Source: Candidatus Hydrogenedentota bacterium
GTDB lineage: Bacteria > Hydrogenedentota > Hydrogenedentia > Hydrogenedentales > CAITNO01
Reading direction: 5' to 3'
DNA length: 56,253 nt
Assembly: GCA_012730105.1 (NCBI GenBank)
Contig: JAAYBJ010000053.1
Span: forward strand, 1 to 56,253
In this document: positions 1 to 56,253 of the stretch, piece by piece
How positions within the stretch are numbered: position 1 is the first letter of the stretch
How the letters are laid out: each line of letters starts with the position of its first letter
The notes under the pieces: generated by a model
Told to the model about the DNA's origin: nothing
What the model saw: only the letters and a program-made list of their open reading frames with translations
Database searches by the model: none
Program-made: the position numbers and the translations under genes

Positions 1-119
1 GATAGCATAGTACGGCTATTGAGACAATCACGGTTTGTGCATCAACTGGAACCAAAGTAATACCTTGGAGTACTCTTAAAAGGAACAGGGTTCTTCCCGA
101 GACGGCCGGGGAAACTGCG

Positions 120-998
120 TTGATTCATGTACATCAAATGAATACCGTTTTTAACATTGCCTCACCCTTCCTGTACCTGGCAACAGGTACGGCCATGGCT
201 ACCTTTGTCTGTTTCGGCGTCTGGTCGCTGCAGCAACGTTTCATCAAATATGAGGAATGGGCAATCCGCACCCAGGCGTTGATCCTATTTATGGTGTTGT
301 TGTTCTACATCCTGGAAATCACAACACTCCGCCTGCTCCTGGTAAAAGAACCGGTCTACTTTCTCTTTTCCTTGCTGGGGCTGCTTGCTGCGGGCTTTGC
401 CCTGTACGGTCACATCCTGGTGTCGCTGCTTTCCCGGATGCTGGTGGAACTGGTGGTGCCGAACAACCCCGGAAAGCGGGATGTGCCCCGGCTGGGCCCC
501 GCGGAAATTCTGGAACATGCGGAAGATTGGGAAGGGGCGCTGAATGAATACTATGTGCTCGCCCAGATCTATCCCGGGAACCCCCTGATCTATGGACGCA
601 TTGCCCGAAACCTGATGAAACTGGAGCGTCCCGGGGAAGCCGTGAGATGGCTGGAACGTTCCCTGAAACACACGGACCAGCCTGAAGATGCGCTGGTGCT
701 GCTTCGCCGTCTTTGGGACACGTATCTCTCCCTGGGCGACCATGCGCGAGCGCGGGAGGCCGTGTATGAATTCATCCATCGTTTTCCCGATTTTGAGGCA
801 TCGCCGCTGCTGCTCGAGCAACTGGATGGAAGAAAGCGTGATAGAGACTCCGTGGTCACCGGAAGCGGCAGTCAGCTCGAGGCGCTGGACGCGCATCCCC
901 TGGACACGGAGTGGCCCGCAGACAAAACGCCCGTTGCGGGTAAACACAGCGACATGCTCGAGGCCATGGAGGATGCCCAGGATCTTTCGGAGAAGTGA
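120..998 (+). CDS. Membrane protein with C-terminal TPR-like repeats
   Basis: The product is about 292 aa. Three hydrophobic stretches (about residues 14-37, 50-73 and 80-113) look like membrane helices. They are followed by a soluble region (about 130-240) with TPR-like helical pairs, including a segment reading YPGNPLIYGRIARNLMKLER and a tail of similar helix-turn-helix units. The last 50 residues are polar and low in structure. The start is unresolved: TTG at 120 follows a purine-rich GGGGAAA, while the in-frame ATG at 138 has no visible ribosome site. The gene is convergent with the Fe-S protein gene, 19 bp apart. The family is not recognised; a membrane-anchored TPR scaffold is the most that can be said. 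Confidence 0.75.
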   Translation: MIHVHQMNTVFNIASPFLYLATGTAMATFVCFGVWSLQQRFIKYEEWAIRTQALILFMVLLFYILEITTLRLLLVKEPVYFLFSLLGLLAAGFALYGHILVSLLSRMLVELVVPNNPGKRDVPRLGPAEILEHAEDWEGALNEYYVLAQIYPGNPLIYGRIARNLMKLERPGEAVRWLERSLKHTDQPEDALVLLRRLWDTYLSLGDHARAREAVYEFIHRFPDFEASPLLLEQLDGRKRDRDSVVTGSGSQLEALDAHPLDTEWPADKTPVAGKHSDMLEAMEDAQDLSEK

Positions 999-1017
999 GA
1001 AATCGTTGGGCCGCCGC

Positions 1018-2301
1018 TTACAGTTTCTTTGCTTTTGACACGATGGCATTCAGAAATACAGAGCGTAGCGGCTTGACCGCCAGCAGGGCTTGTACCGGCG
1101 GGGTGCGTTCGAGCACGGCGAGCATCCGGCCCAGCGCCTTGAAACCCAGTGATTCCGGCTCGTCGAAGAGCAGGTCGGCGAGTTTGCCGCGCTCAATCGC
1201 CATCTGTACCACCCGGTCAAAGGTCGTCTCCGGCGGCAGGATGCGTTCTTCGCGGTGATGCATGACGACTGCGCCAAACTTGCAGGCGTTGAAACAGACC
1301 CCGCAACCCAGGCAGAGGGCCTCATCACACACGGCAATGCGCCTGGTCCGGCCGTCGGGCAGCGTTTCCTCCTTCAGGGAAATAGCCTCAATGGGACACG
1401 CGGCAACACACTTTCCACACCCCCGGCACGCCACCGTATCCGGGCGCATGACCCAGTTGGCCGCCACGACGGCATTGGGCATGTCGAACTTCCGGATGGC
1501 GCTGAGCATGCCGCAGCAGCAGCCGCAACAATTGCACATGTAGGTCATATTGCGCTGGACATTGTCGCCGACCTGCACCAGCCCGGCCGCCTTACTCTTC
1601 TCCAGCAGCGCCATGGCCTCGCGGGTGTCCACTATGCGCGCAATGCCGTTGCGCGCCAGCGTTTCGGCGCCCTGGTTCAGCGAAAAGCATACGTCCATGG
1701 GCGCGTCACAGGCCTTGCCCAGGTGCAATTTTTTGTGACGGCAGGCGCACATGGACACGCCGACCGCGGAAGCGTTTTCAATGACCCGGGTGGCACGTTC
1801 CCAGTCCAGGATTTCGGAAAAGTCCTGTCCGGCAAGGGCCTCTTCATGGGTCAGCGCGCGCCCGATCTGGGTTTGACCGGCGAACAGGGTGCCCGAAAAA
1901 CGGTTGTCGTCGTACATGTACGCTTCGAAGAGTTCCGCCAGTTCCTTCATGGGCAGGTCTTCGCGGGTGCGCATGAAGAGGAACTCAAAAAAGCCGACAA
2001 CCACGGGGGGTAGCATGAAATACCGCTTCCCCTTGTAATTGAAATCCAGCACCAGGCCCCGGTGCGCCATATCCGTCAGTTTTGCGTCGAGGGCATCGGC
2101 TTCCATGCCCGCCCGTTTCGCTAATACTTCCAATGGCCGCGGCCGCGCGGGCAACTGGCGGGCGAGTTCCGCCTCTTCCGGCGTGAACAACAGGGCGAGA
2201 ATGCGCATCAGGTGGGGCGAGTCCGGCGCGCCGGTCACCATCCGGTCATACCGTTTTTGCAGCAGCACATGCTCGCGGTGGGGAATCGTGTTGTGGCCCA
2301 T
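1018..2301 (-). CDS. 4Fe-4S dicluster protein with winged-helix-like N-terminus
   Basis: The product is 427 aa. Residues 30-98 resemble a winged-helix domain. A first Cys group lies at C185, C187, C198 and C205 (CAC-RHKK then two more Cys). A dense group at 256-263 (CNCCGCCC) follows. Two classical ferredoxin motifs come next: C292/295/298/302 (CRGCGKCVAACP) and C330/333/336/340 (CLGCGVCFNAC), enough for two [4Fe-4S] clusters. The start ATG follows GAGGA at a 7-nt spacing. The motifs show an iron-sulfur electron-transfer or redox-sensing protein. No partner dehydrogenase is adjacent, so its donor and acceptor are unknown. The extra Cys groups suggest additional metal or cluster sites. Confidence 0.85.
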   Translation of the reverse strand: MGHNTIPHREHVLLQKRYDRMVTGAPDSPHLMRILALLFTPEEAELARQLPARPRPLEVLAKRAGMEADALDAKLTDMAHRGLVLDFNYKGKRYFMLPPVVVGFFEFLFMRTREDLPMKELAELFEAYMYDDNRFSGTLFAGQTQIGRALTHEEALAGQDFSEILDWERATRVIENASAVGVSMCACRHKKLHLGKACDAPMDVCFSLNQGAETLARNGIARIVDTREAMALLEKSKAAGLVQVGDNVQRNMTYMCNCCGCCCGMLSAIRKFDMPNAVVAANWVMRPDTVACRGCGKCVAACPIEAISLKEETLPDGRTRRIAVCDEALCLGCGVCFNACKFGAVVMHHREERILPPETTFDRVVQMAIERGKLADLLFDEPESLGFKALGRMLAVLERTPPVQALLAVKPLRSVFLNAIVSKAKKL

Positions 2302-2383
2302 AAGAAATCCTCATTTTTTGCAGCGACCAGTATAGCACGGTTCAGTGAATCTGCAAGCCTGATTTAGTCTGAGCCTGCTCGCC

Positions 2384-2413
2384 TTGCCCGAATAACGGCA
2401 TCTTCTCTATAAT
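2384..2413 (+). promoter_or_regulatory. Sigma-70-like promoter for the sugar operon
   Basis: A TTGCCC element at 2384-2389 is followed after 18 nt by a perfect TATAAT at 2408-2413. It lies about 50 bp ahead of the rfbC-like gene. Its -10 overlaps an upstream in-frame ATG (2412), which argues that translation begins further down at GTG 2463. Confidence 0.55.
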
Positions 2414-2462
2414 GACTTCCAGCGGGATTCCCTTGGTTTCCCTTTTTAAAGGAGCCGTTTAC

Positions 2463-3029
2463 GTGTCGCCACTTCCTGAAATCCGTGAAACTGAAATTCC
2501 GGCGGTGCTGGCAATTCATACGCCGGCCTTTGCCGACGCGCGCGGTTTTTTTTCGGAAAGTTACAACCGGGATACCTGGGCGGAGGCGGGTTTTCAGGAA
2601 CATTTTGTGCAGGACAATGTCAGCCTCTCCGCGAGAGGCGTGCTTCGTGGACTGCATTACCAGCTGAACCCCTACGGCATGGGAAAACTGGTCCGGGCGA
2701 TAACCGGCGCGGTATTCGATGTCGCAGTGGACTTGCGGCGGGGATCATCCACTTTCGGGCACTGGGTGGGACGAACCCTTGACGCCGAGACCCCCATGTG
2801 GCTTTGGATTCCTGTCGGCTTCGCCCACGGCTTCGTGGCGCTGCGGGACGACACGCGCGTGTACTACAAATGCACGGGTGTTTACCACGGAAACGCAGAG
2901 CGGGCCATCCGCCATGACGATCCTGATCTGGGCATCGAATGGCCTGTCCCCGTGGAGATTATCTCGGAGAAGGACGGGGCTGCGCCGTTTTTCAAGGACA
3001 GCGAACACAATTTCATCTATCAAGCTTGA
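2463..3029 (+). CDS. rfbC: dTDP-4-dehydrorhamnose 3,5-epimerase family protein
   Basis: The protein (188 aa) is a cupin-fold sugar epimerase of the RmlC/RfbC family, which converts dTDP-4-keto-6-deoxyglucose to the rhamnose configuration in O-antigen precursor synthesis. Family landmarks are RGVLRGLHYQ with the catalytic-base His near residue 65, the GKLVRAI strand, the HGFVAL strand and the tail segment DPDLGIEWP. I chose GTG 2463 because AAAGGAG stands 8 nt upstream; the ATG at 2412 sits inside the promoter -10. Neighbouring epimerase and GT9 genes support a surface-polysaccharide role. No rfbA, rfbB or rfbD is in the window, so the exact nucleotide-sugar substrate is open. Confidence 0.85.
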   Translation: MSPLPEIRETEIPAVLAIHTPAFADARGFFSESYNRDTWAEAGFQEHFVQDNVSLSARGVLRGLHYQLNPYGMGKLVRAITGAVFDVAVDLRRGSSTFGHWVGRTLDAETPMWLWIPVGFAHGFVALRDDTRVYYKCTGVYHGNAERAIRHDDPDLGIEWPVPVEIISEKDGAAPFFKDSEHNFIYQA

Positions 3030-3112
3030 CCGGGGTACTTACCCCTCGCAACACCATGCAGCCCGGACGTCCTCTGCCCGGATGCCGGGTTACAACACGA
3101 AGGAAACATGCT

Positions 3113-4096
3113 GTGAAACTCCTGGTGGCTGGCGGTGCGGGATACATCGGCTCGGTGCTGGTGCCCATGCTGCGTGAATACGGGTACGAAGTGGACGTGG
3201 CGGACTTGCTGTGGTTCGGCAACCACCTGCCCGGGGATATCCGGGTCCGCCAGTGTGATCTCTTTTCCCTGGATAACCGGGACATGGAAGGGTACGACCA
3301 GGTATTGTTTCTCGCCGGGCTCAGCAACGATCCCATGGCGGAATTCAACCCGGCGCTGAATTTTATCCAGAACGGCGCGCTGCCCGCGTACCTGGCCTAC
3401 CGGGCGCGGCAGGCCGGCGTGCGTCGCTTTATCTACGCGTCTTCTTGTTCGGTTTACGGCTACACGGTGAACAAACTGTACGACGAAGACTCGCCGGTGA
3501 CCTGCGCTTATCCCTACGGCATTTCCAAGCTGGCCGGCGAACACGGCGTCCTGCAGCAGCAGGAAGGCGACTTCTCCGTCGTCGCCCTGCGCCAGGGCAC
3601 GGTGAACGGGTATAGCCCCCGCATGCGTTTTGATCTTATCGTAAACGCCATGTTCAAGAGCGCTGTGGCTTCGGGCCGCATTATTGTCAACAATCCCGCC
3701 ATCTGGCGGCCCCTGATCGATGTGCGCGACACCGCCTCTGCCTTCGTGCGCGCCGTACAGGCGGACCCGGCCATCAGCGGCGTCTATAATGTGGCCTATG
3801 ATAATTTCACCGTGGGACAGGTGGCCGACCTGGTCAAGGATGCTGTGGAGGAACGTACCGGGAAAAAGATTCAGGTCGAACTGCGGAACATGAAGGATTT
3901 CCGCAACTACAAAGTAAGCTGTGCCAGGGCGCAAACCTGTCTTGGATTCCGTCCCAAGTACGGCGTGACCGCCATGGTGGATTCGCTTTTCAGGCATCTG
4001 GACGATTACGGCGACCTGTCGAACCCGGCGTATTACAACATCGAAGTCTTTAAAAACCTACCTGCATCGGGCGCCGCCCCGGCTATCGGAGACTGA
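3113..4096 (+). CDS. NAD-dependent sugar epimerase/dehydratase (extended SDR)
   Basis: The protein (327 aa) is an extended short-chain dehydrogenase/reductase acting on nucleotide sugars. The NAD-binding glycine motif GGAGYIG is at residues 7-13. An SSCSVYG segment and the catalytic YxxxK (YGISK, near 134-138) follow. The C-terminal half has the usual substrate-side sequence, including RPLIDVRDTA. The GTG start is preceded by GAAGGA at an 8-nt spacing. The open frame extends upstream into rfbC, but that part lacks the family's N-terminal strand. The gene is 83 bp after rfbC and 2 bp before the GT9 gene, so it is very probably cotranscribed. Which sugar it modifies cannot be read from the sequence. 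Confidence 0.85.
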   Translation: MKLLVAGGAGYIGSVLVPMLREYGYEVDVADLLWFGNHLPGDIRVRQCDLFSLDNRDMEGYDQVLFLAGLSNDPMAEFNPALNFIQNGALPAYLAYRARQAGVRRFIYASSCSVYGYTVNKLYDEDSPVTCAYPYGISKLAGEHGVLQQQEGDFSVVALRQGTVNGYSPRMRFDLIVNAMFKSAVASGRIIVNNPAIWRPLIDVRDTASAFVRAVQADPAISGVYNVAYDNFTVGQVADLVKDAVEERTGKKIQVELRNMKDFRNYKVSCARAQTCLGFRPKYGVTAMVDSLFRHLDDYGDLSNPAYYNIEVFKNLPASGAAPAIGD

Positions 4097-4098
4097 CG

Positions 4099-5346
4099 GT
4101 GAACAACTGGCTCGAACAATTCATGGACCGCCGCCTGGGCGTTGTTTTGTGCTTTTTCCTTACCCTGCTGGAGAAAGCCCGCCTGCTGCTGATCCCCGGG
4201 GCGCGCCGCATCCCTCCCGTCCGCCGCATCCTCTTCGTGAAACCCGTCGAACAGGGCGCGCTGGTGCTGGCCTACGGCGCCATCAAGGACGCCGTGGACC
4301 GGGTGGGCCGGGACAATGTGTTCGTCTTCGCCTTCGCCAAGAACCGCGAGATTCTCGATATCTTGAACGTCATTCCGCGGGACAATGTGATTACCGCCCG
4401 GGATGACTCCCCGGTCACGCTGGCGCTGGACATGGTTCGTGCCATCCTGCGCATGCATCGTCTCCGGATTGACACCGCCATCGACCTGGAAATTTTCGCC
4501 CGCGTCTCCATCATTATCTGCTGGCTGAGCGGCGCGCGCCGTCGTGTCGGTCTGCACCGTTTCAACAGCGAGGGTCCCTACCGGGGCGCGCTGGTCACGC
4601 ACCGGGTGCAGTACAATCCTTACCTGCACACGGCCCAGGCCTTCGACATCTTTGTCCGTTCCGCCTTTGCCGAGGATATCACGCCTCCGCTGTTGAAGGA
4701 GGCGCCCCTGTCGCCGTTATGTCCACCGCCCGCCTTTGTGCCGGATGATGCCGATCTGGAAGCGGTCAACCGGGCGCTGGCGGGATTCCTGCCGCCATTG
4801 CCCCGGTGTGACGACGCGCCCTGGCCCCTGGTTATACTTAATCCCAAGTGCGTGGATGAACTGCCCGCGCGCAAATGGGCGGACGCATGTTTTGTCGGCG
4901 TGGGCAGGGAGATGCTCCGGTCCCATCCGGAGGCGCGCATCCTGATCACCGGCCTGCCCTATGAACAGGAGGCATGCGAGTCCATGGTCAAGGCCATCGA
5001 CCCGGCGCGCTGTATTAACCTTGCCGGCAAACTTTCCCTGCGCGGCCTCATCACCCTGATGACCCTGACGGACGCGCTGGTTTCTTCCGACAGCGGCCCG
5101 GCCCATTTCGCTGCCATGACCGACATCGGCGGGGTGGTGTTGTTCGGCCCTGAAACGCCCCTGCTGTACAGCCCGCTCACCGACCGGCTGCACGTGGTCT
5201 ACCTGAGGCTCGCCTGCAGCCCCTGTTTTTCTCCCATGAATTACCGCCTCTCCCCCTGCACGGACAACCAGTGCATGCAGCGGATCACCGTGGAACAAGT
5301 GCATCGGGAATTATGCACCGTGCTGGAAAAACAAAAGGCGGAATAA
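4099..5346 (+). CDS. Glycosyltransferase family 9 (heptosyltransferase-like)
   Basis: The protein (415 aa) resembles ADP-heptose:LPS heptosyltransferases. The C-terminal domain has the family signature, with an NLAGKLSLRGLITLM helix and the SDSGPAHFAA motif near residue 331, which contacts the donor nucleotide-sugar. The N-terminal half is a Rossmann-like acceptor domain (FVKPVEQGA, then a DTAIDLEIFARVS strand). It starts with GTG only 2 nt after the epimerase stop, which indicates translational coupling. It probably adds a sugar to lipopolysaccharide core or a related glycan at the inner face of the cytoplasmic membrane. Donor specificity is inferred only from the family. Confidence 0.85.
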   Translation: MNNWLEQFMDRRLGVVLCFFLTLLEKARLLLIPGARRIPPVRRILFVKPVEQGALVLAYGAIKDAVDRVGRDNVFVFAFAKNREILDILNVIPRDNVITARDDSPVTLALDMVRAILRMHRLRIDTAIDLEIFARVSIIICWLSGARRRVGLHRFNSEGPYRGALVTHRVQYNPYLHTAQAFDIFVRSAFAEDITPPLLKEAPLSPLCPPPAFVPDDADLEAVNRALAGFLPPLPRCDDAPWPLVILNPKCVDELPARKWADACFVGVGREMLRSHPEARILITGLPYEQEACESMVKAIDPARCINLAGKLSLRGLITLMTLTDALVSSDSGPAHFAAMTDIGGVVLFGPETPLLYSPLTDRLHVVYLRLACSPCFSPMNYRLSPCTDNQCMQRITVEQVHRELCTVLEKQKAE

Positions 5347-5355
5347 ATGGGGAAA

Positions 5356-5382
5356 GGGCGGGCGCCGTCTCCGGGCCCGCCC
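5356..5382 (-). terminator. Hairpin between convergent GT9 and metallothionein-like genes
   Basis: Perfect 8-bp arms, GGGCGGGC (5356-5363) and GCCCGCCC (5375-5382), flank an 11-nt loop. Read on the minus strand the stem is followed by TTTCCCCATTTATT, a poor but T-rich tail. It therefore fits a terminator for the minus-strand Cys-rich genes better than for the plus-strand operon. Confidence 0.5.
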
Positions 5383-5422
5383 AATCATGGGTGTGAGGGG
5401 GAAAATTACGGGCGCACACGCG

Positions 5423-5752
5423 TTAACGCGCGCAACAGGCCGCCCGTGGTGATGTCACCGCGCAGGATTTGCCGGGAGCGGGGCAGGCTTTGCCCGCCTT
5501 CGACGCGCAACTGCCGGAGGTGCAGGCACACTTGCCGGCCGGACAAGCGCAGGAGTCGGCACAGGCCTTCCGGCACGCTTCCGTGCAGGTGCATTCTTCA
5601 CCGCATTCGCACTTGCCTTCCGGGCAGGCGCACTTATCGCCGCAAACGCAGGCTTGTTCAGGCGCGGCAACGCTTTCCAGCGGCCAGAAGGTCATCGATG
5701 CAGCCGCCGTCATCACCAGTAGTATCGCAAAAATGGAGGTCTTTTTAATCAT
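5423..5752 (-). CDS. Exported metallothionein-like Cys-rich protein
   Basis: The product is 109 aa. Residues 1-29 form a signal peptide (MIKKTS, hydrophobic core, ESVAA end). The remaining roughly 80 residues contain 19 Cys, mostly as C-x-C and C-x3-C pairs such as CVCGDKCACPEGKCECG and a second copy CACPAGKCAC. There are no His and almost no aromatic residues in the mature part. This matches metallothionein-style metal-thiolate clusters rather than disulfide-stabilised enzymes. AAAGGA lies 8 nt ahead of the ATG. The gene is 66 bp downstream of another exported Cys-rich gene and shares the bases just before the start (AGAACCATGAT). Metal binding in the periplasm is an inference; no homologue is recognised. 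Confidence 0.8.
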   Translation of the reverse strand: MIKKTSIFAILLVMTAAASMTFWPLESVAAPEQACVCGDKCACPEGKCECGEECTCTEACRKACADSCACPAGKCACTSGSCASKAGKACPAPGKSCAVTSPRAACCAR

Positions 5753-5818
5753 GGTTCTTTTCCTTTGTAGTTGATGGTTCTTAATTTACTGCACAACAAA
5801 CACTTCCCTGGAACAGCA

Positions 5819-6283
5819 TCAACACAGGAAAACGCAGTGAAGAAGATGGGGGGAGATTTGATCCGGCCGGAATGAGCCGGATGCAGAAACCGCGTGGGTG
5901 TCTGAAGCAAAAGCAACCAGTAGATTGGGGGGTAACGCCAGGCTCTCCGTCCCCCCCGCCGCGCCACGATTCCAAGTGTCGCGCGGGTGGTAAATGTAAT
6001 AGAGGGTGTCAGCCTTGCACAGGCAAATCATGGAGCCCGGCAAATCCAGCGAACACGCGGAATGGACCGGCTCCGTTGTGTGCGCCGGGGCAGCGCAACA
6101 ATCGTGCGCGCGGGATGATGCCATAATTTCGTAGGCTTCGCTTTCCCTGGTGGAAGGCACTTCCTTAACCTTGACGCAGGTACCGCAGTCCGAGGGACAG
6201 TGGCAATCTAATAAACCCGCCAGCGGCAGCGAAGTAAGTGAAACGGCCACCAGGACCGTAACTATGTATGTGCGATGTATCAT
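5819..6283 (-). CDS. Small exported Cys-rich protein, unknown function
   Basis: The product is 154 aa with a signal peptide (about residues 1-24, MIHRTYIVTVLVAVSLTSLP) followed at once by DCHCPSDCGTC. Further Cys occur as DCC near the middle, C-x-C in MICLCKAD, and a C-terminal HCVFLC. The ATG is preceded by a weak GAAGAA. Together with the downstream metallothionein-like gene it forms a two-gene minus-strand unit with about 280 bp of AT-rich DNA upstream. The function is unknown. Cys pairs next to a metallothionein-like protein suggest metal or thiol chemistry outside the cytoplasm. Confidence 0.65.
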   Translation of the reverse strand: MIHRTYIVTVLVAVSLTSLPLAGLLDCHCPSDCGTCVKVKEVPSTRESEAYEIMASSRAHDCCAAPAHTTEPVHSACSLDLPGSMICLCKADTLYYIYHPRDTWNRGAAGGTESLALPPNLLVAFASDTHAVSASGSFRPDQISPHLLHCVFLC

Positions 6284-6565
6284 GGTTCTTCGTGTCTCAC
6301 ACTATCGGGTTGTTCTTTCTATGTTACCATCATGATAACAAAATTACAAGTATTTATATTCACTAAGTTTTAATTTTTTGTGTGCAATATTCTCAGGCGA
6401 ATGAAGCCGGAACGGTAGATTTTGAAAATGGCGGTTGAAAAGGGGAGTGCCCGATTGAAGTGCGGGTAAACTCAGTCGTATAAATAATTTCTTTATAATT
6501 GTCAGTACTTATAATATAATTATGCAACAAATGTGTTTCACACAACAATCGGAAAGGGAAATGAG
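6284..6565. promoter_or_regulatory. AT-rich divergent promoter region
   Basis: This 282-bp stretch between divergent genes is much more AT-rich than its surroundings. On the plus strand a perfect TATAAT at 6510-6515 with a poor TTTCTT 16 nt upstream could drive the lipoprotein gene. On the minus strand TTGTAA, 17 nt and TAACAT (roughly 6326-6354) could drive the Cys-rich pair. GGAAAGGGA at 6551-6559 is the ribosome site of the lipoprotein. No gene is seen here. Confidence 0.4.
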
Positions 6566-9046
6566 ATGAAGCAAAAAATTCTGGTGCTCGCAGGAATAAG
6601 CCTGGCGTTTCTTTTGACAGGATGTATCAAACTCCCCACCGTGAGTTTCACGGCAACTGTTCAGGGATATACCGTGACGTTTACCGACGCTTCTTCCGGC
6701 AACGGGTCGGACTTGGCCGCATGGCTATGGAATTTTGATGACGGACAAACCAGCGCGCTGCAAAATCCGGTACACACCTACACGGCGGCAGGCACCTACA
6801 ACGTGTCCCTGACCATAACAAACGCATGGGACCGATCCAATACGGCCTCCATGGCCATCACGGTTCCTGCCGGCGAGGAAAGCGCCTTCTCCATACTGGG
6901 TTGGACACGCACCACCTCGGGCAGCGCGCTGGGCGGCGTGAAGGTAAGTGTCGCCGGCACGGAGATCAGCACCTATACGGACGCGCATGGTTTATACGCC
7001 ATTGAAGAGGCGCTCACGGGACCGTCCGTAACCGTCAAGTTTGAAAAGGAAGGCTATGTCACGTCCAGCGTTGCCGTGGATTTGCTGCCGAACTCCTACA
7101 CAACCGTCAATGCCGTGCTGGTGGCGATGGCCGATCCGGTACCGCTGGATTCAGATGTGGGCGGCGAAGCCGATGACGGACAAGGCAACAAATTGATTCT
7201 TCCCCCCGGCGCGCTGATCCGGAAAGATGGCAGCAAGGCGGTCACGGGGGAAGTGGACGTGCATATTACGCCCCTTGATGTCACCAGCGCTGACGATCTG
7301 TCGGCCTTCCCCGGCGAGTTCCGCGCAATCATGGCGGCGAAATCCGAAGGAACCGTACAGCTCGAAACCTTCGCGCTCGCCGATTTTACGATCATGCAGG
7401 ATGACGCCGAACTGGACCTGGCGCCGAATAAGGGCGACGGCGCGACCATCGAACTGGTGCTTCCCGACAGCACCTCCCTGAGCCCGGGAGAAACAGTTCC
7501 CCTGTGGTATTTTGACGAGGAACAGGGATTATGGCTCGAGCAGGGCAGCGGAGAGGTGGTGCAAAACAAGGCGGGCGACCTTGTCTACCGCGCAACAATC
7601 GGCCACCTGTCCTGGTGGAACTGCGACAAGCCCATCGAAGAAACGCATTGCCTGACCGGTACGGTGGTGGATGAAAATGGCGTGCCCATCGCGAACGCCC
7701 GCGTGTCGGCTGAAGGGGTGGACTACAGCGGCTCCAGCTATGCCTATACGGCCGCTGATGGCAGTTTCTGCATCGACGTAAAGCGGAACTCACAGATTCG
7801 TCTCAACCTGTACCTACCCGGCGGCAACATGGTGATGGACAGTTTGGTGGTCACCGTGCCCGACAGTCCGGCACAATGCGCTTCGGGCAATTGCACCCCG
7901 GTGGCCCGGCCGCTGTCCCCCCACCTGGACGCCTGCGTCAGCGGCGTGGTCAAGGATGAACTGGGTGCGCCTGTCGTCGGGGTGACCGTCCGTTCGAGCC
8001 TCGGTATTACAGCAGTGACCGACAGTACCGGGTATTTCTGCATGAATGTGCCCTCGGACCTCACGGCCACCTTCTTTGTTCTTGGGCGTCCCCCCATCAG
8101 CGTAACCGTACCGATGGACCAGGGCTCCTGCGACGACGGCGGTTGTGTGGAGATCGCCCTGACCGTGGAATATCCGGATGACAATGACTTTGTGGGCACC
8201 ATCACCGCCAACCTGAATTTCTCCCAGGACACACATTCCTTGCACGCAAATGCCATGTTTGTTGGTTTCGGTCCCCTGGAAAATGAATTTAACGCCGATC
8301 CGCCCCTGGGCTGCCAAGTATATACATTTAATTCCGGCACACCTAATGAAGGGGAAGCGGAAGAGGGGGAAGGGGAGGCGGAAGTCTGGGACGATACCAT
8401 GAACCTGCCCATACTCGATCCGGGCTCCCCCGGGGACATGACCAATGGACCCTTGACCACCCCCATGCGCCGCATGTCAGATATATATCCCGATTCTGAC
8501 GTTCAGGACTACGGTATGTTTATCGCGGATTACGGCGTTGACTATACCGCCTCGTTCCTGTATGAACCGGGCGACCTGCTCACTTTTTCCTGGCCGGGCG
8601 GCTTTGACATCGGCGAGTTTTCCGAAAGCATAGAACTGCCGGGGGATCCCACCCCGACAAATCCGTCTTTCGAAGAAGCCTATGTCGGTTTTCCCTTCGC
8701 CCTTAACCAGGCCCTGGCCGTGGTTTGGACACCCGGCGGCAGCGATTATGTCCGCATCCAGCTGGGCGCCAACAGCATAAACGAGGACACCGGCGAATTC
8801 GCCACCACAATGATTATTTGTAATGTGGAGGACAACGGCGCCTACACCATTCCCCAGGACCTGATGCTGCAACTGCCCGAGGACGGGCCTGATACGACGC
8901 TGATGGTCTGGATGAATTTCAGCATGAACAACAGCAAGGCTATACAGGTGCCCCTGGTCCATAGCGGCCAGGGACGCATGCTGATGACCGGCAGCAGTAG
9001 CGCTTACGCGTTCTGGACCGAACCGGCGTTGCCGCCGGAGGAATGA
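6566..9046 (+). CDS. Large lipoprotein with PKD and carboxypeptidase-regulatory-like domains
   Basis: The product is 826 aa. A lipoprotein signal peptide ends at the lipobox LLTGC, with the acylated Cys at residue 20. A PKD domain (about 24-103) has the diagnostic WNFDDGQTS and HTYTAAGTYNVSLTI. A carboxypeptidase-regulatory-like domain (about 108-190) has the usual YTDAHGLYAI. A conserved region with ILPPGALI (about 205-345) follows. Two more carboxypeptidase-regulatory-like repeats lie near 365-425 and 465-520. An acidic Gly-Glu linker (GEAEEGEGEAE) sits near 600, ahead of a C-terminal beta-rich domain. The ATG at 6566 is chosen over 6533 because it begins the signal peptide and follows a strong ribosome site. 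It is probably an outer-membrane surface protein for adhesion or glycan binding; the ligand is unknown. Confidence 0.85.
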   Translation: MKQKILVLAGISLAFLLTGCIKLPTVSFTATVQGYTVTFTDASSGNGSDLAAWLWNFDDGQTSALQNPVHTYTAAGTYNVSLTITNAWDRSNTASMAITVPAGEESAFSILGWTRTTSGSALGGVKVSVAGTEISTYTDAHGLYAIEEALTGPSVTVKFEKEGYVTSSVAVDLLPNSYTTVNAVLVAMADPVPLDSDVGGEADDGQGNKLILPPGALIRKDGSKAVTGEVDVHITPLDVTSADDLSAFPGEFRAIMAAKSEGTVQLETFALADFTIMQDDAELDLAPNKGDGATIELVLPDSTSLSPGETVPLWYFDEEQGLWLEQGSGEVVQNKAGDLVYRATIGHLSWWNCDKPIEETHCLTGTVVDENGVPIANARVSAEGVDYSGSSYAYTAADGSFCIDVKRNSQIRLNLYLPGGNMVMDSLVVTVPDSPAQCASGNCTPVARPLSPHLDACVSGVVKDELGAPVVGVTVRSSLGITAVTDSTGYFCMNVPSDLTATFFVLGRPPISVTVPMDQGSCDDGGCVEIALTVEYPDDNDFVGTITANLNFSQDTHSLHANAMFVGFGPLENEFNADPPLGCQVYTFNSGTPNEGEAEEGEGEAEVWDDTMNLPILDPGSPGDMTNGPLTTPMRRMSDIYPDSDVQDYGMFIADYGVDYTASFLYEPGDLLTFSWPGGFDIGEFSESIELPGDPTPTNPSFEEAYVGFPFALNQALAVVWTPGGSDYVRIQLGANSINEDTGEFATTMIICNVEDNGAYTIPQDLMLQLPEDGPDTTLMVWMNFSMNNSKAIQVPLVHSGQGRMLMTGSSSAYAFWTEPALPPEE

Positions 9047-9066
9047 GGCAATTCTTACTATTGACT

Positions 9067-9108
9067 GAAAAACGTACGCCCGGCGCCAGCAATGGCGTCG
9101 GGTGCACG
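9067..9108 (-). terminator. Intrinsic terminator of the GT2 operon
   Basis: Arms at 9073-9087 and 9094-9108 form a 15-bp stem with one mismatch and two G-U pairs around a 6-nt loop. Read on the minus strand the stem is followed directly by TTTTT (9072-9068). It lies 12 bp past the GT2 stop. An outer TTGAC/GTCAA pair (9061-9065, 9110-9114) extends the palindrome, so it may also slow plus-strand transcription from the lipoprotein gene. Confidence 0.75.
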
Positions 9109-9120
9109 TGTCAATGGGGA

Positions 9121-10050
9121 TCAGAGATCTTTTTTGTCCAGAAGACTGCGGCAAATGCCGATGTAAGAGGCGAGATTCGCGAGGTAGAGCCCGGGTAAAT
9201 ACAGCAGCACTTTGAAATCCCGGCGCAGCCATTGCCAGATGACATATCCTGTCATCAGCATGGGCACGGGAAAGAACAACACGACCCCCGAGAGCGGCCC
9301 GCGGGGGAAAAGCCATGCATAGGGTGTGCGTTTGACCTTGCTCCTTGCCTTCAACGCGTACCTGCCAAAGCGGTAATAATGATTCCACATGCCGGAGAAA
9401 CCGTTCCTGTCAAAATGGCCCACCGGCGCGCCGGGAATGAAAATCAGACCTATTCCTGAGTCAAGACAGCGAAAGGACCATTCCACGTCTTCGCACACCT
9501 CCAGCGATTCATCGAAGGGGCCGGTATGGTCGAACACTTCGCGATAAACGCTTGTATTATGCGTGGGTACATGCCGGTCCGTAACCATGCACGGCCGTGT
9601 CATGGCGCTGCCAAACCAATTTGAATAGGTGTCCGTGCGTCCCCAGTAGTTCCGGCTGATGCCCACAACTTCACTGTGCAGCACGCATCCCGTTTTGCCC
9701 GCCTGGCGCGCCATTTCCACCGCCTGCGGGTACAGGGCCAGGTGCTTTTCAAACCATCGCGTATCCGCGATATCGCCGTCACTGTCGACAAATACCAGGA
9801 GTTCCGCCCCGGCGGATGCGATACCCGTATTCCGCGCCTTTCCGATACCGCCGCGCTGTTTATTCCGCACGACCCGGAGGTTGTAGGGGAGCGGCGCCGC
9901 GGGAGGTGTCATGGGCGGCGATGAGCCGTCATCAACCACCACGACCTCGAAGTCCAGCCTGCTTTGCACCGCCAGCTGCCCCAGCACATGGCTTAGTTCC
10001 TCGGGCCGGTTATATACCGGAATGATAATGGAAGCCGCGGGCCGGGTCAT
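9121..10050 (-). CDS. Glycosyltransferase family 2 with C-terminal membrane segment
   Basis: The product is 309 aa. The GT-A fold begins at once (SIIIPVYNRPEEL). Nucleotide-sugar binding strands are VVVDDGSS (about 35-42) and the DxD-type VFVDSDGD (about 89-96). The acceptor region includes CEDVEWSFRCLD, matching the ED motif of GT2 enzymes. A hydrophobic stretch (about 258-285) would anchor it to the inner membrane. The ATG overlaps the radical SAM stop by 4 nt (ATGA), so translation is coupled. It is the last gene of the minus-strand operon, before the terminator. It transfers a sugar from an activated donor; donor and acceptor are not readable. Confidence 0.88.
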   Translation of the reverse strand: MTRPAASIIIPVYNRPEELSHVLGQLAVQSRLDFEVVVVDDGSSPPMTPPAAPLPYNLRVVRNKQRGGIGKARNTGIASAGAELLVFVDSDGDIADTRWFEKHLALYPQAVEMARQAGKTGCVLHSEVVGISRNYWGRTDTYSNWFGSAMTRPCMVTDRHVPTHNTSVYREVFDHTGPFDESLEVCEDVEWSFRCLDSGIGLIFIPGAPVGHFDRNGFSGMWNHYYRFGRYALKARSKVKRTPYAWLFPRGPLSGVVLFFPVPMLMTGYVIWQWLRRDFKVLLYLPGLYLANLASYIGICRSLLDKKDL

Positions 10051-11069
10051 GGATCCATTCCCAGCAGTACGGACAGTATGGAACGGAAATGGGTCTGTAT
10101 GTTTTCACCCAGGTTGCAGTTGTGAGTGCAAAAACAAGGCCCATGGGAACGCTCATAACGCGCCAGCGTGTCAATCATTTTTTCTTCCAGCAGGTCCATC
10201 GGCTCCTCCAGCAGGTTGCCCACGGGCGGCATCAACTCGCAGAGCGACACGGCGCCGTCTGGGTAGACAGCCCGGTGCAGGCAGGGCGCCTTGCAGGGAA
10301 CCCAGCATTGCTGCGTGCGCAGCGTTTTCAAGTTTAACAGCCACAGGTATCGCTGGTAGCGTTTTTTCAGCACGCGCAACAGCGGATTGCCTTTGTCCCC
10401 ATAGTCATAGGAACCGAGGATGTTCAACACTTCCTCTGTGGCCGCTTCAAGTGCGTCCAGTGGGGGAAGAGCGAGGGCCGAGTCTTCCGGGGCGCCCCGC
10501 AGCAGCAGCAGGGAATGATAATCAGGCGCCAGGCCGCGCACAAACCGCATAAACGAAGTCAGTTCCGAAAAATTCGCTGCGCAAACCACGGTATTGACCT
10601 TTACGGTGATGCAGGGAACGGCGCGCAGTAGTTCCAGTGTGCGCAGTGCCTTCCCGTAGGAGCCCTCACCGCGCAGGCTGTCATTGGTCGCCTCAAAGCC
10701 GTCCAGCGAAACAGCCAGGGTCAACCGGTTTTTGAAAGCCGACGCCAGTTCCAGCACGGTCCTGTGGATGTGTTCCGGCATCTGTCCATTTGTGGGGATG
10801 GTAATCTCGCTGCCGGGAAACAGGCCGCAGATCGCGGTCAGTTCGGGGTGCAGAAAGGGTTCTCCGCCGCCAATATCCAGCCAGCGCACCTTTCCCAATT
10901 TGGAAGCAATCGCTTTCGCGTCCGCCAGGGCCATGTCATGAGTCTGTTTCCTGACGAAACAGGTCCTGCAGCGCAGGTTGCACCTGTCGGTGACATGCAG
11001 AATCACATGCCGCAAATGATGTCGCGCCAAAAACATCACGGGATGAAACAGGTAATACTTGTGAATCAT
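10047..11069 (-). CDS. Radical SAM protein with SPASM-like C-terminus
   Basis: The product is 340 aa. The radical SAM cluster motif CNLRCRTC (CxxxCxxC) is at residues 30-37. It is followed by the SAM-binding GGGEP segment and the barrel strand LAVSLDGFEATNDSLRG. The C-terminal third has additional Cys (CWVPCKAPC, SLCE, CFCTHNC) that could hold auxiliary clusters as in SPASM/twitch enzymes. ATG 11069 overlaps the TetR stop by 4 nt and was chosen over GTG 11078. The gene sits between a TetR regulator and a GT2 gene, so it may modify a lipid, sugar or peptide connected with a surface glycan. No precursor peptide gene was seen nearby. The substrate is unknown. Confidence 0.85.
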   Translation of the reverse strand: MIHKYYLFHPVMFLARHHLRHVILHVTDRCNLRCRTCFVRKQTHDMALADAKAIASKLGKVRWLDIGGGEPFLHPELTAICGLFPGSEITIPTNGQMPEHIHRTVLELASAFKNRLTLAVSLDGFEATNDSLRGEGSYGKALRTLELLRAVPCITVKVNTVVCAANFSELTSFMRFVRGLAPDYHSLLLLRGAPEDSALALPPLDALEAATEEVLNILGSYDYGDKGNPLLRVLKKRYQRYLWLLNLKTLRTQQCWVPCKAPCLHRAVYPDGAVSLCELMPPVGNLLEEPMDLLEEKMIDTLARYERSHGPCFCTHNCNLGENIQTHFRSILSVLLGMDP

Positions 11070-11644
11070 TTGCACCACTTTTCAAAAATACGCAGCATGT
11101 CTCCAATCAGGTGTTGACGACTGTCGGACGCTGAACCGGGACGGCCGAGCAGGACCAACAGGTGCAACATCTGTGCGCGGGCGAATGTTTCCCGGTCGTT
11201 CATGCCGAGTTTACGCGCCTGGCTTGAAAAATATTGATGCAGCGTGTCGGCGCAGGCCTGTGCCGCCTGGCGCGTCTCTTCCGGCATCGTATCTCCGGCG
11301 AGGGTCACGCGCGCGAAGAGGCAGCCCGTGAAATCGGGTGTTTCCACCCAAAGACGCAAGACCGCGTAAAACCCTTTCAGGCCGGCGCCTGTTACGCCGG
11401 GCTGTGCGCGCACGGCGTCAAAAAACCATTCCCGCCAACTGTCAAAATCATGCCTGATAACGGCGGCGGTCAACGCTTCCCGGCTCTTATGCAGGCGGTA
11501 AATGGTCCTCTTGGAAAGGCCTGACGCCTGGGCGATCGCATCCATGTTTACGGCATAAAAACCGTGTGTTAGAAAAAGTCCGCAGGCCGCATCAAGCAGC
11601 TGTGCGTGTTTGGATGTCGTTCGTACTTCTTTCTCTTTTGGCAT
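11066..11644 (-). CDS. TetR/AcrR family transcriptional regulator
   Basis: The product is 192 aa. The N-terminal helix-turn-helix is typical of TetR repressors: LLDAACGLFLTHGFYAVN, then MDAIAQASGLSKRTIYRLHK (roughly 13-50). The C-terminal ligand-binding half is helical and contains GCLFARVTL, as in many TetR proteins. ATG 11644 gives the usual short arm before helix 1; TTG 11674 is an alternative. The gene lies inside an operon, 60 bp after the GH-like gene by this start (30 bp by the alternative), and overlaps the radical SAM gene by 4 nt. It may autoregulate this operon; the inducer is unknown. Confidence 0.85.
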   Translation of the reverse strand: MPKEKEVRTTSKHAQLLDAACGLFLTHGFYAVNMDAIAQASGLSKRTIYRLHKSREALTAAVIRHDFDSWREWFFDAVRAQPGVTGAGLKGFYAVLRLWVETPDFTGCLFARVTLAGDTMPEETRQAAQACADTLHQYFSSQARKLGMNDRETFARAQMLHLLVLLGRPGSASDSRQHLIGDMLRIFEKWCK

Positions 11645-11704
11645 GGTCTCAGGACCTGACTGTTCGGACAGCAAGCCTCTTTGCGCGCCGGGAAAAAACA
11701 GCCC

Positions 11705-13966
11705 TTACCTGCGGCTCCAGATTTCCGATAAAAGATCCGTGCCGGACTGCACCAGGGTGGCAATCTCGGTGGAAATACGCCGGCCCTGGCCTCGGCGAAA
11801 CTGTAAGCGCAGCACCGTCAGCGCCCGCGCCAGGGGCAGTACTTTCACGCCCAGTTCCCGGGCTTGTTCCGTCTTTCCCCGTCCGTACAAGGAAGCGAGC
11901 GCCTCGTCACATCCGCATACGATGGAACTGGCCTTCACGAGCAGCGCGTGGGGCTCACAAATTTCCGGTGTGGTATAAATGAGATTGAACAACTGCTCCC
12001 GCGCATTCCTGACGCGGTTTAATTCCGCGATGGACGCATGTTTTTCAGCGTTATTCAGGGCCGCCTCGATGTCGCCCAGGTCCAGTCGGTAGTGGCGCGC
12101 CAGTTCCAGGTCCACCTGCGCCTGGCGCCGGTCCGACTGCAGTATTCTGTGACCGATGACTTCGCGCCAGTGGTTGCATACGGGGGGTTGGGCGACCAGA
12201 AACAGCCGGCCCTGCCCCGGAAACATCTCAAAGTGGAGGTCATGAGGAGAAGCTTCCCAGGCCCGGTTGCGGACCAGTGCGGTGATTTCATAAACTTCCT
12301 GGCCATCCGGTAAGGACGCGGGCAAGGACAGGTTCACCGAGGTCACCTGGTCCGTGTCGTTGTTGATCACATAAAAAAGGAAATACTCCGGTCCCTCCAG
12401 CCAGGATACCGAAATGGCATCCACGCTGTCGCGCAGCTGTGTTTTGGGATTTATTTTGAAAGTTACCGTGAGTGGCAGGTGCGACGGTGGATCGACCGGG
12501 ACGGCGCTTAGAAACAGGGGTGACAAGCCCGCCAGCCGCTCTATGCGGTTGCCCAGTTCGGCCCACAAATCGCTGAACGTCAAGAACGGCCCGGTCAGCG
12601 ACCGCTCATAATGGCCGTCCACCCAGACGGGCGTGTTGTGATAGGTGTAGGACAGCCAACCGCGGCCCCCGTTCGCCAGTGTTGTATTCAGCATCATCCG
12701 CAACTGCGGGCTGGAACACCATTCCGGCGCATCGGAAGCATACACAAAGGTGGGCGCGGTCAGCCAGAACTGACTTCCGCCCGACAAGGGTAAATGGGTG
12801 CGTAGTGCCTGCCTGATGGACCAAGGCTCCCCGGAGTGAAAATGGGAAAAGCCCGATGTGGCAAAGAAGGGGGAGAAAAGGGGAAAGGTATCCGCCTGGT
12901 GCATGTGAACCGCCATGGGATGGTTGTGATCCACCGCTGCGATTTTATCGCGCGCCTTGATAAAATGTTGAAGATGCTGCTCGGACGGCGCATCCAGCAC
13001 ATTCCAGGCCAGTATGCCGTTGGAATCGGCATGTGGCTTGATGTAAGAGTCGACCAGTTCATCCCCCGTTTTGTCAAACTCCTCCATCGGCCATTCAAAG
13101 GTGGGCACCAGGCGTAATCCAAAATTCTCGGCAAGCTCCACCAGCACGTTGCGGTCTTCCAGGTCCAATGCCTGCATTCCCTCCATGACGACACAATTGT
13201 GGTGATGCCGGACAATATCTTCAAAAGCGAGCCGCAGGTAATCAAAATAGGAAATATCCATCAAGTCGGCAAGCTGCTCCACCACGGCGCCATTCATGTA
13301 CACCCCGAAGGGAAGAAACTCTTCCAGCAGCGGATACCGCGGCGGAGCGGAGGTGTTCTCCAGTTCCGCATAAAGCGAGGTAAGCGCGTCGGCCTCTTCG
13401 GGCAAAAGCGCACGGAACCGCACTTCGGCGATTTCCAGAATTTCGGTGCTGCGCCAGGATCCGTAGAGGCGCAGGGTAAAGCGCGAGATGGACTTGGGGA
13501 AACCTCTGTGCTGCATTGGTACGCACGCCGTGACCCAATCTCGTGAAGGTTCCAGGTGAACCAGGTGCGCACCGCCCGGATAGCTCCACTGGCAGGCGGG
13601 TCCGGCATGTGACGTGGCGCATCGGTAAGTGATCTCCACCAAAGGATGCTGGAGGCAGTCCAGCGGAAACCGGGGGTCTTCTTCCGATGCAATCGAAAGA
13701 GGGGCCCAAAACCGGGGTTGCTTGTGATCAAGATTGTCGATGCGGCGGATGTCTTCGAAATGGCCCCGCAACGCGACGCCCTCTTCAATCCGGTTGACCC
13801 GGACCGGCACATTCAACCATTCTTTTTCCGTCGGGTCATCCGTACATTTCCAATGTTCGATGCTGTCAGCGGAAAAAACAACCTGGTTGATATGTTTGAG
13901 CTGTTCCGGGTCAGGGCTTCCCGACAGTTGCTTCAGATATCCATGGTACCTGTACTTTGAGTGCAT
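11705..13966 (-). CDS. Glycoside-hydrolase-like (beta/alpha)8 protein, possibly inactive
   Basis: The product is 753 aa. The N-terminal ~190 residues look like a beta-sandwich. A central region (about 215-480) has the rhythm of a GH-A clan TIM barrel, with YFDYLRLAFEDIVRHHHNCV, LRLVPTFEWPMEEFDKTGDE and ILAWNVLDAPSEQ at 318-330. In related barrels the last strand normally reads DEP, with Glu as the acid/base; here D325 is followed by Ala326. AVDHNHPMAVH follows, as in DxxHP segments of such enzymes. The C-terminal ~150 residues are helical. There is no signal peptide. The start ATG follows AGGA and lies 56 nt inside the end of the upstream binding-protein gene. The fold is inferred by pattern only. 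Confidence 0.65.
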   Translation of the reverse strand: MHSKYRYHGYLKQLSGSPDPEQLKHINQVVFSADSIEHWKCTDDPTEKEWLNVPVRVNRIEEGVALRGHFEDIRRIDNLDHKQPRFWAPLSIASEEDPRFPLDCLQHPLVEITYRCATSHAGPACQWSYPGGAHLVHLEPSRDWVTACVPMQHRGFPKSISRFTLRLYGSWRSTEILEIAEVRFRALLPEEADALTSLYAELENTSAPPRYPLLEEFLPFGVYMNGAVVEQLADLMDISYFDYLRLAFEDIVRHHHNCVVMEGMQALDLEDRNVLVELAENFGLRLVPTFEWPMEEFDKTGDELVDSYIKPHADSNGILAWNVLDAPSEQHLQHFIKARDKIAAVDHNHPMAVHMHQADTFPLFSPFFATSGFSHFHSGEPWSIRQALRTHLPLSGGSQFWLTAPTFVYASDAPEWCSSPQLRMMLNTTLANGGRGWLSYTYHNTPVWVDGHYERSLTGPFLTFSDLWAELGNRIERLAGLSPLFLSAVPVDPPSHLPLTVTFKINPKTQLRDSVDAISVSWLEGPEYFLFYVINNDTDQVTSVNLSLPASLPDGQEVYEITALVRNRAWEASPHDLHFEMFPGQGRLFLVAQPPVCNHWREVIGHRILQSDRRQAQVDLELARHYRLDLGDIEAALNNAEKHASIAELNRVRNAREQLFNLIYTTPEICEPHALLVKASSIVCGCDEALASLYGRGKTEQARELGVKVLPLARALTVLRLQFRRGQGRRISTEIATLVQSGTDLLSEIWSRR

Positions 13967-14888
13967 CCATTGTTTCCTGTGTGCTAAGTGTCTTTTCCGT
14001 GTTAAGCATAATAGAAGGCGTTACGATATGGCCGTCTTCCGGTATTGCGTAGGCGGCATCCCCCTCCGCCAGCGCTTTCAAAGCGCCCACGACAACTTTC
14101 GCGGCGCCCTGCGCGTCATCAACGACCAGACCGTGCACAATGCCTTCCTGAAGGCCCTTGAGCAATCCCGCGCCCACGCCCGTGCCAATGACGCGCACCA
14201 TGCGCGCCCGGCCTTTTTCCACAACGGAACGCATCATCAAACCGGCATGATACTGCTCCAACCCAATGAGCGCGGCGATCTCCGGGCGTTTCGTCAGCGT
14301 GTCCTCGATATGCGCTATGGACAGCATCTTGTCGCCCTGGTCTGATTTAGGCGCCTCCATAAAAAACAATTCTCCCGCCGTTTCATTCAATCCGGCCAGG
14401 CGCTGTTTCGTTTCCGCTTCGGCCGGATCCTTGCAGAAGGGCATTACTTTGCAACCCTCGGGAACGGATTGCTTCATGATTTCACCCAGTAGCCGGCCGA
14501 CCTGTTTTTCGTCCCGGCCAAGAAACGCGCGCCTGCCGGAATCAGGCGCGTCAACAAGCAGGGTCAGCAACACCGTCTTACCCGATAATTCTTTCAAGAA
14601 TGCAGCCTGTTCCGCGGGCTTTAAAGGGCATATCGCCAGCGCCTTCATCCCTTTTGCCGCCATCTGGTTTGCAAGCATCTGCTGCTGCTCCACGGTGGCC
14701 GGCGCAGGCGTCTGGAAATCAAGGTCAAGACCCAGTTCCGCCGCTTGGGCCAGGGCTGCTTCCTGCATGCCCTTCCAGAAGTCCGAAGAACCGTCCGTAA
14801 TGACGCCTACCGGCGCTCCTCCCGACGCGCTCGCCGCAATCATGCCGAAACCAAGCGCCAGGAAACCTGTAAAGAGGGTTGTTTTCAT
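13911..14888 (-). CDS. Periplasmic sugar-binding protein (ribose/LacI-type fold)
   Basis: The product is 325 aa. A signal peptide covers about residues 1-22. The mature part has the type I periplasmic binding fold (Peripla_BP_4 group): GVITDGSSDFWKGMQEAALA at the start of lobe 1, QQQMLANQMAAKGMKALAI, LVDAPDSGRR, then lobe 2 with ALIGLEQYHAGLMM and VVDDAQGAAKVVVGAL. Such proteins deliver sugars to ABC importers or chemoreceptors. No permease or ATPase gene accompanies it. It is the first gene of the minus-strand operon and overlaps the GH-like gene by 56 nt. AAGGAA is 8 nt before the ATG. The ligand is probably a sugar, judged from the family only. Confidence 0.82.
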   Translation of the reverse strand: MKTTLFTGFLALGFGMIAASASGGAPVGVITDGSSDFWKGMQEAALAQAAELGLDLDFQTPAPATVEQQQMLANQMAAKGMKALAICPLKPAEQAAFLKELSGKTVLLTLLVDAPDSGRRAFLGRDEKQVGRLLGEIMKQSVPEGCKVMPFCKDPAEAETKQRLAGLNETAGELFFMEAPKSDQGDKMLSIAHIEDTLTKRPEIAALIGLEQYHAGLMMRSVVEKGRARMVRVIGTGVGAGLLKGLQEGIVHGLVVDDAQGAAKVVVGALKALAEGDAAYAIPEDGHIVTPSIMLNTEKTLSTQETMDALKVQVPWISEATVGKP

Positions 14889-14965
14889 TGGTGCTATTCC
14901 TTATGGGTTGTTACCGCAGCCGGTCAACAAACAGTCTTAGAGTTCGCTTCCAAATACACTCTCTA

Positions 14966-14994
14966 ATTGTACATGCTTGAGCGCTTAAAAAACA
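14966..14994 (-). promoter_or_regulatory. Candidate promoter with palindromic operator
   Basis: On the minus strand a TACAAT -10 (14971-14966) lies about 80 bp before the binding-protein ATG. The 12-nt near-palindrome TTGAGCGCTTAA (14977-14988, 10 of 12 positions symmetric around CG) occupies the spacer region. The -35 position is poor (TGTTTT). AGCGCT-centred palindromes are typical of LacI/GalR operators, so a sugar-responsive repressor is possible. Confidence 0.35.
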
Positions 14995-15331
14995 TCTTCC
15001 GTACGGCCATCCTGCGGCACGCGTCGGAAAATACCTGCCCGGATTAACCTTATTGACCAAACTGACGAATAAGGAGTCGGCTTGTCAATACGGTCATCTT
15101 GTCGACGAAGTCCCCGGAAGGAGCGGCTATGCCCGGTTCCGCAACTTCAGGATTTCCTCCGATTTTGTAACAGAAACGCGCACTTAACGGTACTATCACT
15201 GATGAGATTGTCTGTTATTTATGCGCCAGATTCCGCGCAAGCCGTCCTGATAGCGAAATGTAGTAAGGTGTGGCAAATCGGTCCCGGTATTCCGTCACTC
15301 CGATGATACCGGAAAGAAAGGAGATTGCCTT
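14995..15331. other. Intergenic region without a supported gene
   Basis: This stretch separates the divergent binding-protein operon and the small Cys-rich gene. It holds a 7-bp inverted repeat, CCTTATT (15048-15054) and AATAAGG (15068-15074). The ribosome site AAAGGAG of the downstream gene lies near 15317. A 74-codon frame from TTG 15082 has a ribosome-site-like AAGGAG but no protein-like composition, so I did not call it. Confidence 0.5.
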
Positions 15332-15574
15332 ATGAAAACCTGGAAATGCTTGTTCGCGGTAATGCTTGTGCTGGCGGTCACGGCCGTCATGCTGCCCGCT
15401 TATGCGGACGGCGCTGGCGAAGTCGTTGTCAAAGATTGCGGGAACACGCCGCCCTGTCCCGTTTCCTGTGAAGGATGCGGTTGCTGCGGAGAACAAGAAC
15501 GCACACTAGGCGACCTGTTCCTGGTAGGCATGGCGGTGGCCGGCCTCGCGGTGATGCATATGTGCCGGAAGTAG
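15332..15574 (+). CDS. Small exported Cys-rich protein with C-terminal membrane helix
   Basis: The product is 80 aa. A signal peptide ends near AYADG (residues 1-26). A compact Cys cluster follows: C36, C42, C46, C49, C51 and C52, within a segment reading CPVSCEGCGCC. A hydrophobic C-terminal helix (about 60-76) ends in MCRK. AAAGGAG precedes the ATG at good spacing, which supports a real gene despite its size. It is a single gene, convergent with the WecA-like gene. The function is unknown. A membrane-tethered metal or thiol site facing the periplasm is one reading. Confidence 0.7.
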   Translation: MKTWKCLFAVMLVLAVTAVMLPAYADGAGEVVVKDCGNTPPCPVSCEGCGCCGEQERTLGDLFLVGMAVAGLAVMHMCRK

Positions 15575-15670
15575 GCCTGTTTGAAACTTGAGTCCGGCGG
15601 GGCGTGTCATGGCGCGATCCCCGCTGTTACTTTTCCCAGGCCGGGGATTTTGTGAAAAGAGCGCTTACCT

Positions 15671-16732
15671 TCACTCCCGTCCGCGCCGCGCAACGGATTC
15701 CAGGTACTGAAGCACCAGGACGCCGAAGAGGATGATTCCCGCCGCGAGTGCCAGGATGAAAAAGCGGTAGATGCTGGATACGCCCGAAAGGATAAAGGCC
15801 AGCAGCCCCATACACGCGGAAATATAATACAAGGACAGGACCGCCTGCCGCTGGCTCAATCCCAGCGCGAGCAACCGGTGATGCAGGTGATTGCGGTCCG
15901 CTTCGAAGAAACCACCTTCGGACGCGCGCCGCAGGCGTCGGAGAAAACTGAGCGCTGTGTCCGCCAGGGGCACCGCCATCACCATCATGGGAATGGTCAG
16001 CGCGATAACGGCCACGCCCTTCTGCTGTTCTATCAGTGTGGAGGAGCCGAGGATAAAGCCAAGGAACAGGGCGCCCGCGTCGCCCATGAACACGGAGGCG
16101 GGGTGGAAGTTGTAACATAGAAAGGCCAAGGTGGCGCCGGTGAGGAAAGCCATAAGGATGCAGGAGGAAACGCGATTCCCCTGAAAGGCGACGGCGAATA
16201 TGGACAGGGAGCAAATGCATACCAGCCCCGCGGCGAGCCCGTCAAGGCCGTCCGAGAAATTCACCGCATTCATTACCCCCGCAATCCACAAGGCGGTAAT
16301 AACGATGGCGAAACCGCCGATGTACAAGGCCCCGCCAAAGGGGCGCATGATGATGGTGCTTCCGAAGCCAAAAAAGTACAGTGCGCCGCAGAGCAGCAGT
16401 TCCAGCGGTAGCTTGATCTTGCTGGACAGATCGCAGATATCGTCAAACACCCCCAGCAGCATCACCAGGAATCCGAATACGGCCATGGGATAAAACTCGG
16501 GTTGTGCGTAGCGGGGAGCGAAAAACTCCAGGCCCAAAATCAGGCAGAGGAAGGCGATAAAAAATGGCAGGCCGCCCAGATAGGGCACCTCACGGGAATG
16601 TACCTTCCGCACGCTCGCGGGTTTGTCCACGACGTCAAGGCGCAGGGCCAGCCAACGGAACAGGGGCACCAGCGCCGCAACGACCATGAACGCGCCGCCG
16701 CCGACGGCGGCATATAACATCAGCGCTTTCAT
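15671..16732 (-). CDS. Undecaprenyl-phosphate HexNAc-1-P transferase (WecA/TagO-like)
   Basis: The product is 353 aa and polytopic. It belongs to the MraY/WecA/TagO family, which moves a sugar-1-phosphate from a UDP-sugar to undecaprenyl phosphate to start glycan chains. Landmarks are KVHSREVPYLGGLPFF near the N-terminus, the DD pair in GVFDDICDL, the Mg-binding NFSDGLDGLAAG, CYNFHPASVFMGDAGALFLG, and DRNHLHHRLL, which is typical of the WecA/TagO branch rather than MraY. ATG 16732 follows GGGAG at a 7-nt spacing and overlaps the upstream gene's stop (ATGA). It is the last gene of the purine/rsmE/glycan run. GlcNAc-1-P is the likeliest moiety, inferred from the branch. Confidence 0.88.
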   Translation of the reverse strand: MKALMLYAAVGGGAFMVVAALVPLFRWLALRLDVVDKPASVRKVHSREVPYLGGLPFFIAFLCLILGLEFFAPRYAQPEFYPMAVFGFLVMLLGVFDDICDLSSKIKLPLELLLCGALYFFGFGSTIIMRPFGGALYIGGFAIVITALWIAGVMNAVNFSDGLDGLAAGLVCICSLSIFAVAFQGNRVSSCILMAFLTGATLAFLCYNFHPASVFMGDAGALFLGFILGSSTLIEQQKGVAVIALTIPMMVMAVPLADTALSFLRRLRRASEGGFFEADRNHLHHRLLALGLSQRQAVLSLYYISACMGLLAFILSGVSSIYRFFILALAAGIILFGVLVLQYLESVARRGRE

Positions 16733-17811
16733 GGCCCGACTCCCGCCGGAAATGCGGCGCATACCACCGGATGGCCGCGTCGTTTCTGGAAGCGGTCGGG
16801 TGACCAGGCCTGCAACGCGCTTCCCGGGGGAGCGCCCTTCACGCCTATGGCGGCGAAACTGTAGCGCAGCCCGAGGATCCGGGGCTCCCCGCCCACGAAG
16901 GTGCTTTGTTCGATGCCGAAGTGGAGAAATCCCGCTTCTATCGCATTGGTCATAAATGCCGAACCTTCATCACACACCGCGAAAAGGCCGATGCATCCTT
17001 GTGGAGCCTTGTCCAGAAAGAGCGCCATGCGCGACGCTTCCTCTGTGCTGTCCCAGAGGTCGAAGCGTTCAGCCTGAATCACGGCGCCCCTATCGCCGTC
17101 CAGCAGGACAATATGCATGCCCCGTAGCTCTGAAGCGTAATCCGTGTCCCCGACAAAGAGATGCGCACCGCGCCGTTTATCCCTGCCGCCTCCGCTGTAG
17201 GCCAGCAAGGGGAGGGGCGCTTTTACCTCGGCGCCGCCGATGCGGCCGTCGGGCGAAATCATCCCGCCACCCAGGTCGAACAATGCGATTTGCTGCGGCA
17301 GCGTACAGTGATCCCCCAGCCCCCGCATGCCCATGGCCTCACAAAAGGAGGTGGCCGCCGCGCCCACCGCCCGAGCGGCTGACGGGCCGATATTCGCGTA
17401 AGGTTCCGAAAAGGCCAGCGCCAGGGCCGACAGCATATCAATAGCCGTTGTCTTTCCATGCAAAGCCCGATAAAAATCAGCGCGGCCTCTATAATATTTC
17501 GCCGCTGCCGCATTTCCGGTACGCGTCTCCAACGCGGCCAGTCTTGCGTAGGGTTCTTCCCACGGGGGATTGAATCGGCTGATGCCCTGCTGCAATACCC
17601 GGCGCGCCTCTTCCTCCGGCAGCGTATCGGCATAGGCCATAAAAGACTCGGGCTGTTTGAGGGTCTGCCGCTGGTATCTGGGCCAATACACCAGGTTAAA
17701 GGCCGCGAACAGGACGGCCAGCATCGTCCAAAGAAAGGCGACTTTGGCAAGCGGATGCATCCGGGAAGCGCGGGCCACACTCCGCGCCGTTGTGGGTAAC
17801 GGGTCGGTCAT
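16729..17811 (-). CDS. Membrane-anchored ILEI/PANDER (FAM3-like) domain protein
   Basis: The product is 360 aa. One membrane helix lies at about 24-43 (LAKVAFLWTMLAVLFAAFNL). A helical segment (about 60-160) resembling TPR pairs follows. Residues 216-335 match the ILEI/PANDER domain of the FAM3 cytokine-like family in the expected order: RGMHIVLLDGDRGAVI, ERFDLWDSTEEASRMALFL, CIGLFAVCDEGSAF, then LRYSFAAIGVKGAPPGSAL. The related POMGNT1 stem domain binds sugars, so glycan binding is a fair inference. It overlaps the WecA-like gene by 4 nt and follows GT4 by 54 bp. This context points to a periplasmic partner of a polyprenyl-linked glycan pathway. No clear ribosome site precedes the ATG. Confidence 0.75.
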   Translation of the reverse strand: MTDPLPTTARSVARASRMHPLAKVAFLWTMLAVLFAAFNLVYWPRYQRQTLKQPESFMAYADTLPEEEARRVLQQGISRFNPPWEEPYARLAALETRTGNAAAAKYYRGRADFYRALHGKTTAIDMLSALALAFSEPYANIGPSAARAVGAAATSFCEAMGMRGLGDHCTLPQQIALFDLGGGMISPDGRIGGAEVKAPLPLLAYSGGGRDKRRGAHLFVGDTDYASELRGMHIVLLDGDRGAVIQAERFDLWDSTEEASRMALFLDKAPQGCIGLFAVCDEGSAFMTNAIEAGFLHFGIEQSTFVGGEPRILGLRYSFAAIGVKGAPPGSALQAWSPDRFQKRRGHPVVCAAFPAGVGP

Positions 17812-17865
17812 GGATACATACTAGTCAATGGGAGGTTGAAATTCAAAAATGCCCGCCACCGCGAA

Positions 17866-19089
17866 TTACTTCCGTAATCCCATAAGTACTTCAAGAAGTT
17901 CCTGCGCTTTCCGGGCACGGTTGCAGTGCACTTCCACGTAGGCACGCCCGTTTTCCCCGTACTGTTGCCGCGCCTGCGCGTCCCCGGCGAGTTGAAGAAT
18001 GGCCTCGGCCAGGGCTCCCGCGTCTTCAGGGGGCACGGCGACACCGGCGCCCGCCTGCTCCAGCACCTCCAAGGCCTGTCCTTCCACGCCCAGAATAATC
18101 GGCCTTGCGCAGGCCATGATCTCGAACATCTTGCTCGGGATATTGGTCAGGAATATGTCGCGCCGCTTCAGGGGAACCAGGCAAATATCGGCGGCGGCAT
18201 AAAACTCCGGCATATCCTGTCGCGGCTGGCTTGGGATGAATTCAATATGTGTCAGGTTCGCTTGTTCCGCTTTTTCCATCAGGCTTTCCCGTTCCGCCCC
18301 GGCACCCACAAATACGAAGTGAATGTCACTGTGGTCCTGAATGTGGCGGGCCGCCTCCAGCACGGTTTCCAGGCCCTGCGAAAGGCCGTGGGTGCCGATA
18401 TACATCACCAGCGTCCTGTCGCCCCAGCCATAACGGAAGCGCATGGCGCCCATGCGTTCCCGGGGGGTAAACACATCGAGCGCGATGGCGTTGGTAATGG
18501 TGTGAATCTTTTCATGCCGGACGCCCCGGCCGACAAGTTCACGGCGCGCCGCTTCCGCCACTGTGACAATGGCCGCCGCCTTGCGATACAGGAATTCTTC
18601 CAGGCGGCGCAGCAGCCAGATCAGGCGCGCGTCGCGCAGGACGCCCAGATCAATAATCTGCTGCGGCCACAAGTCGCGCACTTCGAAAACAAAAGGGCTT
18701 CGTTTAAGTACGGACAACACATACCCGGCCAAACCACAGAGAAGTTGGGGAGACGTAGCCAGCACCACGTCCGCCTTGCCGCCTTTCACCGCCCCCCAGA
18801 ACAAGGCGGCCACCATGAAGCTGACAAAGGCGACACTGCGCCGCACCCGGCCGGCGTTTGGGGCAGTCAGAAACCAGCAGCGCAACACCCGGATGCCGTC
18901 CAGGGACTCTTCATACAAAAAGTGGTGCCGGTAATGTAGCGGCACTTCGCCGTCGGGATGGTTGGGAACGCCGCAGACCACGGTCACTTCATGGCCGGAA
19001 CGGACCCATTCTTTGGCGTGTTCGTGGGTGCGTGCCGCAGGCGCGCCCGGTTCCGGCGGGAAATATTGGCACAAAAAAAGAATCTTCAT
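17866..19089 (-). CDS. Glycosyltransferase family 4
   Basis: The product is 407 aa with a GT-B fold. The N-terminal lobe opens with MKILFLCQYFPPEPGAPAAR and the usual HEVTVVCG strand. FVFEVRDLWPQQIIDLG is the typical acceptor-side segment of WbuB-like enzymes. The C-terminal lobe has VMYIGTHGLSQGLETVLEAA, FVGAGAERESL and the donor-binding segment SKMFEIMACARPIILG, with Glu in the EX7E-like position. ATG 19089 overlaps the rsmE stop by 4 nt, which fixes the start over the upstream candidate at 19110. It likely extends the glycan started by the WecA-like transferase two genes downstream. The sugar is unknown. Confidence 0.88.
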   Translation of the reverse strand: MKILFLCQYFPPEPGAPAARTHEHAKEWVRSGHEVTVVCGVPNHPDGEVPLHYRHHFLYEESLDGIRVLRCWFLTAPNAGRVRRSVAFVSFMVAALFWGAVKGGKADVVLATSPQLLCGLAGYVLSVLKRSPFVFEVRDLWPQQIIDLGVLRDARLIWLLRRLEEFLYRKAAAIVTVAEAARRELVGRGVRHEKIHTITNAIALDVFTPRERMGAMRFRYGWGDRTLVMYIGTHGLSQGLETVLEAARHIQDHSDIHFVFVGAGAERESLMEKAEQANLTHIEFIPSQPRQDMPEFYAAADICLVPLKRRDIFLTNIPSKMFEIMACARPIILGVEGQALEVLEQAGAGVAVPPEDAGALAEAILQLAGDAQARQQYGENGRAYVEVHCNRARKAQELLEVLMGLRK

Positions 19090-19847
19090 TCCATGCCCTC
19101 CCCGGAACACACCTTGGACGTGACCGTCAATGCCGGCCCCAGTTCGCCCAGCCGATCGGCGACAAGGGTCATCAGGAACGCCGCCGCTGTTTCACTGCGG
19201 TAAACATAGCCGCCCAGGCTGACGGGCGCCATGCCGAAGTCTGCGGCTATCGCTTTCTCCCGCGTCGAGAAATCCCCCTCGGGGCCGACCAGCACCGCCA
19301 GCCGGTCCGTTAGTTCGACGGTTACGGGAGCGGTGGGATCGGCCTCGGGAAGACCGATGATACCCGGGCCGGAATATTGCTCCAGAAAGGCCTCCAGTGA
19401 GGGCGCCGTGTCAATTACGGGAAGGTAAAAGCGCCCGCATTGCTTGCAGCTTTCCACGGCGGTTCTGAGCCAGCGCTCCTGGAATGCGATGCTCTTTTGT
19501 GAATGATCCGCCTGCCAGAAACACACGCGGGAAACGCCTGTTTCAACGGCGCGCCGAATGATTTCCTGTTGCAGCTTGTCCTGGTGCAGCCCCCCCGGCG
19601 CCAGCGTCACGGCGACACGGGGCGGCGAACAGTGCCTGCGTTCCAGCACTTCCACAAACGCGTCGCGTCTGCCCGGGGCCATTAGCGTCCCCGATATCTC
19701 ATCCCCCCTGCCATTGATCACAGAAACCCGGTCACCCTGTTTGAGCCGCGCCACGCGCAGGGCATGGTGGGCCTCCTCCGGGGGGAGCGGAACCCTGGCG
19801 ACAGTGATTTCGTCATAGGGCGCGAAGAAACGATGTGGATGGGACAT
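19086..19847 (-). CDS. rsmE: 16S rRNA (uracil1498-N3)-methyltransferase
   Basis: The product is 253 aa, the normal length of RsmE, a SPOUT-class enzyme that methylates U1498 of 16S rRNA using SAM. The N-terminal PUA-like part has HHALRVARLKQGDRVSVING. The C-terminal knot has LVGPEGDFSTREKAIAADFG and YRSETAAAFLM, corresponding to the SAM-binding GPEGG and RTETA motifs, with Tyr-Arg in place of the commoner Leu-Arg. It is 59 bp after purQ and is coupled to the GT4 gene. The ribosome site is weak. Confidence 0.92.
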   Translation of the reverse strand: MSHPHRFFAPYDEITVARVPLPPEEAHHALRVARLKQGDRVSVINGRGDEISGTLMAPGRRDAFVEVLERRHCSPPRVAVTLAPGGLHQDKLQQEIIRRAVETGVSRVCFWQADHSQKSIAFQERWLRTAVESCKQCGRFYLPVIDTAPSLEAFLEQYSGPGIIGLPEADPTAPVTVELTDRLAVLVGPEGDFSTREKAIAADFGMAPVSLGGYVYRSETAAAFLMTLVADRLGELGPALTVTSKVCSGEGME

Positions 19848-19906
19848 GGCACGCCTGCATCATGAACCGCGCGCAGAAACCGCCGCCGCGATTCATGCCC
19901 TTGTCA

Positions 19907-20695
19907 TCACAGTTCTTTCCGGGCAAATTCCACGGCATTCCTGAACACTTGCAGTCCGGCCCCTTCAGCCTGCAGAGGCAGCCGGGTCCATTCCGGATGG
20001 TTTTCCCGGTCCTGGAAGCCTTCGGGATGGGGCATCAACCCGAAAATACGCCCGCTCGGATCGCAAATACCGGCGATGTCATCCGCGGCGCCGTTGGGAT
20101 TGTAGGGAAACTCGCCCGCGGCCGCTGTCCCGTCGGGCCGGATATATCGCAGCGCGACCTGGTGATTGTCGAGCAGCCGCTGCAGGACGGCGCCGTCCCG
20201 GGCAATGAACTTCCCTTCACCATGGCGCACGGGCAGCGGCAGCTGTTCAATATCTTTGAGCCAGACACAGGCCGTGTCCGGCGCTGTTCCCAAGTGCACC
20301 CAGCGGTTCTCAAAGCGGCAGGTGTTGTTCCAGGCGAGGGTCACTTCCTGCGTAAACGCGCCGTCAAACAGCGGAAGCAGGCCCATTTTCACCATGACCT
20401 GAAATCCGTTACAGATGCCGATGACCAGCTTACCCCCGGCCACGAAACGCTCCAGCGGCCCGCCCAGTTTATGGCGCAGGCGGTTGGCCAGCACCTTGCC
20501 CGACGCGATATGATCGCCGAAAGAGAAGCCGCCGGGAATGGCCAGGATATGCGCCTGGTCCAGCAGTTCAAGATGTTCAATCAAATCATTGAGATGCACG
20601 CGGGAGGCATCCGCGCCCGCCCGGCAGAAGGCCCGGTGGGTTTCATTGTCACAATTGATGCCGAACCCGGTCAGTACCACGGCTTTAACAGTCAT
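19907..20695 (-). CDS. purQ: Phosphoribosylformylglycinamidine synthase, glutaminase subunit
   Basis: The product is 262 aa. It is a class I glutamine amidotransferase that supplies ammonia for the fourth step of purine synthesis (FGAR to FGAM). IPGGFSFGDHIASGK is at 53-67. The nucleophile is Cys95 in GICNGFQ. The catalytic His-Glu pair is in MPHPEG near residue 238. It is somewhat longer than the ~225-residue Bacillus type, with extra sequence before the HPEG motif. It lies 24 bp after the PurL gene with AAGGA before its ATG. It should pair with the fused PurS-PurL protein. Confidence 0.95.
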   Translation of the reverse strand: MTVKAVVLTGFGINCDNETHRAFCRAGADASRVHLNDLIEHLELLDQAHILAIPGGFSFGDHIASGKVLANRLRHKLGGPLERFVAGGKLVIGICNGFQVMVKMGLLPLFDGAFTQEVTLAWNNTCRFENRWVHLGTAPDTACVWLKDIEQLPLPVRHGEGKFIARDGAVLQRLLDNHQVALRYIRPDGTAAAGEFPYNPNGAADDIAGICDPSGRIFGLMPHPEGFQDRENHPEWTRLPLQAEGAGLQVFRNAVEFARKEL

Positions 20696-20719
20696 TGTAA
20701 AAGCATCCTTATCGCCTTG

Positions 20720-23683
20720 TCACCAATCAAGCGTATTTTTCCATGCGTCGCGAAGGACGGAGAGTTCCGCGTTAAGCATTTTTCCGTCGCCGCAGATCAC
20801 GCGCAGCACCGGTTCCAGGCTGGTTTCACCAACGCGGTACCACGGGCTGCCGTCCAAGGTGGCTTCAAACGCCGCCGTATGCTCCGGGCGCACGGTCACC
20901 ACAAAACGGCTTTGAGATTCGCTGAACACCGCGATAACCCCGTTTTCCACGCCCAGGGGCGACAGAGTGACGGTCATGCCGTATCCTCCGGCAAAGGCGC
21001 TCTCCGCCAGCGCAACCCCCAACCCGCCGTCTGAAACGTCATGGCAGGAGGCCACCAGCCCCGCGTTAACGGCCCGGTGCAGGCGTTCATACAGGGCGCG
21101 CGCGGAAAGGGGGCTCACCTGCGGCGCGTTCGCGCCGGACTGGCCGCGCAGGGCGAGGTATTCGCTTCCGCCCATTTCGTCCCCTGTTTCACCGAGCACA
21201 TAGACGGCGTGGCCCGCGCCCTTGACGTCCATGCTGACCACCTTGCGCACGTCCTCGAGCATGGCCACCGCCGTAAACAGGAGGGTCGGCGGAATGCTGA
21301 TCTTCGTGTCGCCAATGCGGTAATCGTTCTTCATGCTGTCCTTGCCGCTGATCAGGGGGATGTCATAGGCGAGGCACACGTCATACAGCGCTTCGCAGGA
21401 ACGGACCAGCTGGGCGAGTTTGTGCCTGCCGTCCGGCGTCGATGCGCTCTGCACGGGGTCGGGCCAGCAGAAATTATCCAGTCCCGCGATGTTGCCGAGG
21501 CCGGCGCCCACGGCCACCAGGTTGCGGACCGCTTCGTCCACCGCGCAGGCGGCCATGGCATAGGCGTCCAAGTCGCTGTATTTCGGGCAGATGCCGCAGG
21601 AAACCGCGAGGCCCCGTTCGCTGCCGGACACCGGCTTGATCACGCCCGCATCGCCCGGTCCCTCATGGCGGATGCCCTGGAACTGCTTGAGCACACTCTG
21701 GCCAAGCACTTCGTGGTCATACATGCGCACGAAGCTTTCCTTGCTGCATACGTTCAGGGAGCCCAGCACGGCCAGCAGGTCGCTGGTCAGATCATTTGCA
21801 TCCCCGGGCAGCAACAGCTCCGGTGCGGCCTGCACGGATTCAAGGCGCGCTTCCAGGTGCATACGGGGAAGCCCGTCATGCAGGAAATCCATGTCGAGCG
21901 CGGCGATCAGGCTGCCTTCGAAATAACACTCCAGCCTACCTGTGTTCGTGAACTCACCGAGGGCGGTAGCCTCCACCTCGCGGCGGCGGGCCAGGTCCAT
22001 AAACCCGTCCAGGCAGTCCGGCGGCACGGCGAGGGTCATGCGCTCTTGCGCCTCGGAAAGGAAAATCTCCCACGGGGCCAGCCCGGCATACTTGAGGGGC
22101 GCCTTGTCGAGATGGACGGCGGCGCCTCCGGGTTTGCGGGCCATCTCGCCGATACTGGAAGAGAGGCCGCCCGCGCCGTCGTCGGTAATGCAGGTGTACA
22201 GGCCGAGATCACGCGCTTCAAGCAGAAAGTCGGCCATTTTCTTTTGTGTGATGGGATCGCCGATCTGCACCGCCGTGGCGGGCGAGCCTTCATGAAGCGC
22301 CTCTGAAGAAAATGTGGCGCCGTGGATGCCGTCCTTGCCGATGCGGCCGCCCGTCATGACGATCACATCGCCGGGCCGGGCCGCCTTCTCGGAAACGGGC
22401 TTGCCGCCCACCACCGCCGGGCTGATGCCGCCGGTGCCGCAGAAAACAAGCGGTTTACCGAGGAAACGCTCGTGAAACACGATGGCGCCGTTCAGGTCGG
22501 GAATGCCGCTCTGGTTGCCGCCGTCGCGCACGCCGCTGTGAACGCCGCGCAGCACCCGTTTCGGGTGCTGCAGGCGTGGTGGAATCTCTCCCGTGTAAAA
22601 AGGCGAGCCCACGCAGAACACATCGGTGTTGAAGATACACTGAAAACCGAGGCCCGCGCCCAGCACATCGCGGTTCACCCCGACGATGCCGGTCATGGCC
22701 CCGCCGTACGGGTCGAGGGCGGAAGGACTATTGTGTGTTTCCGCTTTTAGCGCGAACACATGGGCGCCGTCGAACTGGATGATGCCGGCATTGTCTTCGA
22801 AAACGCTGACCAGCCAGGGCACCCGCTTGGCCACTTCATCGGTAACCCCTTTGATATAGGTCTTGAACAGGCTGTCGATTTGACGGTGGCCCGTTTCATC
22901 TTCATAAGCAATAAGCGCATTGAAAATCTTGTGCTTGCAGTGTTCCGACCAGGTCTGGGCGAGAATCTCAAGTTCGATGTCCGTCGGCGCTGCGGGCAGG
23001 CCGGCCTTTTCGCGGGATGCCCGCATCTCCGGCCGGGCGTAATAGTCACGAATAACCCGCATTTCCTCCAAGTCAAGCGCCAGCATCCGGTCGCGACTCA
23101 GTGCAACCAGTTCGGCATCGGAAAGATCCAGGGCAATTTCACCAACCGTGGCATCACTCTGCTGGGTCACGACGGGCAGGGCCAAAAGCGGCGTGCCGTC
23201 CAGTGTTTTCATTTCCGCTTCGGTCTTGACAACGAACTGCTCGATGAGTTCGTTGGCCAGCAGGCCTGAAGCGACGCGCGATGCCGTTTCACGGTCCACC
23301 CCGGACAGGGCATAGGCCGTGCTCTTGTATACCCCCTCGCCCGGGGCGAGGTTCCGGCCGAGCGTGTCCTGTACGCCCTCGAGCGCGCTGCGGCCCACAT
23401 TGTCCGTCACGCCGGGCAGGAAGCCCACTTCAACCAGGCAGTCATAATCAAAGGCCAGCGAACGGTCCACGGCGGAATCCTGGATAATCGGGTCGGTGAA
23501 CAATTCCGCCCGGACCCGCTCCAGTTCCTCCTCGCTGAGCGCCGCGTTCAGGGTGTAGACATCGATCACGCGCGCGCTTTCAACGCGGATTTCCAGATCT
23601 TCCTGCACCCGCGCGCACAACGCCTCGCCCGCGGGATCCGGCAGATCCCGTTTCATGGCCACTTCAATTCGATGTGTCGGCAT
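20720..23683 (-). CDS. purL: Phosphoribosylformylglycinamidine synthase with tandem PurS domains fused to PurL
   Basis: The product is 987 aa, about 240 more than a stand-alone PurL. Residues 5-78 and 82-153 both look like PurS: each starts with a beta strand and a P-D/G-x-x-G turn (RDLPDPAGEAL; FLPGVTDNVGRSAL) and ends in LFTDPIIQD or LLANELIEQFVV. The PurL part starts near 200, with AQTWSEHCKHKIF (245-254) and the ATP-binding and second AIR-synthase-like halves following. It converts FGAR, ATP and PurQ-derived ammonia to FGAM in the cytoplasm. It overlaps purM by 20 nt, and AGGA precedes the ATG. No separate purS exists here. Confidence 0.93.
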   Translation of the reverse strand: MPTHRIEVAMKRDLPDPAGEALCARVQEDLEIRVESARVIDVYTLNAALSEEELERVRAELFTDPIIQDSAVDRSLAFDYDCLVEVGFLPGVTDNVGRSALEGVQDTLGRNLAPGEGVYKSTAYALSGVDRETASRVASGLLANELIEQFVVKTEAEMKTLDGTPLLALPVVTQQSDATVGEIALDLSDAELVALSRDRMLALDLEEMRVIRDYYARPEMRASREKAGLPAAPTDIELEILAQTWSEHCKHKIFNALIAYEDETGHRQIDSLFKTYIKGVTDEVAKRVPWLVSVFEDNAGIIQFDGAHVFALKAETHNSPSALDPYGGAMTGIVGVNRDVLGAGLGFQCIFNTDVFCVGSPFYTGEIPPRLQHPKRVLRGVHSGVRDGGNQSGIPDLNGAIVFHERFLGKPLVFCGTGGISPAVVGGKPVSEKAARPGDVIVMTGGRIGKDGIHGATFSSEALHEGSPATAVQIGDPITQKKMADFLLEARDLGLYTCITDDGAGGLSSSIGEMARKPGGAAVHLDKAPLKYAGLAPWEIFLSEAQERMTLAVPPDCLDGFMDLARRREVEATALGEFTNTGRLECYFEGSLIAALDMDFLHDGLPRMHLEARLESVQAAPELLLPGDANDLTSDLLAVLGSLNVCSKESFVRMYDHEVLGQSVLKQFQGIRHEGPGDAGVIKPVSGSERGLAVSCGICPKYSDLDAYAMAACAVDEAVRNLVAVGAGLGNIAGLDNFCWPDPVQSASTPDGRHKLAQLVRSCEALYDVCLAYDIPLISGKDSMKNDYRIGDTKISIPPTLLFTAVAMLEDVRKVVSMDVKGAGHAVYVLGETGDEMGGSEYLALRGQSGANAPQVSPLSARALYERLHRAVNAGLVASCHDVSDGGLGVALAESAFAGGYGMTVTLSPLGVENGVIAVFSESQSRFVVTVRPEHTAAFEATLDGSPWYRVGETSLEPVLRVICGDGKMLNAELSVLRDAWKNTLDW

Positions 23684-24737
23684 AATTCAGTTTTCCTGTG
23701 TAATGGACTTTGCCGTCGCCGGGCACGATTTTTCCCACGAAAGCGCACTGCTGGCCGGCAAGGCCGATCGTTTCCTGGACGCGCCCGGTCTGGTCCTCGG
23801 GGATGACGAACAGGAAGCCCTGACCCATGTTAAAGGTCCGCAACATCTCCTTATCCTCTACATTCCCTGTTTCCTGGAGGAAACGGAACAGGGGGGGCGC
23901 CGCCCACGCGTTCAAATCGATTTCGGCGGTAAGTCCCTCGGGGAGTATGCGTGGCAGGTTGTCCGTAATGCCGCCGCCTGTGATGTGCGCCATGCCGCGC
24001 ACTTCAACCACGCGCATCACCAGCTGCATCAGCTTCGCATAGCTGACGTGGGGTTCCATAAGGGCTTCGGCCACGGTCCGGCCGACGCCCGGCATGGCGT
24101 CATAGGGATTGAGCCCGGCCACCTCAAAGCAGATTTTCCGGGCCAGGCTGTAGCCGTTGGTATGCAGCCCGGTGCTCGGCAGGCCGACAATGATGTCGCC
24201 TTCCCGAATGGCGCTGCCGTCTATGATTTTGGAGCGGTCCACAATACCCACAATGGTCCCGGCAAGGTCGTATTCATCCTCGCGGTACATGTCGGGCATC
24301 TCAGCCGTCTCTCCGCCGATGAGGGCGCAGCCCGCGTACCGGCATCCGGCGGAAAGGCCGCGGACCACCTCGATCACCACCTCCGGCTTGAGCTTGCCCA
24401 CCGCGAAGTAATCCAGGAAAAACAGGGGCCGCGCGCCCTGAACAAGAATATCGTTCACGCAATGGGAAACCAGGTCCACGCCCACCGTGTCATGCTTGCC
24501 CGTCATGAAGGCGAGTTTGAGCTTCGTGCCCACCCCGTCCACGCTGGAAACCAGCACGGGCTCGCTGTAATTCTGCAGGTCCAGCTGGAACATGGCGCCG
24601 AAAGTGCCGATGTCGCGCAAAACGTGTTCCGTATAGGTGCGCCGCACCAGGTCCTTGATCCCGGACAACGCTGTGGTCGCGGCGTCAATATCAACGCCGG
24701 CGTCACTGTATGTCAATGGTTTTTTCTCTTGCGTCAT
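23664..24737 (-). CDS. purM: Phosphoribosylformylglycinamidine cyclo-ligase (AIR synthase)
   Basis: The product is 357 aa, the normal length. PurM closes the imidazole ring of FGAM with ATP to make AIR, the step directly after PurL/PurQ. Landmarks are the N-terminal YSDAGVDIDAA, the metal/ATP loop SVDGVGTKLKLA, FLDYFAVGKL, LIGGETAEMPD, and HITGGGITDNLPR in the C-terminal half. AAGGAT precedes the ATG. It is first in the run purM-purL-purQ-rsmE-GT4-ILEI-WecA, and its promoter must lie in the 570-bp divergent spacer upstream. Confidence 0.95.
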   Translation of the reverse strand: MTQEKKPLTYSDAGVDIDAATTALSGIKDLVRRTYTEHVLRDIGTFGAMFQLDLQNYSEPVLVSSVDGVGTKLKLAFMTGKHDTVGVDLVSHCVNDILVQGARPLFFLDYFAVGKLKPEVVIEVVRGLSAGCRYAGCALIGGETAEMPDMYREDEYDLAGTIVGIVDRSKIIDGSAIREGDIIVGLPSTGLHTNGYSLARKICFEVAGLNPYDAMPGVGRTVAEALMEPHVSYAKLMQLVMRVVEVRGMAHITGGGITDNLPRILPEGLTAEIDLNAWAAPPLFRFLQETGNVEDKEMLRTFNMGQGFLFVIPEDQTGRVQETIGLAGQQCAFVGKIVPGDGKVHYTGKLNYADTSN

Positions 24738-25304
24738 TTTTTATCCTTATTGCCTGCGGGAAAAAGACGGCCGGCGTTTCAAAAAAAGAAAAATAACCCA
24801 TCTCCGGCCGCGTATAGGGTGTCAGGCGTTTTTGATCCATGAATCGCATCAAAATGCGGTATAAATGTACCACAGCGGCGCGGGGTTTTACAAAAGCGTC
24901 TATTGTCAAAATACCACCATTACGGGGGCGCTGGGGCCACCTACGCACACGATACACCAAAGGTTCTCACCCCTGTTCCTGTTCATGGCAGCGAAAAGTT
25001 TGCGGAAATGCCTATGGCACTCGTAAACAAACATAAAGACGGAACAAAAAGGGACTGATGACGAAATAGCCATGACTAACAAAGGATCGAGGCCCTTTAT
25101 TGTTATTGGCTCTTTCGGTGTCCCTTCTTTGCGGGCTAAAAGTAGCGCCATTCAAACATGTCCCCCGATTCCCCCACCTGCTTTCCCCGGCCACAGTTTG
25201 ATGTTTGTGGATACAAGGGCGGGGAAAGGGTGTTGTTTCACCGGGCTTTGATGTAAAATGCGGGCGGAGTCAATGCGCGTCCGTACAGGCGCGGGGAGGA
25301 ATTC
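24738..25304. promoter_or_regulatory. Divergent spacer between purM and the acylase gene
   Basis: No supported gene is seen in this 567-bp region. A minus-strand TTGACA (24909-24904) lies about 170 bp before purM, but no good -10 stands at 16-18 nt; TACATT near 24870 is a weak candidate with other spacing. For the plus strand TAAAAT (25254-25259) with TGTTGT 17 nt upstream may serve the acylase gene, followed by GGGGAGG before ATG 25305. I found no purine riboswitch-like structure by eye. Confidence 0.35.
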
Positions 25305-27818
25305 ATGAGTAAAAGCAGAACCGTATTGCGTGTGTCCTGGAAACTCTTCAACCGGGCGTTCCTGGCCTTGCTTGTCATCGTGTCCCTGTTCCTTGGGCGG
25401 GTTGTATGGCGCTCCCACAGCGGCCTGCCCGACCATGACACGGCCGTACGTTCCGCAAAGATCAACAGCGAAGTGCGCGTGGTGCGCGACACCTGGGGCG
25501 TGCCCCATATCCAGGCCGAATCCGAGCCGGACGCCTATTTCGCGTTGGGCTACTGCATGGCCCAGGACCGCCTCTTCCAGATGGAGGTGATGCGCCGCCT
25601 TGCGTGCGGCGAGCTGGCGGAGCTGCTGGGGCCGCCCGTCGTCAAAATTGACCGCATCATGCGCGCCTTCCGCCTGCGCGCGAAGGCGGATGAATTCGTG
25701 GCGCAATCCCGCGAACGCTCCACACCCGAAATGAATGCCGCCATGGACGCATTCATTGCCGGGGTAAACGACTATGTGGAAAACAACACGCTTCCCTGGG
25801 AATTCGCGGCCCTCATGATCTCCTGCCGCCCCTTCACCGTGGCCGACTTTGTGTCGGTGGCCGCCATTCTGCCCATTACCTTCGCGGACGGGCTGCGCTG
25901 CGACCCGCTCAAAAGCGTGCTGAAAGAACGGCTTCCCGAGGCGGACGTGGACATGATTTTCAGGGGTATTGAGAAAACGCCCGTGACCATCATGGAAAGC
26001 CTTGAAGAAGCGGCCGCGTTCCAGCGGGAATCGGCGACGCTGGAAGGCGAAACGCCGCAAGCCGCAGGAGGCTTAGAAAGCGCGGCCCGCTGGCTCGACG
26101 CTATCGCGGAATACGCGCGCTTCGCGGGAACGCACCTGGGTAGTAATTCATGGGTCCTTTCCGGAGACAAGACCGCGAGCGGCAAACCCATTCTGGGGAA
26201 TGATCCGCACATCGGCTTTACCAATCCGTGCATCTGGTATGAGGCGCACCTGAAATACGGCGACGTGGAGAATTACGGCTACCATCTGCCCCCGATTCCC
26301 ATGGCGCTGCTGGGCCACAACGAGGACCGCGGCTGGGGCCTCACCATGTTTTCCAATGACGATGTTGACATGTACCTTGAGAAGGTGAACCCGGACAATC
26401 CCAACCAGGTCATGTACCAGGGGAAATGGGTGGAATGCGAAATCATCCGCGAGGTCATCCGGGTGCGATTCGGCCGGGATGTGGTCTGTGACGTACGGAT
26501 CACGCCGCACGGACCGATCGCGAACGACCTGCTCGGTTTTCTGTTGGAGTATGAAGGACCGCCCATATCCATGTGCTGGGTGTGGCAGCATGTCCAATAC
26601 ACCGATGTGGACGCCTTTTATGACATGAGCCACGCCCGTGACTACGATCGTTTCGAGGCCGCGGTGCGGAAGATCACTTCACCAGGCCTTAACATCAGCT
26701 ACGCCGACGCCGCCGGCAACATCGCGTGGTGGGCGGCGGGCCTGCTGCCCGTGCGTCCGGCGCATGTGGATCATAAGGCGTTGCTCGAAGGCTGGACCGG
26801 ACGCGATGAATTCACCCAATACCTGCCCTTTGAATCTTCACCGCATCTCAAGAACCCGCCCGGAGGCATGATTGTGACGGCCAACAACCTGTGTACGGTA
26901 AAGCCCCTGGGCACGCCGCCGCTACAGGTTCCATTTCTGCAGGGCTATTTCAAGCCCAGCGACCGGGCGGGCCGAATAGAGGAACTGCTCGAGCCGCGCA
27001 ACGACTGGACCATCGAAGGTCTGCGGGCGGTGCAGAATGATGTTTTGGGATATTCCCCGCGCGCCACAGCGCCCGTACTGGCGCGGCTGGCCCGGGCGGA
27101 CGAAGCATTACTGGGTCCCCTGGAGCGGCAAGCGCTGGAACACGTCGAGGACTGGGATTTTCGGAATGAAATTTCAAGCGTCGGGGCCACCGTGTTCAAT
27201 TATTGGATGGACAGCCTGCTGCAGGTGATTTTCGGAGACGAGATGACTTCGCGTCAGCTTGCCATGTATGCGTCCCTCGACGACAGCTGGATCGTCATTC
27301 AGGATCTGCTCGTGGAAACGGAATGTCCCTGGTGGGATGATGTCACCACCCCGGAACGGGAGACTGCGGCCCGCATCACGGCACGCGCGTTGAAACAAGC
27401 CTGCGAAAAAATCGCGGGCGACCTGGGGGACAATGTTGATGCGTGGCAATGGGGGAAAACGCACACGATCACCTTCACACATCCCTTCGGTTATTTGCCG
27501 GGGCTCGGGCGCCTGCTCAACATAGGGCCGTTCCCCTGCCCGGGCGCCAGGGAGACGGTCAACAACATGCCGGTGGCATCGGCACACCAATATGATGTCA
27601 TCGCCGGACCTTCCACGCGTCGGCTGATTGATTTTGCCCGGCCGGACCAGTCCCTGACCATCCTGCCCACAGGCAACTCCGGGCATGTGGGCCACCGCCA
27701 TTATGACGACCAGGCGGCTCTGTTCGTCCGGGGCGACTACCGCACCGCCCTGTACAACTGGGATGAAATCAAGGCGGCCAAAGAACACGAGATGCGCTTT
27801 CTGCCGCAGAAACCCTGA
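25305..27818 (+). CDS. Penicillin acylase family (peptidase S45) N-terminal nucleophile hydrolase
   Basis: The product is 837 aa. The family is made as one chain that cuts itself, freeing a catalytic Ser at the start of the beta subunit. Here the junction is G279/S280-N281 in GTHLGSNSWVLSGDKTASGK, followed by PILGNDPHIGF, a typical S45 sequence. The alpha part begins after an N-terminal hydrophobic helix (about 17-37), which may be an uncleaved anchor or signal. VRDTWGVPHIQAES and YFALGYCMAQDRLFQMEVMR are family hallmarks. A GGGGAGG site 5 nt before ATG fixes the start. It hydrolyses amide bonds such as acyl-homoserine lactones, beta-lactam side chains or acyl-peptides; the true substrate is unknown. 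Confidence 0.9.
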   Translation: MSKSRTVLRVSWKLFNRAFLALLVIVSLFLGRVVWRSHSGLPDHDTAVRSAKINSEVRVVRDTWGVPHIQAESEPDAYFALGYCMAQDRLFQMEVMRRLACGELAELLGPPVVKIDRIMRAFRLRAKADEFVAQSRERSTPEMNAAMDAFIAGVNDYVENNTLPWEFAALMISCRPFTVADFVSVAAILPITFADGLRCDPLKSVLKERLPEADVDMIFRGIEKTPVTIMESLEEAAAFQRESATLEGETPQAAGGLESAARWLDAIAEYARFAGTHLGSNSWVLSGDKTASGKPILGNDPHIGFTNPCIWYEAHLKYGDVENYGYHLPPIPMALLGHNEDRGWGLTMFSNDDVDMYLEKVNPDNPNQVMYQGKWVECEIIREVIRVRFGRDVVCDVRITPHGPIANDLLGFLLEYEGPPISMCWVWQHVQYTDVDAFYDMSHARDYDRFEAAVRKITSPGLNISYADAAGNIAWWAAGLLPVRPAHVDHKALLEGWTGRDEFTQYLPFESSPHLKNPPGGMIVTANNLCTVKPLGTPPLQVPFLQGYFKPSDRAGRIEELLEPRNDWTIEGLRAVQNDVLGYSPRATAPVLARLARADEALLGPLERQALEHVEDWDFRNEISSVGATVFNYWMDSLLQVIFGDEMTSRQLAMYASLDDSWIVIQDLLVETECPWWDDVTTPERETAARITARALKQACEKIAGDLGDNVDAWQWGKTHTITFTHPFGYLPGLGRLLNIGPFPCPGARETVNNMPVASAHQYDVIAGPSTRRLIDFARPDQSLTILPTGNSGHVGHRHYDDQAALFVRGDYRTALYNWDEIKAAKEHEMRFLPQKP

Positions 27819-27832
27819 AGGCAAGGAAAAAC

Positions 27833-29314
27833 TTAACCGCGACGTTTCCTGCCGTACCCCTTTGCATAATCCGTACGGCAGCGTTTTTCCGTCTCATCGG
27901 GATGCTCGCCCAGTTCCTTGAGCAAAGAAGCATGCATGGCATCCATTCGTTGTCGGTGTTCGGGCAGGGCGGCCAGGTTGCGCAGTTCGCCCGGATCTTC
28001 CTTCAGGCAATACAGTTCACGTTCCGGGCCGCGCCCCTCATCTGGCGGACAATGATACACGTACTTATAGTCGCCCGCGCGAAGCATGACATAGCCGGAA
28101 GCGATATTATGGGCATAATATTCGCTGACGGCACGATCCTTCCAGCCCTCCTTGCCGTCCATCCATCCCAGCATGGAATCGCCGTCCCAGTCCGCCTGCG
28201 CCGGTGTCCCGGCCAACGCGGCAATGGTGCTGGCCACATCCACCAGGGAGCAGGCCTCCGTGCGCCGTTGTCCTCCCGGCCAGCGGGCCGGCCAGCTCAC
28301 AATGAGCGGCACCCGCGCTGCACTGTCGAAGAGACAGTTCTTCCACCATAAACCATGCTCGCCCATATTCTCCCCGTGATCTGAGGTATAAATGACAATG
28401 GTATTGTCTGCATGGGGGCTGTTGTCCAGGGCGGCCAGGGTTTTACCGATCTCCGCGTCCACCCACTCCGTCAGGGCATAATACAGTTCCCGTCCCCGGC
28501 GTACAACGGCCTCAGGCACCTCCTCCATGTTGAACCCGTTCCGGAGATGCTTATAGTTCAGCGGCAGGCGGTCCAGGTATCCCTCCGGAATCTCCGGCGG
28601 CGACACCCGGCCCTCGTACTTTTTCCAGAAACTTTCGGGAACGATGAGCGGGAAATGAGGGGCCAGGTAGCCCGCGATTAAAAAGAAGGGCTTTGCGTTC
28701 GCCTCCCGTTTGGACAGGAATGCCCCCACGCCGGCCGTAACCGCGCGGTCATGGCTGAGTACCTTGGAGTCTTCCGCCGTATAAAAATCTTTGAAACGTT
28801 CGCTGGTCTTGCCGGTTGCCTTCAGATCCTCCGTCTTTCTGCGGCCACCCAGTCCGGTTTTGTCGCCCTCGTTCATCTTGCCGCCGATTTCCTTAAATCC
28901 GTACCGCCGGGTACGGTCATAGTGCATCTTGCCGCATAAAAAGGATTCGTAGCCGGAGTCATTGGCGAGCCGTGCCACGGAGGGATAGTCGTCGGAAGGC
29001 AGCCAGCATTCGTTGTTCCAGGCGCCCACCCGCGACACATATTTGCCCGAGGTGAAGGAGAGCCGCGACGGCACACACAACGGGGAATTGCAATAGCAAG
29101 TATCGAAAACAATTCCCTTTTCCGCGAGGTGGTCCAACGCCGGGGTGTGGGCGATGTTGTTGGGGGCGCATCCCATCACGGACGCATTGTGCTCATCGGA
29201 CATGATCAGCAGGATATTGGGCCGCTCCGGACCCGCGGAGGCATAGCCTGACAAGGAGGCCCCCGCGACGCAGGCGCCTGCGGTCTTTAGAAATTCCCGT
29301 CTGCTGGTGTTCAT
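27833..29314 (-). CDS. Tat-exported sulfatase (formylglycine-dependent)
   Basis: The product is 493 aa. The N-terminus has a twin-arginine signal (SRREFLK then a hydrophobic run to GYASAG). The mature enzyme opens with PNILLIMSDEHNAS, whose Asp-Glu pair binds calcium. The CxPSR motif CVPSR at 80-84 contains Cys80, to be converted to formylglycine. YTSDHGENMGEHGLWWKN is the second metal-binding and activity segment. Sulfatases of this type release sulfate from sulfated polysaccharides or other esters in the periplasm. ATG 29314 was preferred over 29320 and 29341 from ribosome-site spacing. It is tail-to-tail with the acylase gene, 14 bp apart. No anaerobic or FGE-type maturase is in the window. 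Confidence 0.92.
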   Translation of the reverse strand: MNTSRREFLKTAGACVAGASLSGYASAGPERPNILLIMSDEHNASVMGCAPNNIAHTPALDHLAEKGIVFDTCYCNSPLCVPSRLSFTSGKYVSRVGAWNNECWLPSDDYPSVARLANDSGYESFLCGKMHYDRTRRYGFKEIGGKMNEGDKTGLGGRRKTEDLKATGKTSERFKDFYTAEDSKVLSHDRAVTAGVGAFLSKREANAKPFFLIAGYLAPHFPLIVPESFWKKYEGRVSPPEIPEGYLDRLPLNYKHLRNGFNMEEVPEAVVRRGRELYYALTEWVDAEIGKTLAALDNSPHADNTIVIYTSDHGENMGEHGLWWKNCLFDSAARVPLIVSWPARWPGGQRRTEACSLVDVASTIAALAGTPAQADWDGDSMLGWMDGKEGWKDRAVSEYYAHNIASGYVMLRAGDYKYVYHCPPDEGRGPERELYCLKEDPGELRNLAALPEHRQRMDAMHASLLKELGEHPDETEKRCRTDYAKGYGRKRRG

Positions 29315-29465
29315 TCGCATACCCTTTCCCGGTCCCGGCACAGTACACAGCGCGCCATCCTTTTCCGCCGGTTAGCTGAAGAAAAACAACGTAAAACCGG
29401 CAACGGTGTATACCCTAGCGTAGTAACTCATAACCAAGGCAACTTAAGCAACATTGTTGTAAGTG

Positions 29466-29521
29466 ATTGTGGTGCGGGCTTCCAGCCTGCCCGCCGGAGC
29501 AGGCAAGATGCCTTCACCACA
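29466..29521. repeat. Intergenic hairpin repeat with CACCAC ends
   Basis: Terminal arms TTGTGGTG (29466-29473) and CACCACAA (29514-29521) are perfect 8-bp complements. Between them lie smaller stems (GGCTTCCAGCC and GCCTGC/GCAGGC). The sequence style resembles short dispersed intergenic repeats seen in many bacterial genomes. It sits in the 420-bp gap between the sulfatase start and the small lipoprotein end, where no gene is visible. Confidence 0.5.
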
Positions 29522-29642
29522 AAAAGCAATAAGAAATTGACTCAGCATAAGTTGTCATTAGCATGACTCACTACACTAGCAAAGACCGAAATAAGGGGTC
29601 AAGGAATGAAGGTAAAAATACGCGGCAACGCACCGGACAGGG

Positions 29643-29685
29643 AAGCCCGGGCCGTAAGCAACCTTTTGTTGCCCGGCCCGGGCTT
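29643..29685. terminator. Strong hairpin downstream of the small lipoprotein gene
   Basis: Arms AAGCCCGGGCCG (29643-29654) and CGGCCCGGGCTT (29674-29685) pair perfectly over 12 bp. The loop contains an inner GCAAC/GTTGC pair (29658-29662, 29667-29671). It lies 50 bp past the minus-strand lipoprotein stop. No T-run follows on either strand, so it may be a Rho-associated or RNA-protecting hairpin rather than a classical intrinsic terminator. Confidence 0.5.
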
Positions 29686-29734
29686 GTTCACAAACCGGGC
29701 GGCCCAGGCCACCCGGATCCGGGGTGCTGTGTTG

Positions 29735-30325
29735 TTATTCCGCAAGAACAGGTTCAGGCGCGGCTACCGCCACATTGAAGGTGCCGCCGAACCCGAACGG
29801 TTGGACACCGGCCAACAGGATGATATAGGACCAGGCACCCGAGTACGTGTCCATCAGGCCGTCCTCGTCCGCGTCAACGCCGTCACCGGCAAGCGTGAGC
29901 AGAACACAAAGTCCCGTGCCGCAGGCACCGGAAGCGAGGGTAAGTTTCCCGTCATCGGCGAGCAGGCCGGTTACAAGCACTTCGCTGGGCGCCGGGTTTT
30001 CCTGGGACTGTGCCCATTCCGGAAGCTCGATACAGCTATAATCCACGGTAACCACACCGCTGACGCCATGATCGCCTGGATAAGGTTTTGTCAGGTCCTG
30101 GGTCAGTTCGATCGTTAACGGACACGCGACCACTACCTGCGCTTCTTCACTTTCACCTTCCGCTTCGCCTTCACCCTCTGCTTCGTAGCTTCTACCCTGC
30201 CAGGTTCCTTCATAGGAGCCGGTGGCATCATAAGGCGGCAAAGGCCAGCCGCCTTCCGGCGGACACCCCTGCAAGACAATGGCACTCAAACACGACACTA
30301 CTATCAACAGTATCTTCCCGTTCAT
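29735..30325 (-). CDS. Small lipoprotein with Glu-Gly-rich linker
   Basis: The product is 196 aa. The lipobox VLQGC gives an acylated Cys21. A short region with YEGTWQGRSYE is followed by the acidic linker AEGEGEAEGESEE (about 49-61). A beta-rich domain then covers the remainder, with SGVVTVDYSCIELPEW, LADDGKLTLASGACG and AWSYIILLAGVQPFGFGGTFN. The linker type matches the larger lipoprotein in this window. No enzymatic motif is visible. It is a single gene with convergent structured DNA downstream and a divergent pilus operon upstream. Confidence 0.75.
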   Translation of the reverse strand: MNGKILLIVVSCLSAIVLQGCPPEGGWPLPPYDATGSYEGTWQGRSYEAEGEGEAEGESEEAQVVVACPLTIELTQDLTKPYPGDHGVSGVVTVDYSCIELPEWAQSQENPAPSEVLVTGLLADDGKLTLASGACGTGLCVLLTLAGDGVDADEDGLMDTYSGAWSYIILLAGVQPFGFGGTFNVAVAAPEPVLAE

Positions 30326-30689
30326 TGTTGCTCTCCTTCAGCGGCAGTCGCCGCTGTGTTTGCGCTCAGGCTTCACAGCCACCCCGGCGCCTGTGGAGCG
30401 CGCCAGTTCATTTCGCTTGTTGTGAAGACCGGCAAACGCGGAAAGTACTTTCACAGGAACCCGGGCCCACGTTATCGGTTCACATTCAGTTTACAAGCAG
30501 GGATGGCGGGCGTTACGCGGTTCGCGCATTAAGCCTTACATCCGGATCACATTTTTAAATACCGTAAATAAGTAGGCGCGTTTCCGGCAAAACCCTGTCT
30601 GTTGCCAGCGGTTCTAAGGGGAACATAAATGGCGCGAATATCGATGTGAAACTATAGCAACTCAATTTTTATTCAGAAAACACATTATA
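30326..30689. other. Divergent spacer before the pilus-motor operon
   Basis: No supported gene occurs here. The region becomes AT-rich toward its right end. I looked for clustered DnaA boxes (TTATNCACA-like) because the next gene has a DnaA-like domain, and saw none. It should hold the promoter of the small lipoprotein gene, which I could not locate. Confidence 0.45.
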
Positions 30690-30718
30690 TTGACGAAAAT
30701 GGCACGTCGTGTTACAAT
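30690..30718 (+). promoter_or_regulatory. Sigma-70-like promoter of the MshEN-DnaA/pil operon
   Basis: TTGACG (30690-30695), a 17-nt spacer and TACAAT (30713-30718) match the consensus at five of six positions each. It is the best promoter in the window. The expected transcript starts near 30725, about 60 nt before the first gene. A perfect TATAAT at 33521-33526 ahead of pilB lacks a -35 and is less convincing. Confidence 0.6.
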
Positions 30719-30784
30719 ATGTTGTGCCTTTGTTTTGGAACTGGTGTTCTGCAAAAATAGTTTACAGATGTGTCAGGAAAAGTT

Positions 30785-33499
30785 ATGTTGGGTTTCGGTT
30801 CAAAAAATACGCGTACCCAATCCCGAAAACGATTGGGCGAGCTCTTGCTGGAAGAAGGCCGCCTGCGCCCGGAGGACTTGAAGCAGGCCCTGGCACAACA
30901 GAATCGCAACGGGGGATTGCTGGGCGAGATACTGGTACAATCCAATCTGCTGGAACAGGACGCGCTTCTTGCATTTCTCATGAAGCTGCATGAATCGAGC
31001 GCGGTAAGCTTGTCTGACTACAATGTCGACGAACAGGCGGTCAGCCAGATTCCCGAACAGGTTTGCGAGAAACATTGTCTGCTGCCCATTGACAAACTGG
31101 GGCGCATCCTTACCATGGCCATGGTAGATCCCCTGGACACGCAAGCGCTGGAGCAAGCACAATCCTATTGTCCCGATGTGCGCCTGAAACCCCTGCTATG
31201 CAGCTGGCAGGATTTTCAGGAGGTATTTAAACGCATCTATGGCAGGGTGCCTCAAAAACCCAAGGGCCTGGAAAATCGGTATGCCCATCTGGACGTGGCC
31301 GCGTTGACCGGACAGGCGACCGGCTCCGAGACGTCCACGGCTCCCGACGCGCTTAACGAGGACACGAAGTTGAATGCCGAACTGGACGTCCTTCCCCTTC
31401 CCGGGCGAAGCGCGGGGACGCCCGGTGAAAGCGGCGTTTTTGAAACCCCCGATTTTGAAGCGGAGGCGGCAGTTGCCGACAGGCCGCCCCGCGCGTTGTA
31501 CGGCATGCCGCTTTCGAGCGAGGATTTTTCCGCGGGCATCCGGGAACTGGCACGGGCGGTGCAGCACAGTATTGATGATGCCCTGGGCTCCCTGGCCGCT
31601 TCCAGGACCAAACAGGCGTCCGGCGCTGAAAGTTCCCCGGAACAGGTGACGGCCGCGATACAACAGGCCCTGCAGAATACCGTGAACGTTTTCGCGGACG
31701 AATTGCGCCTTGAGCGGGAAGCGCTGGTGGTACACCTGACGTCGACACAAGCCGGAACGCCCGCGGAGACAGGACCATCGGTTGCGGAAGTGGCGGAAAT
31801 TGTCGGCGACCGCCTGAACGACTCTCTGCGGCAGATGCTGGAAGCGGTTTCCGGGCAAACCCGGCAGGTGGGCGAGGCCCTCCAGGAACTGAGCCGCGCG
31901 CGGACAGACGCGCATCCTGCTGCCGAGCTGGGCAACACTTTGAAGGAAGCGGTGGCGGATGCCGCGCGGCAATCCGCGGCCGCCCTGACGGAAACCCTGC
32001 GTCAGTTCCTTGAAGCGAAGGAAGAATCCGCATCCAGCGGAACACCCGACCCCATGCGAATGGCGGAAGCCATTCGCGACGGAGTCAGCGCCGTGTTGAG
32101 CGATGCGCTGGAAGCCATGTCCAGGCAGATTCAAGACCAGGCGGAACGCCACCAGCAACATCTCGCCGCCCTGCCGCCGCCCCCGGATTTCGAAGGGGTG
32201 GCGAAAAGCCTGCGGGATGAATTGGCCGCGGGACTGGATGCCCGGCTGGAACTGCTGTCCCAGGGTGTAAAGTCTTTTCTGGAACAGAATGGGGCCGCCC
32301 ACGACGGGCACATTGAACAACTGGCACGTGCCATGCGGGAAAGCATTCTGACCGCTGTGGCTTCCAGCGAAAAAGCCCAGGCGCAACAGGAGAGCCGGCT
32401 CGCTAAAATTGTGGAGTCAAGCCTGTCCGCCATCGCCGGAAACAAGGATGCCGGGCAGGGCGAGCTGGCGCGTGTCGCCGAGGCCATCCTGAGTTCCATT
32501 GAGCATGATAAAATTTCCCAATCGGAAAAACAGGATCAGCTCGCGCAAATCGCCCAGGCCGCGCTGGAATCCGTCCGGCAGACCGCCCAGCTGATTGAGG
32601 CGCACACGGTGGCGGAAAACAACCGCAATGACATGATGCGGCAACGGGAGCGCCTGCACGCGTCGGTCACCCCGTTTAACCCGGGAGCCGATCCCGCGCC
32701 GGAATATTACGCCGAGTCCGACAGCCGCGTTCGTGAGGAACTGGATTCGGAGCGGCCCCTTCATACCCTGACTTTTCAGAATTTCTTTTCCGGCGAATCC
32801 AATGCGTTCGTTGTAAATCTTGCCAAAGCGGCAGCCGCCGCGCCGGGCGGCGAATACAACCCTTTGTTCCTGTACGGTGCGGTCGGCCTGGGGAAAACAC
32901 ACCTTGTCAGCGCCATTGGCAATGATATTCTCGCCCGAACCGCCCAAGACAAAAAACACCCCCCCGCGCGGGTCGGCTATCTGTCGGCAAGCCATTTCGC
33001 GCGGCGGCTCGCCGCCGCGGCCGCAGACAATTCCCTGGAACTCTTCCGGGACAACTACTGCCACTGGGATGTCCTGATCCTGGACGATATTCAATTTCTC
33101 GGCGGACGCGTTGATGCCCAGGAGGAATTTTTTCATATCTTCAACGTACTGCTGCAGTCCGGACGGCAGATTATTATTGCGGGGGACAAGCCCCCGGACA
33201 AACTCGGCATGCTCGAACAGCGCCTGATCTCCCGTTTCGCCAGCGGCATTGTGGTAGAAGTGAAAGCGCCGGAATGGGAAACCCGGATGAAAATACTTCG
33301 CCATATCACGCAAGGTGCGAAAACAAAAGTCACGGACGACATTCTGTCCCTGATTGCGTTGCGTGTGGATAACGATATTCGCAAAATGATAGGAGCTTTG
33401 CGTAAAATTATCGCTTACGCGCGATTGCAGGGCGATACTATAACTATGGAAGAAGCGCAAAATATCCTCAGTCATCTCAATGCACATGAAGCGGCATAA
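30785..33499 (+). CDS. MshEN-type N-terminal domain fused via helical repeats to a DnaA/Hda-like AAA+ domain
   Basis: The product is 904 aa from ATG 30785 (AGGA upstream; GTG 30770 is an alternative). Residues 13-153 are the N-terminal domain of PilB/GspE/MshE-type ATPases, with the c-di-GMP-type motif RLGELLLEEG-x6-L-x3-L-x2-Q intact and a degenerate second copy, then IDKLGRILTMAMVDPLD. Residues ~160-655 are a Gln/Ala/Glu-rich helical linker with degenerate repeats (LARVAEAILSSIE, LAQIAQAALESV). Residues ~657-900 are a DnaA domain III: TFQNFFSGESNAF, Walker A GAVGLGKTH (~698-706), Walker B LILDDIQFLGG, LEQRLISRFASG, and DIRKMIGALRKIIAYA as sensor 2. DnaA domain IV is missing, as in Hda. The cotranscribed pilB and pilT suggest a pilus-motor role. 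Confidence 0.88.
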   Translation: MLGFGSKNTRTQSRKRLGELLLEEGRLRPEDLKQALAQQNRNGGLLGEILVQSNLLEQDALLAFLMKLHESSAVSLSDYNVDEQAVSQIPEQVCEKHCLLPIDKLGRILTMAMVDPLDTQALEQAQSYCPDVRLKPLLCSWQDFQEVFKRIYGRVPQKPKGLENRYAHLDVAALTGQATGSETSTAPDALNEDTKLNAELDVLPLPGRSAGTPGESGVFETPDFEAEAAVADRPPRALYGMPLSSEDFSAGIRELARAVQHSIDDALGSLAASRTKQASGAESSPEQVTAAIQQALQNTVNVFADELRLEREALVVHLTSTQAGTPAETGPSVAEVAEIVGDRLNDSLRQMLEAVSGQTRQVGEALQELSRARTDAHPAAELGNTLKEAVADAARQSAAALTETLRQFLEAKEESASSGTPDPMRMAEAIRDGVSAVLSDALEAMSRQIQDQAERHQQHLAALPPPPDFEGVAKSLRDELAAGLDARLELLSQGVKSFLEQNGAAHDGHIEQLARAMRESILTAVASSEKAQAQQESRLAKIVESSLSAIAGNKDAGQGELARVAEAILSSIEHDKISQSEKQDQLAQIAQAALESVRQTAQLIEAHTVAENNRNDMMRQRERLHASVTPFNPGADPAPEYYAESDSRVREELDSERPLHTLTFQNFFSGESNAFVVNLAKAAAAAPGGEYNPLFLYGAVGLGKTHLVSAIGNDILARTAQDKKHPPARVGYLSASHFARRLAAAAADNSLELFRDNYCHWDVLILDDIQFLGGRVDAQEEFFHIFNVLLQSGRQIIIAGDKPPDKLGMLEQRLISRFASGIVVEVKAPEWETRMKILRHITQGAKTKVTDDILSLIALRVDNDIRKMIGALRKIIAYARLQGDTITMEEAQNILSHLNAHEAA

Positions 33500-33595
33500 C
33501 TTTTTGCGCGGGAAATAGGATATAATGTAACCCAAATTCTGAATAAGTTGCCTTGGTCTCGATTGCCAGGGGCAACGCTGTCAGGAGGATACTAC

Positions 33596-35326
33596 ATGGC
33601 CATAAAGATGCACAAGAAACGGCTGCCCGAAATGTTGCTGGAAGAAGGTCTGGTAACCAAGGCCCAGCTGGAAGAATGTATGGAACTGCATCGAAGCAGC
33701 GGCCAGAGCCTTCCCTTGCTCCTTGTGGGCATGGGCTACCTCAGCGAAGCGGAAATGGTTGTCGCCTACTCTGAAAACCTGAGCGTTCCCCACATACGTG
33801 TCGCCAACTGCAGCATCTCCAAAGAAGTGCTTGCCCAAGTGCCGGAAACGCTTGCGCGCCAGTACCTGATGCTTCCCGTGTCGATTACGGGTAACACGTT
33901 GACACTGGCGATGGCCGATCCGCTGAATATTATGGCGATAGACGATGTCCGGATGGTCACGCGCTATGAAATTGAACCGGTAGTGGCCATGATATCGGAA
34001 CTGCGCGACGCCATTGATCGTCTATATGGCGGCGGCAAGGCGGCGGACCTGTATAAGACGATTATGAGCACGACCGAAAATCGTGAGGCCGACCTGGACG
34101 CCTTTGAAATCGGCAAGGAAGAGGTGGAGAACCTTTCGGAGCTTGAAGCGGGCGCGGATGATGAGCCGATCAGGCGACTAGTGAGGCTGATTCTGTATAC
34201 AGGCTTGGAGCGGGCCGCCAGCGACATTCACATTGAACCATTTGAAAAAGCGGTGCGCATCCGTTACCGCATAGACGGCGCCCTGGAAGAGGCCATGTCA
34301 CCGCCCAAGACCCTGCATCCCAACCTGGTTGCCCGCCTGAAAATACTTGCCGGATGCCGCATTGACGAACACCGTCTTCCCCAGGACGGCCGCAGCCGCA
34401 TGCGCTACAATGACCGTGACGTGGATTTCCGCGTTGCTTTTCTGCCCACCAAGTATGGAGAAAAAGTGGTGCTACGCGTATTGGACCAGGGCTCGCTCAG
34501 CCTTGACCTGGACAACCTGGGATTTGAACCGCAGCCCATGGAAGCGTTTCGGGAAGCCCTTAAAATGCCGCACGGCATGATTCTGATGACCGGCCCGACG
34601 GGCAGCGGCAAAACAACCACCCTATACAGCGCCCTGCACCGGCTCAACAAAGTCACCACCAATATCGTTACCGTTGAAGATCCCATCGAGTATGAAATGT
34701 ACGGGGTCAACCAGGTCCAGATAAGGCAGAAGATCGGTTTCACTTTTGCCGAGGCCCTGCGTCAGATTCTGCGCCAGGACCCGGACATCGTGATGGTGGG
34801 CGAGATTCGAGACAGTGAGACCGCCGACGTGGCAGTCAAGGCAGCCCTGACCGGCCATCTGGTCTTAAGCACCCTCCATACGAATGACGCCTCCGGCGTT
34901 TTCCCCCGACTGATTGACATGGGTGTTGAACCCTTCCTGGTGCAGTCCTCCGTGGCCCTTGCCGCCGCGCAGCGCTTGCTCAAGCGGGTATGCTCCGAGT
35001 GCCGGCAAAGTATCAAGGTGCCCCAGGACGTGCTGGAGCGCATACAGTACAAGCCGTTCAACTATATTGAGAAAACGAACTTCGTACGCGGCGGCGGCTG
35101 CTCAAAATGCAAGGAAACGGGATACAAGGGCCGCGTCGCCGTGGTGGAAGTCATGCTGAACTGGCCGGAGATCCAGCCACTGGTGCTGCGCCGGGCCTCA
35201 GGGCATGAAATTAAAACGCAGGCGATTCAATGCGGCATGAAAACGCTCCGCCAAAACTCGCTGGCAAAAGCCGCCAAGGGCATTACCACGATTGACCAGG
35301 TGCTGGAACACACCATAGCGGACTAA
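33596..35326 (+). CDS. pilB: Type IV pilus assembly ATPase PilB (GspE/PulE family)
   Basis: The product is 576 aa. PilB hexamers drive pilus extension from the cytoplasmic face. The N-terminal MshEN-like domain (8-145) is degenerate: the motif reads RLPEMLLEEG with Pro for the usual Gly, and His for the last Gln. The ATPase core has GPTGSGKTTT (Walker A, ~332-341), the Asp box around VTVEDPIEYEM, Walker B GEIRDSETAD and the His box TGHLVLSTLHTND. A zinc site follows (CSECRQ and CSKCKETGYKG, ~465 and ~502), typical of PilB rather than PilT. CAGGAGGA 6 nt before ATG 33596 fixes the start. It lies 96 bp after the MshEN-DnaA gene. Confidence 0.93.
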   Translation: MAIKMHKKRLPEMLLEEGLVTKAQLEECMELHRSSGQSLPLLLVGMGYLSEAEMVVAYSENLSVPHIRVANCSISKEVLAQVPETLARQYLMLPVSITGNTLTLAMADPLNIMAIDDVRMVTRYEIEPVVAMISELRDAIDRLYGGGKAADLYKTIMSTTENREADLDAFEIGKEEVENLSELEAGADDEPIRRLVRLILYTGLERAASDIHIEPFEKAVRIRYRIDGALEEAMSPPKTLHPNLVARLKILAGCRIDEHRLPQDGRSRMRYNDRDVDFRVAFLPTKYGEKVVLRVLDQGSLSLDLDNLGFEPQPMEAFREALKMPHGMILMTGPTGSGKTTTLYSALHRLNKVTTNIVTVEDPIEYEMYGVNQVQIRQKIGFTFAEALRQILRQDPDIVMVGEIRDSETADVAVKAALTGHLVLSTLHTNDASGVFPRLIDMGVEPFLVQSSVALAAAQRLLKRVCSECRQSIKVPQDVLERIQYKPFNYIEKTNFVRGGGCSKCKETGYKGRVAVVEVMLNWPEIQPLVLRRASGHEIKTQAIQCGMKTLRQNSLAKAAKGITTIDQVLEHTIAD

Positions 35327-35566
35327 GGGTTCCCGTGTTTGATCGGCAGGCCGGCACAGCAAGGCAACCGCCTGTTTCCCCGGGAGGGGCGGGAACACGT
35401 TCAGGAAGAAACAGTTTAATTTTTTTAAATTGCCTGCCGGCATGTAAGCGGGCATGTTGCCAAAGGATGTTGAACGGAACCCGGCATCCTTTTGGGCGCC
35501 TCCATGAAATCTCGGACAGGTACTGTTTAACGCGGTTCGGCCAAGGTTCGGTCAAAGGAAATCGTT
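35327..35566. other. Spacer between pilB and pilT
   Basis: No gene is seen in these 240 bp. The stretch contains the AT-rich self-complementary TTTAATTTTTTTAAA and distant complementary arms CGGCAGGC and GCCTGCCG. These could form an RNA structure that uncouples pilB and pilT levels. AAAGGAAA precedes the pilT ATG. Confidence 0.3.
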
Positions 35567-36646
35567 ATGAAGAAGTTGGACATTAGGGATCTCCTGATAA
35601 AAACGGTCCAGGAAGGCGCCAGCGACCTGCATATCTGCGCCGGTATTCCGCCCATGATTCGCGTCAATGGAAGTGTTGACCCCCTGGAAGGCTACAAACG
35701 CCTGACCGCGGAAGAGACCCAGGACCTGGTCTACAGCGTAATGAATGAGGAACAGATCGCGGAATTTGAAACGGAAAAAGAATGCGACATGTCCTTCGGC
35801 CTTGAGGGATTCAGCCGGTTCCGCCTCAACGTGTACCGGGACCGGGGCTCGGTTGTCGGGGCATTTCGTGCCATACCGTTCAGTATTCTTTCCTTTGAAG
35901 AACTCGGGCTTCCCCGGGTCATCGCGGAATTCGCCAACCGGCCCTCGGGGCTGGTGCTGATATGCGGCCCCACCGGCTGCGGCAAATCGACCACGCTGGC
36001 CACCATCATCAACAAAATTAACAACGAACGCAAATGCCACATCATAACCGTGGAAGATCCCATTGAATACCTGCACCATCACCGCATGGCCATCATCAAC
36101 CAGCGCGAGGTGTACGCGGACACGAAATCCTTTGGCGCGGCGCTGAAACACGTTTTGCGCCAGGATCCGGACGTGATCCTCATCGGCGAGATGCGCGACA
36201 CGGAAACCATCCAGGCAGCCCTGACTGTGGCTGAAACGGGCCATCTCGCCTTCGCCACACTGCACACCAACGATGCCCTGCAAACGATTAACCGCATCGT
36301 GGACGTCTTTCCCATGGCTCAGCAGGCCCAGGTGCGCACGCAGCTGTCTTTTGTTCTTGAAGGTGTCGCCGTGCAGCAGCTCATTCCGCGAGCTGACGGC
36401 AAGGGGCGCGTGCTGGGCATGGAAATCATGATACCCAACCCGGCAATACGCTCCCTGATCCGCACGCAGAAACTGGAGCAGATACCCAGCATGATTGAAA
36501 TCGGCAAGGGAGAAGGCATGATCACCATGAACCAATCCCTGTACCGTTTGCTGCGCCGGGGCATAATCTCCACCGATACGGCCTTCAAGCGCAGCATGAA
36601 TCCGGAAGGTCTCCAGAACCTCATCAACAAGGCGAATGCGGAATAA
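35567..36646 (+). CDS. pilT: Type IV pilus retraction ATPase PilT
   Basis: The product is 359 aa, the normal PilT length. PilT depolymerises the pilus and powers twitching motility. The N-terminal PAS-like domain has DLHICAGIPPMIRVNG. The ATPase core has GPTGCGKSTT (Walker A, ~133), VEDPIEYLHHH, GEMRDTETIQAAL and TGHLAFATLHTND. The C-terminal AIR-L-I-R motif, needed for retraction in studied PilT proteins, is present as NPAIRSLIR with the following IPSMIEIGK. There is no Cys zinc site, unlike PilB. It follows pilB in the same direction. Confidence 0.94.
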   Translation: MKKLDIRDLLIKTVQEGASDLHICAGIPPMIRVNGSVDPLEGYKRLTAEETQDLVYSVMNEEQIAEFETEKECDMSFGLEGFSRFRLNVYRDRGSVVGAFRAIPFSILSFEELGLPRVIAEFANRPSGLVLICGPTGCGKSTTLATIINKINNERKCHIITVEDPIEYLHHHRMAIINQREVYADTKSFGAALKHVLRQDPDVILIGEMRDTETIQAALTVAETGHLAFATLHTNDALQTINRIVDVFPMAQQAQVRTQLSFVLEGVAVQQLIPRADGKGRVLGMEIMIPNPAIRSLIRTQKLEQIPSMIEIGKGEGMITMNQSLYRLLRRGIISTDTAFKRSMNPEGLQNLINKANAE

Positions 36647-36693
36647 CCATTCTTCGGATAACGCGCGCCGGAAAATAAACAGACGGAACTCGC

Positions 36694-38355
36694 ATGCAGT
36701 ACGACGCCAAAACGGGGTCGTCCCTGTCCGGCCGGACGCCTGCCGGCGGCGGGGAGGACAATTTTCCTTTCCACCTTCGTTTGGGAAAACGGGTGGTGGA
36801 CCTGTTTCAACCCGTTTACGACGGGTCGGTAATCTGGCTCTGGTATTTCGGTCTGGGGCGCGTGGCGGTGCTGCTGGTGGTCTTCATCGGCATTCCCAAA
36901 TCCAGCAATGCCCAGGAAGGGCTCGCCGCCCTCTTTCTGATTTTCTGTGCGGCGCTGGGGTGCAGCTCCTGGTACCTGCTCACCCTATACAGGGAACAGA
37001 TTGTCAATGCGACCCTGACCTGGACCCAGGTGCTTCTGGATTTTTGTGTCGTTGCCTTTACCGTAAGCCTGACGGGAGGCGAGTCAAGCTACTACACCTT
37101 TCTCCTCGTAATCGTGATCCTGGAGGCGGGCATTCTGCTGGGTATCATTCATGCCTTCTCTTTCGCGATGGTGTCCTTGCTGTTCCTGTTTCTTTCGGGG
37201 CTGCCCGGTTCCTACAATGCCGCCAGCCTGCTCCCTTACTGGTACAACCTGCTTATACAATGGATTGTTATGGTAGCGGCGGCATTCATCAGCGGATACT
37301 GGAATCAGCGCATAGGCCGCCTCAAAAGTTTCCAACGGGAAATACTCGACAATATGGTGAGCGGGTTCCTGATCTGTGACAAAAATGGAACCGTTATCCT
37401 GGTGAACAGGGCCGCGTGCGCCATTCTGGATATGGATGAAAGCAAAATCCTGAACCGTCCTGTGGCTGAAATTCTACCTTGCGCTTCGGGAACCGAATGT
37501 CCCGTGGTAACCGCCATACGCGACGGGCGTGATTATGTGCGTTATGAATTCCTGTGGCAGCCCGAACAGGGCGGTCCGAAAATGCTCGGACTGACCACCA
37601 ACCGTATTTGTGATTTCCGGGGCGGGCTGATGTCGTTGATCGCCGTCTTTCAGGACCTGACGGAAACCGTTGCCCTGCGCCAGGCCTTGCGGCAGCAGGA
37701 CCGCATGGCCGCCGTGGGTGAGTCAGCCGCGGAATTCGCCCATGAAATCCGCAATCCCCTGGCAGCGCTGCGCAGCGCCGTGGACGAAATGCAGCGGGGC
37801 ATCGCCTCGCCGGACCTGACAAAACGCTTGTGCGGCATTGCGCTGCGAGAATCGGAACACTTGAACAACATTGTGAGCGGGTTCCTTGAATTTGCCCGCA
37901 ACCCGGAGCCTGACCAAAACCCCGTGGATATCAACAGCCTGTTAGCGGCCACGGCCGCCGCTTTTGAACAGACCCACCCGGAAATAACCATTACGTTGAA
38001 CTGTGACGAATCCCACCCGACCACTCCGGGCGATACGACTCGGCTTCGGCAGATGTGCGACAACATCCTGCGTAACAGTGCGGAGGCCATGAGCGGGAAG
38101 GGAGAAATCGTTGTTGCCTCGCGGGTCATAGGGAACCATGTCGAAATCCGATTTGACGATACGGGCAAGGGCATTTCACCGGACAAGGCCATGAGGATTT
38201 TTGAACCCTTCTATACGGAAAAGGAAAACGGCATCGGCATGGGACTGGCCGTGTGCATGCGGATTGTCACGGCGTATAACGGCGACATTCGCGCGGCGGC
38301 GCGGCCAGGCGGGGGCCTGTCCATGATTGTCCGACTGCCGCGCCTTGCCGCGTAA
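36694..38355 (+). CDS. pilS: PilS-like sensor histidine kinase
   Basis: The product is 553 aa. An N-terminal block of about six membrane helices (roughly 50-205) has no large periplasmic loop, as in PilS. A PAS domain follows (about 220-335, GFLICDKNGTVILVNRA), then the dimerisation/phosphoacceptor helix with His350 in EFAHEIRNPLAALRSAV. The ATP-binding domain has the N box DNILRNSAEAM, DDTGKGIS and GIGMGLAVCMRIV. In Pseudomonas PilS senses pilin in the membrane and controls PilR. The start has a poor ribosome site. It is 9 codons before its partner response regulator. Confidence 0.9.
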   Translation: MQYDAKTGSSLSGRTPAGGGEDNFPFHLRLGKRVVDLFQPVYDGSVIWLWYFGLGRVAVLLVVFIGIPKSSNAQEGLAALFLIFCAALGCSSWYLLTLYREQIVNATLTWTQVLLDFCVVAFTVSLTGGESSYYTFLLVIVILEAGILLGIIHAFSFAMVSLLFLFLSGLPGSYNAASLLPYWYNLLIQWIVMVAAAFISGYWNQRIGRLKSFQREILDNMVSGFLICDKNGTVILVNRAACAILDMDESKILNRPVAEILPCASGTECPVVTAIRDGRDYVRYEFLWQPEQGGPKMLGLTTNRICDFRGGLMSLIAVFQDLTETVALRQALRQQDRMAAVGESAAEFAHEIRNPLAALRSAVDEMQRGIASPDLTKRLCGIALRESEHLNNIVSGFLEFARNPEPDQNPVDINSLLAATAAAFEQTHPEITITLNCDESHPTTPGDTTRLRQMCDNILRNSAEAMSGKGEIVVASRVIGNHVEIRFDDTGKGISPDKAMRIFEPFYTEKENGIGMGLAVCMRIVTAYNGDIRAAARPGGGLSMIVRLPRLAA

Positions 38356-38376
38356 CAAGAAACATTGGGAAGTATT

Positions 38377-39771
38377 ATGACAGCACGACAATTCAGGGTC
38401 CTGGTCGTGGATGACGATCCGGGGCTGCGGGAAGTACTTGAAATCGTACTGGCCAATGCCGGTTACGATGTGTCTTCCGCGAAATCCGTCGAGGAAGCCG
38501 TCAAGATCCTGGAAAACCTGCTGATTGACGTTATATTGACGGACTTATACATGGGCAAGGATCGCCTGGCGGGACTGCGCCTGCTTCAATACCTGAAGGA
38601 AAACCAGCCGGAAACGCCCGCCCTTATGATCACGGGACACGGGAGCATCGAATCCGCTGTGGAAGCCATGCGCCTTGGCGCGCTCGACTACCTGCAAAAA
38701 CCGTTCAAGAGCAATGAGGAAGTGCTGCTCCGTGTTGCCCGGGCCGTGGAAAAACGTGTCCTGCTGCGGGAAAACGAGGCGTTTCGTCTCGACCAGTCGC
38801 GTAAGGCCCGCCTGGATGCGATTGTGGGCAACAGTCCCAAATTCAGCAAGGTACTTGACATGGTCCGCCGCGTCGCCGCGTTGCCCAGCACCGTGGCAAT
38901 CAACGGGGAAAGCGGAGTGGGCAAGGAGTTGATCGCCCGGGCCTTGCACACCCTCAGCCCGAGGTCAGGGAAGCCCTTTGTCGCCATCAATTGCGGCGGT
39001 ATCCCGGAAACCCTGCTGGAAAGCGAACTTTTCGGCTATAAAAAAGGCGCGTTCACCGGCGCCAACCAGGACAAAGAAGGCCTCTTTGTCGCGGCGGACG
39101 GCGGTACCCTTTTCCTGGACGAAATCGGCGAAATGCCGGCTTCCCTGCAGGTTAAATTGCTTCGTGTTCTTGACGACGGTTGCGTTACGCCCGTGGGCGG
39201 GCTTTCCTCGACGCGCGTGGATGTGCGTGTGCTTTCCGCGACCAACCGGGACCTGGCCGAAATGGTGGACAGCGGCGGTTTCCGCAAAGACCTGTATTAC
39301 CGGCTGAATGTGATTCCCATTACCGTGCCGCCTCTGCGGGAAAGAATCGAGGATATTCCCCTGCTTGCCCGCCACCTGATAGCGCGTCATGCAAAGAACA
39401 TCGGCTGCGAAGAAAAGGCGCTCTCCCCGGAAGCGCTCGAGGCGCTTACCCAGTATTCCTGGCCCGGAAACGTGCGTGAAATGAGCAATGTCCTCGAACG
39501 CGCTCTGGGGCTCAGCGAGCAGGCTGACATTCGCCTGGAAGACCTGCCGTCCTACCTGCTGAGTGGCCCGCCTCTGGACCGCCCGGAAGCGACTGTTCTC
39601 CATGAAAGCGGCATTGACCTGGAAGCGCTGGTGGCGGAATTCGAGATGGACTATATCCGACAGGCTCTGGAACGAAGCCATTATTCCCAGCAGAAAACCG
39701 CGAAACTCCTGGGACTGACTCCCAGAACCCTGCGCTACCGGCTGGAAAAATATAATCTTTCCAGCGATTAG
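38377..39771 (+). CDS. pilR: PilR-like sigma-54-dependent response regulator
   Basis: The product is 464 aa. The receiver domain (7-120) has the acidic pocket VDDDPG and phosphoacceptor Asp56 in [10 protein letters not shown]. The AAA+ domain (~145-375) has GESGVGKE (Walker A), GAFTGA for sigma-54 contact and [12 protein letters not shown] (Walker B). The C-terminal Fis-type helix-turn-helix is [23 protein letters not shown] 38377 follows GGGAAG; the TTG at 38365 was set aside. It activates sigma-54 promoters, classically the major pilin gene, which is not in the window. Confidence 0.93.
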
Positions 39772-39846
39772 CCACCTGATTGGAATATTTTGATTGGCAA
39801 TATTATAAACAGGTACAATGCTCCAAACGTCAAGGGAGACTTAATT

Positions 39847-40479
39847 ATGAAGCGATCTTTTGTGGTGCTGGCATGCGTGGTCCTGGTTACCAGTTTGGGC
39901 GGTTTGGGATGCGCTCGGGCGGCGCGTGATACCACGGGATTCGCCCTTCGCGAGGAAACCGTGTTGAACGCCCCCTTTGAAGACGTGTGGCATGCCGTAA
40001 AACGGGTGGCGCGCGAACAGGGCTATGAGGTTTATACCCGTGATAAGCGTGGTACTTTTGTCATTTATACGCCCATGAAACGCATCCTTTGGACCCAGCC
40101 CCGCCGGAGCAAATTCACGATTGAATTGGCGCAAAAATCCCCCGAAGAAACAGCGATCTCCATTGAGAGCATCCGCCAGATCTACGGGGTAACCCTGTTG
40201 ACCCATCCGAACTGGCATGACAGGAAGCAGTCGGATCCGGCTCCTTCCCAGGCGCTACTGGAAGGTATTCAGGCTAAACTTGCCGAGGGTGTGGAGAACG
40301 AAGACCTGGAAAGTGAAACGCCTGAAGCGCCTGAAACACCGGTAGTGGAAGTGCCCGCCGCCCCGCTCCTGGAGACACAGCCTTTGCCGGAGGAAGGTTC
40401 CGTGGATCTGGAAGAGGCGCCTGCGGCCCCGGTTTCCGACGATGACAAGGCCGCCGCTGAAGCGGCAACCGTCAACTAA
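39847..40479 (+). CDS. Putative exported lipoprotein at the end of the pilus operon
   Basis: The product is 210 aa. A hydrophobic leader ends in LGGLGC (Cys22), a loose lipobox with Gly at -3, so lipidation is uncertain. Residues ~30-125 form a compact alpha/beta domain (FEDVWHAVKRVAREQGYEVY, GTFVIYTPMKR), in the style of small outer-membrane lipoproteins that measure or scaffold. The last ~75 residues are Pro/Glu/Ala-rich and probably disordered. AGGGAG precedes the ATG at an 8-nt spacing. It comes 75 bp after pilR, so it may belong to the pilus unit. The family is not recognised. Confidence 0.75.
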   Translation: MKRSFVVLACVVLVTSLGGLGCARAARDTTGFALREETVLNAPFEDVWHAVKRVAREQGYEVYTRDKRGTFVIYTPMKRILWTQPRRSKFTIELAQKSPEETAISIESIRQIYGVTLLTHPNWHDRKQSDPAPSQALLEGIQAKLAEGVENEDLESETPEAPETPVVEVPAAPLLETQPLPEEGSVDLEEAPAAPVSDDDKAAAEAATVN

Positions 40480-40509
40480 ACGGGAAAAAACAAGTTACCG
40501 GTCCGGCGT

Positions 40510-40635
40510 TTAGCGTTTCATATCCGTGCGGGTCGTGTCCTGTTCTTTCCAGAACATCTGGTAAAAGCAAAACACGTTTAAGGCGAGAATACACGCCCAC
40601 ACCAAGCCCATGAATATCCAGGACAACACGGTCAT
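40510..40635 (-). CDS. 41-residue membrane protein, probable small subunit of the NSS transporter
   Basis: This short gene is supported by GGGAGGAGG 7 nt before its ATG and a 4-nt overlap (ATGA) with the transporter stop. The peptide is one membrane helix (MTVLSWIFMGLVWACILALN) followed by a polar tail ending in TRTDMKR. Small one-helix partners encoded beside NSS transporters are known (MetS beside MetP, for methionine/alanine uptake). A similar role here is inferred from position and size, not from sequence similarity. Confidence 0.75.
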   Translation of the reverse strand: MTVLSWIFMGLVWACILALNVFCFYQMFWKEQDTTRTDMKR

Positions 40636-42203
40636 GGCTCTTCCTCCTCCCGGGCGCGTGACGCTTCTTCGAAGAACTTGGGGTGGGTTTTCCAGGCGAA
40701 CCGGACACCCCAAACGAGAAAGCCCGCCATGCCCGCTATGATAAGCCGCGCCAGCCAGCGGTAAGGCTGTGATTCCGCGGCGACTCCGCGCATAAGCACG
40801 CGGGCCACCAGCCCGTCATAGGCATACCATGCCAGCAGCAGGATCATGAATGTCGGGGTCACATATTTCATGATGTAGTAAAAAATGCGAGGCACCTGTA
40901 AATCCGCGCCAAGGTGCATTTCTTTCCACCCCCGGGCCATGCCGAATATCCAGGCAAAAACGACCGTTTCGATAGCGGCGAAAAGGACCAGGCCGAAATC
41001 GCCCACCCAGTAATCAATTTCATCCACCATGCCGTGATGCATGAACAGAATAATGGGCTGCATCATCAAGAACACGCTCACGCCGACAAGCGTCACGCCC
41101 TGCCTGCGCGTGAGCCGCAGTTCATCTTCAAGAAACACGAGCAGGGGCGTGAACATGGCCATGGACGATGTCAATCCCGCGAGAAACAACAGCAGGAACC
41201 ATAAGGTGCCGAAAATCTGTCCTGCCGGCATCTGCTGGAAAATCACCGGAAGCGCGAAAAAACCCAGCGAAAACGTGCCGCCCTTCGCTATGGTCTGCGC
41301 CTGGGCCGCTCCGAAAAACAACACGGCGGCTGGTATGGCGATGGTGCCGCCCAGGATAACCTCGGCAAACTCATTGGTGCCACAGGAGGCCAGCCCGCTC
41401 AACGTGATGTCATGGCGTTTTTTCAAATAACTCGCATAGGTGTGAATCATGCCCAGTCCGACGCTGAGCGTAAAAAACACCTGGCCTGTGGCGGCAATCC
41501 AGACATCCGACTTGAGCAGGGCGCCCCAGTCGCTGACGCGCCAGATTTGTGCGAGGCCGTCCCCGATGGTGCGCCCGTCCATGGGCGGAAGCGTCAGCAC
41601 CCGCACCGCCAGCACGATGCCGATGACAAGCAGGGTGGGCATGCAGTATTTGGCGACAATTTCAATGCCCTTGGAAATGCCCCGTCCGAACACGAAAATA
41701 TTGATGGCGAAGGTTGCCAGGAAGAACAGATAGGAGTGCGGATTGAAGGAAAACAGGCCGCCATTCATGCCCAGGTAGTTTGAGAATACGGCTTCCATCT
41801 CTTCATTGCTGGTTTGTCCCCAGTAGGCGCCTGTCATGGTCTGCCACGCGTAGCCCAGTGACCACGACTCGATATAGATGTAATATACGCCCACCATGGC
41901 CGGCAGGAGCACCCCGAAAATGCCCAGGTATTTGGCAACCGGATGGCGCCAAAGACGATGAAACATGCCCGGCGTGCTGCCATGTCCGAAGCCGCCGCCA
42001 TGTCGGCCGATGGTCCATTCCATCCACATCAAGGGAATGCCCAGCAGTACCATCGCGAGGAGATACGGCACCATGAAGGCGCCACCGAACTGCGCGGCCT
42101 TCCCGGGGAAACGGAGAAAGTTCCCCAGGCCGATGGCGTTGCCCGCCATCGCCATAATCAGGCCGAAACGCGTTGCCCATCCGTCCGGCCGCCGTATATT
42201 CAT
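40632..42203 (-). CDS. Neurotransmitter:sodium symporter (NSS/SNF) family transporter
   Basis: The product is 523 aa with about 12 membrane helices. The first helix carries the family signature WATRFGLIMAMAGNAIGLGN-FLRFP, which contributes to Na+ and substrate binding in LeuT. GGAFMVPYL and GIPLMWMEWTIGR follow as usual. Helix 6 has VFFTLSVGLGMIHTYASY. Members import amino acids or related amines with Na+. A purine-rich AAAAGGAG touches the ATG directly, an unusually short spacing, but no better start fits the first helix. It is cotranslated with the 41-residue gene. Confidence 0.92.
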   Translation of the reverse strand: MNIRRPDGWATRFGLIMAMAGNAIGLGNFLRFPGKAAQFGGAFMVPYLLAMVLLGIPLMWMEWTIGRHGGGFGHGSTPGMFHRLWRHPVAKYLGIFGVLLPAMVGVYYIYIESWSLGYAWQTMTGAYWGQTSNEEMEAVFSNYLGMNGGLFSFNPHSYLFFLATFAINIFVFGRGISKGIEIVAKYCMPTLLVIGIVLAVRVLTLPPMDGRTIGDGLAQIWRVSDWGALLKSDVWIAATGQVFFTLSVGLGMIHTYASYLKKRHDITLSGLASCGTNEFAEVILGGTIAIPAAVLFFGAAQAQTIAKGGTFSLGFFALPVIFQQMPAGQIFGTLWFLLLFLAGLTSSMAMFTPLLVFLEDELRLTRRQGVTLVGVSVFLMMQPIILFMHHGMVDEIDYWVGDFGLVLFAAIETVVFAWIFGMARGWKEMHLGADLQVPRIFYYIMKYVTPTFMILLLAWYAYDGLVARVLMRGVAAESQPYRWLARLIIAGMAGFLVWGVRFAWKTHPKFFEEASRAREEEEP

Positions 42204-42363
42204 CTCCTTTTCTCCATCGAAGCTCCTGTGTGTTGTTTTCTCTTTTCAACCCGCGGGAACAAGCACGCAAGAAAACCTTCCCCTGTTATGCAAAAGTATA
42301 AGGATTACCCCGCGCCGGGTCAATATACCGCAGCCAGATGCCCTAATCCTGGAACCACCCGCC

Positions 42364-45078
42364 TTAGAATCGGATGGCGCTGCCGGGGAAGGCGACCAGG
42401 CTGAATTCGACATTGACATCGAAGCCTGATTCCCGGTCGCGGAAACGCAGCGCCGTTTCCCAGCAGTCAAATTTGTGCCGAAGTTCATAGGTCTGGCTGC
42501 GCATGTAGCCGCCCTTCAGGTTATAGATATGTTCGAACCCGACCGCCCATTTTTCATTGAGCCGGTATCCCATTCCGTAAAGGATTTCACGGTTGAAAAT
42601 TTCGCCCCGGGTGTCGGTATAAGCGAATCCCAGGCGACTGGTGATTTTTCCGCCCAGAAGCGTGTTGTCGTAATAGACCTGGGTCAGTAACCTGGCAAAG
42701 TCCGCAGTGGCGGATCTGTAGTTTTCAGCCTCTTCATTGTAATAATCGTTGAAGAGTTCCTCATAGGCATCGTAGAACCAGCGCTTGTAGAGGGGTGGCG
42801 TATCTCCCAGATAAAAATCCTCATCGATATTGTGTTTTTCACCGACTACCTGCACACCCCACCACGGCCGGGGACGCACATCGATTTCAAATTCGTAGTC
42901 ATCGGCCTTCCGAACCTCGTTCCAGAAATCGTTGCCCTGGTAGAGGGTAAGACGCGCGGCCTGCCAGACTTCGTTGGTTTCCGCGTCCTTCCCGTAAAAG
43001 ACATTGTTGATTTTCGTTTCAATACGGCTGCGCCCGTATACATTGTCCAGACTGTCAAAACGGGGCGCCTTTTCCGCGGCCAGGGTGGAGCTGGGCCGAT
43101 AGGAATAGGTGATGGAGGGTTCGATCACATGCTTGAACCCGGAAAATCCCAAGAAACCGGGGTACACTTTATGGAGGCGGGTCTGAGCAGTGACGCCGAA
43201 GGTGTTCGAGAAGCGGGTGGCGCTATCGTCCCAGTCTGCGGTGCGCTGATACCAAGCCCCTTCGGCTTCGTAGAAGGGGGTAATATTCAGGCTTTTTACG
43301 GGTTCCCAGTCGTAGGTTAATCGAGCGATGTGGATGCTTCGGGCCCCTTCCATATCCATCCATTTCTGGCGGTTGTAACCGGAAATGGTGTCATAAGACA
43401 CGAAGAAATTATGCGCCAGCGGCCGTTCGATGAGGTGGAAGGCCGCTTCGGGCAGGCTTTCCGTTTCACTGATCCAAGAATGGGTATTGACCCGCGCTGT
43501 GCCGGAAGCGATAAAATCCGGGTGCCGATAGGTGATATTGGCAAAGGTACGCGGCGTGGTGCGGTTCCGATAGTCGTCATAGAAGAAATCTTTGTAAAAA
43601 TCCTCATCCGACCAATGTTCCGCTTCCATGCGCAGGACCAGGTTGTCATCGTATTCCCAGCGGTGGCGCAGCATGCCGTATCCCCGGTCCTCCGTGGTGT
43701 GCAGCACGTGTGCTTCCCCCTTGGTGCGGTATAGATAGGAGGAGGGCTTGCGCATGAAATCATAATAAAGATCGCCTCCCAGTCCCACGCCCTCTTTCTC
43801 TGTCGGCATGATACGCGGTCCGGCGGTTACCTCGGGACTGATCTCGAACTGGGTGCCGACGTTAGCGAAATAGCCGATTTCGGCGCGGCGTCCGCTTTCG
43901 TAGTCCAGCATGTACGGCCGGTTTTCACCGCCGCGATAAAAGGGGATATAAAAGGGCGTTTTTACACGGCCCAGGTACAGGCGCGCCTTGCGGACGGTGA
44001 TATCTTCCTTGCCTTTCAAGGTCAATTCATCCACATGAATGCGGTAATGGGGATTGGGCCTCGGACACGTGGTCAGCCACGCGTCCTTGATGACGGCGTC
44101 ATCGGGACCGTTAATCTGAATCTGGGCGGCATCATAATGAAAAATGGTGGCGACCCCCTGGGCGTTGCGAATCTCACCACTTTCTTTGGCAAAATCATAG
44201 TCCACGTATTCGGCACGCATTTCCCGGGTGGGTTCCACGACATGGAGGTTTTCCGCTAGCAGTCTTCCCATGCTCAGGCGCCGTTTCGCAAAGCGTTGCT
44301 CATCGGGTCCGGGTTCGAGGATAAAGGTGCGCTCGACGATTTCGGGGTCGGGGGCGGTATACGTCAGTTTGTCCGCGGTCAGCGTCGATTCGTGTTGCCG
44401 GACGCGCACGTTTCCGACGGCCTGGTAGTGGCCTTCGGCCTCGGAATACCGGAATGCGTCCGACTCGAACAGCATGGCGCCCAATCGTAAATGCACATTA
44501 TCGTTCAGCACCGTCTCGTTGGTATTCAGGTCGGTAACCATAGAATCGGCTTCGATATCCCGCAGTGGTTCCGTCCAGTCGGGCGGCTCGAAGCCCAGGC
44601 TGGTTTCACCGAATTCAAGGGGGCGCAGGAGCGCATCCTGAAGGGTGCGCTTGTCCAGCTGTTCCAGGGGGTTCGCTGAAGGCCGGCTGGGCCTGGGCGC
44701 GCGAATGCCGCCGGTATTTAAAGGGACACGCCGATAGGTGGTGACGGGGGCCGATTCGCCTTCAACAGGTTCCGCCGGGGGCACATCGTCCCCCTTCGGA
44801 GATTCCGTAGCGGCGGATGAAGCGCCGTCTTCCGCCGGGACAGCCTTCTCGGCAGGATCCGCTTCGACGATTATTAATGGCTGTTCCTCGATCGTCTCGG
44901 CGGCCTCTTGCCCGTCGCGCAATTTGGCCAGGGTTGCAAGGGCCTGGTTGAAGTTGTGCCGGTTCGCCTCCGCATCCCGCACGGCGGGATGCTGCCGTTG
45001 CACGGCCACTGCGGGGAACATGGCGCCAAGAATGACCGCAGCCATTAAAAGTATGTCACGTCTGGAGTTAAGCTTCAT
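42364..45078 (-). CDS. lptD: LPS-assembly protein LptD (OstA/Imp)
   Basis: The product is 904 aa. A signal-like N-terminus precedes a low-complexity stretch rich in Glu, Pro and Ala (~40-130). An OstA/LptA-like N-terminal domain lies around 180-300 (MVTDLNTNETVLNDNVHLRL, YSEAEGHYQAVGNVRVRQHE). The remainder is the outer-membrane barrel, with alternating aromatic strands and LptD phrases such as PFYIPFYRGG and FYEAEGAWYQRTAD. It inserts lipopolysaccharide into the outer leaflet. Its presence implies LPS and an outer membrane. It lies 24 bp after the Pro-rich small gene and was likely cotranscribed with a PfkB kinase. The disulfide-forming Cys pairs known in E. coli were not evident. Confidence 0.88.
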   Translation of the reverse strand: MKLNSRRDILLMAAVILGAMFPAVAVQRQHPAVRDAEANRHNFNQALATLAKLRDGQEAAETIEEQPLIIVEADPAEKAVPAEDGASSAATESPKGDDVPPAEPVEGESAPVTTYRRVPLNTGGIRAPRPSRPSANPLEQLDKRTLQDALLRPLEFGETSLGFEPPDWTEPLRDIEADSMVTDLNTNETVLNDNVHLRLGAMLFESDAFRYSEAEGHYQAVGNVRVRQHESTLTADKLTYTAPDPEIVERTFILEPGPDEQRFAKRRLSMGRLLAENLHVVEPTREMRAEYVDYDFAKESGEIRNAQGVATIFHYDAAQIQINGPDDAVIKDAWLTTCPRPNPHYRIHVDELTLKGKEDITVRKARLYLGRVKTPFYIPFYRGGENRPYMLDYESGRRAEIGYFANVGTQFEISPEVTAGPRIMPTEKEGVGLGGDLYYDFMRKPSSYLYRTKGEAHVLHTTEDRGYGMLRHRWEYDDNLVLRMEAEHWSDEDFYKDFFYDDYRNRTTPRTFANITYRHPDFIASGTARVNTHSWISETESLPEAAFHLIERPLAHNFFVSYDTISGYNRQKWMDMEGARSIHIARLTYDWEPVKSLNITPFYEAEGAWYQRTADWDDSATRFSNTFGVTAQTRLHKVYPGFLGFSGFKHVIEPSITYSYRPSSTLAAEKAPRFDSLDNVYGRSRIETKINNVFYGKDAETNEVWQAARLTLYQGNDFWNEVRKADDYEFEIDVRPRPWWGVQVVGEKHNIDEDFYLGDTPPLYKRWFYDAYEELFNDYYNEEAENYRSATADFARLLTQVYYDNTLLGGKITSRLGFAYTDTRGEIFNREILYGMGYRLNEKWAVGFEHIYNLKGGYMRSQTYELRHKFDCWETALRFRDRESGFDVNVEFSLVAFPGSAIRF

Positions 45079-45102
45079 CGGCCTACCACCATGGTTGAGG
45101 TT

Positions 45103-45504
45103 CTATTTCGGCAATACAAACCAGAAGGTCGCCACGTGCTGGGACCCGCCGGACTTTGGACGCGTCTGCTGTTGTTCGGTCTGCTGTGTAGTGAGGGGCG
45201 GCGCCGGCGCGGGTTCCGGTGTCTTGACCGGCTCGGGGGCGGGGGCGGCGGCGGGGCGCGCCACCGGTTTGCCTTCCTCGTCATATTCCCATTGAAGTTC
45301 CTGCACAGTCGTGGTTGTGGACGGCGCCGGGGCCGTGGATTCCACGGTTTCCAGGTCCGAGGACGGCATCCGGGGCGTTGCCTGGCCCGCGGAAGCGCCA
45401 TCGCTCATACCCGCTGGCGGCGCCAATTCCGCTTCCTGGATAACCGGTGCACCCATGTTTTGTCCCGTGATTGCCAGTACGATACAGATGGCCAACATGC
45501 TCAT
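45103..45504 (-). CDS. Small Pro-rich exported or membrane-anchored protein
   Basis: The product is 133 aa. ATG 45504 overlaps the kinase stop by 4 nt (ATGA), which fixes the start. A short hydrophobic N-terminus (MSMLAICIVLAITG) may be a signal or anchor. The rest is disordered: Pro/Ala/Thr-rich with EWDYDEEGKPV-like polar text and a run of PAPEPVKTPEPAPAP, then a Gln-rich part and the tail HVATFWFVLPK. No family is recognised. Its place directly before lptD suggests envelope function, but this is only context. Confidence 0.65.
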   Translation of the reverse strand: MSMLAICIVLAITGQNMGAPVIQEAELAPPAGMSDGASAGQATPRMPSSDLETVESTAPAPSTTTTVQELQWEYDEEGKPVARPAAAPAPEPVKTPEPAPAPPLTTQQTEQQQTRPKSGGSQHVATFWFVLPK

Positions 45505-46436
45505 GACAAGGTCTCCATGAATGCCAACGCCTGATCCAGGCTGGTCACGGCCTCCGCGCCGCCCATGTGCTGGACGGTAAGGCCGCCGACCGCGTTGGCA
45601 AGGCGGGCGCACTTTTCCATCTCCCAGCCCTGCAGCCACGCATAGAGGAAGCCGCCGCAGGAGGCGTCCCCGGCGCCGGTGGTATCCACGACCTCGACCC
45701 GGTGGGCGGGCAGGCGGCAGGCCTGTTCGCCCTGTCTGACATAAACGCCTTCAGCGCCCAGTTTGATCACGGCGATTTTGACCCCCCGGTCGAGGTAAAA
45801 TGCTGCGATGCCTTCCGGCGTATCGCGGCCGGTATACTGGCAGGCTTCTTCAAAACTTGAAAAAATAATATCGAGATGCGGCAACGACGGCTCGATAAGC
45901 GGCAGCCAGACCCCTTTGCCGTCATAGCAGGTGTCCATGCTGGTGGCAACGCCCAGTGCCCGGGCGCGTTCGAAAACACGGCCCATGGGAGCGCCGTCCA
46001 GGCGCGGCATGATCGCCGGGCCGCCCCAGTGAAACACGCGGGCCTTGCCGATCATGTCAAAATCCATGTCCTCTTCGCAGGTATCCGCGTTGGCGCCCAC
46101 ATGGTGCAGAAAGGTGCGTTCACCGGCGCCGTCGATCAGCACGACCGTGGCCGAAGAACGCGAGGTTTCAGCGCGTTTCACTCCGCTTACGTCCACGCCG
46201 TTGTGCCGCATCGCGGAAAGCAGATAGTCGCCGAAACCATCCGTGCCCACGCGGCCAAGAAAGGCCGCTTTGCCGCCCAACTGGCAGAAAGCGCTTGCGG
46301 TGACCGCGGCCAGGCCGCCCAGGTGCATTTCCAGCTTCGGCACCAGTCCGAGCGTACCGCGCCGCGGCACTTCGTCGACGGGCCGCACCATGACGTCAGC
46401 GCATACCACACCTACCGATACCAGATCATACGGCAT
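45501..46436 (-). CDS. PfkB-family carbohydrate kinase (ribokinase-like)
   Basis: The product is 311 aa. The N-terminal strand SVGVVCADVMVRPVDEVPRRG and the GG segment LGGLAAVTASAFCQLGGKAAF match ribokinase-type sugar kinases. The C-terminal PfkB signature is DTTGAGDASCGGFLYAW, where Asp (in GAGD) is the catalytic base. It phosphorylates a sugar or nucleoside with ATP; the acceptor is unknown. AAGGA precedes the ATG at a 9-nt spacing. It heads a three-gene unit with the Pro-rich protein and lptD. Confidence 0.88.
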   Translation of the reverse strand: MPYDLVSVGVVCADVMVRPVDEVPRRGTLGLVPKLEMHLGGLAAVTASAFCQLGGKAAFLGRVGTDGFGDYLLSAMRHNGVDVSGVKRAETSRSSATVVLIDGAGERTFLHHVGANADTCEEDMDFDMIGKARVFHWGGPAIMPRLDGAPMGRVFERARALGVATSMDTCYDGKGVWLPLIEPSLPHLDIIFSSFEEACQYTGRDTPEGIAAFYLDRGVKIAVIKLGAEGVYVRQGEQACRLPAHRVEVVDTTGAGDASCGGFLYAWLQGWEMEKCARLANAVGGLTVQHMGGAEAVTSLDQALAFMETLS

Positions 46437-46898
46437 TCAAACAGTCCTTTTTCCGCCCGAATAAAAAATATTTCTTCGCAAAGAATACCCACATCGAAAG
46501 ACAGCACCGGGGAAACCTGACAAAGCGGTCACGCCCCGAGCTTGGCCCAATCTTGCGGCGCGCGGCCTCCGGCAGATCCTGAATTATCCAATGCTGAAAG
46601 GCGGCACAGCCTGGGAAACAGTATACCAAGAGCACAGGGCGTTCGCAAATCCGCAGGGAACATGCGTCCGGCAGGCTGAAAGGATCGATTGTGGGCTGAA
46701 AAAGTCACCCGTTCTGGATATATCAGGCCGTGTTGGAGTAAAGCCACCTGTGCCCGTTTTGGGAATTATTCGTAGTCACTTCCGTCCTCCTTGAAGGAGG
46801 CGGAAATCCTTTTCAAAGATATCAGCGCTTTTTGCGCCGGATCGCGACAACTATGGTATTATCAGCTTTCAATACAAACCCAAGCTGGAGTCACGTGC
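46437..46898. promoter_or_regulatory. Divergent spacer between PfkB kinase and antiporter genes
   Basis: This 462-bp region has no supported gene. A perfect odd-centred palindrome CCTCCTTGAAGGAGG lies at 46786-46800. TATTAT at 46855-46860 with a poor TTTGCG upstream is a weak candidate promoter for the antiporter. CTGGAG at 46885-46890 is the ribosome site for GTG 46899. The open frame from TTG 46791 includes this spacer, but its first 36 codons do not resemble the transporter family. Confidence 0.4.
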
Positions 46899-49382
46899 GT
46901 GGCGCTGATTACCGATCCAACCCTCATATTTACGGTCATGGTAGTAACGACCCTGGTGATGCCTCTTCTTGCAGAGAAATTGCGCATTCCAGACATGGTG
47001 CTGTTGTTATTGTCAGGGGCCCTTTTAGGCCCCCACGGCTTGGGCCTGCTTGAACGCAATTCCGCCATCATGCTGTTTAGTTCGGTGGGCCTGTTGTACA
47101 TCATGTTTCTTGCCGGCCTGGAAATCGACCTGCACCAGTTTATCCAGTCCCGCAATCGCAGCCTGGTCTTCGGTCTGTTGACTTTTTCCATTCCCCAGGG
47201 CCTGGGCACGCTGCTTGGCCGCTATGTGCTTTCCATGGACTGGCCGGAAGCCATCTTGCTGGCGAGCATGTTTGCCTCCCATACGCTGCTGGCCTACCCG
47301 GTGGCGAGCCGGCTGGGCATCGCGCGCAGCGAGTCGGTTGCCGTGACCATCGGCGCCACCATCATTACGGACATTATGGCGCTGATGGTTCTGGCGGTGA
47401 TTGCCGACGCGGCCAAGGGGATCGCGCTTACCCCGCTTTTCTGGATAGAGATCCTGGCCAGCCTGGGTGTGCTTGTTGCCGTGGGATGGTGGGGTATCCC
47501 CTGGTTGAGCCGGTGGTTCTTCCGCAACAACAGCGAAAACGGCGGCGCCCAGTTTCTGTTTGTCCTCGGCACGGTCTGCGCCTTCGCGTACGCGTCCCAT
47601 TACGCGCGCATGGAGCCCATTATCGGGGCGTTCCTGGCGGGCATCGCTTTCAACCGCCTGATACCCCGGCACGGCACCCTGATGAACCGGGTGGAATTCG
47701 TCGGACACACGGTGTTCATTCCCTTCTTCCTGATTTCGGTGGGTATGCTGGTGAATCTTGGGGATCTTGCGCGGGACACACGCAGTTGGCTGGTTGCGGC
47801 AACCATGGTTTGCGGCGTCATTGTGACGAAATATCTTGCCGCGCAGGCGGCGCGCCGCCTCTTCGGGTACGGCAAAGCGGAGGGGCAGGTCATGTTCGGC
47901 TTGAGTGTGGTGCAGGCGGCGGCGACGCTCGCCGCGGCGCTGGTGGGCTTTGAACTCAAGATTTTTGACGTATCCGTGTTGAACGGCGCCGTGGCCATGA
48001 TTATGGTCACCTGTCCCCTGGGCTCCTGGGCTGTGGAACGCTACGGTCGCTATGTGCCGGCGGAACCCGTGAAACGGGCGGCGCCCAGTCAGGCCGGCCA
48101 GCGCCTGCTCATCCCGGTGGTGAATCTCGTGGGTGCGACGCGCCTGTTGGATCTTGCCTTTGTCCTGCGCGATGATACCCGGGAAAGCATGCTTCATCCC
48201 CTTACCGTCATTCCAGATGCGAGTGACACCTCGACATCACTGGCGGAAGGGGAAAAACTGATGGCACGCTGTCTGGCGCATGCCGCTTCCGCGGAAATCC
48301 CCCTGGAACCCCGGGTGCGGATCAGCAACAACGTTTCCGACGGCATTATCCGGGCCGTCCAAGAAATGCGCGTGGGACTCGCCATGTTCGGCTGGGGAAC
48401 TAACAAAACCGTGGCCAGCCGTATCTTCGGCACCGTGCGCACACGGATGCTGCAAGACTGTCCCTCAAGGTTGTTGTTTTGCCGGATTGTCATGCCGTTG
48501 AATACCACCCGCAGACTGCTGCTCCTGCTGCCGCCGCTTGCCGGGCGCCGCACGGATATTGAAGATGTCCTTTGTGAATCCAAACGCCTGGCCCAAAAAC
48601 TGGGTGCGGAACTGCAGCTCTACCTATGCGAACCCTCGGAAGCCGAACACTTGAGTGGCCTGACGGAAAACGCGAAACCCGAAGTGCCGCTGACGCTCGT
48701 GACGGTGGCGGACTGGTTTGCGGCTCGAAACCGGATGTTTAATGAAATACAGCCCGATGACATGGTAATCCTGCCCATGGAACGTCCCATGACGGCCTTT
48801 TGGACGCCAAGTATGGACCGGCTTCCGGATCTCATGGCCCATCGCTATCCCCGGATGAACCTGTTGGTCGCTTATCCCGCCCTGCTGGAAGAAGGGATAT
48901 CAATCGATTATGAAGTTGAAGAAAGCCCCGACCTGGCCAGGATCATTCCCGTTGCGCTGGCCAATGAGGCCACACGGGACGAGGCCTTGAAAACGATGAC
49001 CGGCCGTGTGCCGGGCTGGACGGAAACGCAGCAAAAACGCGCGTATAGGCTGCTGCAAGGCGCTGCGGGCGCCTACCCGGTGGAAATGGCGCCGGGCACG
49101 GTATTGCTGCATACCCACAGCGAAAGCGTGGATGAAACGACACTTCTCATAGGGGTGGGCGACGCGGGCTGGCGTTTTCCGGGGATAGACCTTCCCGCAC
49201 GGGTCATCCTGTCGCTTATAAGCCCCGTGGAAAAATCGCCGGAACATCACCTGGCAGCCTTGTCACAACTGGCCCGCGCATTTCGGGAGGGCAGCCTTTC
49301 CCGGAATATTCAGGACGGAAGTTCCGCGGACGATATTGCCCGGAGCCTGCGTGAAATTACCGCAAAGGTGCGCATTTCGTAA
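46899..49382 (+). CDS. CPA2-family cation/proton antiporter with Usp-like C-terminal half
   Basis: The product is 827 aa. Residues ~5-395 are a 12-13-helix Na+/H+ or K+/H+ exchanger domain (KefB/NapA type): LIFTVMVVTTLVMPLLAEKL, MFLAGLEIDLHQF, GATIITDIMALMVLAV with the transport Asp, and AFLAGIAFNRLIPRHGTLMNR. The C-terminal ~430 residues are soluble and look like two UspA-like units (LLIPVVNLVGATRLLDLA; LLLLPPLAGRRTDIEDVL). GTG 46899 follows GGAG at 8 nt and begins just before helix 1. It exchanges monovalent cations for protons at the inner membrane, with possible nucleotide control through the Usp part. Confidence 0.88.
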   Translation: MALITDPTLIFTVMVVTTLVMPLLAEKLRIPDMVLLLLSGALLGPHGLGLLERNSAIMLFSSVGLLYIMFLAGLEIDLHQFIQSRNRSLVFGLLTFSIPQGLGTLLGRYVLSMDWPEAILLASMFASHTLLAYPVASRLGIARSESVAVTIGATIITDIMALMVLAVIADAAKGIALTPLFWIEILASLGVLVAVGWWGIPWLSRWFFRNNSENGGAQFLFVLGTVCAFAYASHYARMEPIIGAFLAGIAFNRLIPRHGTLMNRVEFVGHTVFIPFFLISVGMLVNLGDLARDTRSWLVAATMVCGVIVTKYLAAQAARRLFGYGKAEGQVMFGLSVVQAAATLAAALVGFELKIFDVSVLNGAVAMIMVTCPLGSWAVERYGRYVPAEPVKRAAPSQAGQRLLIPVVNLVGATRLLDLAFVLRDDTRESMLHPLTVIPDASDTSTSLAEGEKLMARCLAHAASAEIPLEPRVRISNNVSDGIIRAVQEMRVGLAMFGWGTNKTVASRIFGTVRTRMLQDCPSRLLFCRIVMPLNTTRRLLLLLPPLAGRRTDIEDVLCESKRLAQKLGAELQLYLCEPSEAEHLSGLTENAKPEVPLTLVTVADWFAARNRMFNEIQPDDMVILPMERPMTAFWTPSMDRLPDLMAHRYPRMNLLVAYPALLEEGISIDYEVEESPDLARIIPVALANEATRDEALKTMTGRVPGWTETQQKRAYRLLQGAAGAYPVEMAPGTVLLHTHSESVDETTLLIGVGDAGWRFPGIDLPARVILSLISPVEKSPEHHLAALSQLARAFREGSLSRNIQDGSSADDIARSLREITAKVRIS

Positions 49383-49534
49383 GCGTGCATCACGGCAGGC
49401 TTCTACATAATCCCTGACGCCCGTTCGGCCGGCGGATACGCCCCCGTGTCCCGCGATACATAACAATGTGGATTTCGCCTGCAATCCAACGCCCAAAAGT
49501 ATTCATGCTAAAAACGGCTGTTGACGCCGGGAAA

Positions 49535-49627
49535 CCTTCTTAAAAGAAGGGACCGAAAGGACATAAAGGACGCACCAACCGGGAGAACGTTTTACTGTCC
49601 TTTTGGTCGTTTATGTCCTTTAAGTCC
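49535..49627. repeat. Compound inverted-repeat element between convergent transporter genes
   Basis: A perfect palindrome, CCTTCTT-AA-AAGAAGG, lies at 49535-49550. Next to it a 22-bp arm rich in AAAGGAC units (49550-49571) pairs with a second arm rich in GTCCTTT units (49606-49627), with three mismatches. An extra GTCCTTT is at 49597. The element sits between two gene ends and may terminate both transcripts, but the AAAGGAC iteration suggests a dispersed genomic repeat. Confidence 0.65.
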
Positions 49628-49678
49628 TTTGGTTTGAAAACCGCTTCAGAATCCAACAGCCATTTTTAGGTTAAATCC

Positions 49679-51556
49679 TTATGGCCGTTCAGCTTTGTTC
49701 TCGGAATGGGCGACCCGGGCGCGTTTTGACAGCAACAGGATATCCCTGAGATCTTCTTCATCCCGTGCCTTCAGCCACCGCTCGTTGAATCCCGGCTCTT
49801 CGACGATATGGGCGATGGCCATCAGGGCTTTCAGGTGGAAATTGCGTTCGTCCCGGGATCCGGCCAGCACGAAGGCGGAGGTCACCGGCTCTTCATGGCC
49901 GGGGAACATAATGCCCGGCACGCAACGCACGAGCACCATGTTAAATAAATGCTCCCCCTCGATAATGATGTGCGGAACGGCCAGTCCCGGCTTCAGAACG
50001 GTGCTGCTTTCTTCTTCACGCGTCATAAAGCGCCTGAAAAGCGTGTCCGCCGGCAACCCCTGCCTAGCCATAACGGTTTCGGCGATTTTTCGGAACAGCG
50101 ACTCCGCATCCAGGGGCTGGTCCAGATCCAATACGATGCATTCCTTGACCACCTGGTCAAAATGGTCCTGTTCCACCTCGTCGCGTTCCAGGGCGATTTG
50201 CTTGAGTTCGTCTTCCAGGCCGCGGCCGAAAAACTCCCGGGAAATCATGCGCTGCACAAGCAGGATGAACGCATACTCCCGGTCTATCCTGCTGCGGACA
50301 TACACGAAATACCAGATCAGGGCGACGGCCGCAATGGCGCCGCTCATGAGCAGCGGGATGTGTCCCATTTCGATCAGGATGAAGATATAGGCGATAACCG
50401 CGGCCAGCTGCAGCCAGGGCATCAGGGGCGCTTTGAAGGTGGGCCGGTAATTGTGAATGCCGCTGTGCCTCATAATAATGACGGACAGGTTCACCAGCAC
50501 AAACATGAGCATGAGCACCGCCGAAGCCGACTTTATGAGGTTTTCGATGGACAAAAAGGCGATGGCAAGGGAGATGATGATGCCCGTGATAAGAATCGAG
50601 ACATGGGGCGTGTGGAAGCGGTTGCTTGTTCTGCCGATGCGCTCCGGAAGCAGGCCGTCCCGCGCCATGGCCATGGGCGACCGGGCCGCGGCAAGAATGC
50701 CCGCGTTGGCCGTGGTCACAAAGGCCAGAAAAGCCGCAATCTCAATGGCGATAAAGCCTAGAGAACCCAGGGTGAAGCGCGCTCCTTCGGCGAGCGGGGC
50801 CAGGCTGCCCGCCAACAGGCCGGGCGGCAAGACTCCGACAGTGACAAAAACCACCAGGACATAAAAGGCATTTACCACGCCGAACGCGATAAAGATGCCC
50901 AGGGGGATATTCCGGCCCGGGTGGCGTATCTCGCCGGAGACATTGGCAACCTTGGTCAGTCCGCCATAGGAGACAAAGACCATGCCCGTTACCGCGAAAA
51001 GACTGGCCGCGCCGTTCGGCATAAAGGGGGCGAAATGGACGGTGCGCACCTCGGAAATACTGAAGATTACGTAGGACCCCAAAATGCCGAGCAGGCCCAA
51101 AACCAGGAAGAACTGCAACCGGCCCGTGCCCTTGACGGATACCAGGTTCAAGGTGGTAAAAAACGCGCAGGCCAGAATGGCCACGGCTTTTATCGTCCAT
51201 TCATCCGCATTGGGCAGCGCCATCTGCACCAGCGTGCCCAGGCCGACCAGCGCGAAGGCCGATTTCAATCCCAGGGACACCCAGTCCGCGATGCCGGCAA
51301 AAATACCGGCATAGGGGCCCAGCGTGCGGACGATAAAGAAATAACCGCCGCCGGACTGGGGCATGGCCGACGCCAATTCAGACTGCGACAGCGCCGAAGG
51401 AAGCATCAACAGCCCCGCCAGCAGATAGGACAGGATTATGGACGGCCCCGCCATCTCAAAGGCGATGCCCGGCAGCACGAACAGGCCCGAACTGATCATC
51501 GCTCCCGCGGCGATGGCAAAAACATCAATCAGCAGCAAGTCTTTCTTCAGCGGCAT
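49679..51556 (-). CDS. APC-family permease fused to a PTS EIIA-like domain
   Basis: The product is 625 aa. Residues ~8-430 form a 12-helix amino acid permease with the APC glycine-rich first helix (AIAAGAMISSGLFVLPG) and SGGGYFFIVRTLGPYAG. A linker follows, then a PTS EIIA type-2 (fructose/nitrogen) domain at ~480-610: TREEESSTVLKPGLAVPHII with the conserved His near 529, PVTSAFVLAGSRDERNFHL and LKALMAIAHIVEEPGF. In PTS proteins that His is phosphorylated by HPr-type donors. The fusion suggests uptake controlled by phosphorelay state or acting as a sensor. AGGGA precedes the ATG. Confidence 0.88.
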   Translation of the reverse strand: MPLKKDLLLIDVFAIAAGAMISSGLFVLPGIAFEMAGPSIILSYLLAGLLMLPSALSQSELASAMPQSGGGYFFIVRTLGPYAGIFAGIADWVSLGLKSAFALVGLGTLVQMALPNADEWTIKAVAILACAFFTTLNLVSVKGTGRLQFFLVLGLLGILGSYVIFSISEVRTVHFAPFMPNGAASLFAVTGMVFVSYGGLTKVANVSGEIRHPGRNIPLGIFIAFGVVNAFYVLVVFVTVGVLPPGLLAGSLAPLAEGARFTLGSLGFIAIEIAAFLAFVTTANAGILAAARSPMAMARDGLLPERIGRTSNRFHTPHVSILITGIIISLAIAFLSIENLIKSASAVLMLMFVLVNLSVIIMRHSGIHNYRPTFKAPLMPWLQLAAVIAYIFILIEMGHIPLLMSGAIAAVALIWYFVYVRSRIDREYAFILLVQRMISREFFGRGLEDELKQIALERDEVEQDHFDQVVKECIVLDLDQPLDAESLFRKIAETVMARQGLPADTLFRRFMTREEESSTVLKPGLAVPHIIIEGEHLFNMVLVRCVPGIMFPGHEEPVTSAFVLAGSRDERNFHLKALMAIAHIVEEPGFNERWLKARDEEDLRDILLLSKRARVAHSENKAERP

Positions 51557-51820
51557 GACGGATATCCCTGTAAGGAAGACGAAACACCAACACGCAGGGT
51601 ATTCAGCCGAGAAAACGGATCATTCGTTCCATAGCCTGCACTGTCAATACGCAATCAACCTCCTTTTCTTCGCATAGCGTATCCAGAGACAAGAAAAAAG
51701 TATAAAGGATAAAACGGACACGATGCCAGTAATATCCGGCGATTACGCTTGGAAAGCCGTTATGGATTCATGATACCCTGTTCCTATACATGTTTGGACG
51801 CAACTAAAGGGGAACATAGT
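51557..51820. other. Divergent spacer
   Basis: No gene is visible between the APC-EIIA start and the tandem-repeat protein. AAGGGGAAC precedes the latter's ATG. A CATGATA near 51770 could be part of a -10, but no convincing -35 partner was found. Confidence 0.35.
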
Positions 51821-52402
51821 ATGCGATGCTTAACAGGGGTTTTTGTGATGGCGCTGCTGGCGGGCGCCGCCTCGGCGCAGACGGCCTATTCCACCCACTC
51901 GCCGGTGACCAATACCACGCGCACCCGTTTCAGCGATGGCACCACGGCCACCACCACCTGTTCGCCGGTGACCAACACCACGCGCACCCGGTATAGTGAC
52001 GGGCGTACCGCGACGACCACCTATTCGCCGGTGACCCGCACGGCACGCACCCGCTACAGTGACGGCGCCACCGCCGTCACCACCTATTCGCCCATGACCC
52101 ATACGGCGCGTACGCGCTACAACCATGGTCCGGCGGTTACCAGCCAGTATTCCCCCGTGACAAACACCTGGCGAACCAATTACAACAACGGGGCGTCTTC
52201 CACCACAACCTATTCGCCAATCACCGGTACCGCCCGCACCTCCATGTACGGCGCGTACCGCTCTCCCGGCCAGGCCGCGCTTCAGAACCGGATGATGCAG
52301 AATCAGGCGCCCTTGCTGCACCGCCAACCATGCAGTCCACCCGCGCCCCGGGGTCCCGTGGCTGTGTCACGTCCCCGCGCGGGTTACGGATATCCGCGCT
52401 GA
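51821..52402 (+). CDS. Secreted protein of 21-residue tandem repeats
   Basis: The product is 193 aa. A signal peptide (MRCLTGVFVMALLAGAASAQ) is followed by five near-identical 21-residue units and a partial sixth (residues 27 to ~140). Each starts SPVTNT, continues RTRYSDG and ends TATTTY. The units are rich in Thr, Ser, Tyr, Arg and Asn and almost free of hydrophobic core residues. The C-terminal ~50 residues are Pro/Arg/Gln-rich. ATG 51821 is chosen from the ribosome site and signal peptide over 51749. Regular polar repeats of this kind suggest a beta-solenoid, fibre or surface matrix protein. No known family is recognised. Confidence 0.78.
   Translation: MRCLTGVFVMALLAGAASAQTAYSTHSPVTNTTRTRFSDGTTATTTCSPVTNTTRTRYSDGRTATTTYSPVTRTARTRYSDGATAVTTYSPMTHTARTRYNHGPAVTSQYSPVTNTWRTNYNNGASSTTTYSPITGTARTSMYGAYRSPGQAALQNRMMQNQAPLLHRQPCSPPAPRGPVAVSRPRAGYGYPR
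51899..52213 (+). repeat. Five 63-bp tandem repeats in coding DNA
   Basis: In-frame units lie at 51899-51961, 51962-52024, 52025-52087, 52088-52150 and 52151-52213, with a decayed sixth from 52214. Units 1-3 are most alike at DNA level, suggesting recent duplication, while 4-5 have diverged. Confidence 0.75.
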
Positions 52403-52854
52403 TGCCTCTCAGGTCCATCTATGAAGAGGGATAAAATTTGAGCTAAATCAAAACATGACACCCCTCTTGGTTGCTTATACGTAAAACAGCCTAACCTGCG
52501 GTGTTGCTTCGCTCAACCACAGGATAATTTCTCGAATCCCTGTCCGAGATTCCAATGCAAACCTTATCGGGCGATAATGAATCCATTAGCCAGTGCTTGT
52601 GGGTAATGACAAGATCTGCACTTGAGAACGAGAAAAATTTTCTATAAGCAACTGAAGGGGAAAGCGCATATATAAGTCGTTGACAGATTTTGGCCCTATT
52701 GTGGCATGATATGCCTTGAACTAGGCGGATCACAGGCTTGTTCCTGTATTCGGCTTGTTTTTGAAGGCCGTTCTGATCATCACCAGGGAAGCGTAACTGG
52801 AAGGCGGGCAGTATCTGCCTTGTCCGTTTTGCTTATGACACAGGAGAAAATGTA
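52403..52854. promoter_or_regulatory. Spacer with candidate promoter for the aldolase gene
   Basis: No supported gene lies in these 452 bp. TTGACA (52680-52685) and CATGAT (52705-52710) are separated by 19 nt, longer than ideal, and stand about 145 bp ahead of the aldolase gene. AGGAG stands near 52841, before ATG 52855. An 80-codon minus-strand frame (52491-52733) was rejected. Confidence 0.35.
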
Positions 52855-53835
52855 ATGGAAGTACCAAAATTTGTGGAGGGGCCTATTGCCCCGACCTTTA
52901 CCGTGTTCCGGGAAGACGGCAGCCTTGACGATGCCGGCCAGCGGCGGCTTCTGGACTTTCTGCTGCAGCGCGGGGCGATCAGCGCGTTTTTCGTGCGCTC
53001 CGGCATGGGCCTCATGTATACCTTCAGCATGGACGACACGCGCCAGCTGGCGCGTACTGCCTGCGCCCACCTCAAGGGCGTCGCGCCGGTGCTGGTCGGC
53101 TGCAGTGGTATCTGGGACCGGAACTATGACAAACGCCCTGATCCGGATGTCTATATCGCACAGGGCGTGGAACTGGGCAACTTCGCCCTGGAATGCGGCG
53201 CGGACGGGGTGGTGTATACCATGCCCGAGGCGCTGCTCCCGGCGGAGGGCGAAACCCATCAACAGTTGATTGAGCGGTATTTTCAGACGATTTGCGCGCA
53301 GGTGCCAGGCCCGGTATTCGTGTACCAGCCGCCAGGCACGCTGAAGGAATATGAGGCCACGCCCGACACCCTGGTACGCATCGCGGCATTGGATAATTTC
53401 GTGGCGGGCAAGTTTTCCACCGCGGACGGATTCTATATGTATGAAATGATCCGGGCGATACGGGGTCAGGAATTCGCGTATATCATGGGCCATGAATGCG
53501 TGTATTATGCGGGCCTGACCCTGGGCGCGAAAGCGGTCATTGGCCAGGGCACCATGCTGAATCCGCAACTCTTCAAGGCCGCCCTGGACTGTTACCGTGC
53601 CGGCGACTGGGACGGCGTGCTGGCCGCCGAGGACGCGATTAACAGGCTGGTCCTGGGAATCGGCAAGCCGGTGGACTTTTTCAAGATGTACGCCACCGAA
53701 CAAGGCTTTGATGTGCCGCTGTATAACCGGTCTCAGAGCAGCAACCCCTACATGAGCGACAGCGTGCCCATTACCCGGGAAGAGTATGAATGTTATAAGC
53801 GCCTCTATGAAACGGAATTAAGTTCGTATTGTTGA
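52855..53835 (+). CDS. Dihydrodipicolinate synthase / N-acetylneuraminate lyase family aldolase
   Basis: The product is 326 aa. It is a class I TIM-barrel aldolase: the Schiff-base Lys is K186 in FVAGKFST and the conserved Tyr is Y157 in FVYQPPG. The N-terminal EGPIAPTFTVFREDGSLD and ALECGADGVVYTMP also fit. The GTT-type motif near the first turn is replaced by RSGMGL, so it is not an obvious DapA. Candidate substrates are sialic acids, keto-deoxy sugars or related 2-keto acids. The ATG follows ACAGGAG. The neighbouring beta-helix protein suggests carbohydrate catabolism. Confidence 0.85.
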   Translation: MEVPKFVEGPIAPTFTVFREDGSLDDAGQRRLLDFLLQRGAISAFFVRSGMGLMYTFSMDDTRQLARTACAHLKGVAPVLVGCSGIWDRNYDKRPDPDVYIAQGVELGNFALECGADGVVYTMPEALLPAEGETHQQLIERYFQTICAQVPGPVFVYQPPGTLKEYEATPDTLVRIAALDNFVAGKFSTADGFYMYEMIRAIRGQEFAYIMGHECVYYAGLTLGAKAVIGQGTMLNPQLFKAALDCYRAGDWDGVLAAEDAINRLVLGIGKPVDFFKMYATEQGFDVPLYNRSQSSNPYMSDSVPITREEYECYKRLYETELSSYC

Positions 53836-53899
53836 ACAAACCGGTGTTCCGGGGTTCATGGGAAAATCAGATCTCAAGACGCCCATATAACTCAGGATT

Positions 53900-54141
53900 G
53901 TAGGCCGGGCGAAGCGAAATCATGCATCCTGTGCCGGAACATGTATTTTTTGCCCTGCAGGCATGAGAACGTCCGAAATGAATTTGCGGTGGAGCGAAAC
54001 ACGCCTCCCTATCCCTTCGAACGTTCTTTGGCAAAGGCGGGTTTCGCTTTGATGGATGTATTTTGTGGAATCTGACCTGTTGTATCAAGTCCTGTTTAGG
54101 TTGCTGAACTGTGATATAAGGGTCCGCTCCGCCCGGCCTAC
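53900..54141. repeat. Nested inverted-repeat spacer element
   Basis: Outer arms GTAGGCCGGGCGAAGCG (53900-53916) and CGCTCCGCCCGGCCTAC (54125-54141) pair at 16 of 17 positions. Inner arms GCGAAACACGCCT (53994-54006) and AGGCGGGTTTCGC (54035-54047) pair at 12 of 13. No protein is encoded. The nested symmetry suggests a MITE-like or REP-like element, or a structured RNA leader of the following gene. Confidence 0.6.
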
Positions 54142-54216
54142 AAACATGTTTCCCGGCATAAACGGCCCTGGCCACGTCAGGCGACCTATAACCTTTTCGC
54201 AGAAAGGAATCTGCCC

Positions 54217-56253
54217 ATGTCCCGTAAAGCCACGTTCGCCCTGTTGACAGTAGCGCTGCTGGTGTTCACCCTGCCCACAGCGGCCGTCACCACGCTGTAT
54301 GTTTCTCCCGAAGGCAATGACGCCTGGTCGGGTCGACTGCAGACGCCGGACGCTTCCGGCACAGACGGTCCCCTGGCCACACCGGCCGGGGCGCGCGGCC
54401 GGGTGCGCGAACTCAAGGCGGCGGGCGGGCTGCCGGAAGGCGGTATCCGCGTGGAACTGGCGCCGGGCACGTATTTCCTGAAGGAGCCCTTCGTACTGGC
54501 GGCGGAAGACGGCGGCGCGCCGGATAAGCCCGTGGTCTATGCCGCTTCCGAAAAGGGCACGGCGGTTCTCTGCGGTGGCGCGGTGGTGGACACGTTTACG
54601 CCGGTCACCGATGCTGCCGTGCTGGACCGGCTGGATGAGGGCGCACGGCCTAATGTAATCCAAGCGGACTTAAAGGCGCTGGGCATTGCGGACTTTGGTT
54701 CGCCTGCGGGCGGCGGCATGGAACTCTATTTCCGTGGCAAGCCCATGATCCTGTCCCGGTGGCCCAATGAGGGGTTTACCGCCATTCAAACCGTGGTCGT
54801 AGAGGACGGCCATAAGATTCACGGTATCAAGGGCAGCAAGACGGGCATCTTCACCTACGAGGGCGACCGTCCGTCGCGGTGGGTCCGCGAGAAGGACGGA
54901 TGGCTGCACGGCTACTGGTTCTGGGACTGGTCGGACCAGCGCCAGAAAATCGCCGAAATCAGTCCGGAGAAATCACAGATTCGTCTTGAAGAGCCCTACC
55001 ATAATTACGGTTACCGGCCGAAGCAATGGTACTACGCGTATAACATGTTAAGCGAGATTGACCAGCCAGGTGAATGGTATGTGGACCGCGAGGCGGGCGT
55101 GCTGTACTTCTGGCCGCCGGAGCCTGTGCAGCCGGGCGATGTCCTGGTGTCCGTATTGCCCCAGATGGTCACCGCCACCGATCTCGAACACCTCACCCTG
55201 CACGGCCTGGTGCTGGATTGTTCCCGGGGCCTCATGCTGGATGTCACCGGCGGCGCGGGCGTGCGCGTGGCGGCGTGCACCTTCCGCAACGGCGGCGGTA
55301 ACGCGGTTAGCGTGTCCGGCGACAAAGCGCATACGGTGTTCGGCTGCCATATTTACCAGATGGGCGGGGGCGGCATCAGCCTCAGCGGCGGCAACCGGGA
55401 AACCCTGACGGGCGCCGGGCACCTCGCCGAAAACAATCACATCCACGATTATGGCCGGTGGTACCGCATGTACCAGGCCGGCATCCGCATGAGCGGCGTG
55501 GGCATCCGCGCCGCCTATAACCTGATCCACGACGCGCCCCATATTGGGATTATCTTCGGGGGCAACAACCACGCGATCCAGTTCAACGAAATCCATCATG
55601 TCTGCCTGGAATCCAACGATGCCGGCGCCATCTACGCCGGCCGTAACTGGACCATGCGCGGCACGGGCATCGAATACAACTACCTCCATGACATCCAGGG
55701 CTATCTCGACAAGGGCTGCGTGGGCGTGTATCTCGACGACATGTACTGCGGCACCCACATCAGGGGCAACGTGTTTTACAAGGTAACCCGTGCGGCGTTC
55801 ATCGGCGGAGGACGGGACTGCAGCGTGACCAACAATATTTTCGTGGACTGCAACCCGGCGCTGCACGTGGACGCGCGTGCCCTGGGCTGGGCCCATCAGC
55901 ATGCCGACGACTGGATCACTGAAGCGGAAACAAAAGGCACCCTGTCCGGCATCCGATACAAGGAACCACCCTATAGCGATACCTACGCGAATCTCGCGGA
56001 TATATTGGAACACGAACCCAAGGCACCAGAAGGCAATTATATCGCCCGAAATATCTGTTTGGGGGGGAAATGGGATGAGATAGAGGACAAGGCCCGGGAA
56101 TACCTGACCCTTGAAAATAATCTGGCCGACGTGGATCCCCTTTTCGTGGACCGCGAGAAGTTGGATTTCCGGCTGAAGGAAGACTCGCCCGCTTTTGCCA
56201 TCGGCTTTGAGGCGATTCCCGTGGAAAAGATCGGCCTCTTTGAGCACCCGGAC
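54217..56253 (+). CDS. Right-handed parallel beta-helix protein (DUF1565-like), 3' truncated by window end
   Basis: At least 679 codons are open to the last base, with no stop in the window. The ATG follows GAAAGGA at good spacing. A signal peptide (about 1-22, ATFALLTVALLVF core) precedes TTLYVSPEGNDAWSGRL, the usual opening of DUF1565/beta-helix proteins. LAPGTYFLKEPFVL, GNRETLTGAGHLAENNHIHD, NYLHDIQGYLDKGCVGVYLD and ADVDPLFVDREKLDFRL are typical coil turns. Aspartate-rich turns resemble polysaccharide lyases or hydrolases of this fold. It is secreted and probably acts on polysaccharide; the catalytic residues are not assignable. Confidence 0.88.
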   Translation, partial: MSRKATFALLTVALLVFTLPTAAVTTLYVSPEGNDAWSGRLQTPDASGTDGPLATPAGARGRVRELKAAGGLPEGGIRVELAPGTYFLKEPFVLAAEDGGAPDKPVVYAASEKGTAVLCGGAVVDTFTPVTDAAVLDRLDEGARPNVIQADLKALGIADFGSPAGGGMELYFRGKPMILSRWPNEGFTAIQTVVVEDGHKIHGIKGSKTGIFTYEGDRPSRWVREKDGWLHGYWFWDWSDQRQKIAEISPEKSQIRLEEPYHNYGYRPKQWYYAYNMLSEIDQPGEWYVDREAGVLYFWPPEPVQPGDVLVSVLPQMVTATDLEHLTLHGLVLDCSRGLMLDVTGGAGVRVAACTFRNGGGNAVSVSGDKAHTVFGCHIYQMGGGGISLSGGNRETLTGAGHLAENNHIHDYGRWYRMYQAGIRMSGVGIRAAYNLIHDAPHIGIIFGGNNHAIQFNEIHHVCLESNDAGAIYAGRNWTMRGTGIEYNYLHDIQGYLDKGCVGVYLDDMYCGTHIRGNVFYKVTRAAFIGGGRDCSVTNNIFVDCNPALHVDARALGWAHQHADDWITEAETKGTLSGIRYKEPPYSDTYANLADILEHEPKAPEGNYIARNICLGGKWDEIEDKAREYLTLENNLADVDPLFVDREKLDFRLKEDSPAFAIGFEAIPVEKIGLFEHPD

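Follow-up and report, generated by a model that had tools for sequence, protein, structure and literature searches.

The fusion gene and its operon

The window analysed here is a stretch of 56,253 nucleotides whose phylum label rests on three named relatives found by contig scan, all of them Candidatus Hydrogenedentota. On its forward strand, a single open frame of 904 codons (30785..33499) encodes an MshEN-DnaA fusion protein; were translation to begin at a GTG at 30770 instead, its N-terminus would be five residues longer. The genes that follow on the same strand are pilB (33596..35326), which encodes MshEN and T2SSE domains, pilT (35567..36646; PF00437), a PAS histidine kinase in the PilS position (36694..38355) and an NtrC/PilR-type sigma-54 response regulator (38377..39771), each assigned by Pfam match and synteny. 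A small lipoprotein-like gene (39847-40479) lies after the response regulator, again on the same strand. The T2SSE domain (PF00437) is absent from the fusion itself and present in the next gene. The earlier note had placed the fusion at the head of an operon with pilB and pilT, and this arrangement holds, as both genes are downstream on the same strand in the window and the order is conserved across loci. Of the 41 Hydrogenedentota loci inspected, every one has pilB as the adjacent downstream gene in the same orientation, usually no more than 200 nt away, and most continue with pilT, then a PilS-like kinase and a PilR-like regulator.

An AF2 model of the full chain has two confident ends and a low-confidence middle: an MshEN domain at residues ~15-155 (pLDDT ~90), a linker at ~161-640 (30-75) and an AAA+ domain at ~661-898 (~95). 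The nearest solved structures are DnaA domain III (8bv3, 8btg, 2z4r) for the C-terminal end and the N-domains of MshE, PilB and PilF for the N-terminal end. The profiles PF05157 and PF00308 both match, and the C-terminus is domain III of DnaA. It is confirmed that an MshEN domain is joined to a DnaA domain III AAA+ module via a variable helical linker. Mis-assembly or chance fusion of two genes, the danger to which the earlier note had pointed, is excluded, as the same fusion is found in independent genomes.

The linker (residues 161-640; 31265..32704, forward strand) is predicted to be disordered to residue ~245 and then to form long amphipathic helices to ~625, with low model confidence. It had been described as a helical linker of roughly 500 residues; the long helices are present in the model of the window protein, but the length is not constant and ranges from 41 to 766 aa across the family. 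A transmembrane stretch was sought in the linker of the window protein and none was found, and the maximum 19-residue hydropathy of 1.2 rules out a membrane anchor there. Given this variable length and the lack of a membrane span in the window protein, the linker is likely to be a tether rather than an active part.

The MshEN and DnaA-type domains

The MshEN domain (residues 15-155; 30827..31249, forward strand) is matched by PF05157 at residues 73-154 (E = 1.9e-14, 53.8 bits against a Pfam cut-off of 23.1) and by the NCBIfam model NF053729, "cyclic di-GMP-binding domain, MshE-related", at residues 16-65 (50.5 bits, cut-off 38). With both scores above cut-off, the PilB/MshE-type N-terminal domain reported earlier is sustained, and the N-terminal end of the AF2 model is matched by Foldseek to MshE bound to c-di-GMP (5htl). 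The 53-residue c-di-GMP motif pair, delimited by NF053729 and by motif scoring, occupies residues 16-68 (30830..30988). We scored it against the RLG..L..L..Q pair as defined in the main text of Wang et al. 2016 (PMC5013675). The window fusion keeps six of the six key residues of motif I and four of the six of motif II, in which Arg and Gln are both replaced by Leu, so that the second Gln is missing. Fusions keep on average 5.1 and 3.7 of the six key residues of motifs I and II respectively; the Arg of motif II is replaced in every fusion, mostly by Phe, while its Gly is kept and its Gln is retained in 31 of 37. The motif I Gly is present in 36 of 37 fusions, compared with 13 of 40 PilB proteins of the same operons. 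In most genomes the operon PilB is without the motif glycines, and in the PilB of the window the motif is degraded (RLP.., with H and N for its two Gln). Judged by these residues, the putative c-di-GMP site is better kept in the fusion than in the adjoining PilB.

Replacement of the motif II Arg by Phe or Leu is not disqualifying, because in the GSPII-B domain of Thermus thermophilus PilF both motif arginines are replaced, by Lys and Leu, and c-di-GMP is still bound at 6 nM (PMC11731258). The GSPII-A domain of PilF, with small deviations from the motif, does not bind c-di-GMP (PMC12002112). Thus, binding of c-di-GMP by the fusion is plausible rather than proven. The genome of the window encodes two GGDEF proteins. 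MshEN domains also occur with a cyclic-nucleotide-binding domain (PF00027) in Hydrogenedentota (L195 5207-6913, L199 3733-5124, L200 4298-5704), and this architecture is present in the window's own genome too.

The DnaA domain III-type AAA+ module (residues 661-904; 32765..33496, forward strand) is matched by PF00308 (Bac_DnaA) at residues 661-824 (E = 6.4e-50, 169.9 bits against a Pfam cut-off of 23). Its end of the AF2 model superposes on DnaA domain III 8bv3 with a target TM of 0.89 at 2.1 A (Foldseek), and its best structural neighbours are the DnaA proteins of B. subtilis, T. maritima and A. aeolicus. No domain IV follows, as the frame stops ~6 residues past the AAA+ lid. The same genome encodes a separate complete DnaA with a domain IV signature (L001, G000:C258). 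A weak DnaA-like match is also present in this genome (L003 739-2031, G000:C328), and a further DnaA-like copy, in which no domain IV signature was detected, occurs in another (L262 423-1778, G017:C732).

We compared residues of 23 fusions with those of 32 canonical DnaAs. Walker A (GAVGLGKTH, residues 698-706; 32876..32902) has the invariant K704, and Walker B (VLILDD, residues 763-768; 33071..33088) the invariant D767 and D768. The arginine finger R817 (33233..33235) aligns with R264 of B. subtilis DnaA, which corresponds to R285 of E. coli DnaA; sensor II R866 (33380..33382) aligns with B. subtilis R313. The Lys of Walker A, the two Asp of Walker B, the arginine finger and sensor II are present in 23 of 23 fusions and the sensor I Asp in 22 of 23. 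A DnaA domain III with Walker A, Walker B and sensor motifs and without domain IV, as first described from the sequence, is therefore what PF00308, Foldseek and the residue comparison agree on. Such invariance means that an ATP-dependent inter-subunit function has been selected for. A relic, in which MshEN merely docks and the AAA+ fold is a spacer without ATP-dependent function, is favoured by two Hydrogenedentota genomes, G019 and G027, in which MshEN and some of the linker remain and the AAA+ domain is missing; however, the catalytic residues, arginine finger and sensor II included, are invariant in 38 sequences with identities to the window protein down to 42%, which is unexpected for a spacer, and we consider this explanation highly improbable.

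Several positions that are near-invariant in canonical DnaA have been lost in the fusions, among them (B. subtilis numbering) the following: Ile190 is Ala or variable, Asn187 is Arg, Arg206 is Cys and Glu316 is Thr. The Lys222 position is mostly Arg, and Trp (W761 in the window protein) stands in place of Val/Leu in 22 of 23 fusions. The Ile190 position contacts ssDNA in B. subtilis DnaA. By this pattern of conservation, selection maintains the binding and hydrolysis of ATP and the sensing between subunits, and does not clearly maintain DNA contact. This bears on a role in pilus-mediated DNA uptake, in which incoming DNA would be gripped by the DnaA pore. DnaA domain III binds ssDNA, and other bacteria take up DNA by means of pili driven by pilT, but with Ile190, Arg206 and Asn187 replaced and no domain IV, such a role appears quite improbable.

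The C-terminus had also been labelled Hda-like. Here the profiles differ: the DnaA model TIGR00362 scores 276.9 bits (below its equivalog cut-off of 343.9), compared with 90.1 bits for the Hda model TIGR03420 (cut-off 194.8), and a beta-clamp-binding motif N-terminal to the AAA+ module was found in none of the 41 linkers examined. Hda identity is ruled out by this profile score and the absent motif. The same observations weigh on a link between replication and pili, in which the module would co-assemble with DnaA via the AAA+ interface, or stimulate DnaA ATP hydrolysis as Hda does. The AAA+ interface residues are retained and the fold is close to that of DnaA; against this, the fusions form a clade apart from their own genomes' DnaAs and carry surface changes specific to their family, in addition to the profile preference for DnaA over Hda and the missing clamp motif. 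We regard this explanation as improbable, and the link between chromosome state and pili suggested in the earlier note is not upheld, given the lack of domain IV, the changed DNA-contact positions and the absence of the clamp-binding motif.

Distribution and descent of the fusion

A profile of the AAA+ part of the fusion (A1) was searched against 68 Hydrogenedentota genomes. A fusion copy scoring at least 319 bits was found in 54 of them, while full-length DnaA matches scored 240-285 bits, giving a clean split. In two further genomes a contig end truncates the fusion (G050 and G055, the latter with only the MshEN part visible), and the fusion is thus present in 56 of 68. Among the remainder, G019 and G027 retain MshEN and ~165-175 further residues, and the AAA+ part is gone; the truncated gene is directly before pilB-pilT-histidine kinase in G027, and on a different contig from pilB in G019. 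Two others (G008 and G013) have kept pilB, pilT, the kinase and the response regulator, with an unrelated oxidoreductase gene where the fusion would be. Since pilB-pilT persists where the AAA+ part, or even the entire gene, is missing, the motor has in the fusion an accessory component, which is what one would expect a regulator to be.

MshEN-DnaA fusions were also found in at least four phylum-level groups beyond Hydrogenedentota, here called B to E. All three genomes of group B (G091, G238, G294) encode a fusion of 435-447 aa with a linker of 40-55 aa, and the operon order (fusion-pilB-pilT-kinase-regulator) is that of Hydrogenedentota. The fusions of G091 and G238 form one clade with those of Hydrogenedentota (SH-aLRT 97). 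Among canonical DnaAs, that of G091 branches as the sister of the Hydrogenedentota proteins (92). Tree and synteny indicate that the fusions of the two groups share common descent, and the matching sisterhood makes vertical inheritance predating their split the simplest reading. An origin from the genome's own DnaA finds no support in the tree, which places the fusions with those of group B and not with Hydrogenedentota DnaA.

Group C (G196, G291) has a 507-aa fusion, with 47% identity over its whole length, that does not adjoin pilB. In group D (G215, G292, G293), several MshEN-DnaA proteins are encoded in a locus with a pilin, a prepilin peptidase (pilD) and pilB. The placement of groups C and D relative to DnaA has weak support in the tree, from which group E was left out. 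One protein of 1,993 aa in the group D pilus locus (L224 9942-15923) consists of MshEN, a DnaA AAA+ module, ~1,270 residues of probable helical repeats and a second DnaA AAA+ module.

Group E (G183, G324) has a fusion of 494 aa in a cluster ordered MglB-MglA-DUF4388-fusion-DUF4388. This setting favours the main rival to a c-di-GMP switch, namely a positioning scaffold in which the AAA+ oligomer, via MshEN and the long linker, would bring the motor to the pole or to active pili, much as in MglA/MglB polarity, with c-di-GMP sensing secondary. Also in its favour are the tandem DnaA-AAA+ proteins of G128 and G269, which have MglA and DUF4388 as neighbours, and the long, helical, length-variable linker of Hydrogenedentota. 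However, no MglA was found near the Hydrogenedentota loci examined (neighbourhoods only), and the group B fusion is almost without a linker; we consider a positioning scaffold unlikely, though less so than the other alternatives.

Other proteins with DnaA AAA+ modules were encountered. Two such modules in tandem are encoded at L226 5389-7494, L227 8927-11041, L228 9646-11685 and L229 9421-11886; the tandem proteins of G172, G128 and G269 have frames of 680-822 aa and no domain IV signature, and those of the last two genomes lie beside MglA and DUF4388/TPR proteins. At L274 7961-14395 and L275 7728-13097, proteins of ~1,790-2,145 aa end in a DnaA AAA+ module that is preceded by a very long N-region, which in L274 has TPR repeats and starts with a match to a CHC2 (DnaG-type) zinc finger. 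Three proteins (L203 1793-3652, L204 1237-3384 and L209 1657-3891; G275, G183, G139) share a common N-region, followed by a DnaA AAA+ module and a long C-part, with a zinc-ribbon-like motif in the C-part of two of them.

Proposed role and relation to known systems

The fusion lies directly before the pilus motor genes in two phylum-level groups, and it therefore seems that control of pili has enlisted a replication-type ATPase. This is one of the two readings first offered for the gene, and it fits that conserved position. Our preferred reading, in which we place about as much belief as doubt, is that the fusion is a dedicated regulator of the PilB/PilT motor, an oligomeric switch or scaffold that depends on ATP and responds to c-di-GMP. 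The MshEN domain would sense c-di-GMP, or dock on the pilus platform; the AAA+ module would form an ATP-dependent homo-oligomer, by analogy with DnaA domain III; and this oligomer could act as a switchable scaffold or adaptor that sets the assembly or activity of the motor. In favour of this reading are the operon position in two groups, the invariant ATPase and inter-subunit residues, the DnaA domain III fold, the nearly complete motif I and the two GGDEF proteins of the genome, and also the group D pilus locus and the group E MglB-MglA-DUF4388 cluster. Here we infer the c-di-GMP binding, the oligomerisation, the contact with PilB/PilT and the direction of effect. The group C fusion, away from pilB, and the operons of G008 and G013, which run without a fusion, are a counterpoint to a motor regulator, and the residues lost from motif II, set beside the failure of PilF GSPII-A to bind, weigh against c-di-GMP sensing.

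More broadly, we tentatively suggest, at somewhat less than even confidence, that DnaA-type AAA+ ATPases make up a widespread class of pilus and motility regulators that has gone unrecognised, and whose recruitment dates from the split of several phyla or earlier. Fused to MshEN or encoded beside MglA/MglB/DUF4388, they would build DnaA-style ATP-dependent assemblies on protein, not DNA, that control type IV pilus motors. To our knowledge, DnaA-clade AAA+ proteins of known function (DnaA, Hda, DnaC, IstB) work on DNA or in replication. If confirmed, a member that is inherited vertically and linked to pilB-pilT would be a replication engine used in a surface-motility machine; it would supply a missing layer in the setting of pilus activity by c-di-GMP and ATP, and provide concrete targets in poorly cultured phyla. 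Caution is needed with automatic annotation, which can call such fusions "DnaA".

In the open-access PMC literature, we found nothing relevant on the fusion family, on DnaA with pili or on MglA with DnaA, in keeping with the earlier statement that no described protein of this architecture with a function was known; an earlier listing in an architecture table is possible. Both domains are known singly; within that literature, we met no description of the family, of the operon that it shares or of how widely it occurs.

Compared with DnaA domain III (8bv3, 8btg, 2z4r; TIGR00362), the fold agrees within 1.7-2.1 A at 37-40% identity to the window protein, and Walker A/B, the sensor I Asp, the arginine finger and sensor II are kept; unlike DnaA, the fusion is without domains I-II and IV, has several DNA-contact residues changed and falls in a separate clade. 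Like Hda (TIGR03420; 3bos, 5x06), it is a DnaA-clade AAA+ protein without domain IV, but it has no clamp-binding motif, is 17-20% identical in the fold comparison and has a large N-terminus of MshEN and linker. MshEN effectors with non-motor outputs have been described, with REC, HD-GYP, CheA, CheX, cyclase and Ser/Thr kinase domains (Wang et al. 2016, PMC5013675). The fusion likewise carries MshEN as a putative sensory head on another domain, although the main text of that paper does not name DnaA as a partner. With the traffic ATPases PilB, MshE and PilF it shares the N-terminal MshEN (GSPII) domain and the setting of a pilus operon, but in place of the T2SSE motor it carries a DnaA-type AAA+ module.
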